Shown here: piece after piece, positions 1 through 64,000 of the stretch
Layout of the letters: each line of letters begins with the position of its first letter
Position numbering within the stretch: position 1 is the stretch's first letter
DNA from: Schwartzia succinivorans DSM 10502
GTDB lineage: Bacteria > Bacillota > Negativicutes > Selenomonadales > Selenomonadaceae
NCBI RefSeq assembly: GCF_900129225.1
Contig: NZ_FQUG01000007.1
Span: forward strand, 124,001-188,000
Direction of reading: 5' to 3'
DNA: 64,000 bases
Notes under the pieces: model-generated
What the model saw: the letters and a program-made list of their open reading frames with translations, nothing else
Told to the model about the DNA's origin: nothing
Databases searched by the model: none
Translations under genes and position numbers: made by a program

Positions 1-1863
1 TATTCCGTCTTTAAATATTGCAAACAAAATCAAATACGGAACTATTTTTTTGTCAAATTCCCATTTCCCATAAGATTTTTCCAAAGCATCAATGTATCTC
101 AAAAACAACTCTCTTAAATTATCAGTTCCTGATACATCTATGGAGGACACTAAATAAAACTTCGCAACAAGAAAGTTTTGGCATTGCATTGCCAGCGGTT
201 CTAAATCCACACCTGCAGCTTTTTTTAGAAATTTTTTAATACAGTTAACATGTTCCTCGTTACTGGTATGGACACACTTTATTCTATTTTCGTCTTTTGG
301 CAGCAGCGGGCCAATATAATCCCATAAAGCGGGAATTTCTTCTTTTGTTCTGGCAGTATAGAGTACGTATACTCCATCTGATAATTCTTCCTCTGTCGGA
401 AAAACATCAAAAATACGAAAATCCTTTATTTCATCCAGTCCATCAATTATCAGCAGTAGTTTATCTTTATCTCTTTTCGCATATTCCTCTTGGTAATATC
501 TTAACAACTCTGCAATTTTATTTTTCTCTCCCATTTCAATGTCTTCGGAGCACAACAAATAATCGTATACGTCTTTTAAATATGAATCATCTTTTGCCTG
601 CTTTTGCTCACGAAACATTTCATTAATCTGAATAATAAAATCATCTGCCGTAAACAGATTTTGCCTCGAACAATGATAAGTCCTGATAACATAATTATCC
701 AGTGAACAATCCTTATCCAACCGGACACTGTCAGAATACCTTTGATCCAGTTTAGCTGAAAACGCGCTTTTACCCATACCACGTTCCATAATTAATGCAA
801 AACAGCCACTTTTAACCGAGTCCCCAACAAACCATGACTTAACCCAATTATTTATATACTCAGGTTCTACATAATCTTTTTCCATTTCTTTGTTAAAATT
901 GTTTACAAGATCACTTAATTCTCTGTTTTGAGGAATTTCATCACCCATAGAAACTTGCGTATACCGTATTTTTTCATTCCTATCTGCAATTTGGTTGCGC
1001 AATCTCTCAAAATATTCTGACTTCTCATCATGATAATCAGCATGCAAATAATCAAGACATTTTATCCTTTGTTCCTTATGCGCGTCCTTACGCAAAAAAT
1101 GATCAAACAAAAATAAATGCCTGTCCCGTATATAAATGTATCTTATTTCATCATCTTTTTTAAAATAATCAGACTCTGTCAGTTCTAGCTTCAATTCCCC
1201 TCCATTTTCTAATTTATCAAGCTTTTCTACACCCCGCATCAATGTATTATCTATATACAGCTTGGCATTTTTATATTGTTCGCTTAAACCGTCTACAAAT
1301 TTTCCATTATTAATTTTTTCTGCATAAAATATTATTTCGTTACAAAACTCGAGGTCATATTCTGCTTTCAATGCCCCGTGACCAATCTTCTCATTCCGCC
1401 AATTCACAAAATCATGCTTATTCGTTTGTTTATATAGTGTTTCAACAGTAGTCTTCAAAACATTCTTAAGGCACTCCGGCAATTGTTCATTTTTTAAAAA
1501 GTGATCACGCGTAAACTTTACCCAACTACCTAAAGTAAGCCCATTTTTCCCATCAAACAAATCCCGCATTGCCTTTATATACACATCATCTGCAGCTATA
1601 TTTCCATCTGCACTTGAATCCAGATAAGACAAAGCAAGCACCAGCGGATATCTAAGCATCAACTCGTAAATATCTTTAATCTTGAGCATTGCGCCATAAG
1701 TATTTTTCTGCTGAAATAATTTTCGCAATTCGACATACTCAACCGCAATAACAGTAGGAAAATCAGATAATACCTTTGCGTTCCAAAACTTGTCATCCTC
1801 TCCAATCGCCTGTAATCTTTTTTTCATTTTCTCACTCTGTTGGTTCTGTTGATTATTTTCCAT
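1..1863 (-). CDS. STAND-type P-loop NTPase with HEPN-like N-terminal domain (3' end outside window)
   Basis: An open frame runs from ATG 1863 to the left edge, giving 621 visible residues and no stop. Seen: a mostly helical N-terminal region of about 340 residues with the motif R156-N-E-K-I-G-H162, which fits the Rx4-6H signature of HEPN ribonucleases, including the polar residue after Arg. A Walker A (GMGKS, residues 362-366) and a Walker B (LLLIIDGLDE, ending at 478) follow, then a region that could be the STAND winged-helix part. Family knowledge: HEPN-STAND fusions act as sensors that trigger RNA cleavage on phage infection. Inference: an Avs-like or other abortive-infection protein. The sensor repeats expected at the C-terminus lie outside the window. 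NTPase assignment is firm; the HEPN call rests on one motif. Confidence 0.75.
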   Translation of the reverse strand, partial: MENNQQNQQSEKMKKRLQAIGEDDKFWNAKVLSDFPTVIAVEYVELRKLFQQKNTYGAMLKIKDIYELMLRYPLVLALSYLDSSADGNIAADDVYIKAMRDLFDGKNGLTLGSWVKFTRDHFLKNEQLPECLKNVLKTTVETLYKQTNKHDFVNWRNEKIGHGALKAEYDLEFCNEIIFYAEKINNGKFVDGLSEQYKNAKLYIDNTLMRGVEKLDKLENGGELKLELTESDYFKKDDEIRYIYIRDRHLFLFDHFLRKDAHKEQRIKCLDYLHADYHDEKSEYFERLRNQIADRNEKIRYTQVSMGDEIPQNRELSDLVNNFNKEMEKDYVEPEYINNWVKSWFVGDSVKSGCFALIMERGMGKSAFSAKLDQRYSDSVRLDKDCSLDNYVIRTYHCSRQNLFTADDFIIQINEMFREQKQAKDDSYLKDVYDYLLCSEDIEMGEKNKIAELLRYYQEEYAKRDKDKLLLIIDGLDEIKDFRIFDVFPTEEELSDGVYVLYTARTKEEIPALWDYIGPLLPKDENRIKCVHTSNEEHVNCIKKFLKKAAGVDLEPLAMQCQNFLVAKFYLVSSIDVSGTDNLRELFLRYIDALEKSYGKWEFDKKIVPYLILFAIFKDGI

Positions 1864-1956
1864 CGGCTTTTCATTCCTTTCCGCAAAGGCATATAAAAAT
1901 TTTAATGTTCCAGTTCAGTATAACACAGCTTTTACCTATTAGTTATCTTCATATAT

Positions 1957-2100
1957 TTAATGTTTTCCCCTCTCGCTTCGGCCCACGGTCTTGTTTGCAA
2001 CCATTGCGGATATGATTCGAATTGCTGTAGGTGAACTCACGCCTAAAAGCGCTTTAATATCATTCCAAGCAATGACTGTGTGCTTATACAAATAATTCAA
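1957..2100 (-). pseudogene. remnant encoding a C-terminal helix-turn-helix
   Basis: A 47-codon frame (TTG 2100 to TAA 1957) reads like the winged-helix tail of Fic-type or similar regulators: a helix, then LLGVSSPTAIRIISAMV and a basic end. There is no ribosome binding site and no N-terminal part, so it is probably the decayed end of a larger gene. The parent family is a guess. Confidence 0.3.
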
Positions 2101-2132
2101 GATAGAACTATTATTTGATTAGATTCAAAAAG

Positions 2133-2183
2133 AAAAATACACTTTGATAAAATGCTTCCGCATTTCGTCAAAGTGTATTTTTT
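2133..2183. terminator. bidirectional terminator downstream of metQ
   Basis: Hairpin with arms at 2133-2147 and 2168-2183 (A-run plus TACACTTTGA and its complement), flanked by A and T runs, so it can end metQ transcription on the minus strand and also work on the plus strand. Confidence 0.75.
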
Positions 2184-2192
2184 CTACTGCCC

Positions 2193-3062
2193 TTATTCTG
2201 CCGGTACAATCGTACCCTTATACTTCTCTGCGATAAACTTACGCACCGCCTCAGAGTGGAAAATCTCCGCGATTTTCTTATACTCGGCATTATCCTTGTC
2301 CTTCGTGCGTGCCGCCAGCACCATCACAGCCAATGGCTCGGATTTATCCTCAAGGAATATCCCCTGCTTTTCTACATCAAGGCCGCCGCTCATGACATAG
2401 TTCATCGTGATAACCGCCGCATCCACATCACTGAGGCTTCTCGGAAGCTGTGCCGCCTCAAGTTCAATGAACTTCAGATTTTTCGGATTCGATTGAATGT
2501 CCTGCACCGTTGCCTTAAAACTGTTTTCCGGCAGAGTTATGACTCCGGCCTTTGCCAGCAGCATCAGCGCACGTCCGCCGTTCGTCGGATCATTTGGAAT
2601 AGCAACCTTCGCGCCATCCGGCAGCTCCGTGACATTCTTCACCTTATCGCTGTAAATGCCCATCCGCATCAGGATTGTTGTTCCAATAGGTGAAAGCTCC
2701 GCATTATTCTGCGCCGCGAAATTCTTCAAAAACGGCTCATGCTGATAACTGTTTAAATCAATCTCTCCATCCGCCAGTGCCTTATCCGGCGTTATGTAAT
2801 CTGAAAACTCAATAACCTTCACCATTAATCCGTGCTGTGCGGCTTCCTTTGCCACTGCTTCTGCAACCTCAGCATGAGGCCCCGCCGTCGCACCTATTTT
2901 TATCTCTTTCATCTCACCGCTGCAACAGGCAGGCTTCTCTCCCTGAGCTTCCGCAGCCGCAGGCTTTGTCTCCTTCTGCTCTGTTCCGCCGCAGCCTGTC
3001 AAAATCAGCATCATAAGAGAAACCAGCCCTATAACCAGAATCCCGAATCTTTTCAGCTTCAT
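2193..3062 (-). CDS. metQ: MetQ/NlpA-family substrate-binding lipoprotein
   Basis: 289 residues. A signal peptide with lipobox LTGC (Cys about 24) is followed by the NlpA/MetQ fold: KIGATAGPHAEV at the first strand, then YQHEPFLK and the conserved VAIPNDPTNGGRAL segment. Family role: captures methionine (D or L) outside the inner membrane for the MetNI ABC transporter. No metN or metI lies nearby, so this is an orphan binding protein that must work with a transporter elsewhere, or bind a different small ligand. It is transcribed divergently from the aldolase gene, with about 200 bp between them. Confidence 0.88.
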   Translation of the reverse strand: MKLKRFGILVIGLVSLMMLILTGCGGTEQKETKPAAAEAQGEKPACCSGEMKEIKIGATAGPHAEVAEAVAKEAAQHGLMVKVIEFSDYITPDKALADGEIDLNSYQHEPFLKNFAAQNNAELSPIGTTILMRMGIYSDKVKNVTELPDGAKVAIPNDPTNGGRALMLLAKAGVITLPENSFKATVQDIQSNPKNLKFIELEAAQLPRSLSDVDAAVITMNYVMSGGLDVEKQGIFLEDKSEPLAVMVLAARTKDKDNAEYKKIAEIFHSEAVRKFIAEKYKGTIVPAE

Positions 3063-3261
3063 AATTCATTCCCCCTAATTCATATTATGTGTATATGATA
3101 TTTACCTATTAAAAGAATGTCAATATATACATATAGATTTAGTATGAATTTCCTAAAGCTTGTCTATTTGTGCTTCCTCCTTATTTTTGTTAAAATCCAG
3201 GATAGCGGCTGCTCACACAGAACACCTTACGAACGGTACTAATCACTACGGGAGGCTTCTC

Positions 3262-4308
3262 ATGAACAATTTATTGCCATTCGCGTCAGACTACATGGAG
3301 GGCGCGCACCCTGAAATACTCCGCTGTCTTGAAAAAAACAATCTTACTCCAATGACCGGCTATGGTACAGATTCTGTTTGTGCAGATGCAAAAGAGGAGA
3401 TCCTTGCCGCCTGCGGCTGTCCGGAGGGTGAGGTGTTTTTCCTTTCCGGAGGAACTCAGACGAATGCGGTTGTCATCGACTCAGTTCTGCGCGGTGTCGA
3501 AGGAGTCATTGCCGCCGACACAGGACACATCAGCCTTCACGAAGCCGGCGCAATAGAGTTTACAGGCCATAAGGTTATCCAGCTCCCTCACAAGCTCGGA
3601 AAACTTAATGCCTCGGATGTAAAAAAATATTTGAAGGATTTTTACGCCGATGATAACTGCACACACATGGTACAGCCCGGCATGGTATACATATCCAATC
3701 CTACAGAATACGGTACCCTTTACACAAAATCGGAGCTAAGAGCCCTTTCGGATATCTGCCGCGAATACAATATCCCTCTTTATCTCGACGGTGCCCGGCT
3801 TGCTTACGCTCTTGCATCTCCGGAGAACGATATCACCCTCAGAGACCTGGCCTCTCTGTGTGATGTGTTCTACATCGGTGGAACAAAATGCGGCGCACTT
3901 ATCGGCGAAGCCGTCGTAATCCCGAAACGCGGATACATTCCTTTTTTCTTCACATCAATAAAGCAGCACGGTGCACTGCTGGCCAAGGGATGGCTGCTTG
4001 GTGCGCAGTTCCATGTACTTTTCCATGACGGACTCTACGAACACATAGGAGCTTCCGCAATAAAAAACGCGCAAACCATACGTGCTGCGCTTGGAAAGCT
4101 TGGACTTCCGCTTTTCTTTGATACTCCTTCAAATCAGACATTTGTGATTTTCCCCAACGAAAAGCTCCCTGCCTTAAAGGAAAAGGTCAACTACGGCTTC
4201 TGGGAAAAATATGATGAAACCCACACCGTAATACGATTTGCCACCAGCTGGGCCACTACAGAAGAAAACACCCAAAAGCTGATTGCAGTTCTAAAAGGAT
4301 TATTTTAA
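3262..4308 (+). CDS. ltaE: low-specificity L-threonine aldolase (beta-eliminating lyase fold)
   Basis: 348 residues from ATG 3262, chosen because GGAGG lies just upstream; a longer frame exists without a good ribosome site. It is a fold-type I PLP enzyme: FASDYMEG at the N-terminus, FLSGGTQTN in the cofactor-binding region, LDGARLAYAL, and the PLP lysine in IGGTKCGAL. It should cleave L-threonine or allo-threonine to glycine and acetaldehyde. The last 40 residues are repeated, fused to a foreign signal peptide, at 5577-5699. A bidirectional terminator follows. Confidence 0.88.
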   Translation: MNNLLPFASDYMEGAHPEILRCLEKNNLTPMTGYGTDSVCADAKEEILAACGCPEGEVFFLSGGTQTNAVVIDSVLRGVEGVIAADTGHISLHEAGAIEFTGHKVIQLPHKLGKLNASDVKKYLKDFYADDNCTHMVQPGMVYISNPTEYGTLYTKSELRALSDICREYNIPLYLDGARLAYALASPENDITLRDLASLCDVFYIGGTKCGALIGEAVVIPKRGYIPFFFTSIKQHGALLAKGWLLGAQFHVLFHDGLYEHIGASAIKNAQTIRAALGKLGLPLFFDTPSNQTFVIFPNEKLPALKEKVNYGFWEKYDETHTVIRFATSWATTEENTQKLIAVLKGLF

Positions 4309-4317
4309 CCCACAAAG

Positions 4318-4366
4318 AAAAAAGACCGCATCAAAGGCTGAAAATCGCCGCGATTCGGTCTTTTTT
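4318..4366. terminator. bidirectional terminator between ltaE and thiW
   Basis: A-run plus GACCG pairs with CGGTC plus T-run (4318-4328 with 4356-4366). It separates two convergent genes. Confidence 0.75.
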
Positions 4367-4371
4367 CGTGT

Positions 4372-4887
4372 CTACCGCCTATTTAAAATTCTTTCCCTCA
4401 TATACGAAAGGACACGCGAACGCTCAAGTCCTTTCACCAAAAAAGCTGCCGCAAGCGATCCACCCGCTGTGCTTATAAGAAACGGCATCACGAAAGCAAA
4501 CAGAGCCGCCTCTCTTCCAAGCAGAAATACCGCCACAGGATAAGCAAGAAGACCTCCGACAATACCTGTTCCCACAACCTCCGCGGCGCATGTAAGGCTC
4601 AGCCTTCCGGTATAGTGATACATAATCCCGCATAAAAGAGCACCTGCCATACTTCCTGGGAATGCCAAAAGCGTTCCTGTTCCCATCAAATTTCTCAAAA
4701 GCGAAGCGCAAAAAGCAATCGCAACTCCCCACCATGGTCCAAGCAGCACCGCCGCAAGCACATTGACCATGTGCTGAATGGGAAAGCATTTCGAAGCTCC
4801 GACAGGTATATAGAATCCTGACAGTGCAATGATAACAGCCATAAGCATCCCGCTTACGACAATTTTTCTGTGGTGTTTGTGGCTCAT
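4372..4887 (-). CDS. thiW: ThiW-type substrate-binding membrane protein (ECF transporter S component)
   Basis: 171 residues with about five hydrophobic segments and the ThiW hallmark segments SGFYIPVGASKCFPIQHMVN and NLMGTGTLLAFPGSM. Family role: S component of an energy-coupling-factor transporter for a thiazole or thiamine precursor. No ECF A or T genes are next to it. I looked upstream (4888-5060) for a TPP riboswitch and saw none. ATG 4887 follows GGGAAGGGG. Confidence 0.87.
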   Translation of the reverse strand: MSHKHHRKIVVSGMLMAVIIALSGFYIPVGASKCFPIQHMVNVLAAVLLGPWWGVAIAFCASLLRNLMGTGTLLAFPGSMAGALLCGIMYHYTGRLSLTCAAEVVGTGIVGGLLAYPVAVFLLGREAALFAFVMPFLISTAGGSLAAAFLVKGLERSRVLSYMRERILNRR

Positions 4888-5060
4888 TTATTTACCCCTT
4901 CCCTATTCTGCAAACTGCATACACATTCTACTTCCACTAAGTTAATCAATCAAGATGTACTGAAGATTTCATCGAACCCTGCTTTGCATCCGATTTCATC
5001 CGGATATTGCAATGAAAAAGAACGGAGAAACTAAATTTATTGATCCGGGCCGGTAAAATG

Positions 5061-5246
5061 CTATTTTTCTGTTGCTTCCTTTTCCGGCTGTTCGGCAAGA
5101 TGTGCCAGCACATAAGCGCAGCACTGGGCAACGAGATTATTCATTGATACACCCTGCTGCTGTGCGACCGCACTCAATTGATTAACAAGATCTTCGGGCA
5201 ACCGAAATGTTTTATTAACCATTTCCGGCTTCTTTACATAAAACAT
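5061..5246 (-). CDS. ribbon-helix-helix (Arc/CopG-like) small DNA-binding protein, copy 1
   Basis: 61 residues: a short beta strand (MVNKTFRLPEDL) followed by two helices, typical of RHH regulators. It is a near duplicate of the protein at 6521-6709, differing mainly in the C-terminal tail. AGGAGGG lies upstream. Such proteins bind DNA as dimers and often repress their own or adjacent genes. Here both copies sit divergent from secreted-protein genes or their remnants, so they may regulate them. Confidence 0.7.
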   Translation of the reverse strand: MFYVKKPEMVNKTFRLPEDLVNQLSAVAQQQGVSMNNLVAQCCAYVLAHLAEQPEKEATEK

Positions 5247-5313
5247 AAGAACCCTCCTTCTTGAACCATTGTATGTAAATATTCACGCAAAATGCACACA
5301 CTAAAAACAAATG

Positions 5314-5378
5314 TATATTCGCAAGGTGTCCGTGAAGCTATGAAAGAAGTCATGGATGATATTGCCGTAACTTACTAA
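5314..5378 (+). pseudogene. 3' remnant of the secreted-protein gene found intact at 6904
   Basis: Sixty-five bases are identical to the last part of the gene at 6904-7755 (7691-7755), including the stop codon. The rest of that gene has been deleted: just before it, the sequence matches the intergenic DNA upstream of 6904. This marks a deletion in the first copy of the duplicated locus. Confidence 0.8.
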
Positions 5379-5393
5379 AATTTAGAACTTGGA

Positions 5394-5699
5394 GTGGTAG
5401 CTGTGCACTATAGAAAATGGATTACGATTGTGATGACAGTAACAATGCTTTTATTCACAACGAGTTTGGATGCAAAAAACAACACATTTGAAGGTGGTTC
5501 AGAGGAAATCGAAGAAGATAGCAAATATGAATCTGACATTCACGCTGACGATGGGTTTACCAACTCTTCAAAAAAGGGCAACTACGGCTTCTGGGAAAAA
5601 TATGATGAAACCCACACCGTAATACGATTTGCCACCAGCTGGGCCACAACGGAGGAAAACACCCAAAAGCTGATTGAAGTACTCAAAGAATTGTTCTGA
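5394..5699 (+). CDS. chimeric ORF: signal peptide of the 7780 protein fused to the threonine aldolase tail
   Basis: The first about 61 codons match the N-terminus of the protein at 7780-8457 (signal peptide ending near SLDA plus an acidic stretch). The last about 40 codons match the C-terminus of the aldolase at 3262. The junction is the shared string CAACTACGGCT, present in both parents. GTG 5403 is the better start because TTGGAG is correctly spaced from it. The reading frame is intact, but a PLP-enzyme tail alone should have no activity. Probably a recombination by-product, though it could be exported. Confidence 0.75.
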   Translation: MVAVHYRKWITIVMTVTMLLFTTSLDAKNNTFEGGSEEIEEDSKYESDIHADDGFTNSSKKGNYGFWEKYDETHTVIRFATSWATTEENTQKLIEVLKELF

Positions 5700-5703
5700 C
5701 ACG

Positions 5704-5750
5704 CAAAAAAGGCCGAACCACAGTGAAAATTCACGGTGATTCGGTCTTTT
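5704..5750. terminator. bidirectional terminator
   Basis: GCCGAA-type stem with a long AT loop (AAAAAAGGCCGAA with TTCGGTCTTTT). It lies between the chimeric ORF and the convergent HD gene and resembles the terminator after ltaE, so it probably came with the aldolase tail. Confidence 0.7.
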
Positions 5751-5755
5751 CCATG

Positions 5756-6352
5756 TCAATTTTCAATTTCCCTGCGAAGCTCATCCTCCGTAGCTGCCAT
5801 AGCCTGCAGTGTGAGCGTTAAAAGCTTATCAAGCTCCCATCCCAGCTGCTCTGCTCCGCGTTCTATAACTTCACGTGAACATCCTGCGGCAAACCCCTTG
5901 CTTTTATATTTCTTCTTGAGCGATTTAAGCTCCATATCCTTTGTACTCTTGGAAGGACGCATAAGCGCTGCCGCTCCGATAAGCCCTGTAAGCTCATCTA
6001 CTGCAAACAGCACCTTTTCCATTGTATGCTCCGGCTTGGTATCAAGGGTTGTTCCATTCCCGATTGTAATCCCATAACCGTGAGATACAACCGCATGAAT
6101 GATGTCCTCCCCTACCCCGCCCTCACGCAAAAGCTCAGGTGCTTTTATGCAGTGCTCTGTGGGATACAGCTCAAAGTCAATGTCATGCAAAAGCCCGACA
6201 ATACCCCAGTAATCCGCATCGTCTCCATAGCCCATTTCCTTTGCGAACCATTTCATAACAGCTTCGACGGTGAATGCGTGCTGCAGGTGAAACGGATCCT
6301 TATTGTATTTCTTCAGCAGTGCCAGCGCATCTTCTCTCGATATTGCTTCCAT
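5756..6352 (-). CDS. HD-domain phosphohydrolase (HDIG type)
   Basis: 198 residues from ATG 6352, which follows AAGGGAGTGG; an in-frame ATG about 20 codons upstream lacks such a site. HD metal ligands are visible: LQHAFTVEAVM (first His), GLLHDIDFE (HD) and HAVVSHGY. Proteins of this small group hydrolyse phosphoesters or nucleotides; the substrate is unknown. It stands alone between duplicated locus copies. Confidence 0.75.
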   Translation of the reverse strand: MEAISREDALALLKKYNKDPFHLQHAFTVEAVMKWFAKEMGYGDDADYWGIVGLLHDIDFELYPTEHCIKAPELLREGGVGEDIIHAVVSHGYGITIGNGTTLDTKPEHTMEKVLFAVDELTGLIGAAALMRPSKSTKDMELKSLKKKYKSKGFAAGCSREVIERGAEQLGWELDKLLTLTLQAMAATEDELRREIEN

Positions 6353-6520
6353 GAATCCCACTCCCTTTCTCATATTAAGATACATGGTATATTTCTCTGC
6401 TAACCATGTCAATATACATGTATTATTGCCAGTTACATCCCTAAAAATCTTACGATAAGCAAAAATGCGCCCGTGTATCTTTCGATATCATCGGACGTTT
6501 TATTTTTTAAATATGAAAAA

Positions 6521-6709
6521 TCACACTTTTTTCTCGACCTCTTCCTTCGGCGAGTCAGCCAGATGGGCCAGGGCATAGGAACAGCACTGAGCTACAAGAT
6601 TATTCATGGACACGCCCCGCTGTTGAGCAACTACACTCAATTGATTAATAAGATCTTCGGGCAACCGAAATGTTTTATTAACCATTTCCGGCTTCTTTAC
6701 ATAAAACAT
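6521..6709 (-). CDS. ribbon-helix-helix small DNA-binding protein, copy 2
   Basis: 62 residues, paralogous to 5061-5246 with conserved MVNKTFRLPEDL and MNNLVAQCC. The upstream DNA (to about 6773) is also nearly identical to the first copy. It is divergent from the secreted-protein gene at 6904 and is a candidate autoregulator of this locus. Confidence 0.72.
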   Translation of the reverse strand: MFYVKKPEMVNKTFRLPEDLINQLSVVAQQRGVSMNNLVAQCCSYALAHLADSPKEEVEKKV

Positions 6710-6903
6710 AAGAACCCTCCTTCTTGAACCATTGTATGTAAATATTCACGCAAAATGCACACGTTAAAAACAAACGCTAATTTACACATATATTTATAAG
6801 TGTAAATCACACTTGTAAACGTAAATGCATAATGATAGAATTATTTATATATTAGATTTAATGATTGTCGGACAATACACCGCAGGAAGGGAAGGCGTTT
6901 GCC

Positions 6904-7755
6904 ATGGAACGGAGATCAAACGTATGGAAAGGACTCGTAACTACAGCTTCATTATGCATATTTTGCTGCGCTCTATTTCTAGGCTATTATGAACAAACTG
7001 CCGAAGCGCGCGCTGAAGTACGCGTTGCAGAACGTGAAATGAAAAAAAGCCGTGATTATCAGGGTGGTGGCGCTATCTATGAGCGCGCACGACGCATCAT
7101 ATACGGCATGAACCCGCCAAGCGGGCCGGAAGGACGCATACGAATTGCAGTTGTTATTGACGGTTCAGAAGATTTGCTCGTTGAGGACCAAGTAAAAGAT
7201 GAAATATACAAACAAATCCGTAATAAATTCCCACGTGAAGAATTTGCTGTTATGAAAGGAACAGATGTAGTAACGAAACTCCTACAATTCGAAGAAGACA
7301 AGGGTTATGAGGAGTGGTCTGCTTCAACTACGGAATGGAGCAACGATAATGGAGATAGCGGGAAAAATATTAACAGAGGCGCCCGCGCATTAGATAAAGA
7401 TGGTCTACCATTGCCTGGAAGGCAACCAAACAACATTTCTTATGTTTCACGCGAAGACTTTGTTCGCGCAGGACGTGCATGTGATTATGATTATATTTTC
7501 GCAGTAACAATTTCTCACGGTGACTCGTCTTATGCAGAGACACATAACTTTATCATCTACCAAAGCGTAACTCGCAAAAAATCCGTATGGCTTCGTGTTC
7601 GCTTTGTTGACATGGCGAGCGGAAATTATCTATACCGCCGTGATGTAGCCGCCTATGGCGAAACTGGCGGTCACCGCGGTCGTGCCCGCATATATTCGCA
7701 AGGTGTCCGTGAAGCTATGAAAGAAGTCATGGATGATATTGCCGTAACTTACTAA
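6904..7755 (+). CDS. secreted protein of unknown function
   Basis: 283 residues from ATG 6904 (AGGAAGGG upstream; a TTG at 6865 would extend it). An N-terminal hydrophobic segment (about residues 9-28) ending near AEARA is a signal peptide or anchor. The mature part starts with a basic helix, then an alpha/beta segment (IRIAVVIDGSEDL) and a C-terminal region with VRFVDMASGNYLYRRD. That architecture recalls periplasmic or outer-membrane accessory proteins, but I recognise no family. It is followed 24 bp later by a second secreted protein, and its 3' end is duplicated at 5314. Confidence 0.72.
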   Translation: MERRSNVWKGLVTTASLCIFCCALFLGYYEQTAEARAEVRVAEREMKKSRDYQGGGAIYERARRIIYGMNPPSGPEGRIRIAVVIDGSEDLLVEDQVKDEIYKQIRNKFPREEFAVMKGTDVVTKLLQFEEDKGYEEWSASTTEWSNDNGDSGKNINRGARALDKDGLPLPGRQPNNISYVSREDFVRAGRACDYDYIFAVTISHGDSSYAETHNFIIYQSVTRKKSVWLRVRFVDMASGNYLYRRDVAAYGETGGHRGRARIYSQGVREAMKEVMDDIAVTY

Positions 7756-7779
7756 AACTTAGAACTTGGAGTGGTAGCT

Positions 7780-8457
7780 GTGCACTATAGAAAATGGATT
7801 ACGATTGTGATGACAGTAACAATGCTTTTATTCACCACGAGTTTGGATGCAAAAAACAACACATTTGAAGGTGGTTCAGAGGAAATCGAAGAAGATAGCG
7901 AATATGAATCTGACATTCACGCTGACGATTGGTTTACCAACTCTTCAAAAAGGGGCAACTACGGCTCCGATGAAGAAAAGGGCGAAACAGGCGAGGACGA
8001 GGCTGAAAAAAAGAAAAAGGACCGTTACTTCGAAATATATCGTGACGAAACCTACATCTACAGTATGGACAGAAAAACCGCTCATTATACGCGAGTGCCT
8101 CAGACAATTGATGAAAAGATGATTGATGTTTGGATAAAGCTCACACCTGTAGAATATACTTCGGGACGTGATGATTACTCCTATGCGCCTAAATATTACC
8201 TCGAACATTATCTTCTTCGTATAAAATATAAACAGGTTCAGTTCCTTTGCGAAATGGAAGTCACCGGACGTCCGCGCAACGATATTGATGAGAAACGCTA
8301 TGACCCGCGTCAATGGGAACGTCTTGTACCTGGAAGCATCGAAGAAATAATATATCACGCTGTTCTTGAAAATAAATCTAAGGTTCATAACGAATCTAAG
8401 GCCAACGGAACAGATGCCCGTGATTATATTGAAAACACATTCAATATTTCATTGTAA
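7780..8457 (+). CDS. secreted acidic/charged protein of unknown function
   Basis: 225 residues from GTG 7780 (TTGGAG upstream; GTG 7771 is an alternative). A signal peptide (TIVMTVTMLLFTTSLDA) is followed by a low-complexity acidic then basic linker (about residues 25-85) and a globular C-terminal part rich in Tyr and Arg. It is probably co-transcribed with the gene at 6904. No recognised domain. Its 5' third is duplicated in the chimeric ORF at 5394. Confidence 0.7.
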   Translation: MHYRKWITIVMTVTMLLFTTSLDAKNNTFEGGSEEIEEDSEYESDIHADDWFTNSSKRGNYGSDEEKGETGEDEAEKKKKDRYFEIYRDETYIYSMDRKTAHYTRVPQTIDEKMIDVWIKLTPVEYTSGRDDYSYAPKYYLEHYLLRIKYKQVQFLCEMEVTGRPRNDIDEKRYDPRQWERLVPGSIEEIIYHAVLENKSKVHNESKANGTDARDYIENTFNISL

Positions 8458-8474
8458 TATCCATCATTTACCAA

Positions 8475-8508
8475 ATGCCCCGCTCTATTTTAGTTCGGGG
8501 TATTTTTA
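8475..8508 (+). terminator. rho-independent terminator
   Basis: ATGCCCCG pairs with CGGGGTAT, followed by TTTTTATTTT; it ends the 6904-8457 unit. Confidence 0.75.
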
Positions 8509-8643
8509 TTTTCTAAGATAAGAAATTATGAAAAAACGTTTGATGTATTCTAATTTAGTGATACGATAAATTGAGATTGCTCGTTTCATCTGCACAAATA
8601 AAGACTTCCAAAACTTATACGAAAGCGAAGTGATTTCTGTACT

Positions 8644-9978
8644 ATGAAAGCATATGCATCAGAAATGATAAAAAGAGACTCTGTATTCAGGGATATCGCT
8701 GAAAAGCGTGAAACACTATGGCTTAATGACAAGTATCTTCCATATGACATGGTTGATGCCCTTTGTCAGCTCATAGTCTCAGATAGTGATATCGAAGACG
8801 CGGAAAAAAGGCTGCACAGATTTGCACCTTACATAATGAAATGCTTTCCCGAAACGGTGAACAGCCGCGGAATCATTGAATCTCCCCTTAAAGACATAAA
8901 AGCCATGCAAAGGCGCATGGAAAAAGAGTTTGATATAAGCATCCCCGGACGCCTTTTTCTCAAAATGGACAGCCACCTTCCAATAGCAGGCTCTGTAAAG
9001 GCCCGCGGTGGCATATATGAAGTATTGAAGCACGCGGAAGCTCTGGCTGTAGAAGCCGGTATTCTAAGCTATTCCGACAATTATGAACAGCTTGCAGAAA
9101 AGAAATATAAGGATTTCTTCAGCCGCTATACAGTACAGGTCGGCTCTACGGGAAATCTGGGGCTTTCAATAGGTATCATGAGCGCTGCCTTAGGCTTTCG
9201 CGTCAAGGTTCATATGTCGGCTGATGCGAAGCAGTGGAAAAAAGACCTCCTGCGCTCAAAAGGGGTAGAGGTTATCGAATATAATGATGACTACTCCAAG
9301 GCTGTAGCAGAGGGACGCCGCCTTTCTGATGAGGATCCCATGAGTTATTTTGTTGATGATGAATATTCTGTCGCCCTTTTCCTAGGCTATGCCGTTGCCG
9401 CGAAACGCCTGAAGCATCAGCTTGATGAAATGGACATCACTGTTGATGCTGAGCATCCGCTTATCGTATATATCCCCTGCGGCGTCGGAGGGGCTCCGGG
9501 CGGTATTCTTTACGGGCTGAAACGGATTTTTGGGGATAATGTTCACGTATTCTTCTGTGAACCTGTACTCTTCCCCTCCGTGCTTATCGGGATGGCTTCA
9601 GATTTATATGAAAAAGCAAATGTCGCAGATTTTGATATACACGGCATTTCAGAGGCTGACGGTCTTGCCTGTGCCAGCCCTTCGGGTTTTGTCACGCGCA
9701 TTGACCGAAACCTTCTTTCAGGAGATTTCACGATACAGGATGAAAAACTGTATACCTTCATGCGTATGCTCATGGAAACGGAAGATGTGCGCATCGAGCC
9801 TTCAAGCTGCGCCGCATTTATCGGGCCTCACTCTCTCATGAATGCCCGGAACGGTCTTTCTTATCTGAAAGCACACGACCTCACTCCATCACTGATGAAG
9901 AACGCAACACAGCTCTGTTGGGCAACAGGAGGAAATCTCGTACCTGAGAAAGTATGGCAGGAATATCTTAGCAAATAA
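8644..9978 (+). CDS. dsdA: D-serine dehydratase (D-serine ammonia-lyase)
   Basis: 444 residues, the usual DsdA length. The fold-type II PLP enzyme shows the cofactor lysine in GSVKARGG (K119), the phosphate-binding STGNLGLSIG loop, CGVGGAPGG, and a C-terminal CWATGGNLVP. It converts D-serine to pyruvate and ammonia, serving detoxification or catabolism. No dsdC or transporter is adjacent. The gene ends in a strong hairpin that contains a parS-like core. Confidence 0.92.
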   Translation: MKAYASEMIKRDSVFRDIAEKRETLWLNDKYLPYDMVDALCQLIVSDSDIEDAEKRLHRFAPYIMKCFPETVNSRGIIESPLKDIKAMQRRMEKEFDISIPGRLFLKMDSHLPIAGSVKARGGIYEVLKHAEALAVEAGILSYSDNYEQLAEKKYKDFFSRYTVQVGSTGNLGLSIGIMSAALGFRVKVHMSADAKQWKKDLLRSKGVEVIEYNDDYSKAVAEGRRLSDEDPMSYFVDDEYSVALFLGYAVAAKRLKHQLDEMDITVDAEHPLIVYIPCGVGGAPGGILYGLKRIFGDNVHVFFCEPVLFPSVLIGMASDLYEKANVADFDIHGISEADGLACASPSGFVTRIDRNLLSGDFTIQDEKLYTFMRMLMETEDVRIEPSSCAAFIGPHSLMNARNGLSYLKAHDLTPSLMKNATQLCWATGGNLVPEKVWQEYLSK

Positions 9979-9982
9979 TGTT

Positions 9983-10028
9983 AAAGCCTTAGAATAGTCC
10001 AATAATTGGACTATTCTAAGGCTTTTTT
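9983..10028. terminator. perfect long-stem terminator with a parS-like apex
   Basis: About 21 paired bases (AAAGCCTTAGAATAGTCCAA and complement) with a TAA loop, then a T-run. The inner 17 bp reads AGTCCAA-TAA-TTGGACT, the same inverted repeat as the sites near parAB, so it may double as a ParB site. Confidence 0.75.
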
Positions 10029-10039
10029 AATATATTAAA

Positions 10040-10633
10040 TCATTCATTATTGTTACGAACCTTACAAATCATCTGCGTCATCGTTCCCATCGGACACACA
10101 GCACACCAGGACCTCGGCTTGAACAAAAGCATAAGTAAAATCCCTATAATCGCAGATGTCAGCATAAGACTATAAAGTCCAAAGGCAAACTGCGCCTGCC
10201 AAGGTTCAACACTGCCCGCGGTGTAGGCCCATTCCCACGGCACTCTTATACTCCAAAAAAGAGTTACTGCCTCGGAAAGCTCTTTCGCCCCTGCTGACAC
10301 AAGATAAGTCGTATAAAGCATCTGTCCGAACATGCTCATGAAGAATGTGAGAAAGCCATAGCGAAACCACGAACTCCTGAGCCACGAAGGCATCAGCTTT
10401 CCGGTTGAAAAGCCTGTCTGCCCTCCTATGACGCGCAGAAGCTGGCCTCTGTCACAATATTTATTGCAGAAATCCTTTGTGCCGAAGCCGATTGCAAAAA
10501 CAAACGGCAGAAAAAAGCTTATTAGCCCCAGCCAGGCAAATATAATATTGAAAAATCCCATAGCAAAATAAAACACAGACCATATCCAGAGGTAATGGTA
10601 CCAGCGCTTCTTAATGGGCTGTATAGGCTTCAT
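10040..10633 (-). CDS. polytopic membrane protein with ferredoxin-like Cys motifs (NapH/YccM-like)
   Basis: 197 residues with four to five membrane segments and two cysteine clusters, FCNKYCDRGQ (about residues 54-63) and WCAVCPMGT (near the C-terminus). The pattern matches the membrane part of NapH/YccM-type iron-sulfur electron-transfer proteins. The stop/start overlap (ATGA) with the upstream two-cluster ferredoxin suggests the two act together, with the ferredoxin as the missing soluble 4Fe-4S domain. Inference: quinone-linked or flavin-linked electron transfer, partner unknown. Confidence 0.7.
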   Translation of the reverse strand: MKPIQPIKKRWYHYLWIWSVFYFAMGFFNIIFAWLGLISFFLPFVFAIGFGTKDFCNKYCDRGQLLRVIGGQTGFSTGKLMPSWLRSSWFRYGFLTFFMSMFGQMLYTTYLVSAGAKELSEAVTLFWSIRVPWEWAYTAGSVEPWQAQFAFGLYSLMLTSAIIGILLMLLFKPRSWCAVCPMGTMTQMICKVRNNNE

Positions 10634-10833
10634 TCTGCCACCTCCATAGTCACTGCTCCGGCAGGACAGACCATTTCACATCTTCCACAGCCGATACAAA
10701 GGCTTATATCCACCGCTGCATAGCTTCCCTTCATCACCTTCACTACACCGCGCGGACAGACATCCTCACAGCTGCCGCAGGCAACACATACACCTCTCTC
10801 GACGGCCGCATGCCGCCGTTTTACATTCCCCAT
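10630..10833 (-). CDS. 2[4Fe-4S] ferredoxin-like protein
   Basis: 67 residues from ATG 10833 (AGGAAGG upstream). Two clusters CVACGSCEDVCPRG and CIGCGRCEMVCPAG give eight cysteines in two CxxCxxCxxxCP motifs. It overlaps the next gene by four bases and should feed electrons to or from that membrane protein. Confidence 0.85.
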   Translation of the reverse strand: MGNVKRRHAAVERGVCVACGSCEDVCPRGVVKVMKGSYAAVDISLCIGCGRCEMVCPAGAVTMEVAE

Positions 10834-10961
10834 AATACATTTTCCTTCCTCTTTCTGCTTGTTTAGTGAATAAAGTATCGCACACATAAAAATTCATTAC
10901 TGTGACTTTGTTACATACAGAACAATAACTTCTGCTTTAGAATAATATCATACTTCTTATA

Positions 10962-10990
10962 TTGTATTTTAATTGGGAAGTATGTATAAT
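10962..10990 (+). promoter_or_regulatory. promoter of rubrerythrin gene
   Basis: TTGTAT and TATAAT separated by 17 bp, 66 bp upstream of the gene start, within AT-rich DNA. I saw no clear PerR operator. Confidence 0.6.
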
Positions 10991-11056
10991 ATTCATAATA
11001 AATAGATTTTTCAAAAAACAATCTATGTTATTTATGACAAGTAGGAGGAAAACAAA

Positions 11057-11596
11057 ATGGCCAACAAGTACGCAGGAACACAGACAGAAAAGAATCTTCA
11101 GGCTGCTTTCGCAGGAGAGAGCCAGGCACGCAACAAGTACACTTATTTTGCTTCCAAAGCAAAGAAAGACGGATTTGAACAGATTGCTGCACTTTTCCTC
11201 AAAACCGCAGATAACGAAAAAGAGCATGCAAAAATGTGGTTTAAGGAACTCGAGGGTATCGGTGATACCGCAGCCAATCTCAAGGACGCTGCTGACGGAG
11301 AAAACTACGAGTGGACGGATATGTACGAAGGTTTTGCAAAGACCGCCGAGGAAGAAGGCTTTACCGCACTCGCAGCGAAATTCCGTATGGTCGCAGCTAT
11401 CGAGAAGCATCACGAGGAGCGCTACCGCGCACTTTTGAAAAATGTCGAAATGAAGCAGGTATTCGAAAAGAGCGAGGTCAAGGTTTGGGAGTGCCGCAAC
11501 TGCGGACATATTGTTGTCGGTACAAAAGCACCGCAGGTATGCCCTGTATGCGCACATCCGCAGAGCTACTTCGAAATCAACGCTGAAAATTACTGA
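11057..11596 (+). CDS. rbr: rubrerythrin
   Basis: 179 residues. The N-terminal four-helix diiron domain carries the ligand sets [21 protein letters not shown] and EKHHEERY. The C-terminal rubredoxin-type domain (about 145-175) has CRNCGHI and CPVCAH. It reduces hydrogen peroxide in anaerobes using electrons from rubredoxin or ferredoxin-type donors. The ferredoxin gene divergent from it is a plausible partner. AGGAGG precedes ATG, and a terminator follows directly. Confidence 0.95.
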
Positions 11597-11608
11597 GATA
11601 CAGCTACC

Positions 11609-11650
11609 AAAAAATCCGGCCGCTCCGCTAAGGAGTGACCGGATTTTTTA
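11609..11650. terminator. bidirectional terminator after rubrerythrin
   Basis: AAAAAATCCGG pairs with CCGGATTTTTT; the stem is flanked by A and T runs and lies between convergent genes. Confidence 0.8.
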
Positions 11651-11980
11651 CCATTTTACAAAGCAAAGATACACTGCGCATATCCATGACAGGAACGACG
11701 ACAGCTTCCCGATTGTTCCCATGTCCTGCAGCGCAGGAATCCGGAATGTTTCCCCTATTCTCGCGAAGCAAATCGGCAAAAGCTTCTGCAGCACCATTGC
11801 GATAATGATAGCCGCCGCAACCTTCACGACGAATATAAACGCAATACCGAGCATCGCGCATACAATCCCGATAACCACCAGGACCACCGCAATTGCTGCA
11901 AGGGTTCCAACAGCAACACCTGTTATAGCAAGTGCCGCTACAACAGCTGCAACCACAACTGCCCCAATTATTTCAAGCAT
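11648..11980 (-). CDS. small hydrophobic membrane protein
   Basis: 110 residues, almost entirely Ala/Val/Ile-rich, with three to four predicted membrane helices in the first 75 residues and a Trp-rich C-terminus. No family recognised. GGAAGGG lies upstream of ATG 11980. Confidence 0.6.
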   Translation of the reverse strand: MLEIIGAVVVAAVVAALAITGVAVGTLAAIAVVLVVIGIVCAMLGIAFIFVVKVAAAIIIAMVLQKLLPICFARIGETFRIPALQDMGTIGKLSSFLSWICAVYLCFVKW

Positions 11981-12062
11981 AAATCACCCTTCCCTTCTGA
12001 TTCATCTGAACACTCCTTAGAATACACTCAGGCTGCTTTTTGGGCAAACGCATGGAGCTTTA

Positions 12063-13430
12063 TTATTCCCCAATTTCCTTTTCCGGGAAGCACTCCATGA
12101 CATCATACTGCACAGAATTTTTCCCTGCCTTCTTGGAATCGTAAAGTTTTTCATCCGCCCGATGAAGCATGTCACGCATATTTTCCTTGTTTTTGGGTAC
12201 TCCCGACACACAGCCTCCGCTTATTGTAAGCTTGAGCGCAGTATCTTTATACTTCAGCTCACTGAGCCCGCTCCTGAGCCGCGCAATCTTTTCCTGCATT
12301 GTTTTCGCGTCGGATTCATCAATTACCAAAAATTCATCGCCACCGTAGCGGTAACAGGTTTCCTGTCTAAAAATGGACGATAGGATATCTCCTGTTTTTT
12401 GGAGAACAAAATCCCCTGCCTCATGACCGTAAGTATCATTTATCTGCTTGAAAAAATCCAAATCAAAGAGCATTACATTTATACGCTTTTTCTTCTTAAA
12501 AAAACCTTCAAAAGCGATTCGCAATGCGCTTCGATTCATAACCTGAGTAAGTCCGTCGGTGTAAGAAACCGTCATAAGACGTCTGTGCCGCTCCGCAAAT
12601 CCATACAGGAACGTGGATATAAGCACAGTCATAAACCACACAAGCCACTCGAGTCTTTGCTCGTCCTGCGTAATCCATCCGCCATGCCAGGTTCCCTGTA
12701 CCCTCCACATAGTATTTGCGACCGGGAATTCATAGTCGACAGGATCCTCCAATGGAGCCGTATCGGATTCTGTAATCGTGTGAGGACCGTCCTCATCATC
12801 AATTCTGCTCTGTACCTTGTAATCGTACAAAATATTAGGCGAAGACAACTCTGTGTATTTGAGCATCTTTTCATGATCCAAAATAAGAATAGAAAACCCC
12901 CAAAACTCACCGCGGCTCTTTCTTCCGCTGTTGAGGAAAATCGGATTTCGAATAACAATTTCCCTGTCATCTCTCGGATAGTACCTGATTGGCTCCGATA
13001 CCGTCATTTCCCCGGTATCCCGCGCGTATTCAGCTTCCTTCCTGCGATCCGCTTCCTCAAACAGATTTATATAGACTTCTTCACCTTTTGGATAAATGTA
13101 TTGATTCACAATTCCGTCCGGCGCAAGGCGGATGCTTATAATAGCGGGATTGTTCCACTCCGTATACATTTTTCGCGCCAGCTCAGGAAAATTCGAAACC
13201 TCTCCGTGATTCTGACGTATCAAATGGCCCCATGAAGCAGTATAATTTTCGTACATTCTTATCAGATTCTGAATCTGATAATCCGCGACATTCTGTATGC
13301 GTGCAGCAACAATTTCTCTTCTTGTTTTTTTGATTGACTGATCCAGCCCATAGATTATTGTACCGGAAATCACCGCTACCACCAGAGCAAACAGAATGAT
13401 TTTTGTATATCTGAATTTTTTTCTATCCAT
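12063..13430 (-). CDS. membrane-anchored diguanylate cyclase
   Basis: 455 residues from ATG 13430 (AGGTG upstream). One membrane segment near residues 9-27, a periplasmic sensor region of about 240 residues (CHASE-like in position), a second segment near 275-295, and a GGDEF domain whose signature YGGDEF lies near residue 363. The active-site signature is intact, so synthesis of c-di-GMP is likely. The usual RxxD inhibitory site five residues before the signature is absent (the sequence there is RQET), so feedback inhibition is not expected. No EAL domain. Confidence 0.85.
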   Translation of the reverse strand: MDRKKFRYTKIILFALVVAVISGTIIYGLDQSIKKTRREIVAARIQNVADYQIQNLIRMYENYTASWGHLIRQNHGEVSNFPELARKMYTEWNNPAIISIRLAPDGIVNQYIYPKGEEVYINLFEEADRRKEAEYARDTGEMTVSEPIRYYPRDDREIVIRNPIFLNSGRKSRGEFWGFSILILDHEKMLKYTELSSPNILYDYKVQSRIDDEDGPHTITESDTAPLEDPVDYEFPVANTMWRVQGTWHGGWITQDEQRLEWLVWFMTVLISTFLYGFAERHRRLMTVSYTDGLTQVMNRSALRIAFEGFFKKKKRINVMLFDLDFFKQINDTYGHEAGDFVLQKTGDILSSIFRQETCYRYGGDEFLVIDESDAKTMQEKIARLRSGLSELKYKDTALKLTISGGCVSGVPKNKENMRDMLHRADEKLYDSKKAGKNSVQYDVMECFPEKEIGE

Positions 13431-13664
13431 AACAGCACCTGTATCAATTCTTTCTCTTTTTATTAATAACGTGCAAAACAAAATCACTACTATTACTTTC
13501 TACATTTTTATGAAAATTCCTTCCTACAATATTATCGGTATCGTAAAACCCACCATAAAATTCCTCTATTAATTACTGTCTTCTTGATTTTTTCAATATA
13601 TTCATCTAGAATTTTCCTAGCCCTATTTACCTATATCAACTCAGGGCTGCTGAAAGGTGATTAC

Positions 13665-14711
13665 ATGCAGCTTTTATATACACTGTTATTAGCAATTATC
13701 GGTGGCTTTGCGCTGTCGCTTATACATGCCCCTCTTCCCTGGACTCTCGGTCCGATTCTTTTTTTGTCAGTTACTGCTTATTACACCGGGAAACAATTTG
13801 TCTGGTCACTAAAAATTAGAAATGCAGCCCTGATTCTTTTGGGCTATGGAATGGGACGGCCATTTACCGTAGATGCAGGACACGCGATTTTAGAACATCT
13901 TCCTCTCATGCTTCTCGCTACGCTTGCAACAATCAGCGCCGGTCTGTTGGCAGCATGGCTGATGTTCAGGCACACGAAAATAAATCTTACAAGCTGCATA
14001 TTGGGATGTGTCCCCGGGGGGCTTTCACAGATGGTAATTCTTGCAGATGAAATTCCTGATGCCGACCTCACTGCTGTAACAATAATGCAAACACTGCGCA
14101 TGCTGTCAGTCGTATTCACAATTCCTTTTCTTGCTATCCACATCCTCCCCGAAGGCGATGCGGCCGCGGCAGCTGCTGCAGGCTCCGGTCATGATGTAAC
14201 CGGAATTATTACCTTTGCCGCTGTCGCTGTGCTCGGTGCGTTCATAGGGAAAATCATTCACCTGCCAACTGCGGCACTCCTCGGGCCTATTTTAAGCACC
14301 GCCGCATTTCTTGTTATTACAGGTTTGACTGCACCTGCCGTGCCTACAGCTTTTTTAAATACCGCACAGGTTCTCGTCGGCGCCTATATCGGTTCGAGTA
14401 TAAACCTTCGCAAAATCAGCGAATATAAAGGCATGGGAGCAGCACTCTTCGCCGGTGTTATTCTTGTTCTCCTTACCTCTGCCGGGATGGCTCTTCTATT
14501 GTCGAATATAACAAATGCGAATCTTGTCACCATGTTTCTGAGCACAGCCCCCGGCGGGCTGGCCGAGATGGGCATTGTAGCACTTGTTGTCCATGCGGAC
14601 ACTGCAACCATGACCGCATATCAGCTTACACGTCTTCTTTTTATTATGCTGATTTTTCCTTTCATAGCAAAGTTTATTATCAGACATGTTCATATTAAAA
14701 AGCCCATCTGA
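13665..14711 (+). CDS. AbrB-family membrane protein (putative transporter)
   Basis: 348 residues from ATG 13665 (GAAAGGTGA upstream). About ten membrane helices arranged as two homologous halves, each with a short loop of the type GCVPGGLSQM (first half) and STAPGGLAEM (second half). This internal duplication defines the AbrB duplication family, often labelled ammonia monooxygenase-like; the substrate is unknown. It is monocistronic with its own terminator. Confidence 0.8.
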   Translation: MQLLYTLLLAIIGGFALSLIHAPLPWTLGPILFLSVTAYYTGKQFVWSLKIRNAALILLGYGMGRPFTVDAGHAILEHLPLMLLATLATISAGLLAAWLMFRHTKINLTSCILGCVPGGLSQMVILADEIPDADLTAVTIMQTLRMLSVVFTIPFLAIHILPEGDAAAAAAAGSGHDVTGIITFAAVAVLGAFIGKIIHLPTAALLGPILSTAAFLVITGLTAPAVPTAFLNTAQVLVGAYIGSSINLRKISEYKGMGAALFAGVILVLLTSAGMALLLSNITNANLVTMFLSTAPGGLAEMGIVALVVHADTATMTAYQLTRLLFIMLIFPFIAKFIIRHVHIKKPI

Positions 14712-14760
14712 TTGCTTTTCATTACTTTTTTGGCATAACAAATCCGCCCGGATTCCCGGT

Positions 14761-14799
14761 AAAACCGCTGAAGATGATTAAATACTTCGGCGGTTTTTC
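14761..14799 (+). terminator. rho-independent terminator
   Basis: AAAACCGCTGAAG pairs with CTTCGGCGGTTTTTC, downstream of the AbrB-family gene and before the partition locus. Confidence 0.75.
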
Positions 14800-14845
14800 T
14801 TATCGCTTTTTCCAAACACAAAGATTTGTCCATTTTGTGGAGATT

Positions 14846-14862
14846 AGTCCAACGCTTGGACT
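14846..14862. promoter_or_regulatory. parS-like palindrome, site 1
   Basis: AGTCCAACGCTTGGACT, seven-base arms around CGC, 91 bp upstream of parA. On the minus strand it is followed by an about 18-base extension also seen after sites 2 and 3. Likely ParB binding site or ParA autoregulation operator. Confidence 0.65.
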
Positions 14863-14952
14863 CTAGTCCTTTTGTTGGATTTTTGTTTTATTGTTGGATT
14901 TTTATTGTTTTTATAGAACCAATAGACTAGAATGTATAAAGAGGTGAATAAA

Positions 14953-15777
14953 ATGAGTGAAAGTAAAAAGAAACCTATCGTATTGACGATTGCCAACAAT
15001 AAAGGCGGCGTCGGCAAAACTACAGCCGCAGCTGCTATTACACATCTTTTAAGTTTGAAGGGAAAGCGTGTCCTTCTCATAGATACCGACCCACAGGGGA
15101 ACTGTGCGCAGCAGTTTGGTATTGATTCCACAGATGATATCGGTCTTCTCGGCGAGCTGCTTCTCGACCGCGTAAACCGCAACAGCGATGCAAAGCATGC
15201 TCCTCTTGAAAACTATATCGTGAAGAGCCCTGTCGTTCCTGAAATTGATGTCCTTTCCGGTGGAAAACCATTGAACAAGGCCGTATATACGGTCATCTTT
15301 GCGGTAAACTCCGTTGTTGCCGCAAACGTTTTCAGACGCATTATGAAGGAAGCCGACATGTATGACTATGTGGTTGTCGATACATCTCCATCGTTCTCCA
15401 GCTTTACCGATGCGGTCTTCATGGGCACGGACTGGGTTCTGGCTCCGATGCTTCCGGACAAAAACTCCATAGACGGCGTGAATACGCTCTTCAAATACTT
15501 GGCACCAATCCGCGAAGAGGGCGAGCATGATATACGTGTCGCAGGAGTTTTCTTCAATCAGGCAAACGACCGCTCCCGTGCGCTTCATGAATTCGAACCG
15601 CTGATTCGCGAAGGCTGGAAGGATGATGTGCTTAAAACAAAGATTCCGGTAAACCCGGCAGCAGTTGCGGGCGCCATCAACGATGATCAGCCTGTTACAT
15701 TGAAATATCCTGTTGCAAAGGCAACCAAAGCATACAAAAAACTTGTAGAGGAGGTACTTGCCCGTGTCGAAGCTTAA
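14953..15777 (+). CDS. parA: ParA-family partition ATPase
   Basis: 274 residues from ATG 14953 (AAAGAGGTG upstream). The deviant Walker A motif KGGVGKTT is at residues 17-24, with IDTDPQGN and DYVVVDTSP further along. It has no N-terminal HTH, so it is the short (type Ib or chromosomal-like) form. It drives segregation of ParB-parS complexes over the nucleoid. It overlaps parB by 14 bases in another frame. A ParA/ParB pair beside Rep-type genes supports a plasmid or chromid. Confidence 0.93.
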   Translation: MSESKKKPIVLTIANNKGGVGKTTAAAAITHLLSLKGKRVLLIDTDPQGNCAQQFGIDSTDDIGLLGELLLDRVNRNSDAKHAPLENYIVKSPVVPEIDVLSGGKPLNKAVYTVIFAVNSVVAANVFRRIMKEADMYDYVVVDTSPSFSSFTDAVFMGTDWVLAPMLPDKNSIDGVNTLFKYLAPIREEGEHDIRVAGVFFNQANDRSRALHEFEPLIREGWKDDVLKTKIPVNPAAVAGAINDDQPVTLKYPVAKATKAYKKLVEEVLARVEA

Positions 15778-16882
15778 TCTTGTCAGTCCTAACACCCGCG
15801 ATACAAACACAGGCATTGCCCGTTCTTTTCTTTCCGGTATGACCGAGGAAGAAAAAAAGGAAACCATCAAGATGTCAAAGACAATCCAGAGCAAGCTCCA
15901 GCATAAGGACGAGCTCAGCAAAAAAACTCCTACGCAGTATCAGGGCGAGGATGTTGGCGCAACGGAAGCCTTTAAATATCTTTTCCCGGAACCGTCCATC
16001 GAAAAAAAGGTCCCGTTGTCACTTTTGGACCCGGCGCCGAACGACTGGAATTTTTTTGGCCGTCCCGACAAAGAGCAGTATGAGCTTCTCATCGACTCCA
16101 TCATATGTCACGGTCTTCTGAACCCTGTAACGCTTTGGAAGCGCCCCAACGGCCGTTACATGATACTTTCAGGGCACACACGCGCTTCTGTTTTCCAGGC
16201 GTGCCGCGATGCTTCTGATGAAGATAAGAAAAAGGATTGGGAAGAGATTCCGGCAAAAATTTATGAAGAGGATGAAATCAAGGAGGATACCGCGCAGCAG
16301 ATTATAATTGAGGCCAATATGTGCCAGCGTGCAAAAGAATCTGTCCGCCTGCGCGTACGCTGCATAGGCCGCCTTGCTGAAATAGGCCGGCGCCAGCACC
16401 GTTACGGTGATGCCAATGATAAAGTAACTCAGCGCATAGCAGAACGCTGGGGTATAAAACGTTCCTCGGTATTTTTCTATCAGCGCGTCGCAAAATTCCT
16501 GCTGCCGGTTCTTGCCGACCGGTTCAGCGACCACCTCATGAGCCGAACGGTAGCAGATTATCTTTGCCGTCTTTCCACAGAAGTACAGCAGCACATGATA
16601 GATTCCGGATATATCGCCCGGCTGACAATTGCGTACGCACGCCAGTTCAAGGAAGGCATGACAAAAGCAGATATCGACCGCATTTTCAGTGAAAGCTCCC
16701 CTGAACGTCACACGTATAATATGCAGCTTTCCTTTGCAAAACCAAAGGACTCTGAAATACTTGGCATCTGCGTATCTAAAAAGGATCTGGCAAAGTGCCG
16801 CGAGATTGTTTTGAAGGCCTTGTCGAATGCCGACATATCCGAAGAAACAAAGCAAATGCTTAAAACTCAGTTCTCAAATTAA
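15764..16882 (+). CDS. parB: ParB-family partition protein
   Basis: 372 residues from GTG 15764, chosen because AGAGGAGG is about nine bases upstream; TTG 15758 would be too close. The ParB/Srx-like N-terminal domain includes the CTP-site region (LSGHTRASVF, residues about 136-145, in place of the usual GERR box), followed by an HTH region (QRIAERWGIKRSSVFFYQRVAK, about 222-243). A C-terminal domain follows. It should bind the parS-like palindromes found here. Confidence 0.88.
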   Translation: MSKLNLVSPNTRDTNTGIARSFLSGMTEEEKKETIKMSKTIQSKLQHKDELSKKTPTQYQGEDVGATEAFKYLFPEPSIEKKVPLSLLDPAPNDWNFFGRPDKEQYELLIDSIICHGLLNPVTLWKRPNGRYMILSGHTRASVFQACRDASDEDKKKDWEEIPAKIYEEDEIKEDTAQQIIIEANMCQRAKESVRLRVRCIGRLAEIGRRQHRYGDANDKVTQRIAERWGIKRSSVFFYQRVAKFLLPVLADRFSDHLMSRTVADYLCRLSTEVQQHMIDSGYIARLTIAYARQFKEGMTKADIDRIFSESSPERHTYNMQLSFAKPKDSEILGICVSKKDLAKCREIVLKALSNADISEETKQMLKTQFSN

Positions 16883-16899
16883 TTTGCAGAAAAGCAAAG

Positions 16900-16966
16900 A
16901 AAAGAATCCAATTTTTAGAGAATTGTCCAGCGTTGGACTTATCTCCGAAAAATGGATTCTTTTTTA
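16900..16966 (+). terminator. parB terminator carrying parS-like site 2
   Basis: AAAGAATCCA pairs with TGGATTCTTTT over a long imperfect stem. The apex (16924-16939) is the palindrome GTCCA-GCG-TTGGAC, a variant of site 1, followed by the shared tail containing CCGAAAAATGGATT. Partition site and terminator appear merged. Confidence 0.65.
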
Positions 16967-16967
16967 T

Positions 16968-17131
16968 TATAACTCGGCAAAAAATGTCCCCCACTTCTGT
17001 AAGTGGGGAATTGGACAAATAGCAGGCGGCGAGCATATCTCCCGCCTCGCGCGACGCGAAGCTAGTGCTCTTGAGCAAAACGCTGATAGAGGAAGTTTTG
17101 CCTACGGCAAAACTGGAACGAAGGCGTTATA
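16968..17131 (+). repeat. 164-bp hairpin-rich MITE-like element, copy A
   Basis: Begins TATAACTCGG and ends GGCGTTATA, so both ends carry TATAAC in inverted orientation. Inside are three hairpins: CCCCCACTT/AAGTGGGG, a GC-rich GGCGGCGAG/CTCCCGCC region, and GTTTTGCC/GGCAAAAC. It encodes nothing. Related copies lie at 50330, 53370 and 58812. Confidence 0.8.
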
Positions 17132-17199
17132 AAAAATAGAGGAGATTTTAAATATTTATCGAATTGTATACATATACGATATTTTTGAAGGTGACCAAC

Positions 17200-18903
17200 A
17201 TGAAACCTAAGAAGCTTACTGATTTAATTGACATAGACGAATTAAAGAGCCTGCAAGACAAGTTTGCGGGTGCTACAGGCATGGGCTGTGTTTCCGAGGA
17301 TTTAAACGGAGAACTGATAAAGTCCAATTACATTGCAGACTTTTGCATATTTACCCGTTTGTCCGAAAAAGGCTGCAGCCGTTGCAAGCAGTGTGAACAC
17401 GACGACATACGGAAGGCTGCCGGCTCAAAGCGGATGCATATTTCCAGATGCCACGCAGGGCTTGTAAATTTCACAGCTCCGATTTTTGTCAACGGTGACT
17501 ATGTAGGTGCAATCATGGGTGGGCAGGTTTTTGACTGTCAGCCGGATATTGAAAAAATAAAAGAGCAGGCAAAGGAACTGGACATTCCTGAAGACAGGTA
17601 TATTGAGGCCGCCCGTGAAATCCCGATTATTCCCCGGAAGCGCATTGAAGGCGCGGCAGAGCTTTTATCCGTCACAGCCAACATGCTTTCCGAAAAAGCC
17701 AGTGGGAAACTCAATGCCGAAGATCGTCTGCAGGAGGCTGAACGGATAAGCAATGCAAAACTCGGCTTTATCTCACGGCTCAGTCACGATATAAGAACAC
17801 CAATCGGTATCATAAACAATATGACGGATTTTGCCCTTGAGGATATAGACAACAAGGCAAAGGTGCAGGATGATCTGATGAAAATCCGCTCCGCCACTAA
17901 ATATCTTTTGAGTCTTATAAACGATGTCCTGGACCTTTCAAAAATTGAAAGCGGAAAAATTGAACTGCATCCGGAGCCTTATACATTTAAAGACTTTATG
18001 CAGTATCTGGGAACACTCATTCAGAGTATGTGTGATGAAAAGGGGATAACCTTCAAAATCGAGTCCGAGCATGTTGTCGACCCGATTTATGTGGATAAAA
18101 TACGCTTTAACCAGATTGGCATGAATCTCCTGTCAAATGCAGTAAAGTATACTCCTCCGGGAGGCACGATAACATACATCAACGACGCAGTACTGTTATC
18201 CGATACACAGGCACGCCTCAGAGTCACTGTAAAGGACACCGGTATAGGCATGAGTCAGGAATTTCTGAAGAAAATTTTTTCACCATATTCGCAGGAGCTT
18301 GACAATCCGCTCCGCGATGAGGCAACAGTCAGCACAGGGCTCGGTATGTCCATCGTAGCAAAGCTCATCGACCTCATGAACGGAAAAATAACCATCGACA
18401 GTGAAGTGGGAAAGGGGACAACAGTTACCTGGGAAGCTGTACTTCCTCACCATATTGAGGCCGTAGCAAAGGGTGCAGAAAGCGCTGAACAAAAGACTCC
18501 GGCTGAAACTGGAAAACTGAGTGGGCGCGTGCTTATTGTGGAAGACAATGAAATTAACCGCATGATTGCAGACCGTCTTTTAGAGGATATAGGTATTGCC
18601 ACTGACTGCGAAAGCAACGGCAAGGACGGCGTATCAAGGTTCAATCATTCTCCTCTCGGTTTTTATGATGCAATTCTCATGGATATCCAGATGCCGGTGA
18701 TGAACGGAATCGACGCCGTAAAAGCAATCAGAAAGCTATCCCGTGAGGATGCCTGTACAATCCCGGTATATGCACTGACCGCCGATGCCTATTCGGATTT
18801 GAACGACAAGCTTGATGAATACGGTTTTAACGGACTTCTTTTAAAACCCATGGACAGAGCCTCTTTGTACACGACACTTTCAACTCATATGAAAAAAGCC
18901 TGA
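17200..18903 (+). CDS. PocR-domain hybrid histidine kinase with receiver domain
   Basis: 567 residues from ATG 17200 (GAAGGTGACC upstream). The N-terminal PocR sensory domain (about 5-165) has conserved Cys clusters (GCSRCKQCEHD, ISRCHAG). A HisKA domain follows with His196 in LSHDIRTP, then an HATPase domain with GIGMS and GLGMSI boxes, and a C-terminal receiver with phospho-acceptor Asp495 in LMDIQMP and conserved KP. PocR domains bind small organic ligands such as 1,2-propanediol, which would fit carbon-source sensing in a propionate-forming anaerobe, but the ligand is unknown. No membrane segment, so it is cytoplasmic. The output partner is not nearby. Confidence 0.88.
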   Translation: MKPKKLTDLIDIDELKSLQDKFAGATGMGCVSEDLNGELIKSNYIADFCIFTRLSEKGCSRCKQCEHDDIRKAAGSKRMHISRCHAGLVNFTAPIFVNGDYVGAIMGGQVFDCQPDIEKIKEQAKELDIPEDRYIEAAREIPIIPRKRIEGAAELLSVTANMLSEKASGKLNAEDRLQEAERISNAKLGFISRLSHDIRTPIGIINNMTDFALEDIDNKAKVQDDLMKIRSATKYLLSLINDVLDLSKIESGKIELHPEPYTFKDFMQYLGTLIQSMCDEKGITFKIESEHVVDPIYVDKIRFNQIGMNLLSNAVKYTPPGGTITYINDAVLLSDTQARLRVTVKDTGIGMSQEFLKKIFSPYSQELDNPLRDEATVSTGLGMSIVAKLIDLMNGKITIDSEVGKGTTVTWEAVLPHHIEAVAKGAESAEQKTPAETGKLSGRVLIVEDNEINRMIADRLLEDIGIATDCESNGKDGVSRFNHSPLGFYDAILMDIQMPVMNGIDAVKAIRKLSREDACTIPVYALTADAYSDLNDKLDEYGFNGLLLKPMDRASLYTTLSTHMKKA

Positions 18904-18904
18904 T

Positions 18905-18950
18905 AAAGTGAAACTTATTCAGGGCTGTATAAGTGCTTCGGATAAAGTAA
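18905..18950 (+). repeat. short dispersed repeat, copy 1
   Basis: Contains AAAGTGAAACTTATTCAGGG and GGATAAAGTAA and begins immediately after the kinase stop codon. Similar copies at 41401, 47382 and 48053. Confidence 0.65.
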
Positions 18951-18982
18951 GCCCGTCTGCGGATAACGCAGACGGGCTTACT
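18946..18982. terminator. perfect hairpin terminator between convergent genes
   Basis: Sixteen-base perfect stem (AGTAAGCCCGTCTGCG and complement) with a five-base loop, between the kinase gene and panE. The following T-run is weak. Confidence 0.6.
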
Positions 18983-18998
18983 AATTTGCCATATATCC

Positions 18999-19940
18999 TT
19001 ATGGTACAACGCATATTTCCTTAAGTTCATTGTAATATCTCGTACATACAGGTACCTCGACATTATATTCCTTCGCGGTGCGGATAAGCGAACCCAAAAA
19101 CGCATCAAGCTCAGTCGGACGCCCTGCAGATACATCACGCTCCATTGAGCTTGTGGCCTTCGGCGACTGCTTTGTAGTCATAAAAGTGAACTGCTTCTCT
19201 ATCAGATCCTCCGGGAGCTTTATCCCCTTTGCCTTGCTGACGGCATATGCTTCCTCAAAAAGCCCGCGTATATCCTTGAGTTTTTCCTTATCCTCACGAA
19301 TAGGACCAATACTTGTCTTATAGCGTGCCGTTATCGTGTTAAAGGCACAGTTCAAAATATACTTTCTCCATATCTCTGCTTCGATATCCTCTGCAAAGCG
19401 GCAGTCGAAATCTACAGACTTGAAAATATCATAAATATTATGCGCAACCGCAGAAGCTTCCGAAGATTTGTCCTTAGTTCCAAGAAACATATATGTATAA
19501 GTCCCGGACTGTTTTGCAGAGTAATCCTCCTGCGCACCGGTTATTGTGTATATCACACTGTCAAGCACCTTTGCCTCAGGGAAACATTTCCTAAGACGGT
19601 CCCCCGGCTCTATTCCATTCATAACAGGAAGAATAACTGTATCCGGGCCTATGCAGGGTGCTATCTTTTCAGCTATATCATCAAGAGAATAATTTTTTAC
19701 GCACACAATAATATAATCCTGTATTCCAAGCTCAGCCCCGTCCGCTGCAACCTTTGAAGGTCGTGAAACAACCTCTCCGTAGAAGTCGCTGTGAAGAACA
19801 AGTCCTCTCTCACGGAATGAATCCGCACGTTTTCCACGCGCAATAACGCTCAGTGATTCAGAATATTTCTTTCCAAGCATAGCAGCTAAAAGCGTCCCGA
19901 TTGCTCCGACACCTGCGACACATATTTTCGGCTGTGTCAT
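18999..19940 (-). CDS. panE: 2-dehydropantoate 2-reductase (ketopantoate reductase)
   Basis: 313 residues from ATG 19940 (AAAGGGGG upstream). The N-terminal Rossmann motif is VAGVGAIGTLLAAML; the VCVKNYSLDDIA and LPVMNGIEP segments fit the family, and the catalytic-domain lysine is in IWRKYILNCAFNTI. It uses NADPH to reduce ketopantoate to pantoate in the CoA pathway. It is alone here. PanE-like proteins also include other 2-ketoacid reductases, so substrate is inferred. Confidence 0.87.
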   Translation of the reverse strand: MTQPKICVAGVGAIGTLLAAMLGKKYSESLSVIARGKRADSFRERGLVLHSDFYGEVVSRPSKVAADGAELGIQDYIIVCVKNYSLDDIAEKIAPCIGPDTVILPVMNGIEPGDRLRKCFPEAKVLDSVIYTITGAQEDYSAKQSGTYTYMFLGTKDKSSEASAVAHNIYDIFKSVDFDCRFAEDIEAEIWRKYILNCAFNTITARYKTSIGPIREDKEKLKDIRGLFEEAYAVSKAKGIKLPEDLIEKQFTFMTTKQSPKATSSMERDVSAGRPTELDAFLGSLIRTAKEYNVEVPVCTRYYNELKEICVVP

Positions 19941-20042
19941 AAAAAATCCCCCTTTGCACGTCCTGAAACCCATATCCTTTACCTTCCTATTCTACCATTT
20001 GATACTACTGTCAGCAATTCAGATATATAATGTACCGGGGTA

Positions 20043-20095
20043 ATGTTAACTTAATATATTTATAGAGTTGACGTTAACCGTCGGAATGCTATAAT
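20043..20095 (+). promoter_or_regulatory. promoter with BirA-like operator upstream of bioY
   Basis: TTGACG (20068-20073) and TATAAT (20090-20095) are 16 bp apart. An imperfect inverted repeat, ATGTTAACT (20043-20051) and AGTTGACGT (20066-20074), with a 14-bp spacer, overlaps the -35 box. It resembles the half-sites and spacing of biotin repressor (BirA) operators. Confidence 0.55.
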
Positions 20096-20158
20096 AATGG
20101 TGTTGAGTGAGTGCCATCATTCTGCGCTCACCCAAAAGCCGATACAGGAGGAATTTCC

Positions 20159-20740
20159 ATGATCAATCAGGATTCAACAATAAATTTAAACGAGGCAGCT
20201 CAGCCAAAGGAAACTCAGGTGCAGACAATGACCAAGATGGCACTCTGCATTGCCTTATGCTGCGTGTCTGCCTTTATCTCATTTCCGCTTCCCTTTACTC
20301 CGGGTCTTGTAACCGCTCTGACTATGGCTCTCGGTGTCACAGCCTTCGTTCTTACTCCGAAGCAAACCTTTATAACAGTAACGCTCTATGTTCTCATGGG
20401 TGGAATCGGACTTCCGGTTTTCCCGGGTGGAATGGGAGGACTTGGCCGTCTTCTTGGTCCTACAGGAGGTTTTTATCTGGTCTGGCCGCTGGTCTACACT
20501 ATCGTCAGCTGTTTCAAGGGTAAGGAAATAAACATGAAGCGGTATGCGCTTGTTAATATCCTCTTCGGAGTACCTCTCACATACGTCGGCGGACTCATAT
20601 CCATGATGCTCGTAATGGATGTCGGACTTTGGCAAGGTCTTGTAATGGCAGTCTTCCCGTTTATCCCCGGAGATATCATGAAGGCTGTTGCGGCCGCGTT
20701 TGTCGGAGTAAAGGTCAATAAAGTTCTTGCAAATCGGTGA
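20159..20740 (+). CDS. bioY: BioY biotin transporter S component
   Basis: 193 residues from ATG 20159 (AGGAGG upstream). About six membrane helices with the BioY motifs GGIGLPVFPGGMGG and GPTGGFYLVWP, and a VFPFIPGDIMKA C-terminal segment. It binds and imports biotin, alone or with an ECF module. It overlaps the thiolase start by one base, forming an operon bioY-thiolase-ligase like the BirA-regulated yhfUTS operon of Bacillus subtilis. Confidence 0.93.
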   Translation: MINQDSTINLNEAAQPKETQVQTMTKMALCIALCCVSAFISFPLPFTPGLVTALTMALGVTAFVLTPKQTFITVTLYVLMGGIGLPVFPGGMGGLGRLLGPTGGFYLVWPLVYTIVSCFKGKEINMKRYALVNILFGVPLTYVGGLISMMLVMDVGLWQGLVMAVFPFIPGDIMKAVAAAFVGVKVNKVLANR

Positions 20741-21894
20741 TGCTCACAATGGAAAAGGTATACGTTCTTGGGGGTCTTAGGACCCCCATTGTTGTTAAAA
20801 ACGGACAGTTCAAAAACATAAAGCCAGAATGCTTCGGTGCTGAAGTGCTGAAAGCACTGATAAAGAAATACGCTCTTACGGATATTTCCGGAGTTATTGC
20901 CGGCAACGCTGTGGGAACAGGAGGAAACATCACACGTCTCATGACACTTACAGCAGGAATTGACGAAAGAGTTCCTGCCATGACCGTTGACATGCAGTGT
21001 GCTTCCGCAGCCGCAGCTATATCTGTTGCTTACGCAAAAATAGCAGCAGGGCAGGGGGATGTTTTCATAGCAGGCGGTCTTGAGAGTTCATCGCTTCAAC
21101 CTATACGGGTATATGCTAAAGGTGATGACCGATACGATAAAACCCCTATGCATGACGGAGCTTACAAGACAGCACAGTTCTCCCCGGGTGACCTCAATCC
21201 CGATGCAATGCTTCGCGGAGCTGAAAAAACGGCACAGGCAGAAAATATCACAAAAGAAGAGCTGGATGCGTGGGTGCTTGAAAGCCATCGCCGTGCTTCA
21301 GATGCGCAGACTGCAGGAGTACTTTCTGACATCATTGTTCCTGTAAACGGCTGCGAAAGGGATGACGGAATACGTCCCCGCATGAACCAGCGGCTTCTTG
21401 ACCGTCTTCCGCTCATTTTTGGCAAAGGCTCTCTGACAAATGCGGGAAACTCCTGTCTCATAAATGATGGCGCAGCTTTTGTTATTCTCGTTTCAGAGAA
21501 ATACCTGGCCGAACATAAAATCAAACCCGCTGCGCGCATACTTGGAACAGCCTCCATGGGAGGTGTCCCTGATGAAAGCCCCCGGGGGGCAATGCGTACT
21601 GCCGATACACTCCTGTCGAAGCTCGGTCTTGGATACGAGGATTTGTCCGCAATTGAATTTAATGAAGCATTTGCTGTAATCGACGTTCTTTTCGAAAGAA
21701 GCCACCCTTCTCTCAGAGGCATCTACAATACCTTCGGCGGCGCGCTTGCCTACGGGCATCCCTACGGCGCCTCGGGTGCCATCCTCATGCTGCACCTTTT
21801 GAAGGCTCTTTCCTCCGCAGGCGGCGGCAAAGGTATTCTTTCCATCGCCGGAGCGGGCGGTATGGGAGAAGCAATAGGAGTGGAAATGCTATGA
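20740..21894 (+). CDS. thiolase (acetyl-CoA acetyltransferase family)
   Basis: 384 residues. Catalytic residues: nucleophile Cys in MQCASAAAAIS, His in FNEAFAV (the NEAFA box), and Cys replaced in the final loop, where YGHPYGASGA carries the His but the usual CxGGG reads AGAGGMG. It is the YhfS-like type. It overlaps both bioY and the ligase gene. Inference: with the ligase it makes or processes an acyl-CoA linked to pimelate or biotin metabolism; the reaction is not established. Confidence 0.82.
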   Translation: MLTMEKVYVLGGLRTPIVVKNGQFKNIKPECFGAEVLKALIKKYALTDISGVIAGNAVGTGGNITRLMTLTAGIDERVPAMTVDMQCASAAAAISVAYAKIAAGQGDVFIAGGLESSSLQPIRVYAKGDDRYDKTPMHDGAYKTAQFSPGDLNPDAMLRGAEKTAQAENITKEELDAWVLESHRRASDAQTAGVLSDIIVPVNGCERDDGIRPRMNQRLLDRLPLIFGKGSLTNAGNSCLINDGAAFVILVSEKYLAEHKIKPAARILGTASMGGVPDESPRGAMRTADTLLSKLGLGYEDLSAIEFNEAFAVIDVLFERSHPSLRGIYNTFGGALAYGHPYGASGAILMLHLLKALSSAGGGKGILSIAGAGGMGEAIGVEML

Positions 21895-23213
21895 AAAATT
21901 ACTACGATATGCTTTCAGCTATGGCCGAAAGACATCCCGATAAAATATGCCTGACTGTTGATTCATCGCGTTGGACCTATAAAGAGCTTAAGGCGGCGTG
22001 TGACAGACTCGCAGAAAAGCTCCCGGAAGACTGTACAGGAAGTCTTCTGGTGCTGGCTGATACATTTGCAGCCCAGCTCACGGCCTTTACTGCCCTTCAG
22101 AAGAATGGAATTATTCCTATTCTTCTGCACCACGGCATGAAGGAGGAAGAAATTTCTTCCATTATAAAAGAAAATCATCTTCAGGGAATTATACGCCTGA
22201 AAGATGATGTGCTGTCCTTTACTCCTTCCGATGAAGCAGTATGTCCGCATAATGAACCTGATATACTGGGGGTTCTGAGTTCAGGCTCTACAGGGACTCC
22301 TAAGGTAATGTACCGCACCTTCGACAGCTGGGCAGGTTACTTTCCCAAGCAGAATCCCATATTCGGAGTGAACGGAGCTTCACGCATGTTTCTGCACGGA
22401 AGCCTCAGCTTCACAGGAAACATGAATTCCCTGCTTTCCGTACTTTTCGAAGGCGGTACAGTCATTACCAGCGAGCACTTCCGCTGCCGTCACTGGGCAA
22501 AGCTCATGGAGGAAGAGCATGCAGACATCCTGTATCTCGTTCCATCAAAGCTCCACCTTCTGACAGAATCAGTAAAAGAAACGCTGCCTGAGGTGCGCCA
22601 CATATTCACCGGCTCTCAGCTCCTTTCAGCGCAGAATATCCGCGATTTAAAAGCTCTGTGCTCAAATGCAGAGCTGATACTCTACTATGGCGCAAGCGAA
22701 CTGAACTACATAACCTACGCCGTATGCGATAATCCTGACCGCGACCCGAGAAACCTTGGGAAACCCTTCCCGGGCATAAAAATAACCGTAGCGGACGGTC
22801 TTGTCTACGTTGACACAAAGTACCACGTAAGCGGTATAGAAATACCTTTTTCCGTCAAGGACACAGGCTCACTTAACGAAAAAGGAGAGCTTATCTTCGA
22901 GGGACGCCGCGACGCATGGATAAACAAGGGCGGCGTAAAAATCAGCACCCAGCGCATAGAAAACCTGCTGCGCACCATAGAAGGCGTTGCTGCCTGTGCT
23001 GTGCTTCCCTATGAGGACGAAGTTCGGGGAATGGACGCTGCCGCGTTCATTGTTTCCGAAAAAAATGCAAGCGAATCAGTCATACGCACGGAGGTAAAGC
23101 GGATTTTGAAGCCGGTTGAAGTTCCCGGGAGGCTCTGTTTCGTCGCAGAAATACCCTTAAACGACCGCGGAAAAGTAGACAAAAAGTCCCTTTTTGCCTC
23201 GAAACCCCTATAA
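21891..23213 (+). CDS. AMP-forming acyl-CoA ligase family protein
   Basis: 440 residues, shorter than most ANL-family ligases. P-loop-like SSGSTGTPKVM (about 130-140), A5 motif YGASELNYIT, and a C-terminal domain with GRRDAWINKGG and a final GKVDKKSL lysine loop. It overlaps the thiolase stop by four bases. YhfT-like by context. The likely product is an acyl-adenylate or acyl-CoA for the thiolase; the acid is unknown. No terminator of strength was seen before the HU promoter region. Confidence 0.82.
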   Translation: MKNYYDMLSAMAERHPDKICLTVDSSRWTYKELKAACDRLAEKLPEDCTGSLLVLADTFAAQLTAFTALQKNGIIPILLHHGMKEEEISSIIKENHLQGIIRLKDDVLSFTPSDEAVCPHNEPDILGVLSSGSTGTPKVMYRTFDSWAGYFPKQNPIFGVNGASRMFLHGSLSFTGNMNSLLSVLFEGGTVITSEHFRCRHWAKLMEEEHADILYLVPSKLHLLTESVKETLPEVRHIFTGSQLLSAQNIRDLKALCSNAELILYYGASELNYITYAVCDNPDRDPRNLGKPFPGIKITVADGLVYVDTKYHVSGIEIPFSVKDTGSLNEKGELIFEGRRDAWINKGGVKISTQRIENLLRTIEGVAACAVLPYEDEVRGMDAAAFIVSEKNASESVIRTEVKRILKPVEVPGRLCFVAEIPLNDRGKVDKKSLFASKPL

Positions 23214-23347
23214 AATCAAGAAAAAATTGCAAAATTTTTGATTTTTTTTTATTTTTTTGCAGGATTTTCGCGGATTTTGGCGTATAATATAGGCAATGGA
23301 AATCCAACTACCATAGAAACCTACATTTTTTAGGAGGCGTTTCACGT

Positions 23348-23686
23348 ATGGCAAAGAAAGCAAAAAAAGTCGCAGCAGTAAAAGCAGCTCCGAAGGCAGC
23401 TGCAAAGGGCGCAAAAGAGGTCGTTAACAAGGGCATGCTCGTTGACGCAGTCGCAGAGAAACTTGAGGGTGCAGTTTCCAAGAAGGATACAAAGGCTGTA
23501 CTCGATGCGCTTCTCACGACGGTTGTTGAATCCGTCCGCAAAGGCGGCGAGGTTCGTCTCGTTGGCTTCGGCACATTCAAACAGTCCCACCGCGCAGCTC
23601 GCACGGGCCGCAACCCGCAGACCGGCGCTGCAATTCAGATTGCTGCTTCGGATGCTTTCACATTCAAATCCAGCATCAAATTCTAA
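23348..23686 (+). CDS. hup: HU-family DNA-binding protein with Lys/Ala-rich N-terminal extension
   Basis: 112 residues. The C-terminal about 88 residues are HU: NKGMLVDAVAEKL, the GFGTFKQSHRAARTGRNPQTG DNA-binding arm, and a final AFTFKSSIKF. The first about 25 residues are Lys/Ala-rich, like histone H1 tails, and absent from classic 90-residue HU. It would compact DNA and the tail may add non-specific affinity. AGGAGG precedes ATG. Carriage on the replicon suggests a role in its own nucleoid organisation. Confidence 0.9.
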   Translation: MAKKAKKVAAVKAAPKAAAKGAKEVVNKGMLVDAVAEKLEGAVSKKDTKAVLDALLTTVVESVRKGGEVRLVGFGTFKQSHRAARTGRNPQTGAAIQIAASDAFTFKSSIKF

Positions 23687-23696
23687 TAACAGACAA

Positions 23697-23725
23697 AACG
23701 GCCGTCCTTCGGGGCGGCTTTTTTG
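23697..23725 (+). terminator. HU terminator
   Basis: GGCCGTCC-TTC-GGGGCGGC stem followed by TTTTTTG. Confidence 0.7.
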
Positions 23726-23756
23726 TTACCCGGGTTTACTAAAGCATCGGCATACA

Positions 23757-23791
23757 ACACCAAAAAGTAAGTACTTACATTTTGGTGTCAT
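23757..23791. repeat. inverted pair of iteron-like motifs
   Basis: ACACCAAAAAGTAAG (23757-23771) faces CTTACATTTTGGTGTCAT (23774-23791). The units match the iterons at the origin 12.6 kb away. The site sits 22 bp before the GNAT gene and could bind Rep. Confidence 0.6.
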
Positions 23792-23812
23792 AATACAAAA
23801 AGGACGGATTTA

Positions 23813-24289
23813 ATGAACATACGTGACATCAGTGAGAGTGACAACGCAGCAATCGCCCTGATTATCAGAAACACACTGAAGGAATTTCAGCTTGATATTC
23901 CGGGTACTGCATACTACGACCCGGAGCTTGACAGCCTGAGTGACTATTACGCGCGCAACGGACGCCGTTATTTGATATGTGCAGACGAAAGCGGCACCGT
24001 CATCGGTGGATGCGGCTACGCAGAATTCGGCAGCAGTCAAACAGCAGAAATGCAAAAACTGTACCTTATTCCGGCCTGCCGCGGAAAAGGAATCAGTACA
24101 ATACTTATAAAGGAAATTGAAGCATCCGCAAAAGCAGATGGCTACCATACGCTTTACCTTGAAACACATCACAATTTGATGAAAGCTGTCCAAATTTATG
24201 AAAAATTTGGGTACAAACGCCTTGAAAAACCCCTTGGGAACAGTCCCCATACAACGATGGATTACTTTTTTTGCAAAAAACTCACATAA
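23813..24289 (+). CDS. GNAT-family N-acetyltransferase
   Basis: 158 residues. The acetyl-CoA binding loop is PACRGKGISTILI (about 84-96) after the LYLIP strand, with the C-terminal EKFGYKR segment. Closest in look to small-molecule or protein acetyltransferases of the YhbS/ElaA-like kind; substrate unknown. AAGGACGG lies upstream. The iteron-like pair overlaps its promoter region. Confidence 0.82.
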   Translation: MNIRDISESDNAAIALIIRNTLKEFQLDIPGTAYYDPELDSLSDYYARNGRRYLICADESGTVIGGCGYAEFGSSQTAEMQKLYLIPACRGKGISTILIKEIEASAKADGYHTLYLETHHNLMKAVQIYEKFGYKRLEKPLGNSPHTTMDYFFCKKLT

Positions 24290-24419
24290 AAACCAAAAAA
24301 TTTGCCAAAACCGAGTAGTATTCATATACAACTGTTATACCCGTATGGGATTAAGTACATTTATAGCGCTATATAAATTATCTATTGACAAAAAATTCAG
24401 AACAGACTACTATGAATCT

Positions 24420-24600
24420 GACAACGGAATAGCGTGGGGAAAGGTGCCGAACGGCACAATAGGGAATCCGGAAATCCGGAGCGGTCCCGCCACTGTAATG
24501 GGGAGCCCTCACCAGCATGCCACTGAATACAGCTTTCGGGAAGGCGGTGAGAGGCGATGAGCCTAAGCCAGGATACCTGCCTTTCTCAACAATCACCGTT
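24420..24600 (+). ncRNA. cobalamin (AdoCbl) riboswitch
   Basis: Shows the class features: a GGTGCC..GGCAC paired arm, GGGAATCCGG, the conserved CGGTCCCGCCACTGTAA segment (about 24481-24499), and the B12 box GCCAGGATACCTGCC (24567-24581). It lies in the leader of mutAB, whose enzyme needs adenosylcobalamin. Edges are approximate. Confidence 0.93.
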
Positions 24601-24690
24601 AGCACTCACCGTTGAGTGCTTGCACCCGCGATAGATGGGGAGGAGATTCGATGCTGTGTATGGGCGAGCATTTTGGCATGGTATAAGTCT

Positions 24691-24720
24691 CCGGCTTAAG
24701 TTATTTAAGCCGGTTTATTT
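24691..24720 (+). terminator. first leader terminator after the riboswitch
   Basis: CCGGCTTAA pairs with TTAAGCCGG, followed by TTTATTTATT. It is the likely expression platform. Confidence 0.65.
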
Positions 24721-24754
24721 ATTGGCCTGAAAATGAGCCCCAATGCAAATTTAT

Positions 24755-24789
24755 CGGTCTGCGCCTCATCGCGCGGACCGTTTTGTTTT
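24755..24789 (+). terminator. second leader terminator
   Basis: CGGTCTGCGC pairs with GCGCGGACCG, then TTTTGTTTT. Two hairpins in tandem between aptamer and mutA suggest tight off-control. Confidence 0.65.
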
Positions 24790-24896
24790 GGAATCAGCGA
24801 GGGCCTTTAGCGAGGGAGGGCTTTTCACGGATTCCCGGCAAGGGCACGCGGACAGCTCTGATGTCCGCAAGGTTAAATTTCAGAAGGAGGGTTCTA

Positions 24897-27079
24897 ATGG
24901 AAGAGGAAAAGAAGGAAGAAGAGCTTGATCTGCAGGCAATCTTAAAGCAGGCAGAGAGCAAGACAGACTTCCCGGAAGTGACTTTCGACGAGTTCACTCC
25001 GCCGACTGATGAAGAATGGAAAGTAGCGTGCGAGGCGCTGCTCAAGGGCGCACCCTTTGAAAAGGTCATGTTTACGAAGACCTACGAGGGAATCACGTTT
25101 GATCCGATGTATACGCGCAAGCATACAGAGGACATCCTGCCAAAGGCTTCGTATCCGGGCATGGGTGACTACCTCCGCGGCACGAATGTCAGCGGATATG
25201 TAGGCAAACCCTGGGGCATCGCACAGTCCTGCGATGAAACGCTGCCGAAGGAGAACAACGAGCTTCTCAAATTTGAGGTTGAGAAGGGCTCCACCGTATA
25301 CAACGTCCGTCTTGATAAAGCAACGCTTCTCAACAAGGACGTCAAGGATGCGGAAAAAGTCGGGGACGACGGCTGCAGCGTAACAACGCTTGATGATATT
25401 CATACACTTCTCGATGGATTGAAGCTTGATGAATATCCTCTCTATATTTATGCCGGCGCATCGGCTCTCCCGATGCTGGCAGGCGTCGCGGCAAAATTCA
25501 ATGCCTGCGGCAAAAAACTCGCAAAACTCACCGGTTTCGTCGGCGCAGACCCGATTGGGCAGCTGGTAGAAAACGGACAGAACTATGCATCTCTGGATCA
25601 GCTCTACGATGAGATGGCGGAAACGGCAAAATGGGCCATCAAAAACGCACCGAGCCTCCGCACGATCATGGTTCGCGACGATGTATTCTCCCGCGGCGGT
25701 GCAAGCGATGTACAGGATACGGCATATGTACTCGCCATCGCAGTGGAGTATATCCGTCAGCTCATGAAACGCGGCCTCACCATCAAAGAGGCAGCAAGCC
25801 AGATTTTCTTTGGAATCTCCATGGGCGCAAACTTCTTCATGCAGATTGCAAAACTGCGTGCATCCCGTCCAATCTGGGCAAATATCATCAAAGCCTTCGG
25901 CGGCGACGAAGAGGACATGGCTATGCATGTACACGGCCGTCCGGCTCTCTTCTTCAAAACCGTATTTGACCCGTACGTTAACATGCTCCGCAACACGACG
26001 GAAATCTTCTCCGGCGTTGTCGGCGGTCTCGATTCCTATGAGAACGAGCCGTTCGATGAGCCGATCCGCAAGGGTGATGTATTCTCCCGCCGTATCGCCC
26101 GCAACGTACAGGTTATGCTTCAGGAAGAGTTCGGTCTTCTTCAGCCGATTGACCCGTCCGGCGGATCCTGGGCTGTTGAAACGCTCACGAAGCAGATCAA
26201 AGAAAAAATCTGGGCAGAGTTCCAGGCTATCGAAGGAAAAGGCGGCATCGTCAAGGCTCTCGAGGAAGGCTATCCTCAGGAGACAATCGCAAAAACGCTG
26301 GCTGACCGCTTCAAGGCACTGGAGTTCCGCAAAGACCGCATCGTCGGCAGCAACATGTATCCGAACATGACAGAGGAGCTTCTCGACAAGCGCGAAGAAG
26401 ACCAGGCTGCACTCAAAAAACAGCGTCAGGCTGATATTGATGCATACCTCTCCGACATGGACGATACACATAAAGCAGAGTGCCTCAAGGCTCTCAAAGA
26501 TTCTGCAACCGTAGATGCAGCTCTCAAAGCATTCCAGGCAGGCGCAACTATCGGCGAAATCCGTGCAGCCCTCAACAAAGGCGGTGCATCCGAGACGCTG
26601 AAAGCCATCGCACCGCACCGCTGGAGCGAACGCTTTGAAGACCTCCGCATGACTACGGAAGCATTCAAGAAAGCACACAACGGAGATAACGTCAAGGTAT
26701 TCCTTGCAAACATGGGTCCGATTCCACAGCATAAAGCACGCGCTGACTTCTCCACCAGCTTCCTGCAGGTCGGTGAATTCGACGTTGAGCTCAACAACGG
26801 CTTCAAGACCACTGATGAAGCTGCTGCCGCTGCAAAAGAATCCGGCGCCGATGTCGCTGTCATCTGCTCGACGGATAAAACGTATCCGGAGATTGTTCCG
26901 GATCTCGCACCGAAACTCCGCGCTGCTCTGCCGAATGCAACGATTTATCTTGCAGGCGCTGCACCGAAGGACCTTGAACCGGTCTATCGCGAAGCCGGAG
27001 TTGACGACTTCATTTCCGTCAAAGCCAACTGCTATGAAATTCTGCGGTTCCTGCAGAAGAAGAAAGGGATGATTGATTG

Positions 27080-27080
<1 letters not shown>
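24897..27080 (+). CDS. mutA: methylmalonyl-CoA mutase small (beta) subunit
   Basis: 727 residues from ATG 24897 (AAGGAGGG upstream). A TIM-barrel mutase domain (about 60-560) is followed by a B12-binding-like domain (about 595-727) that lacks the cobalamin ligand motif DxHxxG: the equivalent place reads [13 protein letters not shown]. That is typical of the non-catalytic subunit. It partners mutB in interconverting succinyl-CoA and methylmalonyl-CoA during succinate decarboxylation or propionate formation. It overlaps mutB by one base. GC and codon bias are higher than in neighbours, typical of a strongly expressed gene. Confidence 0.95.
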
Positions 27081-29278
<2,198 letters not shown>

Positions 29279-29288
29279 GAGGCACATT

Positions 29289-30479
29289 ATGGCAGAGTAC
29301 ACGACTTCTAAACCGGAATGGGCACCGGAAAAAGACGATGAAAACAAATTCGCCTGCGGTGTGATGAGCGGAATTGACGGCATCACCGACACCACAGTCG
29401 GCAACCTGAATCCGGCACTGAAAAACGGAACAATGAAGCCGAAGCGCAAGATGGTTCTGAGCGTAGACGACTACATAAAGGGAGTCAGCTCAGGCGACCG
29501 CGTCACTCTCGCCCGGGCCATCACGCTTATTGAAAGCAATAACCCCAAACACTTCAGAAAAGCGCAGCAGGTTCTGCAGGGACTTTTGCCGAAGACCGGA
29601 AAAGCACTGCGCATCGGTATTACAGGTGTGCCGGGCGCAGGAAAGAGCACGACCATTGAAGCCTTTGGCAACATGCTCTGCGACATGGGACATCGTGTAG
29701 CGGTGCTCGCGGTAGATCCGACCAGCTCAGTTACCCGCGGCTCCATTCTCGGTGATAAAACCCGCATGGGAACCCTTTCACGGCGTGAGGAAGCATTCAT
29801 CAGACCGTCCCCGGCAGGAGGGACTCTCGGTGGTGTCGCCCGCAAAAGCCGCGAAACGATGCTGCTTTGCGAAGCGGCGGGTTATGATATCATCCTTGTC
29901 GAGACAGTCGGCGTCGGGCAATCCGAGACGACCGTCCGCTCAATGGTAGACTTTTTCATGCTCATCGTCCTGACAGGCGCCGGTGACGAACTCCAGGGCA
30001 TCAAAAAAGGCATCATGGAGCTGGCGGACGCCATCGTCGTCAACAAAGCCGACGGAGACAATCTCCTCAAGGCAAAGGTTGCGCGCGCGGAATACGAGCG
30101 CATGATAGAGTTCATCCGGCCGGCCACAGAAGGCTGGCGAACCCACGCCTACCTGGCATCAGCGTACAAAAAAACGGGGCTTAAGGAGCTCTGGGATGTC
30201 ATTCGTGCCTTTGAAAAGGTCACCCATGAATCCGGAGTCTTCAAGCGCCGCCGCGACAGCCAGCTCTTGGATTGGGTGCACAGCATGATCGACGAGCATT
30301 TGCACAACCTCTTCTTCGACGATCCGGTAGTGCTTGGACGAATGCCCGAAATCCGGGAAGCTGTGCTCAAGGGTGTCATATCACCGACACAGGCAGTCGC
30401 CGAGCTCATCCACATATTTGATGTGCAAAGAGCAACGCAGCGCCATGTCGACCTTTTTCATCCGGAGAATCAGAAATAA
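29289..30479 (+). CDS. meaB: MeaB/ArgK-family G3E GTPase, mutase chaperone
   Basis: 396 residues, about 60 longer than typical MeaB at the N-terminus. Walker A GVPGAGKST (about 116-124), the metal-site DPTSS, a switch region with DIILVETVGVGQSE, and base-recognition NKAD. MeaB loads and protects AdoCbl in methylmalonyl-CoA mutase. The N-terminal extension (residues 1-65, containing CGVMSGIDGITD) is unlike other family members and may contact this two-subunit mutase. Confidence 0.93.
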   Translation: MAEYTTSKPEWAPEKDDENKFACGVMSGIDGITDTTVGNLNPALKNGTMKPKRKMVLSVDDYIKGVSSGDRVTLARAITLIESNNPKHFRKAQQVLQGLLPKTGKALRIGITGVPGAGKSTTIEAFGNMLCDMGHRVAVLAVDPTSSVTRGSILGDKTRMGTLSRREEAFIRPSPAGGTLGGVARKSRETMLLCEAAGYDIILVETVGVGQSETTVRSMVDFFMLIVLTGAGDELQGIKKGIMELADAIVVNKADGDNLLKAKVARAEYERMIEFIRPATEGWRTHAYLASAYKKTGLKELWDVIRAFEKVTHESGVFKRRRDSQLLDWVHSMIDEHLHNLFFDDPVVLGRMPEIREAVLKGVISPTQAVAELIHIFDVQRATQRHVDLFHPENQK

Positions 30480-30494
30480 CGGGAGGACGCCTCT

Positions 30495-31064
30495 ATGTAC
30501 ACGAAGAAAATATACTTCGCCGGAGGCAGCTTCTACGAGCTTCAGGAAGTGTTTGCTCGCATCGAGGGTGTTATCGGGGTAACTACAGGCTACATCAACT
30601 CCGAAACGCAAAATCCCACGCATGAGGAGGTACTGACGGGCAGAACAGGCGCAGCCATGGGAGTGGAGCTCTCCTTCGATCCCAAAAAGATCGACCTTTC
30701 ATCCCTCATGGATATCCTGTTTGCCGTCATCAACCCCTACAGCAAGGACAGACAAGGCGACTGTTTCGGGCCCATGTACCGAAGCGGAGTCTACTATACC
30801 TCGGCAGAAGATGAACCGATGGTGGAGTATCACATGAACTTCATCCGTAACCGGAAAAAAATCCCTGCCGCGACAGATGACTCCATAACGGTAAACGATC
30901 CAAACAGCGATCCTGCGGGAGCCCGCCAATGCTACGCAGAAGCAAAGCGGCTGAAAAATTTCACACCCGCAGCGGAGGAACACCAGAATTACCTGAAAAA
31001 ACACCCCGAAGTCAATACACACATTGACTTCGCACTACTGAAGGAACTGCATATCATCCGGTAA
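30495..31064 (+). CDS. MsrA-like protein with the catalytic Cys replaced by Ser
   Basis: 189 residues of clear MsrA fold: GVTTGYINSETQNPTHEEV, the YRSGVYY box and C-terminal FTPAAEEHQNYLKKHPE. The catalytic GCFWG motif reads GGSFYE (Ser12), so the nucleophilic Cys is missing; an extra Cys90 lies in GDCFGPMYRS where the family usually has GNDVG. It is 15 bp after meaB in the mutase operon, with a good GGGAGG site. It cannot act as a standard methionine sulfoxide reductase unless chemistry has shifted. Alternative: a binding protein or an isomerase-like role. Confidence 0.8.
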   Translation: MYTKKIYFAGGSFYELQEVFARIEGVIGVTTGYINSETQNPTHEEVLTGRTGAAMGVELSFDPKKIDLSSLMDILFAVINPYSKDRQGDCFGPMYRSGVYYTSAEDEPMVEYHMNFIRNRKKIPAATDDSITVNDPNSDPAGARQCYAEAKRLKNFTPAAEEHQNYLKKHPEVNTHIDFALLKELHIIR

Positions 31065-31069
31065 AACAG

Positions 31070-31107
31070 CACGGAGCCATGTCGAAAGACAAGGCTCCGT
31101 GTTTTTT
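31070..31107 (+). terminator. terminator of the mutAB operon
   Basis: CACGGAGCC pairs with GGCTCCGTG, then TTTTTTG. Confidence 0.85.
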
Positions 31108-31183
31108 GTTTACCATACTAAATGCCTGACTGTAATTATCATGATATAATAAACACAACACGCAACTGAACGGAGGGAGTATT

Positions 31184-31789
31184 ATGAAATGTGACTGCGC
31201 GAACTGTCCTACCCATGCCTGCTACACAAAGGGCATAAACTGCACGGGAGCAGATCTTGAGGATGTAAAGGCCCGCTACACAGAGGAAGAACGGAAAATC
31301 ATGGAGGCCGCGGCTTACGTAGAGGGCACCTTCTACAGCAACATCACACGCCTTGAGGAGACTGCTGAATTTGCCAAGGCCATGGGCTACAAGACTCTCG
31401 GCATGGCCTTTTGCATAGGGCTCAACTCAGAAGCAAAAACAATCGCACGCTATTATACGAAGCAGGGGTTCACATTTTACAGTGTCTGCTGCAAGAACTG
31501 CAGTGTTCCCAAAAAAGACCTCGGTCTGAAACAGGTCAAGCCTGAGCTTGACCACGAAGCCATGTGCAATCCTAAAATGCAGGCTGAGTTTCTTGCCGAA
31601 AAGGGCGTAGAGCTCTACATATCCTGCGGTCTCTGCGTAGGACATGATACCATATTCAACAAGAACTGCCCGGGACCTGTCACCACTCTTGTAGCAAAAG
31701 ACCGTGTACTGGCACATAATCCGCTGGGTGCGGTATATTCCCGCTACTGGAAACGCAAGCTCGGCATATTAGGAGACGGAGAAGTCTAA
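31184..31789 (+). CDS. DUF1847 cysteine-rich metal-binding-like protein
   Basis: 201 residues with clustered cysteines: CDCANCPTHAC at the start, CCKNCSVPKK in the middle, and SCGLCVGHD and NCPGP near the end. The pattern fits DUF1847, thought to bind zinc or an iron-sulfur cluster. Function unknown. GGAGGG precedes ATG 31184. It has its own terminator. Confidence 0.78.
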   Translation: MKCDCANCPTHACYTKGINCTGADLEDVKARYTEEERKIMEAAAYVEGTFYSNITRLEETAEFAKAMGYKTLGMAFCIGLNSEAKTIARYYTKQGFTFYSVCCKNCSVPKKDLGLKQVKPELDHEAMCNPKMQAEFLAEKGVELYISCGLCVGHDTIFNKNCPGPVTTLVAKDRVLAHNPLGAVYSRYWKRKLGILGDGEV

Positions 31790-31807
31790 AAAAATAATAA
31801 AATTGAT

Positions 31808-31849
31808 AAAAAAGCCGCTTTCCCGTGATATACTGGAAAGTGGCTTTTA
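31808..31849 (+). terminator. terminator after the DUF1847 gene
   Basis: AAAAGCCGCTTTCC pairs with GGAAAGTGGCTTTTATT; it lies just upstream of the MATE gene start. Confidence 0.75.
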
Positions 31850-31872
31850 TTCATTTTGAAAGGACCTCCTGT

Positions 31873-33240
31873 ATGGAACGTAATCTAACCACAGGCAGCA
31901 TAGGAAAGGCTGTCCTCGTTTTTTCTGTACCATATCTAATTACATATTTTCTTCAGATGTTTTACGGCATGGCTGACCTTTTTATCGTAGGACAGTACAA
32001 CGGTGTCGATGAAATCACCGCCGTTGCTGTGGGCAGTCAGATTATGCACATGGCAACTGTCATGCTTGTAGGTCTCGCCATGGGAACAACGGTATGCATA
32101 GCACGGGCGGTAGGAGCAGGGGACAAGGAGCGCATCGCTCAGGCAGTAGGCAATACGTCGATACTCTTTTTCGGGGTCTCCCTCGCGGCTACCATTCTTA
32201 CACTGCTGTTTCTGGATTCAATCGTTTCCCTCATGGCCACACCCGCAGCTGCCGTTCCCGGAACGACCTCATATCTTTTTATCTGTTTTCTCGGCATTCC
32301 ATTTATCACAGCCTATAACGTCATCAGCGCAATGTTCCGTGGGCTTGGCGACACCAAAAGCCCCCTTTATTTCGTTGCAGTAGCATGCATATTGAACATT
32401 GCCCTTGATTATTTTTTCATAGGCGGAATGGGGCTCGGTGCTAAAGGTGCCGCCTATGCTACGGTCCTTGCCCAGGCTTCCAGTGTTCTCTTCTCGCTTA
32501 TTTATGTACACCTGCGCGATACCGGCATAACCCTGAAGCTTTCCTGTCTTCGCCCGAACCACGCGGTTTTCCGTGAGCTGCTTCGTGTAGGCGTTCCTAT
32601 CTGCATGCAGGATGCCTTCATTCAGATTACATTTATCATACTCACCATTATCGCCAACAGCCGCGGCCTTGAACAGGCTGCCGCAGTCGGCATAGTTGAA
32701 AAGCTTCTGGGCTTTTTCTTCCTTGTGCCATCTTCAATGCTTTCAGCGGTTTCGGCGCTTGCAGCTCAGAATCTTGGCGCAGGAAAGCCCGACCGCGCCC
32801 GAGGCACGCTTAATTACGCGTTGGGCATTGTAATAACATACGGTCTTGCAGTAGGCGTTCTGATGCAGTTCTTTTCCCCCCATGTACTCTCAAAATTCAC
32901 CACAGATACGGCTGTAATCGCCATGGGATGCGATTATATGGGAGCTTATATATGGGATGTCACCCTTGGTGGCATACAGTTCTGCTACAGCGGCTATTTC
33001 TGCGCATACGGTATTTCCATCGCGGCCTTTATACACAACGCCGTTTCAAGTGTCACTGTACGAGTTCCGGGGGCATACCTTGCCGTCATACTCTGGCCTG
33101 AAACCCTCATGCCAATGGGCGCGGCTGCTCCCATTGGGTCCCTTCTCTCAATCATCATCTGCCTCTTTATCATCAGATGGATGAAACGACATCCTGAAAA
33201 GCTTCCGGGATTTCCAAAGGTAAAGGAGGAATCGCCTTGA
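31873..33240 (+). CDS. MATE-family multidrug/drug-cation antiporter
   Basis: 455 residues from ATG 31873 (AGGACCTCCT upstream). Twelve membrane helices in two related halves; N-terminal MERNLTTGSIGKAVLVFSVP and the conserved MFRGLGDTKSP loop and ALAAQNLGAGKPDRA of the second half are family marks. It exports drugs or metabolites using Na+ or H+. It overlaps the deformylase gene by four bases. Confidence 0.92.
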   Translation: MERNLTTGSIGKAVLVFSVPYLITYFLQMFYGMADLFIVGQYNGVDEITAVAVGSQIMHMATVMLVGLAMGTTVCIARAVGAGDKERIAQAVGNTSILFFGVSLAATILTLLFLDSIVSLMATPAAAVPGTTSYLFICFLGIPFITAYNVISAMFRGLGDTKSPLYFVAVACILNIALDYFFIGGMGLGAKGAAYATVLAQASSVLFSLIYVHLRDTGITLKLSCLRPNHAVFRELLRVGVPICMQDAFIQITFIILTIIANSRGLEQAAAVGIVEKLLGFFFLVPSSMLSAVSALAAQNLGAGKPDRARGTLNYALGIVITYGLAVGVLMQFFSPHVLSKFTTDTAVIAMGCDYMGAYIWDVTLGGIQFCYSGYFCAYGISIAAFIHNAVSSVTVRVPGAYLAVILWPETLMPMGAAAPIGSLLSIIICLFIIRWMKRHPEKLPGFPKVKEESP

Positions 33241-33650
33241 TAAAAAATATTATCCATGATGAAGATTTTCTTAAACAACCGTCTGCTCCTGCCACAAAGG
33301 AGGATATCCCGACAGCATGGGATTTGATTGATACGCTTGCTTTTCATAAAGAGCATTGTGTCGGTATGGCCGCAAATATGATAGGCGTTCTAAAAAATAT
33401 AATCGTTATAAATACAGGAACTGAAACCATCGCAATGCTTAATCCGGAAATCGTAAAGACCTCAGCCAAACGGTATAAAACAGAGGAAGGATGCCTTTCT
33501 CTTAACGGTGAACGCGAAACAGAGCGGTTCGAATCAGTTGAGGTGAAATATCGTGACATGGATTGGAACAAGCAGAAACAGAAATTTTCAGGTTTTCCCG
33601 CTCAAATTGTTCAGCATGAGATAGACCACTGCAATGGAATCCTGATTTGA
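33237..33650 (+). CDS. def: peptide deformylase-like protein
   Basis: 137 residues with TTG start overlapping the MATE stop. Motifs II and III are intact, EEGCLSL (metal Cys) and QHEIDH (HExxH-type). Motif I reads VGMAANMIG, so the usual Gln that stabilises the transition state is Met. The short form is common in Firmicutes as a second deformylase. It removes N-terminal formyl groups, or has another amide substrate. Confidence 0.85.
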   Translation: MIKNIIHDEDFLKQPSAPATKEDIPTAWDLIDTLAFHKEHCVGMAANMIGVLKNIIVINTGTETIAMLNPEIVKTSAKRYKTEEGCLSLNGERETERFESVEVKYRDMDWNKQKQKFSGFPAQIVQHEIDHCNGILI

Positions 33651-33661
33651 TTTAAACACGC

Positions 33662-33702
33662 AAAAAGAACGAAACCGCTAACCCTGCGATTTCGTTCTTT
33701 TT
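33662..33702. terminator. bidirectional terminator
   Basis: AAAAAGAACGAAA pairs with TTTCGTTCTTTTT between convergent genes. Confidence 0.8.
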
Positions 33703-33713
33703 ATGTGCTCCGC

Positions 33714-34157
33714 TCATCCGAATAAATCATCGAGCAGAGCCTGTTTCGGAACAAATTTCATTTTCTGCTGTGCTGTTAATCGCGTACCATCGGACGCGCG
33801 CGGAATATCCGCTGACGGATCCGGAACCTCCTTATAGTGCGGGCGCTTGAAATATCGGTCAACGATATTGCCTTGTTCGTAGTGCGTCACCATAATCGTT
33901 CCATCCGGCAGTATACGGCGTATAATCTCCGTAACCTGACGCTGTGCCTGCAGTGCCTCAAGCTCTTTTCTTACCTCATCCTTCTTTTCAAGCGTTTCTT
34001 CAAGTGTATCCCCACGCTCTTCCACGAAACGACGGAATAAAGACTTAAAATCCTGCTGCTGCGCCTTATTTTGCTGTTTCTTATCGGTCGACGACGACGT
34101 TGCCGATACCGGCTGCATAAAAAGACCTGTATGTCTGGATGAAATAAACTCTGCCAT
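33714..34157 (-). CDS. hypothetical protein with coiled-coil segment
   Basis: 147 residues from ATG 34157 (AAGGAGGTGAG upstream, very strong). Ser/Thr/Gln-rich N-terminus (about 15-40), a charged helix (about 45-85, EERGDTLEETLEKKDEVRKE) likely a coiled coil, and a compact strand region ILPDGTIMVTHYEQGNIVDRY. No family recognised. It may be a flagellar, structural or phage-like accessory protein; nothing nearby decides this. Confidence 0.6.
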   Translation of the reverse strand: MAEFISSRHTGLFMQPVSATSSSTDKKQQNKAQQQDFKSLFRRFVEERGDTLEETLEKKDEVRKELEALQAQRQVTEIIRRILPDGTIMVTHYEQGNIVDRYFKRPHYKEVPDPSADIPRASDGTRLTAQQKMKFVPKQALLDDLFG

Positions 34158-34233
34158 GATTCTCACCTCCTTATATCTATATATCGACACAAGGAGATGG
34201 GTTCTTAACTATAAATCGAAAAATAATAGGACT

Positions 34234-34563
34234 TTAAGGAAGATAAAATTGGACTAAAAGCATATAGACGGACGTTCCTCCCATGACGGAAATAAGCATC
34301 TGCCTGAGCCACAGATGAAGTCCTACAGTGAAAATAATTGCGATAATTTCAGGAATGCCATGTGCTCCCGTAAGAAAAGATGTATTTTTGAGGCAGTAAA
34401 CGATGAGCATGGCAAATATTGCAGAGGGAAGAGCATTTCCAAGGTATCTTACCATAGGCGGCGTCGGTTTTTTCGACGAAAAAAGTATAAACGGAAGGGC
34501 TCTTGTGGTAACGCTTGCCAATCCGCAAAGCATTACTGTAACAACCTCTTCATAAAATGTCAT
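34234..34563 (-). CDS. azlD: AzlD-family branched-chain amino acid exporter subunit
   Basis: 109 residues, three to four membrane helices, with the AzlD segments TRALPFILF and PPMVRYLGNALPSAIFAML. It forms an exporter with AzlC, whose gene overlaps by four bases. Family role: efflux of branched-chain amino acids or analogues. Confidence 0.88.
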   Translation of the reverse strand: MTFYEEVVTVMLCGLASVTTRALPFILFSSKKPTPPMVRYLGNALPSAIFAMLIVYCLKNTSFLTGAHGIPEIIAIIFTVGLHLWLRQMLISVMGGTSVYMLLVQFYLP

Positions 34564-35264
34564 GATGGGTTCACCGTCTTTTCCAAGTATCTGCGTCCAA
34601 AAACAAGTATTACAAGAATCATGCCCATTGTCGGAACCATGAAGGAATCAGCCCCAAATACGTTGAGACACACTACCGCAGAGAGCATTCCAATACATGC
34701 AGTATAGTGCTTCCTTTCGTGAAGCAGCTGCTCAAGAAAAATCACGACAAACATCGCGGTCATGACAAAATCAAGACCTCTTGTATCAAAGGTCAGCAAC
34801 GAACCCAAAAGTCCGCCGAGCGTTGCGCCGCCCACCCAATATAATTGATTAAGAAGTGTCACCCAGAACATAAACCATCCACGGTCTATCCCCTCAGGAA
34901 TCCTGGCTGTAAAATTTATTGAAAAGGATTCATCACAGAGTCCGTATATCAAATACCAGCGTTTCCAGCCAAGTCCCTTGAACCGGTCAAGCATAGCAAT
35001 TCCATAAAAAAGATGCCTTGCCTGTATCATTAACGCAAGAAGAAACACCTCTGCCGGCGCAAAGGGAGACAACAGCATAGACACCGCAACAAATTCCAAA
35101 GAACCTCCGAATATCACCGCCGACATGATCATGGGATACCAAAAAGAAAATCCCGATACATTCATGTACACTCCGTAGGCCATACCAAGAAAAAGAAACC
35201 CCGCAAGAATCGGAATCGTATTTGGAAGAGCTGCCCTGAAGGCATTTATCCGTGTATTATTCAT
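34560..35264 (-). CDS. azlC: AzlC-family branched-chain amino acid exporter subunit
   Basis: 234 residues with about six to seven helices and the AzlC patterns FLFLGMAYGVYM, GGSLEFVAVSML and ARHLFYGIAM. Its ATG overlaps the rep stop codon by four bases, so a metabolite exporter is translationally coupled to the replication initiator. That coupling is unusual and may be accidental cargo. Confidence 0.9.
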   Translation of the reverse strand: MNNTRINAFRAALPNTIPILAGFLFLGMAYGVYMNVSGFSFWYPMIMSAVIFGGSLEFVAVSMLLSPFAPAEVFLLALMIQARHLFYGIAMLDRFKGLGWKRWYLIYGLCDESFSINFTARIPEGIDRGWFMFWVTLLNQLYWVGGATLGGLLGSLLTFDTRGLDFVMTAMFVVIFLEQLLHERKHYTACIGMLSAVVCLNVFGADSFMVPTMGMILVILVFGRRYLEKTVNPS

Positions 35265-36271
35265 TCAGCAGCTGCGCTCTTTTCTGACTTACTTCCGAAA
35301 AGGTTTTCCATATGCGGAGAATGATAGCCTTGTCTCTCAAGCTCTCTTCTCAGGCTTCCGTCTGAAGGAACATGCTGAACCGGCTCCGGACGCATAATCG
35401 GCTTTTCCTCTGTTCTTTTTTTCTGAGATGGATATTTTACGTAGGTATAATCCTTCTCAGATGCTTCATACGTCTTTGTATCGTCCGTCATATCCTCAGG
35501 AACATTAGAAATATCCATCCGAATGAGGAATGCAACTATACGCCGTCCCTCCTTGATGGATTCATAGCTCATTATATAGTTTGTCTTTTTGTTGATTTCA
35601 CGGATTGGTCCGTCAAGGACACGGCTTCTGAAATGAGCAATGCGGTCGTAGGCACCGTCAGGAACATCAAGCACATTTCTAAGCTCTTCTACGGTAAACT
35701 TTCGCTCGATTATTCCCGTACCGTTCTTACGGGCAAAGCCCCTGTACTGAATCAAAAGCTCAACAAGACGCCATGCGTAGGAAGAGCTGAGGGGAAAAAT
35801 CTGCCTCATGGTAATACGCGTGTAGCCATAGTCCTTATCCAAAAGCTGCAGGAGATACGGCTTCATATCATCACCGAACTTCATTATGAGGCCTTCATCT
35901 CCAATATAGCGGAACGACTGGAAAATAACCGACTCGCCGCCCTTATCCTTTGGATTTTTAGGATTTTGAGGAGGAAGCTTTACGGTATGGGAAAGCATTT
36001 TCTTCGCAATGGACGGGACAACGTTAAGATACTTATCATTGCCCAGCGCCGCTGCAAGAGCAGCAGGTTTAATTTTAATCTGCTTGAATTCAGTCTCATT
36101 CCATGGGTCCACAGCCTGAAGCGCCAGCGCAAAAAGACGCAGCTGCAGAGTATCCATTCCTTTTCTGACATTAATCAGCGGATTTGCCTGATATATACTG
36201 TCACGGAAAGGAGCAAGCTCGAAGCTGCCGCATTCTTCATATGTCTCTTTTTCATCTTCCTTGCGTTCCAT
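35261..36271 (-). CDS. repB: Rep_3-family plasmid replication initiator
   Basis: 336 residues. Two winged-helix domains typical of Rep_3 (RepB/RepE) proteins: the N-terminal NPLINVRKGMDTLQLRLFALAL and the middle RQIFPLSSSYAWRLVELLIQYRG. The C-terminal about 60 residues are a charged tail without structure. It binds iterons to open the origin and, as a dimer, to repress itself. The 14 iterons lie just upstream of its start, as expected. Start ATG 36271 follows a GAGGTGA site. Confidence 0.9.
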   Translation of the reverse strand: MERKEDEKETYEECGSFELAPFRDSIYQANPLINVRKGMDTLQLRLFALALQAVDPWNETEFKQIKIKPAALAAALGNDKYLNVVPSIAKKMLSHTVKLPPQNPKNPKDKGGESVIFQSFRYIGDEGLIMKFGDDMKPYLLQLLDKDYGYTRITMRQIFPLSSSYAWRLVELLIQYRGFARKNGTGIIERKFTVEELRNVLDVPDGAYDRIAHFRSRVLDGPIREINKKTNYIMSYESIKEGRRIVAFLIRMDISNVPEDMTDDTKTYEASEKDYTYVKYPSQKKRTEEKPIMRPEPVQHVPSDGSLRRELERQGYHSPHMENLFGSKSEKSAAAE

Positions 36272-36335
36272 AACTTATTTCACCTCAAGATGTAGTATAT
36301 CATTAAGTATCACATACATCAACGCCTGCGTGACA

Positions 36336-36896
36336 CTTACAATTTGGTGTCATTTAGGGCTTACTTTTTGTGACATTTACATTTTACACTTACAATTTGG
36401 TGTTATATAAAATGAAAAATTCGGCTTTGGGAAGAATCTTCACTTACAATTTGGTGTCATTTCGAGCTTACAATCCGGTGTCATATATGCCTTATTTAAT
36501 GAAAAAAATTTTTTAAATTTTTTCACTTACTTTTTGTGATATTACACGATACTGTGTTAGGTACAATGAAAAATACTACATGTACTGCTTACTTTTTGTG
36601 ACATTAATAAAATCCATCAAAGCTTTTCACTTGTTTTAACAGATCACTTTTTTCCCTTTGATAACATGTGGCCGCTTGTCTTCTCTGCTAAACTGTGATA
36701 TTTTACCTCCGGAAACTTTTTCAGACTTACTTTTTGTGACATATCCCTGTGAATACTGTATTTTCCGCCTGCTTACTTTTTGTGATATATACTTACCTTT
36801 TGGTATCATTTTCTTACATTTTGCGGATATATCGCTTACTTTTAGTGGTTTCTATTCTTACTTTTCGTGTACACATCGCTTACAATATGTAGACAT
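36336..36896 (+). repeat. origin of replication: iteron array (14 units)
   Basis: Fourteen direct repeats of a 17-18 bp unit of two flavours, CTTACTTTTTGTGACAT and CTTACAATTTGGTGTCAT, at 36336, 36360, 36389, 36443, 36467, 36526, 36588, 36726, 36772, 36791, 36813, 36834, 36857 and 36879. Spacing is irregular. AT-rich stretches (36490-36530, 36600-36660) could be the unwinding element. I saw no gene between 36272 and 37105. Confidence 0.88.
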
Positions 36897-37105
36897 AAAA
36901 TCTCGGAAACCATTGATTTTTCAAGGTTTCATGATTCCTAAAGTATTTAAAGTTCTTATAAAGAATTAAAATATAATTTTTTATCTTTTTCTTTTATCCG
37001 TATCCCTTTAATTCTTCCCGATAAATTATTCTTCTGCCGTGAATGAGAGATTTTTTCTTTGCTGTATTGTGGTATACTGAATACATACAGATAGGGGGAA
37101 AGCCC

Positions 37106-38068
37106 ATGAAACGTGATCAAATAAAAGCTATGGTCTATGGACACGCCATCGGCGACGCGCTTGGCGTTCCTGTAGAATTTCAGACAAGAGAGCAGCTGTC
37201 AAGAAATCCGATTGAGGATATGCAGGGAGGGGGAACCTACAATATGCCTGCAGGTTCCTGGTCTGATGATACCAGTATGACGCTCTGTGTTCTTGACAGT
37301 TTGTCGGAAAAAGGAAGTATTGATTATGAAAATATAATGCAGCATTTCATGCGCTGGCTGGATTCAGAATATACACCAACCGGTAAGGTATTTGATATAG
37401 GCCACGGCACAATGAAGGCACTTATGCGTTACAAAAAAGGAGCGAAACCGCTTGAGAGTGGAGGCCGCTCCGAGCGTGACAACGGAAATGGCTCTCTCAT
37501 GAGAATCAGTCCTGTACCGCTCTTTCTGGCGCTTACAAAAGATAAGCTGGATGACGAGGCAATGGAGCTTGTGCACAAGGTTTCATCATTAACTCATGCG
37601 CATCCCAGAAGTCTTATAGCCTGCGGCATATATACCCATATTGCCTTCGGACTTCTGAAGGGCAAGGGTGTAACGGACGCCATAACAGATGGTATAACAT
37701 CAGCCGAAGAATACTATTCCGAGCATAGCGAATTTATGCTTGAAAAGGAAATGTACGACCGTGTATGGAATCTTCGCCGTTTCAAAGCACTGCAGGAAGC
37801 TGATATAAGAAGCAGCGGATACGTCATTGATACTTTAGAGGCCTCATTATGGTGCTTCATGACAACAAAGAGCTATCGGGCCTGTGTTCTTAAGGCCGTT
37901 AATCTTGGAGAGGATACGGATACTGTCGCTGCGATTGCCGGTGGTCTTGCGGGACTGGCTTACGGCTGGTACGATATCCAGGATGACTGGAAGAAAAAAC
38001 TCCTGCGGACTGATTTTATAGACGGTGTCTGTGAGAGATTTGCAGATAAATTCAATATAGGGAATTGA
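37106..38068 (+). CDS. ADP-ribosylglycohydrolase family protein
   Basis: 320 residues from ATG 37106 (AGGGGGAAAG upstream). Metal-site motifs: GHAIGDALGVPVEF, GSWSDDTSMTL (SDDT), and GEDTDTVAAIAGGLAG near the C-terminus. It removes ADP-ribose from proteins or acetyl-ADP-ribose, of the DraG type; the target is unknown. It lies just past the origin, between iteron groups. Confidence 0.9.
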   Translation: MKRDQIKAMVYGHAIGDALGVPVEFQTREQLSRNPIEDMQGGGTYNMPAGSWSDDTSMTLCVLDSLSEKGSIDYENIMQHFMRWLDSEYTPTGKVFDIGHGTMKALMRYKKGAKPLESGGRSERDNGNGSLMRISPVPLFLALTKDKLDDEAMELVHKVSSLTHAHPRSLIACGIYTHIAFGLLKGKGVTDAITDGITSAEEYYSEHSEFMLEKEMYDRVWNLRRFKALQEADIRSSGYVIDTLEASLWCFMTTKSYRACVLKAVNLGEDTDTVAAIAGGLAGLAYGWYDIQDDWKKKLLRTDFIDGVCERFADKFNIGN

Positions 38069-38073
38069 TTTTT

Positions 38074-38112
38074 AGCAGGATTGTATCGTTGTGTCAGATA
38101 TAATCCTGCTTC
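38074..38112 (+). terminator. hairpin after the glycohydrolase gene
   Basis: AGCAGGATT pairs with AATCCTGCT around a 20-base loop, followed by TCTGTTT. Confidence 0.55.
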
Positions 38113-38142
38113 TGTTTATGATTATTGGCCAAGTTGTTCTTT

Positions 38143-38271
38143 ATGACACCAAAAAGTAAGTAAATTGATTAAATGTCACAAAAAGTAAGCTGATGAATAT
38201 CTGCGGATAAATTTTTCAGAGGCAGGAAGTGAAAAAATGCTTCTGAAAAGTATACTTACTTTTTGTGACAT
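38143..38271. repeat. outlying iterons (three units, two orientations)
   Basis: Units at 38143-38160 and 38173-38189 are inverted relative to the one at 38255-38271 (CTTACTTTTTGTGACAT). They match the origin iterons and may act in handcuffing or copy control. Confidence 0.8.
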
Positions 38272-38331
38272 TTGGAATAGCGTTATTGTTTAATGTAACG
38301 ATAATTAGCTTGAATAAAAAGGATATTATGC

Positions 38332-39204
38332 ATGAAAACAATTTTTCCGACATTTTATAAAGATTTTTTCTGCAAGGCAGGCGACTGCCGTTACTCCTGC
38401 TGCAGGGGATGGGAAATTGATATTGATGATGAAACTGCAAAGCGGTATTTTTCAGATGAATCTCCATTCGGGGAAAAGCTGAGGGCAAATATCCAAAGGA
38501 ATGCGGATGGTGTCAGCTTCAGGCTCACTGAGGATGAACGATGCCCCTTTCTTCGAGAGGATGGCCTTTGCCATATAATTCTGGAGAGGGGAGAGGAAGA
38601 GCTTTGCGAGATATGCTCTATGCATCCACGCTTTTTTACATATTATGAGGATTTTGAACTGGCAGGAGTTGGTCTGTGCTGTGAAAAATCCTGTGAACTT
38701 CTTTTGGGTTCTGATGATGTGCTTCTTTTTGATACGGAAGCAGAAGACGCACCGTTTACGTTTTCCGGGCTTTTAGAAATATTGGGATTTTCAGTGGAAT
38801 CATCAAATTTGAAATGGAAGCCGTCAGGTTCAGGGCTTTTTTTCAGGTATGTATTGGATATAATGAAGAAAACAGAACCAATAAATAAGGAATGGACTGA
38901 GAAGTTAGCATGTCTGGAAGAATCGGAGCGAATGATTTCAGAAAAAGTATGCGGCGGATTTTTTTATGATACGACGATGAAATTTCAAAAAATTTATGAA
39001 ATGATTTTATACCGCCAGATTGAAAAAGCAGATGTGTATTCATTTAATGAGTTAACTGATTTTGCAGGTCTTAATACGGAATTTATATTATATGAGTGCA
39101 TAAGAACCGAAAATTTAGCAGAGTCGCTGCGCTCCTGGTCGGAACAGATAGAGTACGATACTGATAATGTAGAGTTTTTGCTGAAATTTTTGAAGGCAAA
39201 ATAA
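38332..39204 (+). CDS. FliB/YkgJ-like cysteine-rich protein (flagellin lysine methylase family)
   Basis: 290 residues. N-terminal cysteine cluster AGDCRYSCCRGWEID and later CPFLREDGLCHI and CEICSMHPRFF, the pattern of flagellin lysine-N-methylase FliB and YkgJ zinc/iron-sulfur families. ATG 38332 follows AAAAAGGA. No flagellar genes are in the window, so methylation of flagellin is inferred by family only; other protein substrates are possible. Confidence 0.75.
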   Translation: MKTIFPTFYKDFFCKAGDCRYSCCRGWEIDIDDETAKRYFSDESPFGEKLRANIQRNADGVSFRLTEDERCPFLREDGLCHIILERGEEELCEICSMHPRFFTYYEDFELAGVGLCCEKSCELLLGSDDVLLFDTEAEDAPFTFSGLLEILGFSVESSNLKWKPSGSGLFFRYVLDIMKKTEPINKEWTEKLACLEESERMISEKVCGGFFYDTTMKFQKIYEMILYRQIEKADVYSFNELTDFAGLNTEFILYECIRTENLAESLRSWSEQIEYDTDNVEFLLKFLKAK

Positions 39205-39393
39205 TAAATTGTTAAGCTTTGCGCCATGTTCTTTACATAGAAAAAGATTGTGGCGTATTTTTTACTGGATACTGTACAAAGTCGTCCGCGTGAGATAAAA
39301 TAAATCTGTTGTTAGAATTTTCAAAAAGAAATGGCATCTGAAAGAGAAATCTGAGGAATATGCAGAATTCCTCAAAAAAGGATGGGATTTAAT

Positions 39394-40596
39394 TTGGAAA
39401 AGAATGAGAGAAGAACAGGTACAGTATCAAGGGGTATAAGGTGCCCTATTATTCGTCAGGGAGATGATCTGGCAGAGATTGTTACAACAAGCGTGCTGGA
39501 GGCTGCAAAAAGCGACGGTTTTGAAATCCGCGACCGTGATGTTATCTCTGTGACGGAGTCAATTGTTGCGCGTTCCCAGGGAAACTACGCTTCTGTGGAC
39601 GCGATTGCAGAGGATGTGCGGACAAAGCTTGGAGGAGAAACTATCGGAGTTATTTTCCCGATTCTTTCCCGTAACCGTTTTGCTATCTGTCTGCGGGGAA
39701 TAGCAAAGGGAGCAAAAAAGATTGTTTTGATGCTGAGCTATCCTTCAGATGAGGTGGGAAACCATCTTTTGACGCTGGACCAGGTGGACGGGGCCGGAGT
39801 AAATCCGTACAGTGATGTTCTTTCACTTGCAAAATACCGGGAGCTGTTTGGAGAAAACAAGCATGAGTTTACAGGTGTGGACTATGTGGCGTATTATGAA
39901 GAGCTTATTCGTTCCTGCGGAGCGGATGTTGAGATTGTCTTTGCCAACCATGCTGAAGCAGTTCTTAAATACACAAAGAATGTTCTCGTTGCAAGTATAC
40001 ATACCCGCGAACGCATGAAAAGAATTCTTAAAGATGCAGGAGCGGAGCGTGTGTATGGGCTTGACGATATAATGAATGCACCGGTAAATGGCAGCGGATG
40101 CAACGAAAAATACGGACTTCTCGGTTCAAATAAATCTACAGAAGATACGGTAAAGCTTTTCCCAAGGGAGTGCAAATCGCTGGTGCTCGACATACAGGGA
40201 CGCATTCTAAAGGAAACAGGAAAGCATGTAGAGGTCATGGTTTACGGCGACGGCGCCTTCAAGGATCCCCAGGGAAAAATTTGGGAGCTCGCTGACCCGG
40301 TTGTTTCCCCTGCATTTACTGACGGGCTTATCGGTACGCCGAATGAACTCAAGCTTAAATATCTTGCTGACAATGATTTCAAGGACCTTTCCGGCGAAGC
40401 GCTTAAAGAGGCAATCTCAAAGAGCATTCGGGAGAAGGATGGCAATCTCGTCGGCAATATGGCTTCTCAGGGGACGACACCGCGTCAGCTTACGGATCTT
40501 ATCGGTTCGCTCTGTGATCTCACAAGCGGCTCCGGTGATAAAGGAACACCGGTGGTTCTTGTTCAGGGATATTTCGATAATTTCACCGTAGAATAA
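39394..40596 (+). CDS. coenzyme F420-0:L-glutamate ligase-like protein
   Basis: 400 residues from TTG 39394 (GGATGGG 7 bases upstream); ATG 39382 would leave no spacing. Family marks: IIRQGDDLAEI, DRDVISVTESIVARSQGN, and a GDGAFKDP segment near the C-terminus. CofE adds glutamate to F420-0 in methanogens and actinobacteria. Negativicutes are not known to make F420, so a different acceptor for amide ligation is likely. Confidence 0.8.
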   Translation: MEKNERRTGTVSRGIRCPIIRQGDDLAEIVTTSVLEAAKSDGFEIRDRDVISVTESIVARSQGNYASVDAIAEDVRTKLGGETIGVIFPILSRNRFAICLRGIAKGAKKIVLMLSYPSDEVGNHLLTLDQVDGAGVNPYSDVLSLAKYRELFGENKHEFTGVDYVAYYEELIRSCGADVEIVFANHAEAVLKYTKNVLVASIHTRERMKRILKDAGAERVYGLDDIMNAPVNGSGCNEKYGLLGSNKSTEDTVKLFPRECKSLVLDIQGRILKETGKHVEVMVYGDGAFKDPQGKIWELADPVVSPAFTDGLIGTPNELKLKYLADNDFKDLSGEALKEAISKSIREKDGNLVGNMASQGTTPRQLTDLIGSLCDLTSGSGDKGTPVVLVQGYFDNFTVE

Positions 40597-40609
40597 GGAA
40601 AACCTATCA

Positions 40610-40642
40610 GGACTCTGCCATTTTCGGCGGAGTCCTTTTTTT
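40610..40642 (+). terminator. terminator of the CofE-like gene
   Basis: GGACTCTGCC pairs with GGCGGAGTCC, then TTTTTTTAT. Confidence 0.8.
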
Positions 40643-40649
40643 ATGCTTC

Positions 40650-40666
40650 AGTCCAACGCTTGGACT
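40650..40666. promoter_or_regulatory. parS-like palindrome, site 3
   Basis: AGTCCAACGCTTGGACT, identical to site 1, followed by AATATCCGAAAAATGGATT, nearly identical to the tail of site 2. It lies 24 kb from parAB, 4 kb from the iteron region. Confidence 0.65.
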
Positions 40667-40789
40667 AATATCCGAAAAATGGATTTACTGCGGTGATGAA
40701 ATTTAAAAAGCAGGAATTCAAAAACTTTTCGAGAATCTTAAGCAGAGTAGAAGGAAATTTTCAATGTAATGACTATGAGGTGATGAAAA

Positions 40790-41113
40790 ATGAAAAAAAT
40801 AGCTATTCTTTGTCTTATGATGTTTATTACGATGAGTACGAATGTTTTTGCTGCCGGTGCCATAAATAAGGACGGATATTATAAAAATATACGTCTTGCC
40901 GGAAAGGTGAAAATCGTTGAGAATTTCGGAGACATTAAAGTGCAGGTTGTAACGGCTTTTCCTGACATAAAGGTGAAGAGCGTTACCTCGTTTCCGGATG
41001 AGATTGGTGAATGGCAGTTTGTTGACAGCTTCCCTGATTTCACTATTCAGTTTGTAGAGGCATTCCCCGATATTAAGGTGCAGTTCGTTGAGGCATTCCC
41101 GGGACTTCCATGA
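40790..41113 (+). CDS. small secreted protein made of short FPD repeats
   Basis: 107 residues. A signal peptide ends near VFAAG; the mature part is about six repeats of a 12-residue unit ending in SFPD or AFPD, alternating with IKVQ-type strands. It resembles the small knotted beta family that is annotated as 7(1) septoil knot proteins; that match is from memory and not certain. Its function is unknown in any host. Confidence 0.65.
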   Translation: MKKIAILCLMMFITMSTNVFAAGAINKDGYYKNIRLAGKVKIVENFGDIKVQVVTAFPDIKVKSVTSFPDEIGEWQFVDSFPDFTIQFVEAFPDIKVQFVEAFPGLP

Positions 41114-41159
41114 AAGAAATACTGCGAGACAGCGATTGTGAATCGGGTTCATCTTTATG

Positions 41160-41188
41160 TTGACAACATATACCCCTATATGTATAAT
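41160..41188 (+). promoter_or_regulatory. consensus sigma-A promoter
   Basis: TTGACA and TATAAT, both perfect, separated by exactly 17 bp, located 34 bp upstream of a small gene. Confidence 0.8.
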
Positions 41189-41221
41189 TGAGCTATCAAT
41201 AAATATATAGGAGGAAATGCG

Positions 41222-41329
41222 ATGCTGGAAACAGTTGAATGTCTTTTGCTGATTCCGATTCTGAGATATACCTGGAATATGGTTGATGAGGAAATGATTC
41301 GTCAGCAGGGCTGCTGGTACGGAAAATAA
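41222..41329 (+). CDS. 35-residue small protein
   Basis: ATG 41222 is preceded by AGGAGGAAATGCG, a strong ribosome site, and by a consensus promoter; a terminator follows at once. The product begins with a hydrophobic stretch (CLLLIPILRYTW) and ends in a charged, Cys/Trp-containing tail. It is too short for default gene finding. No family recognised. Confidence 0.65.
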   Translation: MLETVECLLLIPILRYTWNMVDEEMIRQQGCWYGK

Positions 41330-41345
41330 TGCATATTGTTTAAAT

Positions 41346-41383
41346 GGCACGCTCTGTGAAAAACATAGCGTGTCTTTTATTTT
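41346..41383 (+). terminator. terminator of the small gene
   Basis: GGCACGCT pairs with AGCGTGTC, then TTTTATTTT. Confidence 0.7.
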
Positions 41384-41400
41384 GTATGGTAAGCATATAG

Positions 41401-41450
41401 AGTGAAACTTATTCTGGGGAGTTCCAGGCAACTGTTAGCATCGGATAAAA
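41401..41450 (+). repeat. short dispersed repeat, copy 2
   Basis: AGTGAAACTTATTCTGGGG followed by TGTTAGCATCGGATAAA; related to the copies at 18905, 47382 and 48053. Confidence 0.65.
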
Positions 41451-41489
41451 AAGAAGGAGGGCGCAGTGCTGATTGCGCCCTCCTTTTTT
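41448..41489. terminator. strong bidirectional terminator
   Basis: AAGGAGGGCGCA pairs with TGCGCCCTCCTT with flanking A and T runs; it ends the minus-strand hydrolase gene. Confidence 0.85.
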
Positions 41490-41522
41490 AGGGGAAGTTA
41501 CCAAAAAATAGTAATTATCAAA

Positions 41523-42437
41523 TTAACGTGCAAGCTCTTCGATAAGAGGAACAGCACCCTGTGCCATTCCTGTGCCGTCATGGCCTACGCCGGGAACTGT
41601 ACGGAGAATCCATGTAAAGTCCGTATTCAGCTCTGCAGCTTTGGCTTCGCATACATTAAAGAAATTCATGCCGCGCTCCAGACGGTTCTGACCCTGTGCA
41701 TCAGCTTCAGGCGTCTTGCGGAGAACCTTGGAACGGATGACATCCTCTTCACCGAGAAGGATGACAACCGGCTTTGCAAAGGCTGTCTTAAGGTCATAAG
41801 CAGCTTCAGGGATTTTTCCGAGGCCGTAAGAGAAAGCAACGTCTTTGTCAGGCAGAGTGTACCAGCCGGAGTTGGCTGCGATTATGAGGTCAGCTTTTGA
41901 TGGACCGCTTAAAAGCACATAACGGTGTATGAGCTGTGCGCCTGCGGAGTGTGCGTAAAGAACAACCTTGCTGTCCTTGGCTTCGGCTTTTTCCTTTGCA
42001 GCAGAAACAAGACGGTCAATAGCCGGGAACACCCAGTCTTTCTGTGGCTGAATTTTTCCGCCGGGTTCTTCGGAATCCAAAACGTTTGCAAAATTGTAGT
42101 AACGGACTCCGGGATATTTTTCAGCAGAAAATTCAGGGCAGATTACAAGCAGATTATGCTCTTCGGCGTACTGAGCCCAGCCCTGGCAGTATTCCTGAGC
42201 GTTGCGTTTAAGGCCATGGAACACAAGCACAATGGGGCGGCCGTCTTCCCAGGCCTGCGGACGGTAATAGTACGCGGTCATGGGAGAAGCGTTGGCTCCT
42301 GTAGGTTCATCAATGAGAAAGCTTCCTTCGCCAACCGGCAGGGAGGCTGCCTGTGCTGATGCAGCAAACATTAAGCAGAAGGCAAAAACAAATGGTAAGA
42401 AATAATTATTAAATGTTTTTGTAACGATTTTTTTCAT
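41523..42437 (-). CDS. secreted alpha/beta hydrolase
   Basis: 304 residues with a signal peptide ending at AQAA (about residue 31). Nucleophile elbow AHSAGAQ (Ser about 160), oxyanion strand VLVFHGL, acid loop LLGEEDVIRS and a final catalytic His in VPGVGHDG. It probably cleaves esters or amides in the periplasm. Last in the minus-strand set porin-hydrolase beside DcuC and the M20 peptidase, suggesting nutrient processing. Confidence 0.82.
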   Translation of the reverse strand: MKKIVTKTFNNYFLPFVFAFCLMFAASAQAASLPVGEGSFLIDEPTGANASPMTAYYYRPQAWEDGRPIVLVFHGLKRNAQEYCQGWAQYAEEHNLLVICPEFSAEKYPGVRYYNFANVLDSEEPGGKIQPQKDWVFPAIDRLVSAAKEKAEAKDSKVVLYAHSAGAQLIHRYVLLSGPSKADLIIAANSGWYTLPDKDVAFSYGLGKIPEAAYDLKTAFAKPVVILLGEEDVIRSKVLRKTPEADAQGQNRLERGMNFFNVCEAKAAELNTDFTWILRTVPGVGHDGTGMAQGAVPLIEELAR

Positions 42438-42458
42438 TTAAATCAACCTCCTAATGTA

Positions 42459-43718
42459 TTAGAATCTCAGCGACAGCTGTGCACGATAGTAGTTTCCGAT
42501 TTTTTCTCCCGTACTCTTTTTCTCCATATCAAATTCCGTCAGGAAGTCCGCACGGATATCCTTTGAGAGAATATAACTGAAGCCAAGACCGATACCGCGG
42601 TTGTCATTGGTCGGGATGTTTACGCTCTTCGTAAGTGTGTTGGCAACGTTGAACTTGTCGACGTCAATATAGTAGAGGGAAACACCGTAGGAATGCGGTT
42701 TGTTGTAGGATGCACCCTTATATGTGAGAACTGCAACCGTACCCTGAGGATTTCCCGACACTGCCATATTTTTGCTGTAGTCGGCAGCAAGGGTGAAGTT
42801 ATCACCTAATTTCTGTACAAGACCGAGACCGGTTACGCTGTAATCCGTAGGGCTGTATTTACCCCTCAGCTCGTGGATATGCCAGAGCTGGAAACGTGTC
42901 GCGGAGCTTGGAGTGTAGCCAAGCTTTACAAAATAGTTCTTTTCAAGCTTATTTGTCGTCGTTCCCTTGGAATCGGATCCCTGTTTTATGGAGGCCTTTC
43001 CGGCGCTGGTTACAGAAATATAATCGTTACTGTGTGCCTTGCCGCCTCCCCAGTCGCCGAAGCCGCCGCCTATCGTGAACTTGTTAAGACGGGTTTCAAA
43101 TTCAACACCATCGTACATGCCGAGGCTGCCTTTTGATGCCCAGTAGCCAGTAGTACCGAAATCGTGACCGAAGCGTCCAATTTTTAACATCGTATTCTTC
43201 AGGATTGGATCGCTGCCAAGACTGTCAAATTGTACATAGGCGTTATCAATCTTATTTGTGGTATCCTTTCCATCACTGGTGGTCAGCTTAGTACCGTCAG
43301 CGTAGGAATAGGAGCCGCTGTCGCCCATGGTGTTTTCATTGACAAGTATATCTCTTACACGGAATGTAGCATTTTTTCCGATGCGTTTTTCCAGGTTGAG
43401 ACGGACACGCTGCTGGAAATGAAAGCTGTCATCTCCGTCAGACTGAATGGCGCGGATACGCGCGTCACCGTAGAATTTCCAGTCATCATTTTTGCTTTTT
43501 GCAGGGGCCGCAGCGGTATTTTTTCTGTATTTTGCAAGCTCCTCTTCGGAGGCCTTTAATGCTTTATCCTGTGCATCTATGCGCTGCTCAAGTGCCGCAA
43601 GGCGTGCTTTGAGGTCGTTCAGTTCTGCGGAAGTATCTGTAGCTTCTGCTGCGAAAGCAGTGGTGCTCATAGCCGTAAGTAAAGCGGCGCAGGTTAAAAC
43701 TCTAGCTTTTTTATTCAC
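42459..43718 (-). CDS. outer-membrane porin with N-terminal coiled coil
   Basis: 419 residues. Signal peptide ending at AFAA, a coiled coil (ELNDLKARLAALEQRIDAQDKAL, about 31-64), a short Ala/Lys linker, then a beta-barrel with alternating strands and a C-terminal aromatic RAQLSLRF typical of OMPs. It is the marker of a diderm cell envelope. The coiled coil may reach the peptidoglycan, replacing the SLH domain common in Negativicutes porins. Confidence 0.88.
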   Translation of the reverse strand: MNKKARVLTCAALLTAMSTTAFAAEATDTSAELNDLKARLAALEQRIDAQDKALKASEEELAKYRKNTAAAPAKSKNDDWKFYGDARIRAIQSDGDDSFHFQQRVRLNLEKRIGKNATFRVRDILVNENTMGDSGSYSYADGTKLTTSDGKDTTNKIDNAYVQFDSLGSDPILKNTMLKIGRFGHDFGTTGYWASKGSLGMYDGVEFETRLNKFTIGGGFGDWGGGKAHSNDYISVTSAGKASIKQGSDSKGTTTNKLEKNYFVKLGYTPSSATRFQLWHIHELRGKYSPTDYSVTGLGLVQKLGDNFTLAADYSKNMAVSGNPQGTVAVLTYKGASYNKPHSYGVSLYYIDVDKFNVANTLTKSVNIPTNDNRGIGLGFSYILSKDIRADFLTEFDMEKKSTGEKIGNYYRAQLSLRF

Positions 43719-43765
43719 AACAATACCTTCTTTTCGTTAGTTTTGGGGAAACGAGTTGAGTAAGG

Positions 43766-45124
43766 TTAGAGGATAATACTAAATACGAAGGACGAAACAA
43801 GAGCAACCATCATCGGGATAGCCGTTCTTTTTACGATATCAACCGGGGAAACATCTGCAATACCCGCAACGGCAATGATAGCTGCCGTGATAGGCGATGC
43901 GCTGCGTGCAATGCTGGATGCCATCTGCATTGGCGTAATCATTACTGCCGGAAGCATAGAAAGCTTTGTAGCGATATCCGGGACAAGAGCGCCAAAGGAG
44001 TAGAAGGGGGCATTGCCTGAACCCATAATTACAGCTGATATTGCAACAATAAGAGTCATAACAAGCGTGATACCTACTGCTCCAAAACCGGAGTCACGAG
44101 CGCCTTCGATGATAAGGTCAATAGCACCGATCTTTGTAAGCCCGTATGCAAAGGTTTCACCGGCAACAATGAGAGTAACAACCGTAGCGAAAATCTCTCC
44201 CATTCCGTCAAAGAAGACCTGAATGCTTTTGAAAACAGCCTTTAGGTCGCGTGTACGGATGAATTCAAACAGCATAGCGAGCGCGATGCTTATAATCATG
44301 GCCGTGACAACAGGCATCTTGATTGTCGCTATTGTGAGTTTGCTGAAAACGAGTACCAGCGCAATCGGTACGAGAGGAAGAATTGCGTATATGCTCGGAG
44401 GAAGGTCAGAGAGCTTCTCTGTACTTTCCGAAAGCTTCATTACTTTGATTTCCGTGCCTTCTTTACGGTCGAAATAACGCTGTACGATGAAATGTGTTAC
44501 TGCAATGAGAACCATTGTAATAACTGCAACTGGAAGCTGTTCTGCAATAAAGTAATCAGCAACATCCATTCCTGTTGTCTTTGCTGCAAAAACTGCTGTT
44601 CCGGAAGCCGGACCGAGGTCCAGGCATGGGGTAGTCGCGATGACCGCAACAGCGGAAAGGCGGCTGACACCAAGACTGACAAGTACCGGATACATCGTCG
44701 CCATGAGAAGAACGCAGAGACCTGCGGCACTTGGTATGACGATATTCAGAAGCTGTCCAACAATATACGCTACTGAAAGCAGCAGATAAGGAGACTTAAG
44801 GAGACTGAGGGGACGCGAGGTAAGATGTACGAGGACACGGCTGGCACCTATATGCGACATATATTTTGCGAAGCCGCTTACCGTCATAATCATAAGACCA
44901 ATACCTGCAGCGCGTGTGCTGAAGGTGAGTTCAATAAACTTAAAGAGATCGAACCATACAAAGCCGGTTGTTTTTTTCGCGTCGAGCAAAGGATAGCCCA
45001 TGAGAACCGCTGCTCCCATAAGCACAAGACCTCCGACGAAAAGAACTGTTTGTGCTTTATATTGTTTCAGTATCAAAGTGGCAACGATAACAGTAACGAT
45101 GAAGGCAAGCATTAAACTTAACAT
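43766..45124 (-). CDS. dcuC: DcuC-family C4-dicarboxylate transporter
   Basis: 452 residues, about 12-14 membrane helices, with conserved GLMIMTVSGFAKYMSHIGAS, IPSAAGLCVLLMATMYP, and MGSGNAPFYSFG of the DcuC family. It exchanges or exports succinate, fumarate or related acids. The neighbouring M20 peptidase and porin suggest a linked uptake pathway, while the mutase operon elsewhere uses succinyl-CoA. Confidence 0.88.
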   Translation of the reverse strand: MLSLMLAFIVTVIVATLILKQYKAQTVLFVGGLVLMGAAVLMGYPLLDAKKTTGFVWFDLFKFIELTFSTRAAGIGLMIMTVSGFAKYMSHIGASRVLVHLTSRPLSLLKSPYLLLSVAYIVGQLLNIVIPSAAGLCVLLMATMYPVLVSLGVSRLSAVAVIATTPCLDLGPASGTAVFAAKTTGMDVADYFIAEQLPVAVITMVLIAVTHFIVQRYFDRKEGTEIKVMKLSESTEKLSDLPPSIYAILPLVPIALVLVFSKLTIATIKMPVVTAMIISIALAMLFEFIRTRDLKAVFKSIQVFFDGMGEIFATVVTLIVAGETFAYGLTKIGAIDLIIEGARDSGFGAVGITLVMTLIVAISAVIMGSGNAPFYSFGALVPDIATKLSMLPAVMITPMQMASSIARSASPITAAIIAVAGIADVSPVDIVKRTAIPMMVALVSSFVFSIIL

Positions 45125-45163
45125 CGTTTATTCCTCCTGTTCTAATGAAACTCTTTACTGCGG

Positions 45164-46309
45164 TTAAGCAGGAGAATTGATAATATACGTTATTACGTGC
45201 TCAAGAAGCTTGAGGCGTGGTTCAACCGTTGGGATTTCCATGTATTCTCCGACACTGTGAGCACCGCCGCCGACGGGACCAAGACCGTCAATCGTCGGAA
45301 CTCCGGCGAAAGCAGAAAAGCTTCCATCAGAGCCGCCGCCGCTGGCCGTCCATCCAAAACGAATATTAAGATCTGTGCCAATTGCATCAATTGCAGCGCA
45401 GAGATGTTTCGTTTTGTCTGAAGGGAGCATAGGCGGGCGGGTGATACCGCCGTCGATTGTGATCTGCGTATCCGGAACATGCGGATGAGCTGCCATTGTT
45501 TTCATCAGCTTTTCAATGCGCTCTACCTCCTGAGCATCGTAATACCTGACATCAACATCAGCGGATGCTTCGGATGGGATTGCATTGATGGAGGTTCCTC
45601 CATCAATGATTCCGACATTTACAGTGGTCTCTTTTCCGAGATTTGTCGCGCTCTGAAGTGCTATAATCCAGTGGGCAAGCTCTTCCACAGCGCTTCTGCC
45701 TTTTGCGTAATCAACACCGGCATGAGCGCCGATGCCTTTTACCGTGAGATGATAGCGTGCAATTCCTTTGCGCTGGTGCACAAGGTTTCCATTTGCCCGG
45801 GCACCCTCAAGTACCAGCACATTGCGGCTTTTCTTTGCAAGCGAAACAGAATATTCATGTGAATATCGTGAGCTTATACCCTCATGGTCGCTGTTAAGAA
45901 AGACACATATGCGTGCATCATTGAGTGCATTTTTTTCCTGAAGCTCGGTCAAAGCATAAAGACCGCTTAAAAGTCCTGCTTTGCAATCGATTACACCGGG
46001 GCCGAATGCACGGTCTCCCTGTGTGGAAAAAGGCCTCTCGGCAGCTGTTCCCACGGGGAAAACGGTATCCATGTGTGCCAAGAGAAGTACATCGAAGGAT
46101 GCGTCTTCACCAAGCGGCCGGTTTGATATTTCAAGGCATGGTCCGATTGATGGATCGAATTCATGTGCCTTTACATTCCAGCCCAACGCTTCATATCTTT
46201 CCTGGAAAAACGCTGCAATCCGGCGAGCTCCATCAGGCTCAGAGGAAACACTGTCGATATTGACGAGGTGTTCCAGATCTTTCATATATTGGTCGATAGA
46301 GAAACTCAT
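45164..46309 (-). CDS. M20-family metallopeptidase (carboxypeptidase G2-like)
   Basis: 381 residues from ATG 46309 (AAGGAGCC upstream). Metal His and Asp in LLLAHMDTVF, bridging Asp in VIDCKAG, lid-domain His in GIGAHAG, final His in GGGAHSVG. The catalytic-base motif, normally DEE, reads NSDHEGIS, with His in place of the base Glu. Substrate probably an N-acyl amino acid or small peptide. It lies 40 bp upstream of dcuC in the same direction. Confidence 0.83.
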   Translation of the reverse strand: MSFSIDQYMKDLEHLVNIDSVSSEPDGARRIAAFFQERYEALGWNVKAHEFDPSIGPCLEISNRPLGEDASFDVLLLAHMDTVFPVGTAAERPFSTQGDRAFGPGVIDCKAGLLSGLYALTELQEKNALNDARICVFLNSDHEGISSRYSHEYSVSLAKKSRNVLVLEGARANGNLVHQRKGIARYHLTVKGIGAHAGVDYAKGRSAVEELAHWIIALQSATNLGKETTVNVGIIDGGTSINAIPSEASADVDVRYYDAQEVERIEKLMKTMAAHPHVPDTQITIDGGITRPPMLPSDKTKHLCAAIDAIGTDLNIRFGWTASGGGSDGSFSAFAGVPTIDGLGPVGGGAHSVGEYMEIPTVEPRLKLLEHVITYIINSPA

Positions 46310-46485
46310 AGTAGGCTCCTTCCTTCTTTTTTTTCGAGCTCGATTTTTATAATTATACCTTACGGGAGTTTGGCTTATATTACAATTCAAACTGCTTCTA
46401 ACGTTATTACAAAATCGAATTGCGGAAAAACGAAAGTAAATGTATCATATTATTATAGAAATATAGGTAAAATGGAGGGGATTCT

Positions 46486-47388
46486 ATGCTATTGAAACAG
46501 ATACAGTACTTTATGGCTGTCGCACAGACCCGCCACTTCACAAGAGCAAGTGAACAAATGTATGTATCGCAGTCAGCTCTGTCACAGCAGATAACGAAGC
46601 TGGAAAATGATATGGGAGTCACACTCATCAACCGTCTGTCACATCCTATAGAATTGACAAAAGCCGGGGAGGAGTTTGCTAAATACGGAGCCGATGTATT
46701 AACCGCCGTGGAAAATCTGCAGGAGCACATGCAGACCTGGCAGTCCACAGGACGGTCAACTCTGCATATAGGAATGATCACAGGATTAGGCAATCTTCCG
46801 CTTGCAGATATTTTGGCGAAATTTAACACGGAGCACAGTGATATAAAGCTTACGCTTGCAACGCAGCTCAGCAAAGCATTGTGCGAGCAGCTTGAGGATG
46901 GGACTATTGATCTTGCCATTATTGCCGCACCGCGGGATATAGAAAAATATAATTTCAACATCATCCCGTTGCAGCAGGATCCATTTGTAGTAATCCTGCC
47001 AGCAGGACATCCAATGGCTAAAAACAAGGTGTTTGACCTTGTCAAGGCGTCAAAGGAAAGATTTATATTTCCGACAAAACCGAACGTTTCGCTGGATGTT
47101 TTTATGGAAGAATGCAAGGCAGCCGGATTTGAGCCAAATATTGCAAGCTTTGCAAACGATCCCGGCCGTCGGATAGATATGGTAGAAGCCGGTCTCGGCA
47201 TCGCGCTGATATCCAAGAGCGGTCTTTCTTATTATCTTAAAAACCAAAAGATTGCTGCATTGCCGCTTAAAAAACCGTTTTATAAAAATATTGTAGTGGC
47301 GCGTAAAAAAGGTGTACACAAATTCCCTGCGCTTTGCGCGTTCTGGAATTATGTTCAGCAGTTTGCTTCAGGCGAGATAATAAAGTGA
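46486..47388 (+). CDS. LysR-family transcriptional regulator
   Basis: 300 residues. N-terminal winged HTH (AQTRHFTRASEQMYVSQSALSQQITKLE), then a periplasmic-binding-protein-like effector domain. Divergent from the M20-dcuC-porin-hydrolase set with a 176-bp gap that should hold its operator; the likely inducer is the substrate of that set. ATG 46486 follows GGAGGGG. Confidence 0.92.
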   Translation: MLLKQIQYFMAVAQTRHFTRASEQMYVSQSALSQQITKLENDMGVTLINRLSHPIELTKAGEEFAKYGADVLTAVENLQEHMQTWQSTGRSTLHIGMITGLGNLPLADILAKFNTEHSDIKLTLATQLSKALCEQLEDGTIDLAIIAAPRDIEKYNFNIIPLQQDPFVVILPAGHPMAKNKVFDLVKASKERFIFPTKPNVSLDVFMEECKAAGFEPNIASFANDPGRRIDMVEAGLGIALISKSGLSYYLKNQKIAALPLKKPFYKNIVVARKKGVHKFPALCAFWNYVQQFASGEIIK

Positions 47389-47420
47389 AACTTATTCAGT
47401 TGGAGTTTTGGATAAAGTAA
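47382..47420 (+). repeat. short dispersed repeat, copy 3
   Basis: AAAGTGAAACTTATTCAG and GGATAAAGTAA; the TGA stop of the LysR gene is part of it. Confidence 0.65.
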
Positions 47421-47623
47421 TCACAGTATATGTACTGAATTTTAATTAATAATATTAGAACATACTTTAAGTATTGGGGATAAAAATAGATTCCGATAAT
47501 TTATAGCTATCGGAAGTAATACGAATCCCTATTGGAAGACTTATGTAAAATTGGAAAATAATTTGTGAAGCTGCCTTCAACGAAATAATAAGCTTATATG
47601 TGTGAGCGCTGCATAAGCAAATG

Positions 47624-47863
47624 AAAAGGTCCTGACCGGTTGGCCAGGACCTTTTTTGTGTCCGCGCGAATTTCGTTGAAAGGAGATGTTCTGATACACC
47701 GATAATAGGGGAAAGTCCCTCCACAATTCTTTCTTGACTGAAATACCACTGACTCGAGAAAGTTAACGCGGAATAACGATTGGTAACTGTACATCTATAT
47801 CCAAGCGCGGACACGGGAACCTATTGACGATACGGTATTTATTTTAAATACTCCTCTTTCTTT
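47624..47863 (-). ncRNA. candidate structured RNA, minus strand
   Basis: In an otherwise empty stretch (47389-48513), a perfect 10-bp closing helix (GTGTCCGCGC with GCGCGGACAC, 47658-47667 and 47805-47814) encloses about 137 nt with inner pairs such as GATGT/ACATC, TACA..ACC/GGTGTA and CTTTCT/AGAAAG. A promoter lies upstream on the minus strand and a symmetrical terminator hairpin (GGTCCTG/CAGGACC, 47628-47651) downstream. The rod shape with a central bubble recalls 6S RNA, but I cannot confirm that. No coding frame with a ribosome site fits. Confidence 0.45.
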
Positions 47864-47869
47864 GTCTTA

Positions 47870-47898
47870 ATTATAACATTGATTATATAATTTTGCAA
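47870..47898 (-). promoter_or_regulatory. promoter of the candidate RNA
   Basis: On the minus strand TTGCAA (47898-47893) and TATAAT (47875-47870) are 17 bp apart. Confidence 0.6.
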
Positions 47899-48052
47899 GA
47901 GGGATTTTTAGGTGATTTCCTATGAGACGCTCATATTGCACCGTAGCGCAAAATAATTACAAAACGCACCTATTGATATGCGTAAAGAATCATTTGGCTA
48001 ATACAGGCGATTCTGAGAGACCGTTTTTCCAAAAGCCAAATTTTTGATGTAC

Positions 48053-48137
48053 TAAAGTAAAACTTATTCAGGGTTTTATTGGTGCTTGGCTCCCATTTTA
48101 GAGGTTGGCATCTAAGCATCTGTTAGCATAGGGTAAG
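48053..48137 (+). repeat. short dispersed repeat, copy 4
   Basis: AAAGTAAAACTTATTCAGGG, then GCATCTGTTAGCATAGGGTAAG about 45 bp further on, matching the longer form seen in copy 2. The rest of 47900-48300 shows nothing recognisable. Confidence 0.55.
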
Positions 48138-48311
48138 TCGCGTTGGATCTGTAAAATTCCTCCGCAGCGATTTCCTCCGGATTGCAAAATTCCTTTATTT
48201 ATATGTAAATATCAGATCACATGCTGCTGCCTTTCCATGAACAGGCAATCTACATCCCCGCGTTCTTTGTTTGGTTAGTTTGAGTTGGGATATGTTTATT
48301 CGTAGGAAGAT

Positions 48312-48424
48312 GTGGAGGTTTAGGAAAATTTTATATGTATTATTAGAATAATACATATAAAATCTAATGCCGAAGGCTTGAATTGCTGATATAATAAGGG
48401 AATAGAGCGTTCCTAAACCTCTAC
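48312..48424. repeat. nested inverted repeats upstream of the recombinase gene
   Basis: Outer arms GTGGAGGTTTAGGAA (48312-48326) and TTCCTAAACCTCTAC (48410-48424) pair with one mismatch. Inside lies a perfect 17-bp palindrome pair (48328-48344 and 48347-48363) with a two-base gap, AT-rich. An extended -10 (TGATATAAT, 48387-48395) sits in the enclosed segment, pointing to the recombinase gene. This could be a recombination core site, an invertible promoter, or an operator. Confidence 0.7.
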
Positions 48425-48513
48425 TTTATGAACACACAAAAATCAGAACTTCGCACATAACATTTTGGAACAAATCGCATCCATGAAATATACATAAAAA
48501 GGAGTGATTGACT

Positions 48514-49503
48514 TTGGCAGAGAAAGATTTAATAAAAGCAGACAGCAGCAATGCCCTGCTCCTCGACCAGAATACAATCACTCCTGAGTATTTCATCAGT
48601 CACTATATGGAATTTGTTCCTATGTACATAGCAAGCGGTCAGCCATCACGGGACACGCTTAAAAGCTACGCCTCCTCCATCGACCAGTTTTTGGAATGGT
48701 GCCGCGACAATAAACGCAGTCCCCTCTCCTTCCACGACTATCAGATGAGATATTATTTCTCGTGGCTTTTCAAAAAAGGGTATAAAAAGAGCTCCATGGC
48801 CATAAAAATGGTTCATGTGCGCTGCTTTTTTATTGCAGCAGTCAAAATCGGACTCATAAAAGAAAACCCATGCCGGGACATCCACATCCCCAATGCACAG
48901 CCGGAGGAAAGAATCTTTTTCTTTACCCCTGACCAGCTCTATGAAATCTGCCGAGCGTTCGATGACGAAAAAAATGATTTCCTTCGATGCCGAGACACCA
49001 GCATACTGTGCCTTATGGGTGCCGAAGGACTTCGGAACGTGGAAATTCACCGCATGAACCGACAGGATATCAACTGGGAAAACGGCAGTATCTTCATCCG
49101 TGGCAAAGGACACAGCCGCTACATCTTCCCATGTGCTTCCACAATGAAATTTTTGTCGGATTACCTGGAATACTGCCCCACGCCCGACAAAACAGGCGAG
49201 CCATTCACCCCGATGTTCATCTGCGACTGCAACAGAAACGGCAGAAAACGCATATCAAGAAACGGCATTCGTTTCATCATGAACAAGGCACTGGAAAAAA
49301 CAGGCTATAAAAAGCCCGGCATCAGCTGCCATGTCTTTCGCCACAGTACAGGGACAAATCTCTATGCCGCAACCAAGGATTTGCGCCTGGTTCAGGAAAC
49401 CCTCGGCCACCGCGATCCCAAAACCACGGCCCGCTACGCCCATATACAGGAACGCATGGCCAAACGCGTCACTGAAAAGATTTTCCCGCACCCGCTCAAA
49501 TAA
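48514..49503 (+). CDS. XerC/D-like tyrosine recombinase
   Basis: 329 residues from TTG 48514 (GGAGTG upstream at good spacing). Core-binding N-terminal domain, then the catalytic set R in AEGLRNVEI, HxxR in HVFRHS, His in LGHRD and nucleophile Tyr in TARYAHI. It could resolve replicon dimers or invert DNA at the palindromes just upstream. It is not XerC or XerD itself by obvious sequence, and lacks phage context. Confidence 0.9.
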   Translation: MAEKDLIKADSSNALLLDQNTITPEYFISHYMEFVPMYIASGQPSRDTLKSYASSIDQFLEWCRDNKRSPLSFHDYQMRYYFSWLFKKGYKKSSMAIKMVHVRCFFIAAVKIGLIKENPCRDIHIPNAQPEERIFFFTPDQLYEICRAFDDEKNDFLRCRDTSILCLMGAEGLRNVEIHRMNRQDINWENGSIFIRGKGHSRYIFPCASTMKFLSDYLEYCPTPDKTGEPFTPMFICDCNRNGRKRISRNGIRFIMNKALEKTGYKKPGISCHVFRHSTGTNLYAATKDLRLVQETLGHRDPKTTARYAHIQERMAKRVTEKIFPHPLK

Positions 49504-49556
49504 GAAGCAATCATTTCAGCCAGTATTCATACTGCCTAAAACGATTGCTTCTTTTA
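49503..49556. terminator. terminator after the recombinase gene
   Basis: AAGAAGCAATC pairs with GATTGCTTCTT at 30 bases distance, followed by TTAAATCTTT. Confidence 0.6.
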
Positions 49557-49796
49557 AATCTTTTTGACCATTTCCTTTACTTTGGCGATTTTCTCAGGAC
49601 TTCTATCATCCTCGAGCTTTCTCACATTGCGCAAAACATCAAGCATAATATCTATTTTCTTTCCTTTCTTGCCCCTTAATTCTCCATCTTCAACATACAG
49701 GTCTCTAATTTTTTCTGTAAGATATATCAGCTCATCCAAAATCTGAAAGCTTCTCCTCATTCTTTCAGCTTCATTGATTTTGTTTATCCTTTTCAT
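49554..49796 (-). CDS. small charged helical protein
   Basis: 80 residues, highly charged and helical (IYLTEKIRDLYVEDGELRGKKGKK), with AAAGGAG upstream. Last of three small genes in a row on the minus strand. No family recognised. Confidence 0.55.
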   Translation of the reverse strand: MKRINKINEAERMRRSFQILDELIYLTEKIRDLYVEDGELRGKKGKKIDIMLDVLRNVRKLEDDRSPEKIAKVKEMVKKI

Positions 49797-49846
49797 ATAT
49801 GTTTTTCTCCTTTGACACTTATTTTTTCATTCTTTCAATAAAAAGT

Positions 49847-49987
49847 TCAGTCCGTCTCTTTCCAGATAAAATAGAACACGAATGCATCAATAGCCATTCC
49901 AATTGGTCCCAGTTCTGCAATAAGAACACAGCCGATCAGAAAAACAAAAAAAGCCAAAATATTTGTACCAAGTTCTTTGTCGCTCAT
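49847..49987 (-). CDS. 46-residue membrane protein
   Basis: ATG 49987 follows AAGGAGAAG. One long hydrophobic span (about residues 9-40) with a charged start and end. The ribosome site lies inside the end of the preceding small gene, so the two are coupled. Unknown function. Confidence 0.55.
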   Translation of the reverse strand: MSDKELGTNILAFFVFLIGCVLIAELGPIGMAIDAFVFYFIWKETD

Positions 49988-49989
49988 TT

Positions 49990-50148
49990 TTACTTCTCCT
50001 TGTTAACAATACCATACCAGATTGCGGCTGCAGCAATTCCCAAAAGATGATGTATAGACATCAAACCGAGGCAAATAAGAAACGGCACTCCATGCTTAAT
50101 AAGAAAACCAATATATGCTCCTATACTTTTATCATTACTTCTGCTCAT
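49990..50148 (-). CDS. 52-residue membrane protein
   Basis: ATG 50148 follows GGGAGAG. Two hydrophobic spans (about 11-31 and 33-46) with His-His in the turn. Its stop is two bases from the next start. Together with the two downstream genes it resembles small plasmid or phage-exclusion membrane peptides, but there is no family match. Confidence 0.55.
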   Translation of the reverse strand: MSRSNDKSIGAYIGFLIKHGVPFLICLGLMSIHHLLGIAAAAIWYGIVNKEK

Positions 50149-50329
50149 TTTATTCTCTCCCAATTGTCATTTTTAGATTGTCTTATGTGCGGAAACTTCA
50201 AATCCATCACTCCTTAATTTTCAATATGAAATCCGCTCTGCGACTATCATACAAAAATCCCCGATACTGATAAGACCAAATACCATAGGAAGTTTCAATG
50301 TAAGGACTATTCCTCCGCATCGCAGTAAG

Positions 50330-50358
50330 TATAACTCGGCAAAAGATGTCCCCCACTC
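50330..50358 (+). repeat. MITE-like element, truncated copy D
   Basis: Only the first about 29 bp (TATAACTCGGCAAAAGATGT and CCCCCACT) of the element are present. Confidence 0.6.
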
Positions 50359-50370
50359 CATTTTCTTTTT

Positions 50371-50814
50371 TCATAATCTCCCACGCATGAACAATACCGG
50401 TATCAAAAATTCATTTAAGAGCAGGCACATTTGCAAAAAATCTTCGTGCTTGGAGCTTTCTATATAAAGCTCCCTGTCCCCTGCAGTCAAAAAGTTTTTA
50501 TTTCTGGTGATTTGCTTAAATTGCATAAAATACCCGGCAACAACAAGGATTCCCGTGACTGCCATAGGAATTACTCTCCACTCAGAACACACCGTAAATG
50601 CCAAATAATAACCGCCTGCACACAATATTACAAGAAAAGTATGCGCAAGCATTGCCGCTTCATAGAGATTTACTCTTGATTTCTCAAATGTTTTATTCAA
50701 ATTCCCGCACAATGCAATAATCCTTTCATTTCGCTCTGCCTTTGATCCTAACCTTGTCAACATCCCAAAAATGGTAAAAAGAAACCAGATCCCCATGTAA
50801 ATCTTCAAAGCCAT
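50371..50814 (-). CDS. membrane protein with three helices
   Basis: 147 residues: helix near 3-19, two helices near 57-100, and a hydrophilic C-terminus (NKNFLTAGDRELYIESSKHED). Unknown family. No clear operon partner. A weak ribosome site precedes ATG 50814. Confidence 0.55.
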   Translation of the reverse strand: MALKIYMGIWFLFTIFGMLTRLGSKAERNERIIALCGNLNKTFEKSRVNLYEAAMLAHTFLVILCAGGYYLAFTVCSEWRVIPMAVTGILVVAGYFMQFKQITRNKNFLTAGDRELYIESSKHEDFLQMCLLLNEFLIPVLFMRGRL

Positions 50815-51050
50815 TATCCCACACCCCTATAACAAAATTTTTCAGGCACACATGATTTCAAATATTATCACCTATTGGCAAAATCTCTTATGCCCACTTG
50901 TCCGGCTCATGTTCGAGAACAATTTTATACGGCAGCTTCAGATAATATCTCGAATCCTTCGTAATTACTCACCTACTCATGTGACCTCACAGTGTCATCA
51001 TATAATAATCAGAGATAAAAAAATGACAGCTTTCATAGGAAGTTTAGTCG

Positions 51051-51093
51051 TCATAATATGAGGTCTTCCATCACAGAAGACCTCATATTATGA
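51051..51093. terminator. perfect 18-bp inverted repeat
   Basis: TCATAATATGAGGTCTTC and its complement with a seven-base loop, 22 bp after the end of the minus-strand paralogue cassette. No strong T-run follows on either strand, so it may instead be an mRNA-stabilising hairpin or protein site. Confidence 0.6.
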
Positions 51094-51114
51094 TGCAAAT
51101 ACAGACCGTTTCTT

Positions 51115-51564
51115 TTACCAGCCATACAAAATAAAGAGCGAATATCGCCTCTCCAAAATACGAAGAAGACGCAGGCGTTCACGTATCCATTTGATATTTT
51201 CCTCACATTCCCGGCTCTTTTTCTTATATTGCAGGACAGCCTTTTCCTCCTGCAGGTACGCATCCCCCCAAGCAATTAGTACCCCTATGCTCATGCGATT
51301 GACAACATACGGGGAAAGTCTATAGAATTTATTTTGCGTCTCCGGACGATTGAACAGAGGCTTTCCATACTGGAACGCCTCTGTTGGTATCTCCCTGCCA
51401 AAAAATATATGCGGCACACGGCAAAGATACCACCCAAACGAATTTTCCTCGTCCACCTTAATCAAATTCCCCAATACATACGCGTCCAGTTCCTTCGGCG
51501 TCAAATTTTCCACTTCTCGTGCAAACTCAACCGATATCGGCGTCAATCTATACCAATGACCCAT
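51115..51564 (-). CDS. unknown protein, paralogue 3 of the cassette
   Basis: 149 residues. N-terminal TPKELDAYVLGNL..KVDEEN matches the TCKELVEVDEKGHYW region of the protein at 52169. The middle PLFNRPETQNKF matches PLFSQPGTQCHF (51579) and PFFSKEETQLRF (52169). A C-terminal basic helix follows. GGGAGG lies upstream of ATG. Function unknown. Confidence 0.62.
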   Translation of the reverse strand: MGHWYRLTPISVEFAREVENLTPKELDAYVLGNLIKVDEENSFGWYLCRVPHIFFGREIPTEAFQYGKPLFNRPETQNKFYRLSPYVVNRMSIGVLIAWGDAYLQEEKAVLQYKKKSRECEENIKWIRERLRLLRILERRYSLFILYGW

Positions 51565-51578
51565 TATTCATACCTCCC

Positions 51579-52154
51579 TCAACCATAAACATGAACCAAA
51601 ATATCCCTCGTCCAATCCATCCGCTTGCAAATCCGCAGAAGATCAAACACCTGAAACTGTGACAACTGTAAAAAATAAAGTGTTAAGCGCGGAAAATCAG
51701 GATCAGCAGCGAAATTCTCCCTCAAATCAAACTCCTTCGGCAGATGATAGGGCGCCTTTCTGAATCTTCGCTTCAGGTACGCCTCATCTATCGCTGCCTT
51801 ATACCTGTCAGCAACCTGCCCCTGCAGCGCTGACATCAGGTGGAGCAAATCATCTTCCGTAACCCGTCTCAAATACAGAGACTCAAAATGACACTGTGTC
51901 CCGGGCTGAGAGAATAATGGGCTCAGGGATGACTCCCACTCCTCCATCCCTTCCAAACGACCGCCCCGGAAAGCGAAAATCTCCTCAACCTCTCCAAGCC
52001 GGAAAAACGATATTTCCTCAAGCTCCGGTATCCACGCCTGCGGCAAAAATTTTTTAACATGACTACACAGAGCAGGCCACGGCAGACGCGTACATTGATC
52101 CGCTATTCCTTTTTTCATCTTGAAAAGATAATACTTCGGTTCACCAAAATACAT
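51579..52154 (-). CDS. unknown protein, paralogue 2 of the cassette
   Basis: 191 residues. Starts MYFGEPKYYLFKM, with the shared SPLFSQPGTQCHF box near residue 85 and a long helical region after it. It ends in SQFQVFDLLRICKRMDWTRD, similar in layout to the end of paralogue 1 (YVDLVRLMQTDWNKK). Both end in a region of about 20 residues with L-R-x-C/M and D-W, which may be a functional site. The three genes are 12-15 bp apart and form one operon. Confidence 0.62.
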   Translation of the reverse strand: MYFGEPKYYLFKMKKGIADQCTRLPWPALCSHVKKFLPQAWIPELEEISFFRLGEVEEIFAFRGGRLEGMEEWESSLSPLFSQPGTQCHFESLYLRRVTEDDLLHLMSALQGQVADRYKAAIDEAYLKRRFRKAPYHLPKEFDLRENFAADPDFPRLTLYFLQLSQFQVFDLLRICKRMDWTRDILVHVYG

Positions 52155-52168
52155 TGTTTTTCACTCCT

Positions 52169-52726
52169 TCATTCTCTGCAAAAGACAAGGGCTTTTTTAT
52201 TCCAATCCGTTTGCATAAGACGCACTAAATCGACATATTCATACTCCGGTCCGGAACTCCGCACAAGAGAATCCACCGACATATTCAGATTAAGGATACG
52301 TTCCCCTTTCCATTGCGCATAGCGCTTTTTCAAATGCGCCACGTACTCGTCGAAAGAAAATGCGCTGTACATTCGCTCCACCTCCTGCAGATAAAAATCC
52401 ATCGCAGCCTGAATCGCAGCAGGTCCTATCATACGCGGAGCTGCTGTACTAAAGCGTAGCTGCGTCTCTTCCTTTGAAAAAAACGGATGGCTGACGCACT
52501 CTACAGCGGACAGGAAAGCCTCCTGTGTTTCTGCATCTGCATAGGAAATCGCAGAAAAGGTATAAACCAACTCCCCCCAACGCGGAAAATAGAAAGCGCC
52601 ACACCGCGAATGGGATACCCAGTAATGCCCCTTTTCATCGACTTCTACCAGCTCCTTACAAGTCATCTTCGAAATACGAAGTGCCAGATGCAGTGGCATT
52701 TCAAGCAAATAAAAACGCCGATACAT
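52169..52726 (-). CDS. unknown protein, paralogue 1 of the cassette
   Basis: 185 residues. Starts MYRRFYLLEM, has HPFFSKEETQLRF (about 80-92), a helical middle (VERMYSAFSFDEYVAHLKKRYAQW) and a C-terminal LVRLMQTDWNKKALVF. Strong AGGAGG before ATG 52726. No membrane segment or signal, so cytoplasmic. First gene of the cassette. No family recognised. Confidence 0.62.
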   Translation of the reverse strand: MYRRFYLLEMPLHLALRISKMTCKELVEVDEKGHYWVSHSRCGAFYFPRWGELVYTFSAISYADAETQEAFLSAVECVSHPFFSKEETQLRFSTAAPRMIGPAAIQAAMDFYLQEVERMYSAFSFDEYVAHLKKRYAQWKGERILNLNMSVDSLVRSSGPEYEYVDLVRLMQTDWNKKALVFCRE

Positions 52727-53001
52727 AATAACTCCTCCTTTTGAGAATTTTCATATGCACCGGCAAAAAAGACAAAAAGACCAGTACATATGCTTCATCA
52801 AATAAATAACCATATATACTAGCCGTATAAAATATATTCAGTTGTCTCAATGATTATACCACTTTTACACAGCTATGCCTAGCTGTTGTTTAGAAATTTA
52901 TCTCCATTTTTAAGTATCTGAAATTAGTAGCTTCAGCAGACGTTCCTGCACGAGAGTATGCAGTTATAAATCGCGGAAGTTTTGCACTGCTGTCTTCCTT
53001 A

Positions 53002-53184
53002 CTAAGTTTCCTTCTTAGCTCTGCTGGCGCGGCGCCACCCCATTGCTTTGAGCTGCTCCATTGTTCTTGGTGGGCAGTCTGGATCGTAGTCGCAAGAAGT
53101 TCTTTTTATGGATTCTTCCTCTGCTCGCAATTCCTCTTCAGGAATTGCCATAATTTCCTTAAGCGTCATAGTCACTTTCGCCAT
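53002..53184 (-). CDS. small protein, antitoxin-like
   Basis: 60 residues, MAKVTMTLKEIMAIPEEEL at the N-terminus and a basic C-terminal tail with Cys and Pro clusters. GAGGAGGCG precedes ATG. The size and tail look like a type II antitoxin, but no toxin gene is adjacent. The 275 bp between 52727 and 53001 show nothing else. Confidence 0.5.
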   Translation of the reverse strand: MAKVTMTLKEIMAIPEEELRAEEESIKRTSCDYDPDCPPRTMEQLKAMGWRRASRAKKET

Positions 53185-53369
53185 AATATATCGCCTCCTC
53201 GTTTTGAGTTTTATTTTTTAAAACTATGCTATCTTTAGCTCCAGAATATAATCTCCGTGCTCGAGAGAACACGTTAACCAGCACTTTTTCGCATCCTATA
53301 TCATGGAAATTATCCAATAATAAACATCTTACAGCTTTTCTTATGCCACAAGTCTCCGATAGGCAGTTT

Positions 53370-53458
53370 TATAACGCCTTTGTTCCAGATTTGCCGCAGG
53401 CAAAACTTCCTCTGTCGGCGTTTTCCCAGAAGTGGGGGACATCTTTTGCCGAGTTATA
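53370..53458 (-). repeat. MITE-like element, copy B with internal deletion
   Basis: 89 bp with both ends (TATAACGCC and GAGTTATA) and the AAGTGGGGGAC arm, lacking the GC-rich middle hairpin. The rest of 53185-53718 holds no gene apart from the terminator noted next. Confidence 0.75.
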
Positions 53459-53652
53459 TGAGTGTAATGCCTAAATTTTAAGTCTTGGTGTTATTCGATG
53501 ACGCTCAGGACAGTTTTTGCGTCCACGTAGACTAACAATTTCTTTATCCACAAAACAGTCCGCGCAATCCGCCAATCTGCCCCTGTTGATTATTCATTAG
53601 TTTAAATCCCTTCCTTATCATCGTACAATTAATAATCCTAAATTGACACAAT

Positions 53653-53692
53653 AAAAGACCTCCTATAATTAGGTTTTATCATAGAAGGCCTT
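53653..53692 (-). terminator. terminator of the McrBC-like operon
   Basis: On the minus strand AAGGCCTTCTAT pairs with ATAGGAGGTCTT (two G-U pairs), then TTTTATTG, 27 bp after the nuclease stop. Confidence 0.65.
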
Positions 53693-53718
53693 ATAACTTT
53701 AACCATTAAGAAGTTTAT

Positions 53719-56700
53719 TTATAGACGCCCGGAAGCCAAGTCAGTTTCAAGCTTTTGATAGAATTCATTTATACCATCATATTCGTTACAATTAGAATCC
53801 TTTTCTTTAGGCATACAAACAGGACAAATTACCATCCAATGATACCCGGGATTTTTCTCTACATAATGGTTGAAAACATGTTTGACTAAATTATTTCCAC
53901 AATCGTAACAATGGGTTTTAACCCAAAAAGCATGACATGAATTGCACCAGAGATGATATTTCTTGTAACCCTTTTCTGTATATAAAACTTCGTACGAGAT
54001 ATCCCGAGATCCACAACACCAACACTGTTTCCATTCTCTTGCGTAATCCTCGCAAAGCAATTGAAAAAATGATTGTAAATTTTCTAGCGATTGATTAAGT
54101 TCGACATTATTATCGTGAGGGACCATATAAAACGATCCAATTCGACATTTATCTTTTTTACTTTTGGAAGGTTTCATATAGAATATATTCTCACACCGTT
54201 TATCATTATACGCATCGTAAGTGACATATTTACCCACACCGCCCGTTAATGTTCTGTCACTATGTACAATGAAAGCAGCAGAAATATTTATTCCGAAATT
54301 TTGTAAGCATTTGTAATATTTGTCAAAGCAAACTTCGGCCAGATCCTTTTTTATCCAGTGGTTATAACCCTTTCCATCCTTTTTTTCATTTGCCAAAAGG
54401 CCATCCATCATAGCATAATCTCTGTATTTAACATCAAGTATAAAATACAGCGGTGGCTCATTTTTGTGGTTTGTCTGCGAAAGCCTGAAAAGGAAATCCG
54501 GTCTTAATTCATATGAATATTTTTCACTCGTCTTGATTCCAATAGAATCTCTCATTGGTGTATCAAAAAAAATATCAAGCTGAAAATTTTGATTTTCCTT
54601 ATGATTTAGGTGAATACAGTTCGGCTTTGTTACAGCACCTTGCTGAAGAAAATCACTTAAAACCTTTGCTGGAGATAAATTTTTAGCATACCATCCCTGA
54701 GTTAAAACCAAATATTCCAAAATTTTTGCAAAAATCCAATATTCGTAAATCCTGTCTAATTTTTCATGTATGATATGTTCATCCGTTATTTCAAATGTGA
54801 AATCATACCTTTTATTCATGTCAGGCAAAAGCTTATAGGCCGCACTGTAATTCTTATCGTTGGAAAAAATTTGTGTCATCTTCCATGGTATGGACATATT
54901 CAATTCTGCCGGCAAATCAACAAATAGAACTGATTTCTGCAAAACTGCTAATTTCTGCTTTATTAAATCAATACGAGAATAACCATCCGTCTCATGCAAG
55001 TGAAATTCGTTTCTCATATTCTCCAAAGCTTTCCTTTGCGATTCAATGCTATTCATTATACCGTAATCCAGTAAAACCTTTTCAGCCTTCTTATCCTTAT
55101 TCTCTAAGTGTTTAGCATATGCATTTCCTATATCAACAACTTGCTTTTCCCATTCATCAGTTTTGATGCGACTGATTGGAACAGATCTGCCATCTACACA
55201 CAGTTCATATAATTTAAAAAATGTTATTTCAACATATATACATCCATTGCGTTTACTCTCGGTTTGTCTAAAATCACCTACTACATCTATTTTGATTCCG
55301 TCAGAAGTTCCCTCATCATCACGTTCCTCAATTAACGCACGATAAAATGCATATTGACTGCCAATATCCCACGTTTGAACAGTTATTTTTTCGAGGAACT
55401 TTTTTTCATCAGATATAATAACCCCCTTCCAACTGTGTTCAGAATCGTAACTTTTTTTTTGCCACTGAAGCTCGTATTCCCACTGAAGTTCTTCTGCTTT
55501 GCATAGGATATCCTTGGTTGATAATTTCGCCACTCGAAACGAAATTTTCCTACGAGCGCGGTTTATAGAATAACACTGACTTTTTTTGTAGGATTTTACA
55601 AATTCATCAAAATATTTCTCCTTCAGAGCATCCAATTCATCCTTAAGTTTAATCGTTTCTGTAACATACTGCTTCCACTTTGCCTCAATCTGATTATAAG
55701 TTACATTTCCTAATATTTGACACATCTTGTCCATAAGTGTCATTTCTTTTTCTTTGATGTTATAAGATACAAAAGGTAAACTTTTCTGATGATGCTCCAA
55801 AAAAGCGTACAATTGCTTGAGTGTCTGCTTTAGGAATCTGTGCTCATATATATCTCGACTCTTGTAAGCTTTACGAGTACGAAAATATTTCCTGGATGGC
55901 ATCTGTGCGTATTGACGCAAGATATCTTGATCAATCCGTTTTACATTCTGAAGGTTGCATTTGCATGGCTTCGCCATCAAAGAAAAATGTGGGGATTTTT
56001 CCATACGCTGAAACAATCTGCCTAATGTTGCCACATCATGCTCCATATCCTGTAATGTCTGCTCCCAAAGTTCAGTTATGGTCATTCTCTTAAAATTCAG
56101 TCCCACATTGTTTGAATTACTCTTACCTTCGCTAGACTGAAATTGCAGTAATCGACGATCAATACAAAGAATTTCGTTTATCATAAAGCGAAATTCCTCT
56201 TTGCTCAACGAAGAAGGCCATATCGTCAAATTCCATGAAAAAATAACTCTGAAATTACTGTCCTTGAGCAACAGTTTTGTATTCCCGGGTTGAACCGAAC
56301 CAAGGGAAGAACCTTCCAGAGTGTTTTTCAAGCGAAATACGCCATTCTTTTTTTCCAGTTTCGGCATATCGTAGTACAGCCCATTTTCATCGGGGCCATT
56401 AAATTCATGAAATTTTTCACTATCCTCACTGGTGGAATAGCCGAAATGGCAACCCTCAAGCAACTCATCACCATTCGGATAAAACTGAAATGCCGGCACC
56501 GCAAACAACCCAGGAGAAATATTTTCCCCCCAGCGATAGTGGGTTTTTGTTTCTAACAGTTCGCCTGGTTTATAAAACTCTTTATATCTTAGTGGCAACT
56601 TTTCATCATAGAATGACTTGTCTATCATTTTGACACTTGTTATATTTCCGGCTCTAACTTGTTCAGGTGGGAAATAAACCATACACATCCTGAGGCGCAT
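53719..56700 (-). CDS. McrC-like DUF2357 PD-(D/E)XK nuclease with zinc ribbons
   Basis: 993 residues. An N-terminal DUF2357-type region (about 1-350) precedes a helical middle and a PD-(D/E)XK nuclease domain with Pro-Asp in LRPDFLFRL (near 733) and Asp-x-Lys in FILDVKYRD (near 754-756). The C-terminal about 90 residues carry CxxC pairs (CWCCGSRD, CNSCHAFW, CYDCGN, CPVC), likely two zinc ribbons for nucleic acid. It is the nuclease partner of the AAA+ protein one base upstream, in the arrangement of McrBC type IV restriction. The target may be modified DNA or RNA. Confidence 0.85.
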   Translation of the reverse strand: MRLRMCMVYFPPEQVRAGNITSVKMIDKSFYDEKLPLRYKEFYKPGELLETKTHYRWGENISPGLFAVPAFQFYPNGDELLEGCHFGYSTSEDSEKFHEFNGPDENGLYYDMPKLEKKNGVFRLKNTLEGSSLGSVQPGNTKLLLKDSNFRVIFSWNLTIWPSSLSKEEFRFMINEILCIDRRLLQFQSSEGKSNSNNVGLNFKRMTITELWEQTLQDMEHDVATLGRLFQRMEKSPHFSLMAKPCKCNLQNVKRIDQDILRQYAQMPSRKYFRTRKAYKSRDIYEHRFLKQTLKQLYAFLEHHQKSLPFVSYNIKEKEMTLMDKMCQILGNVTYNQIEAKWKQYVTETIKLKDELDALKEKYFDEFVKSYKKSQCYSINRARRKISFRVAKLSTKDILCKAEELQWEYELQWQKKSYDSEHSWKGVIISDEKKFLEKITVQTWDIGSQYAFYRALIEERDDEGTSDGIKIDVVGDFRQTESKRNGCIYVEITFFKLYELCVDGRSVPISRIKTDEWEKQVVDIGNAYAKHLENKDKKAEKVLLDYGIMNSIESQRKALENMRNEFHLHETDGYSRIDLIKQKLAVLQKSVLFVDLPAELNMSIPWKMTQIFSNDKNYSAAYKLLPDMNKRYDFTFEITDEHIIHEKLDRIYEYWIFAKILEYLVLTQGWYAKNLSPAKVLSDFLQQGAVTKPNCIHLNHKENQNFQLDIFFDTPMRDSIGIKTSEKYSYELRPDFLFRLSQTNHKNEPPLYFILDVKYRDYAMMDGLLANEKKDGKGYNHWIKKDLAEVCFDKYYKCLQNFGINISAAFIVHSDRTLTGGVGKYVTYDAYNDKRCENIFYMKPSKSKKDKCRIGSFYMVPHDNNVELNQSLENLQSFFQLLCEDYAREWKQCWCCGSRDISYEVLYTEKGYKKYHLWCNSCHAFWVKTHCYDCGNNLVKHVFNHYVEKNPGYHWMVICPVCMPKEKDSNCNEYDGINEFYQKLETDLASGRL

Positions 56701-56701
56701 A

Positions 56702-58693
56702 TCATGCCCTCCAAAAATCTATTTCGTCTTCAGATAAAATGGACTCTAGAAGTTTCTCACTCATCGGGAAATTACTACACAACATCCTAATGGCTCCAAT
56801 ACGTCCATTCCAATTTGTATCTGTCCTACTGTCGTATCTCATTTTGGGCAGGACAAGTGATGCCACCAAGCAGTCCCAAACCGCCCTTCTACCCAAAGCC
56901 TTTTCCCATTCACGAATACTGCCAGATTCCATAAAAGCCGTTCCACGACGACTCAACCCACCATCTAATACCTTTTTTATTTTTTCCAATATATCTTCTG
57001 TCGACATGGAAAAATCGTCACTAATATCGGACTCGTAATTCATCAATGTTTGGTATATCAGTGGCAAGCCAGTGTCAACGTCACTATCATCAATCCTTGG
57101 CTGATTTTCTAATCGTATCACATAAGCTCTATCAAGTACTTTAGGGCTAAGATCAAGTGTCGTTTCATCTTGATTCAACGTACCAAAAAACTTTATATTG
57201 CCAGGAATTGTTAATGTTTCCGGGTAACGACTAAACATCATGGCTTGGCGGCATAGCTCCAGATAATATTTTCGTTCACTGACGGTGCTTTCCTTGAATC
57301 TATCCTTATCGCATATGACTGTACGTTGATCATTCTCGTCCCAAAATACGTTCATCTTTAATTCCCTTACGATATCAGAACGCAATGTGCTACTATAGAG
57401 TCTAAGCATTCTTTTTTCCGGATTCCGTTCCTGAAGAATACTTAGGAATTCAGCAAAATAATGCTCCACATGCGCTAAATTCATTTCATCCAAACAAATG
57501 AAATATAATTTGTCAGGATGATGCTGCGCCGCCTGACAAAATTCCAACAGCTTATCTAAAAACTGCGTAGCATAATAGGTTTTATCCATAGGATTATAAT
57601 ATCCAATCAGATCTCCTTTATCTGCCCAATTTGACTGAACAGGAATAATGGCAGCATCGGCGAATCCAAAGGATTTTGCAAGATAACGTACCAAACTTGT
57701 TTTTCCCGTTCCAGGTCTTCCCACCAAAAGCAACAATTTCCCAGTTTCAAGCCCAAGGTAAATATCACGCAGGATATCCACGGAATAATCCAATTGGTAT
57801 TCATTATGTAACCTACTTTGAAGATAGCTTATGGCTTCTTGAAAATTATTCATTTTATATCCATTTTCATGGTATTCAGCATCTTCCGATATTGATTGAA
57901 ATAATGTATCAATCTGAACATCAAATGCTTTAAGAAAGGCCAGCTTATCTTGCTGTTTTTCTATTTCCAGTTGCACTTCAACCAATTGTCCCTTCGCTTT
58001 AAGAATATTTTCATCTATTATTCTTGCTTCATCTTCAAAATCATTTTTTCTTTTTTTCAACTTTATGATTTCGGTATTTTTTTCTTCAATCTCTTTTTCC
58101 AACATTTCCAAGTTAGGACATTTTTCGAGATACTTTGACCATTTTTTTTTAGCGATACACTTGCAGATATATTCACCTATTTCGTCATTTTCATCATCAC
58201 TTACAGATCTAGAATCAAAATTTTTTATTGGCAAAAAGTAGTCAAAATTTTTAATTCTTTGTAAAATTCCATAAGGACTATATGATCGAAGTTGTAATCC
58301 CTTTAAAGGCTTGATTTTCTCACAAAATAATAATTCGGTGGGATTATCCATTTTTCGTGCTTTTACTGTAAAAATAACCTCCTGTCCATCAATAAAGTTA
58401 TTGTGTGCTATAAACTCCTTTAGAATACTAACCTTTAGAGGAATATCTAAATATGGATTCATTACTTCACGAGAAAAAATTGTTTTTATTTCTTTTATAA
58501 CAGGAAGCGTTTCTTCATCATTTAATTCAATTTTACCCCTAAAAATATTCCATTTCCGATCTTCACCATCGATATCTGCTTTCCATATTTCCTCATTGCA
58601 TAATTTAACATCATCCATAAATATTTTAATCCATTCTTCAGGAGATGAACTATTATGATATTTCTCTTTTGAAATACTCCAATCAATTGCCAT
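56702..58693 (-). CDS. McrB-like AAA+ ATPase/GTPase with coiled coil
   Basis: 663 residues. N-terminal specificity region (about 1-190) of unknown fold, a coiled coil (about 195-275, EKEIEEKNTEIIKLKKRKNDFEDE), then the AAA+ domain with Walker A GRPGTGKT (about 324-331) and Walker B YFICLDEMN (about 397-405), and RDxT-type sensor strands later. The LDEMN box is characteristic of the McrB GTPase branch. It translocates for, or activates, the nuclease. The coiled coil between recognition and motor recalls coiled-coil nuclease tandem (CoCoNuT) systems. Strong AGGAGCG before ATG 58693. Confidence 0.85.
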   Translation of the reverse strand: MAIDWSISKEKYHNSSSPEEWIKIFMDDVKLCNEEIWKADIDGEDRKWNIFRGKIELNDEETLPVIKEIKTIFSREVMNPYLDIPLKVSILKEFIAHNNFIDGQEVIFTVKARKMDNPTELLFCEKIKPLKGLQLRSYSPYGILQRIKNFDYFLPIKNFDSRSVSDDENDEIGEYICKCIAKKKWSKYLEKCPNLEMLEKEIEEKNTEIIKLKKRKNDFEDEARIIDENILKAKGQLVEVQLEIEKQQDKLAFLKAFDVQIDTLFQSISEDAEYHENGYKMNNFQEAISYLQSRLHNEYQLDYSVDILRDIYLGLETGKLLLLVGRPGTGKTSLVRYLAKSFGFADAAIIPVQSNWADKGDLIGYYNPMDKTYYATQFLDKLLEFCQAAQHHPDKLYFICLDEMNLAHVEHYFAEFLSILQERNPEKRMLRLYSSTLRSDIVRELKMNVFWDENDQRTVICDKDRFKESTVSERKYYLELCRQAMMFSRYPETLTIPGNIKFFGTLNQDETTLDLSPKVLDRAYVIRLENQPRIDDSDVDTGLPLIYQTLMNYESDISDDFSMSTEDILEKIKKVLDGGLSRRGTAFMESGSIREWEKALGRRAVWDCLVASLVLPKMRYDSRTDTNWNGRIGAIRMLCSNFPMSEKLLESILSEDEIDFWRA

Positions 58694-58811
58694 TTGTAAT
58701 CGCTCCTGTTATTTCAAATATGCGTGTAAAAATTCTATAAGAGATTATCTTCTTTACCTTCTCACCTATCAAGAACTTCCTGTATAAATTCCGTCTCTCC
58801 TACACATAGTT

Positions 58812-58975
58812 TATAACGCCTTCGTTCCAGTTTTGCCGTAGGCAAAACTTCCTCTATCAGCGTTTTCCCGGATGGGACTAGCTGCGCGTCGCGCGAGGCG
58901 GGAGATATGCTCGCCGCCTGTTATTTGCCCCAGCCCCCACTTACAGAAGTGGGGGACATCTTTTGCCGAGTTATA
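58812..58975 (-). repeat. 164-bp MITE-like element, copy C (complete)
   Basis: Reverse orientation of copy A, same 164-bp length, with the three hairpins intact. It separates the McrBC-like pair from the cas genes and fills most of the 302-bp gap 58694-58995; I see no CRISPR repeats there. Confidence 0.8.
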
Positions 58976-58995
58976 CCTTTAGGCAAAGAACCGTT

Positions 58996-59805
58996 TTAAT
59001 GCTTAAATTCTACCCTCGTCGCGCCGAATCCCTGCCCTGTCAGGCGGCCTACTCCTGAAAATTCCGCGAACTGCGCAAGGAGGAGAAATATCTGCTGCAT
59101 TTCTACCGGAAGTACATTCAATTCGTAAGTAAATATCCCTTGAAAAGCAAGCATTCCCCTATCAGGAGAAAAGTACACCTTTCTGCTTTCTCCCTTCCAA
59201 TCCAAAAGCCGAACTGCTTTTGCCGCATCCTTGACGGACGCACGGTCAATCGCCGCAGGCATTCCTGCCTGATTCCATTTATCCGCCAGCGAAGCAAAAA
59301 CAAATTCCGCCAAAGGAAAAGGATAATCTCTGTCGAAATTTCTAAAGGACACAGGAGAAATAAACCTAAAGGTTACTGAGTCAACACGATTCTGAGACAA
59401 TGCCCATGCAATCATATCGGCCTCAGAAGCTACTCCTGATTCCTTCGAGCCATCGGCAATAACATCCTCCACAATCATTCGCGCGTGTCCTACCGCAATC
59501 TTCGTTCCTTTAGGAACCTCAAGAAAGGCCCGCAGAAGAGCTTCATGAGTAGCCGTTACCCGCCACCAAAAAAGCTCTCCCTTTTTGACCGTAAAATTAC
59601 GCCCCTTTTCCTTCCGTTCCGTAACACGCTTTAAAAGTGACACGGTAAAAGGTTTGCTGGTCATGGTATCATGTACGGCAGCCGACAGCTCCTCCGAGCA
59701 TTGCTCCAGGAGAGAAAACGCTGCGCCATGCATCAACCTTCCGTGAAAGGCAATCAGACCGGCCGCGTTTTCTGCCCGCAGGAGATATACTACCGCGCCT
59801 ATCAT
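58996..59805 (-). CDS. cas6: Cas6-family CRISPR RNA endonuclease
   Basis: 269 residues with two RAMP-type ferredoxin folds and the C-terminal glycine-rich loop FSGVGRLTGQGFGATRV (about 247-263). An N-terminal His in LIAFHGRLMHG is a candidate active-site residue. It cuts pre-crRNA into repeat-tagged guides. It is the last gene of the operon, overlapping the preceding RAMP gene by four bases. No CRISPR array is in the window, so the array must lie elsewhere. Confidence 0.87.
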   Translation of the reverse strand: MIGAVVYLLRAENAAGLIAFHGRLMHGAAFSLLEQCSEELSAAVHDTMTSKPFTVSLLKRVTERKEKGRNFTVKKGELFWWRVTATHEALLRAFLEVPKGTKIAVGHARMIVEDVIADGSKESGVASEADMIAWALSQNRVDSVTFRFISPVSFRNFDRDYPFPLAEFVFASLADKWNQAGMPAAIDRASVKDAAKAVRLLDWKGESRKVYFSPDRGMLAFQGIFTYELNVLPVEMQQIFLLLAQFAEFSGVGRLTGQGFGATRVEFKH

Positions 59806-61778
59806 CGATTTCTCTTCCCTGCTCTGCTGAGTACGGTCTTCATATCAGGCAGAATATTTCTATTTTTGAACTTACCATTTGGAGAAACTGAAATCCTACC
59901 ATTCCTTCTAAGCTTATAAGTACTCTTAAGAAGCTCTGTTGCCGCTTTCATGTCTGGCAGCTCTGTAGCAGCATAATCCATCGCCATGCGAAGTCCGTTA
60001 AGTACCGCTTCGTAGGAAGCCGTGAGTTTTTTCTCCCTCACATACGATTCAAAGCTCTTGATAAAAGGACCCATATCCTTTTCCGCGCTTGAATTAACCC
60101 AGCCATGTTCATCAAACAGCACCTTGGCCACCTTTTTATCTTCAAGGTAGAGTTTTGTTGCATCAACATGGATGCTTCCAAGTCCAATGGATTTCCCCTG
60201 TCCAAGCTTGAAGGCTATGTCCTCCTTATTTTTATCCGATGCCAAGGAAAATACCCTTAAAAGAGCACCGAGCTCTACATCACTGAGATTGTGGAAATGG
60301 ATCTTCCCAGTAAAACGATTGCCTGCAAGAATAGGACGTATTTTATGAAGGACCTTACCACCCAACTTTTGCTCATACTCATTTGCCTTCCAACTCGTAC
60401 CGTCACCATTCTTTGTATGCCAGTAGAACTTATACCCACGAATAGTCGCGCCCTCCGAATCCCAATGCATGAGCTGTTTGTCATCATCCTGTTTCAGATA
60501 TAGCTGAAAAGATGTCGGATTCGGCTGCACTAAAACATGCGAATAATCCGCCTCATCCGACTTCTTCACATCTCCTTCAGGAACCGCATCATCAAAATGA
60601 ACACGAGATGCCCAGCTTGCTTTTTCGTCGCTGAGTCCAAACACTGCGTCGGCAAAATCAATTGTGCTTTCCTGCAGCTGCCGGGGAACAGCATCAGTGA
60701 CAGAAGAGTCATATGCAATACGGAATGACTGCCCATGTCCAAATGCCGATACCCGTCCGTTATTCTCGATATAAAAACACGGAACGATTGATTCAATCCC
60801 TTCAACATCAAGCACTTTTCTTGCATCCCGTTTGCGCTTTATATTAGTGTCAGCCTTTTTGTCACTCAACAAATTGACACCGCGTCTATTTTTATCACCT
60901 TTATATTCTTCAATAACTTCATCAGGTACCTGTATACGGTGTGCTTCTGACTTGTCGATTTCACTGAAAATAAAATATTTAAAATACTGTTTTCCCAGAG
61001 CAGAACGCTCATCCGCGGGAGTTTCCTCAATAAAAGCATCAATTTCTTCTTTTGTTTTCAAGCCCTCCTCATCAAGAACTGCCGTTACACAGATTGCCTT
61101 ATCATTGTCCCACTCAACGTGAGATTTGCGGATAGTCGATGAATATTCATCCTGATAATCCTTTATCAGGATGGAATGAATTTTCCCCTCCCGCATCGGA
61201 TAAATAAAATAATCGCCACGCAGCTTCACCAGAAATCCAGGCTTTGCGTTTTTCCTTACGGAACCCTCAGAATCCGTTGATGTCATTTTCTCCTTATAAT
61301 GGTTGCACAGTCCAACATTACAAGGTGCATCATTAGCCATTAAACAACGGTAATATAGATGGCGCGGTGTGATATCTTCCTTTGGCCGCATAGCTCCACA
61401 TGTCAAAATCTTGAACACATTTTTTACCATTCCGCGAATGGAGCTTCCAGGGAGAATCGTATCATCTCCCACAGCAAAACTTTCCTCACCATTCGTTTCA
61501 TTTCCGCCTATAAAGAGAGGGGTCTTCGTTTCAAAATCCAGCTTAAGATACCCGCTGTTCTTTCCCTTATTGAGAATAAACTCCTTAAAGGCTGCCCGCT
61601 CCTCTTTATTTCCCGAGAAAATTTTCTTACGATAATCATCAAGTTCCGCAGGAAGAATACTGTTTGGAAGAGGGATAAAGTTATACGGGGCTGTAGCAGT
61701 TGCCTCAGGCTTTGCTTCTTCTATCTCCTTTCCATATTTATCCTCCCACAGTGCTCCTAAATCTTCAAGTCCAGCCAT
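59802..61778 (-). CDS. type III RAMP (Cas7-like) protein, TIGR03986-like
   Basis: 658 residues, unusually long for a single Cas7. The N-terminal RAMP has LKLDFETKTPLFIGG and ILPGSSIRGMVKNVF; the C-terminal half has NRFTGKIHFHNLSDVELGALL and the glycine loop GQGKSIGLGSI. The G-rich loops and ligand-helix pattern match the CRISPR RAMP family TIGR03986 seen in type III-D. It probably forms part of the effector backbone binding crRNA. Confidence 0.83.
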   Translation of the reverse strand: MAGLEDLGALWEDKYGKEIEEAKPEATATAPYNFIPLPNSILPAELDDYRKKIFSGNKEERAAFKEFILNKGKNSGYLKLDFETKTPLFIGGNETNGEESFAVGDDTILPGSSIRGMVKNVFKILTCGAMRPKEDITPRHLYYRCLMANDAPCNVGLCNHYKEKMTSTDSEGSVRKNAKPGFLVKLRGDYFIYPMREGKIHSILIKDYQDEYSSTIRKSHVEWDNDKAICVTAVLDEEGLKTKEEIDAFIEETPADERSALGKQYFKYFIFSEIDKSEAHRIQVPDEVIEEYKGDKNRRGVNLLSDKKADTNIKRKRDARKVLDVEGIESIVPCFYIENNGRVSAFGHGQSFRIAYDSSVTDAVPRQLQESTIDFADAVFGLSDEKASWASRVHFDDAVPEGDVKKSDEADYSHVLVQPNPTSFQLYLKQDDDKQLMHWDSEGATIRGYKFYWHTKNGDGTSWKANEYEQKLGGKVLHKIRPILAGNRFTGKIHFHNLSDVELGALLRVFSLASDKNKEDIAFKLGQGKSIGLGSIHVDATKLYLEDKKVAKVLFDEHGWVNSSAEKDMGPFIKSFESYVREKKLTASYEAVLNGLRMAMDYAATELPDMKAATELLKSTYKLRRNGRISVSPNGKFKNRNILPDMKTVLSRAGKRNR

Positions 61779-61779
61779 A

Positions 61780-62340
61780 TCATTTCACCTCCGCAGCAGA
61801 AATCTCTACAAATCTATAATCCGTATAGCCGGCAAGCCCTACCGGATTGTCTGCCGTTATATAATTACGTGTCGTAAGACCGTATTTTTCGCTTTTACCA
61901 TCTCCGGGTGCGGGAATATTCATGGAGAGCTTTCTCTGCTTATCCCTCAGAAGGATATATCCATCACCTTCACCTGCTTTTTCTCCCCAAAAACGTGAAA
62001 AGCTGTCTACATATACAGCTTCGTCTCCACTCCCGTCTTTACGGTAACGCCCCGAAAGACCGCTGCCTTTTTTACGAAGATGTACTTCCTCCTGCCCGTT
62101 AAAAACACGAAGCTCTTCGCAGGACTTATCCCCATCTGCGGCGGAGAGTTCAAGCCTTCCATTTACATATCTTCCCCACACGATTGCCGAACGTTTCCAC
62201 ATAACAGCAATCCCGTCTGCCTGCATCGTATCCTGAAGAAGCTTCTGCACCGACGCGAGATCCGATGAAACATTCAAAGGTTTCGTCTCTGATGTGCCAT
62301 GCACAAGACTAAGCTCCGACATAGTCAGTTCCATTCCCAT
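61780..62340 (-). CDS. Csx19-like CRISPR-associated protein (TIGR03984-like)
   Basis: 186 residues from ATG 62340, one base after the previous stop. Short beta-rich protein with AVMWKRSAIVWGRYVNGRLEL (about 46-66) and a C-terminal GYTDYRFVEI. Similar proteins (Csx19) sit beside TIGR03986 RAMPs in type III-D loci. Role unknown; it may be a subunit of the effector. Assignment is mainly from context and length. Confidence 0.65.
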   Translation of the reverse strand: MGMELTMSELSLVHGTSETKPLNVSSDLASVQKLLQDTMQADGIAVMWKRSAIVWGRYVNGRLELSAADGDKSCEELRVFNGQEEVHLRKKGSGLSGRYRKDGSGDEAVYVDSFSRFWGEKAGEGDGYILLRDKQRKLSMNIPAPGDGKSEKYGLTTRNYITADNPVGLAGYTDYRFVEISAAEVK

Positions 62341-62341
62341 T

Positions 62342-63760
62342 TCAGTGCGCCTCCTTATCCATAAATTGTTCTGCAAATGAATTTAATTTCTTCATATCCC
62401 CGGACATTACTTTACCTTTTTCACCCAACTCCCAAACATCATCTCTGTAACGGATGGTCGCATGAAGTCCTAAGAGTCTTCCTCGTCCGATTCCCTTTTC
62501 GCCGCCTATGGCAATGTTTCCACGCCACAGGTCACGGAGCAGGAAAAGTGCCAGACCTGCCTCAGCCTCCGAAGCCTTCCTTATCCCGAAACTCAGGTGC
62601 AAAGCCTTCTGTCCATTTTTCATCTGCCATACAGGTTTCGTCGCAAAAAGCGCAGCATCAATTGTCCCGCCCGTAAAACGGTCTATACGGTTTCTCTGTT
62701 GTACAGCGCCTGCAACAGAGCCGTCCTCACCTGAAAACTCTGCTTCTCGAACAAAGAACCGGCTTTTTACCTTTTTCTCATCTTCATTATCTGACTTGGC
62801 ACTTCCCATCAGATTTTCAAGCCCGACCGTTTCACAGGAAAACTGACGAAGAATATCCTCTGTTCTATGCCTCAAAACACCCTTCAAAGTCGTTCCCGGA
62901 ATAACGTACCTTCCATGACGCTTCAACATGACAGCAGCAATCGGTTTTCCGTCTTTTGTCTTCTCATCGGTATCATAATCCCGAATAATCAGGGAACCGC
63001 AAATCGCAAAATCCGCCTCTACTGTCAAAAGATTCTTTTCTTCTGCCGTAATATCCGAAGGCGCCGTCAGCTGTACCGAAGCCTGCTTCGCGTGGTGCTC
63101 TTCATTGCCAAGCCATGCAAGGACATCTTGCTTTTTCCCGAAATCAAACAGCCCGAGAGCATCCTCCGTCAAAACAGCGCATCCAAAACCTTTGCTCGTC
63201 AACGCTCCCAGTTGAATGCCTTTTTTCATACGGTCGCGAAGGTACTGCACCACCTGAATGATGTCATGACGTATAGGGCTCTTGATATCATTTTTGTCCT
63301 CAAGGTGCCAGCCGCGCAGTGTCATTTCCAGATAAAATTTACCTGTTGCACCGCTGTCTACAACTTCATAATCGAATTTAGCGCCCTGAATTGCCGATCC
63401 CGTGTACGAATCAATGCTGACACCGTCACGAAACGCAATCTTTCCGTTCTTCAACACGATGTCATCAATATTTACAGAACTTTGAATCCCATTCGAAGCG
63501 CCGCTTTTCTGATTGCCTTCCTTTATCTCTCCGAACAGATCAGCTTCATACTGAGGAATACTATCTCTTATCATGCTCCTGAGAACACCGGCTGCAGATG
63601 TTCCCGGTATTATAGGAGTTCCTTTTTTATTTTTTAATACATGTATGTCCTTATCATTCCCGGCATCACTTCCCTGTCCTGCACCGATCAAAAGAGAGGA
63701 TGCCAGGCAAAGATTTCCTTCAAGTATGATTTTACCTACTACAGCTTCCTGTCCCATCAT
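62342..63760 (-). CDS. type III RAMP protein with two fused Cas7-like domains
   Basis: 472 residues. Two RAMP repeats: the first has IIPGTSAAGVLRSMIRDSI, LGALTSKGFG; the second has YVIPGTTLKGVLRHRTEDIL and GGEKGIGRGRLLGL. Each carries the PGxxxxGxxR helix and a glycine-rich loop of Csm3/Cmr4-type backbone proteins. Asp residues in the thumb loops that cut target RNA could not be assigned with confidence. It overlaps the upstream partial gene by four bases (ATGA). Confidence 0.83.
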   Translation of the reverse strand: MMGQEAVVGKIILEGNLCLASSLLIGAGQGSDAGNDKDIHVLKNKKGTPIIPGTSAAGVLRSMIRDSIPQYEADLFGEIKEGNQKSGASNGIQSSVNIDDIVLKNGKIAFRDGVSIDSYTGSAIQGAKFDYEVVDSGATGKFYLEMTLRGWHLEDKNDIKSPIRHDIIQVVQYLRDRMKKGIQLGALTSKGFGCAVLTEDALGLFDFGKKQDVLAWLGNEEHHAKQASVQLTAPSDITAEEKNLLTVEADFAICGSLIIRDYDTDEKTKDGKPIAAVMLKRHGRYVIPGTTLKGVLRHRTEDILRQFSCETVGLENLMGSAKSDNEDEKKVKSRFFVREAEFSGEDGSVAGAVQQRNRIDRFTGGTIDAALFATKPVWQMKNGQKALHLSFGIRKASEAEAGLALFLLRDLWRGNIAIGGEKGIGRGRLLGLHATIRYRDDVWELGEKGKVMSGDMKKLNSFAEQFMDKEAH

Positions 63761-64000
63761 TCATCCCCCTTTTTCGTTGCAGCAGCTTTTCGTGCGCTGC
63801 GGAAGAACTGATGCCAATACGCATAGTAATACGCGTCTTTTGCAAGCTCAAGCTTTTCTCCGATGCAGTCCATAAAGGAACGCAGCTCGTCACTTTGTAG
63901 CCGGACATGCTGCACATAAAACTGTTCGTCAAACATGGCATCCTCAAGACGCTTTCCGTTTACATCAACCGAATCGAGATGACTCTTGAAAGGACGACCA
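63757..64000 (-). CDS. CRISPR operon gene, partial (C-terminal part only)
   Basis: The last 80 codons of a gene that continues past the right edge; it ends TKKGDE and then TGA. The visible part is helical and charged (LRSFMDCIGEKLELAKDAYYYAYWHQFF). By context a small-subunit or Cas10-adjacent type III gene. The frame and stop are clear, the identity is not. Confidence 0.6.
   Translation of the reverse strand, partial: GRPFKSHLDSVDVNGKRLEDAMFDEQFYVQHVRLQSDELRSFMDCIGEKLELAKDAYYYAYWHQFFRSARKAAATKKGDE

What the first reader, a model, noticed from the sequence alone, without database searches (positions are those of the whole stretch)
53719..58693. McrBC-like pair with a coiled coil and zinc ribbons next to a type III CRISPR locus
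The ATPase has an about 80-residue coiled coil before the McrB-type AAA+ domain; the nuclease has PD-(D/E)XK plus terminal CxxC pairs. The pattern is like coiled-coil nuclease tandems, which are proposed to act on RNA. Adjacency to an RNA-targeting type III operon makes cooperation plausible.
Basis: partly seen in the sequence, partly recalled or inferred. Interest (0 to 1): 0.7.

Follow-up and report, generated by a model that had tools for sequence, protein, structure and literature searches.

The report
CoCoNuT-like McrBC pair beside CRISPR
Two adjacent genes encode a motor protein and a DNA/RNA-cutting enzyme that match a recently described family of bacterial antivirus systems (CoCoNuT-type McrBC); their position next to a type III CRISPR system is seen in this genome only, but a third gene that often accompanies the pair elsewhere also turns up inside some type III CRISPR loci.

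Summary
The 663-aa AAA+ protein and the 993-aa nuclease, one base apart on the minus strand, form an NxD-type McrB/McrC pair. The ATPase has a 62-residue coiled coil and the motif GTLNQDET. The nuclease has an Ig-like sandwich, an interrupted DUF2357, an intact PD-DxK site and four terminal CxxC pairs. PADLOC knows relatives as candidate PDC-M26; the anatomy fits Type I CoCoNuTs, nearest I-A, although my tree lacked published CoCoNuT anchors. The neighbouring locus is a complete type III-D CRISPR system. Its adjacency does not recur. None of 80 relatives has type III genes within the fetched flanks, or RAMP genes on the same contig. In the class, ATPase-family and Cas10 presence are uncorrelated (7 shared genomes, 6.4 expected), and only this genome has them on one contig. 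I therefore read the pair as an independent defence module. A new lead emerged: a same-strand DUF3800-like gene (predicted RNase H-type nuclease with TPR-like repeats) accompanies the pair in 13 of 80 loci from at least six phyla. Relatives of it also lie in two type III-D loci. This genome carries one 57 kb from the pair; it groups with pair-linked copies.

The parts
56702..58693 (-). McrB-like NxD AAA+ protein (CnuB-like), 663 aa
   Evidence: ORF; PADLOC PDC-M26A E 2.4e-65; model aligns best with E. coli McrB 6ut6_D, Z 15.2 over 182 residues
57926..58111 (-). coiled coil, residues 195-256
   Evidence: COILS-type score; single helix in the AlphaFold2 model; conserved position in 74 of 75 relatives
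57698..57721 (-). Walker A GRPGTGKT, residues 325-332
   Evidence: G328, G330 and K331 invariant in 44 sequences
57479..57490 (-). Walker B DEMN, residues 402-405
   Evidence: invariant in 44 sequences
57206..57430 (-). about 75-residue helical insert between Walker B and NxD, residues 422-496
   Evidence: helices 435-447, 463-468 and 471-489 in the model; insert of 91-94 residues in the proteobacterial relatives
57167..57175 (-). NxD GTPase motif (N507-Q-D509), followed by E
   Evidence: N507 and D509 invariant; present in all 80 relatives
53719..56700 (-). McrC-like nuclease (CnuC-like), 993 aa
   Evidence: ORF; Pfam PDDEXK_7 4e-4 and DUF2357 0.012, both below cut-off; best structural match McrC, Z 8.5
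56212..56700 (-). N-terminal Ig-like beta-sandwich, residues 1-163
   Evidence: AlphaFold2 model; Ig/filamin folds among VIA matches; RhoGDI is the top Foldseek match but weak, E 0.098
54937..55848 (-). coiled-coil and beta-barrel (OB-like) insert in DUF2357, residues 285-588
   Evidence: helices 285-329, 335-375 and 515-588 with strands 384-507 between (low pLDDT in much of 370-560); weak match to an OB-fold mtSSB, probability 0.82, E 0.21
54256..54873 (-). PD-(D/E)xK nuclease domain, residues 610-815; P734 D735, D756-x-K758
   Evidence: motif residues invariant in 43 homologues
53815..54024 (-). C-terminal zinc ribbons, CxxC at 893, 919, 931, 959
   Evidence: C896 and C919 invariant, other cysteines nearly so
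58694..58995 (.). 302-bp gap between cas6 and the ATPase holding a dispersed repeat with a 9-bp GC hairpin and a weak promoter-like site
   Evidence: 57 repeat matches genome-wide; hairpin and promoter-like site, the latter not above chance
53368..53458 (.). second flanking copy of the dispersed repeat
58996..63760 (-). 3' part of the type III-D operon (cas6, csm3-like, csx19, cas7); it continues outside the window to cas10, two CARF-HEPN genes, cas1 and the array. Neighbour, not part of the pair
   Evidence: PADLOC models; array

Best explanation
The pair is a stand-alone two-gene NxD-type McrBC system of the Type I CoCoNuT kind (nearest I-A in anatomy). Inferred mechanism: the McrB-like AAA+ protein assembles into rings; the DUF2357 part of the McrC-like protein contacts the ring and stimulates nucleotide hydrolysis; coiled coils and OB-like domains bring in or recognise the invading nucleic acid; the PD-DxK site then cuts it. 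The intact PD-DxK site makes DNA cleavage the safest guess; recognition of RNA, or RNA-triggered action, is possible. It sits next to a type III-D CRISPR locus as one unit of a local defence cluster and does not need that locus. Shown here: motifs, domain order, conservation, relatives, lack of recurrence. Inferred: ring assembly, GTP hydrolysis, target and antiviral action.
For: PADLOC PDC-M26A E 2.4e-65; full-length PDC-M26A/B matches in the Enterobacter relative. NxD in all 80 relatives. Coiled coil at the same place in 74 of 75. PD-DxK and zinc cysteines conserved across 43 nucleases. Models match E. coli McrB (Z 15.2) and McrC (Z 8.5) best. Domain order agrees with the Type I-A CnuB/CnuC description in PMC11090510. 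Relatives sit among other defence genes such as Type I restriction, methylases, SNF2 helicases and NB-ARC-type ATPases, with no type III neighbours. Cas genes overlap or nearly abut while the pair stands 302 bp off, behind a repeat found 57 times in the genome.
Against: The tree has no published CoCoNuT sequences as anchors, so the subtype is by anatomy only. The window's branch (29 mostly Bacillota rows) is separate from the branch with the E. coli/Enterobacter proteins. The N-terminal 190 residues have low pLDDT and no detectable similarity to cold-shock domains. The nuclease matches the PADLOC nuclease model only weakly, E 2.6e-4. No activity has been tested.
Confidence: 0.75

Rival explanations
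1. The pair is a dedicated effector arm of the type III-D CRISPR system, for example triggered by its target recognition or cyclic oligoadenylate, and acts on RNA together with it.
For: Adjacent, same strand, 302 bp downstream of cas6. DUF3800-like genes related to those beside the pair also lie within or beside two type III-D loci.
Against: No type III genes near any of 80 relatives. Cas10 and the ATPase family co-occur at chance level, p 0.46. No CARF domain was recognised in the pair, and the locus already has two CARF-HEPN effectors. The gap carries a dispersed repeat.
Confidence: 0.06
2. The full system is three genes: ATPase, nuclease and the DUF3800-like RNase H-type protein. In this genome the third gene has moved 57 kb away (G000:C17:118201-120291) and still works with the pair.
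For: The third gene is beside the pair on the same strand in 13 of 80 loci. It is rare, 8 of 379 genomes in the class, and 4 of those 8 also carry the pair. This genome's copy groups with two pair-adjacent copies, support 96/100.
Against: 67 of 80 loci show no such gene in the flanks held, although several contigs are short. The copy here is solitary. The DUF3800 assignment is below Pfam's cut-off, E 0.04.
Confidence: 0.25
3. An NxD McrBC system outside the CoCoNuTs (the methyltransferase-associated or CoCoPALM groups of PMC11090510) that acts on DNA only.
For: Intact PD-DxK nuclease; subtype not anchored by published sequences; other NxD ATPases in the class lie outside this branch.
Against: Coiled coil before the ATPase and a coiled-coil/beta-barrel insert in the nuclease match the CoCoNuT description. 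FtsB-like and signal-peptidase partners were not specifically searched for. One relative (L134) does have a methylase gene next to it.
Confidence: 0.2

Closest known systems
Type I CoCoNuT, subtype I-A (CnuB + CnuC; PMC11090510)
   Same: Two genes; NxD motif; coiled coil fused before the GTPase; helical insert between Walker B and NxD; Ig-like sandwich; coiled-coil and barrel insert in DUF2357; PD-DxK; zinc ribbons
   Different: Shorter coil (about 62 aa); cold-shock domain not detected in the ATPase's N-terminus; separate, mostly Bacillota branch in my tree; subtype not anchored with published sequences
PADLOC candidate system PDC-M26 (PDC-M26A/B)
   Same: ATPase matches PDC-M26A at E 2.4e-65; zinc-ribbon end of the nuclease matches PDC-M26B at 2.6e-4
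   Different: Only partial profile coverage; the nuclease is much diverged, while the Enterobacter relative matches full length
E. coli McrBC (Type IV restriction)
   Same: McrB AAA+ fold (Z 15.2) and McrC fold (Z 8.5); DUF2357 plus PD-DxK arrangement
   Different: NxD instead of NxxD motif; coiled coil and unknown N-terminus instead of a methylcytosine-binding domain; added sandwich, insert and zinc ribbons
TPR-DUF3800 accessory genes of Cas12a2 and VI-F loci (PMC10910872, PMC12669027)
   Same: N-terminal DESG motif and a long C-terminal part that looks TPR-like in the third gene found beside relatives of the pair
   Different: Here the gene accompanies McrBC-like pairs and type III-D loci; sequence match to DUF3800 is below cut-off and no structure was predicted

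Membership tests
[quoted passage not shown]
   GTLNQDET at residues 504-511; NxD in all 80 relatives
[quoted passage not shown]
   residues 195-256, about 62 aa; short end of 'long'
CoCoNuT | McrC partner in the adjacent gene | tested here: met
   1-nt gap; McrC is the best structural match
CoCoNuT | GTPase domain falls inside the CoCoNuT clade of the McrB tree | tested here: inconclusive
   tree made, but published CoCoNuT reference sequences could not be fetched as anchors
CoCoNuT Type I-A | helical insert between Walker B and NxD | tested here: met
   helices 435-489 in the model; about 75 residues
CoCoNuT Type I-A | cold-shock/OB domain at the N-terminus of CnuB | tested here: inconclusive
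   low pLDDT; no Pfam hit; profile comparison with E. coli Csp proteins negative but weak
CoCoNuT Type I-A | CnuC with Ig-like sandwich, DUF2357 carrying a coiled-coil and OB insert, PD-DxK and zinc ribbon | tested here: met
   domain order in the model; Ig-like fold and McrC matches; motif conservation. The OB nature of the barrel is weakly supported
CoCoNuT | acts on RNA | not testable with these tools
   a prediction in PMC11090510; no activity data were found for this group
Type III CRISPR effector | recurs beside type III loci | tested here: not met
   0 of 80 relatives within flanks; no RAMP on the same contig
Type III CRISPR effector | CARF or SAVED sensor domain | tested here: inconclusive
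   no CARF or SAVED family among Pfam and PADLOC hits; fold search covers only some parts

The most novel reading that the evidence does not exclude
A DUF3800-like RNase H-type nuclease with TPR-like repeats is a shared third partner of CoCoNuT-type pairs and of some type III-D CRISPR loci, so that two unrelated RNA-linked defence systems draw on one exchangeable effector; in this genome the pair, the type III-D locus and the third gene all lie on one contig.
Probability: 0.25. Interest if true: 0.65.

Novelty: new member of a known kind. Interest (0 to 1): 0.42.

Why it matters
CoCoNuTs were predicted in 2024 to act on RNA, and I found no experimental test of that in the papers searched. This pair is a compact case with an intact nuclease. 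The recurrent DUF3800-like neighbour, a family reported as accessory to RNA-triggered CRISPR systems, gives an outside argument for RNA involvement and a concrete third component to test. The case also shows that adjacency to a type III locus can mislead when it does not recur.

Tried and rejected
(1) Direct link to type III: rejected for lack of recurrence, as above. (2) Flanking direct repeats as ends of a mobile cassette: rejected, since the same repeat has 57 matches in the genome. (3) Cold-shock domain in the ATPase N-terminus: Pfam scans of fragments and profile comparison with E. coli CspA, CspB, CspE and CspF gave nothing. (4) Equating the E. coli S43 pair with the published Type I-A CnuC APL73566.1: it could not be verified. 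(5) Phage or viral carriage: the nuclease finds nothing in phage records and the ATPase nothing in viral contigs; the DUF3800-like protein finds nothing in plasmids or viral contigs. (7) Relatives of the downstream 185-aa ORF in viral contigs: none. (8) VIA and Foldseek against PDB did not identify the ATPase N-terminus; that part was barely covered.

Full report
Observation. The window holds two genes on the minus strand one base apart: a 663-aa AAA+ protein (56702-58693) and a 993-aa nuclease (53719-56700). The ATPase has Walker A GRPGTGKT, Walker B DEMN and GTLNQDET. The nuclease has an intact PD-DxK site and four C-terminal CxxC pairs. It beats all 200 shuffles and lies at the same place in 74 of 75 relatives. 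It is about 62 residues rather than 80.

Neighbourhood. The genes beyond the ATPase form a complete type III-D system: Cas6, a Csm3-like protein, Csx19, Cas7, Cas5/Csx10, a second Cas7, Cas10 with GGDD, two CARF-HEPN proteins (one with a Csx20-like end), Cas1 and a repeat array at the contig end. Cas genes in the window overlap or almost abut; the pair stands 302 bp away. That gap holds a repeat with 57 matches across the genome, so the repeats flanking the pair do not mark a cassette. A promoter-like site before the ATPase is no more than chance.

Identity. PADLOC's candidate system PDC-M26 fits the ATPase (E 2.4e-65) and, weakly, the nuclease (2.6e-4). An Enterobacter relative matches both PDC-M26 models over full length. 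The 2024 CoCoNuT paper (PMC11090510) divides McrB proteins by NxxD and NxD motifs; this one and all 80 relatives are NxD. Type I-A is described there as coiled coil plus a helical insert between Walker B and NxD, with a partner carrying an Ig-like sandwich, a coiled-coil and OB insert in DUF2357, PD-DxK and zinc ribbons. The two AlphaFold2 models show that domain order, with low confidence in the ATPase N-terminus and in much of nuclease residues 370-560. Closest solved structures are E. coli McrB (Z 15.2, 182 residues, 3.1 A) and McrC (Z 8.5, 250 residues, 9.6 A). RhoGDI tops the Foldseek list for the nuclease but only at E 0.098; the paper reports the same resemblance for Types I-B and I-C.

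Relatives. A scan of genome contigs gave 303 relatives; the best 80 were kept. They span Bacillota, Pseudomonadota, Campylobacterota, Deferribacterota, Thermodesulfobacteriota, Cyanobacteriota and others. In the tree the window groups with eight mostly rumen Selenomonadaceae or Veillonellaceae sequences (SH-aLRT 99), inside a 29-row, mostly Bacillota branch (98) beside a branch with the E. coli and Enterobacter proteins.

Test of the type III link. tblastn with this locus's Cas proteins found none within the flanks of 80 relatives. RAMP genes occur in 13 of those 80 genomes, but contig lengths show they are never on the pair's contig. Fifty-one of 80 loci have at least 8 kb on both sides. In the class, the PDC-M26A family is in 36 of 380 genomes and Cas10 in 67 of 379; 7 genomes have both, about what chance gives (one-sided p 0.46), and only this genome has them on one contig. 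The PDC-M26A count includes more distant NxD ATPases. The adjacency therefore looks local.

A third gene. In 13 of 80 loci a same-strand gene for a protein of usually 635-725 aa with an N-terminal DESG motif lies beside the pair, in at least six phyla. Its N-terminus matches DUF3800 below Pfam's cut-off (E 0.04) and a PADLOC DUF3800 model at 0.006 over another stretch. D10, E11, S12, G13, H65, R143 and D206 are invariant in 11 sequences. DUF3800 is reported as an RNase H-fold nuclease found with TPR repeats beside Cas12a2 and in VI-F loci. In the class only 8 of 379 genomes have this protein; four of them carry the pair, and two have it at type III-D loci: between two CARF-HEPN genes in one, and just after a CARF-HEPN gene in the other. 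This genome has one at G000:C17:118201-120291, 57 kb from the pair and solitary. It groups with the copies beside the pair in two close relatives (96/100). The term DUF3800 does not occur in the main text of the CoCoNuT paper. This supports a loose, exchangeable partner and an RNA-related setting. It does not show that the pair and the type III-D locus work together.

Mechanism. Most likely a self-contained NTP-driven restriction-type defence: ring ATPase, McrC-like activator-nuclease, nucleic-acid recognition through coiled-coil and OB-like parts. Ring assembly, GTP use, target and antiviral action are inferred. Confidence is 0.75 for an independent NxD McrBC/CoCoNuT-type module and 0.06 for dependence on the CRISPR locus.

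Noticed in passing
13 of 80 loci, e.g. L071:14102-16279, L067:5387-7552, L072:14196-16232, L080:14486-16456: A same-strand DUF3800-like (DESG) gene beside relatives of the pair in at least six phyla; DUF3800 is not mentioned in the main text of the CoCoNuT paper.
   Followed up: yes
L180:8881-10986 and L178:10506-12725: The same DUF3800-like family inside one type III-D locus (between two CARF-HEPN genes) and beside a CARF-HEPN gene near another.
   Followed up: partly
G000:C17:118201-120291 (L170:10207-12297), about 3.7 kb outside the window: This genome's own DUF3800-like gene, solitary, grouping with pair-linked copies.
   Followed up: partly
L182:8736-18414: A DUF3800-like gene followed by an Hsp70-like gene and further same-strand ORFs, possibly another defence operon.
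   Followed up: no
window 35261-36847: Rep3-type plasmid initiator gene with iteron-like repeats (CTTACTTTTTGTGACAT) beside it, on a 199-kb contig that also has ordinary metabolic genes.
   Followed up: partly
window 53368-53458, 58810-58975 and many other places: Dispersed intergenic repeat with a 9-bp GC hairpin, 57 matches in the genome.
   Followed up: partly
window 51115-52726: Three tandem same-strand ORFs of 149-191 aa with no Pfam hit, apparently related to each other by eye.
   Followed up: no
window 48508-49503: Tyrosine recombinase/phage integrase gene about 4 kb from the defence genes.
   Followed up: no
L119 from 15041: CRISPR-like array (a 20-mer 35 times) near a relative of the pair; no RAMP gene was found in that genome.
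   Followed up: no
G000:C9:166129-166683: Second, weaker Cas10 match in this genome (E 8.5e-11).
   Followed up: no
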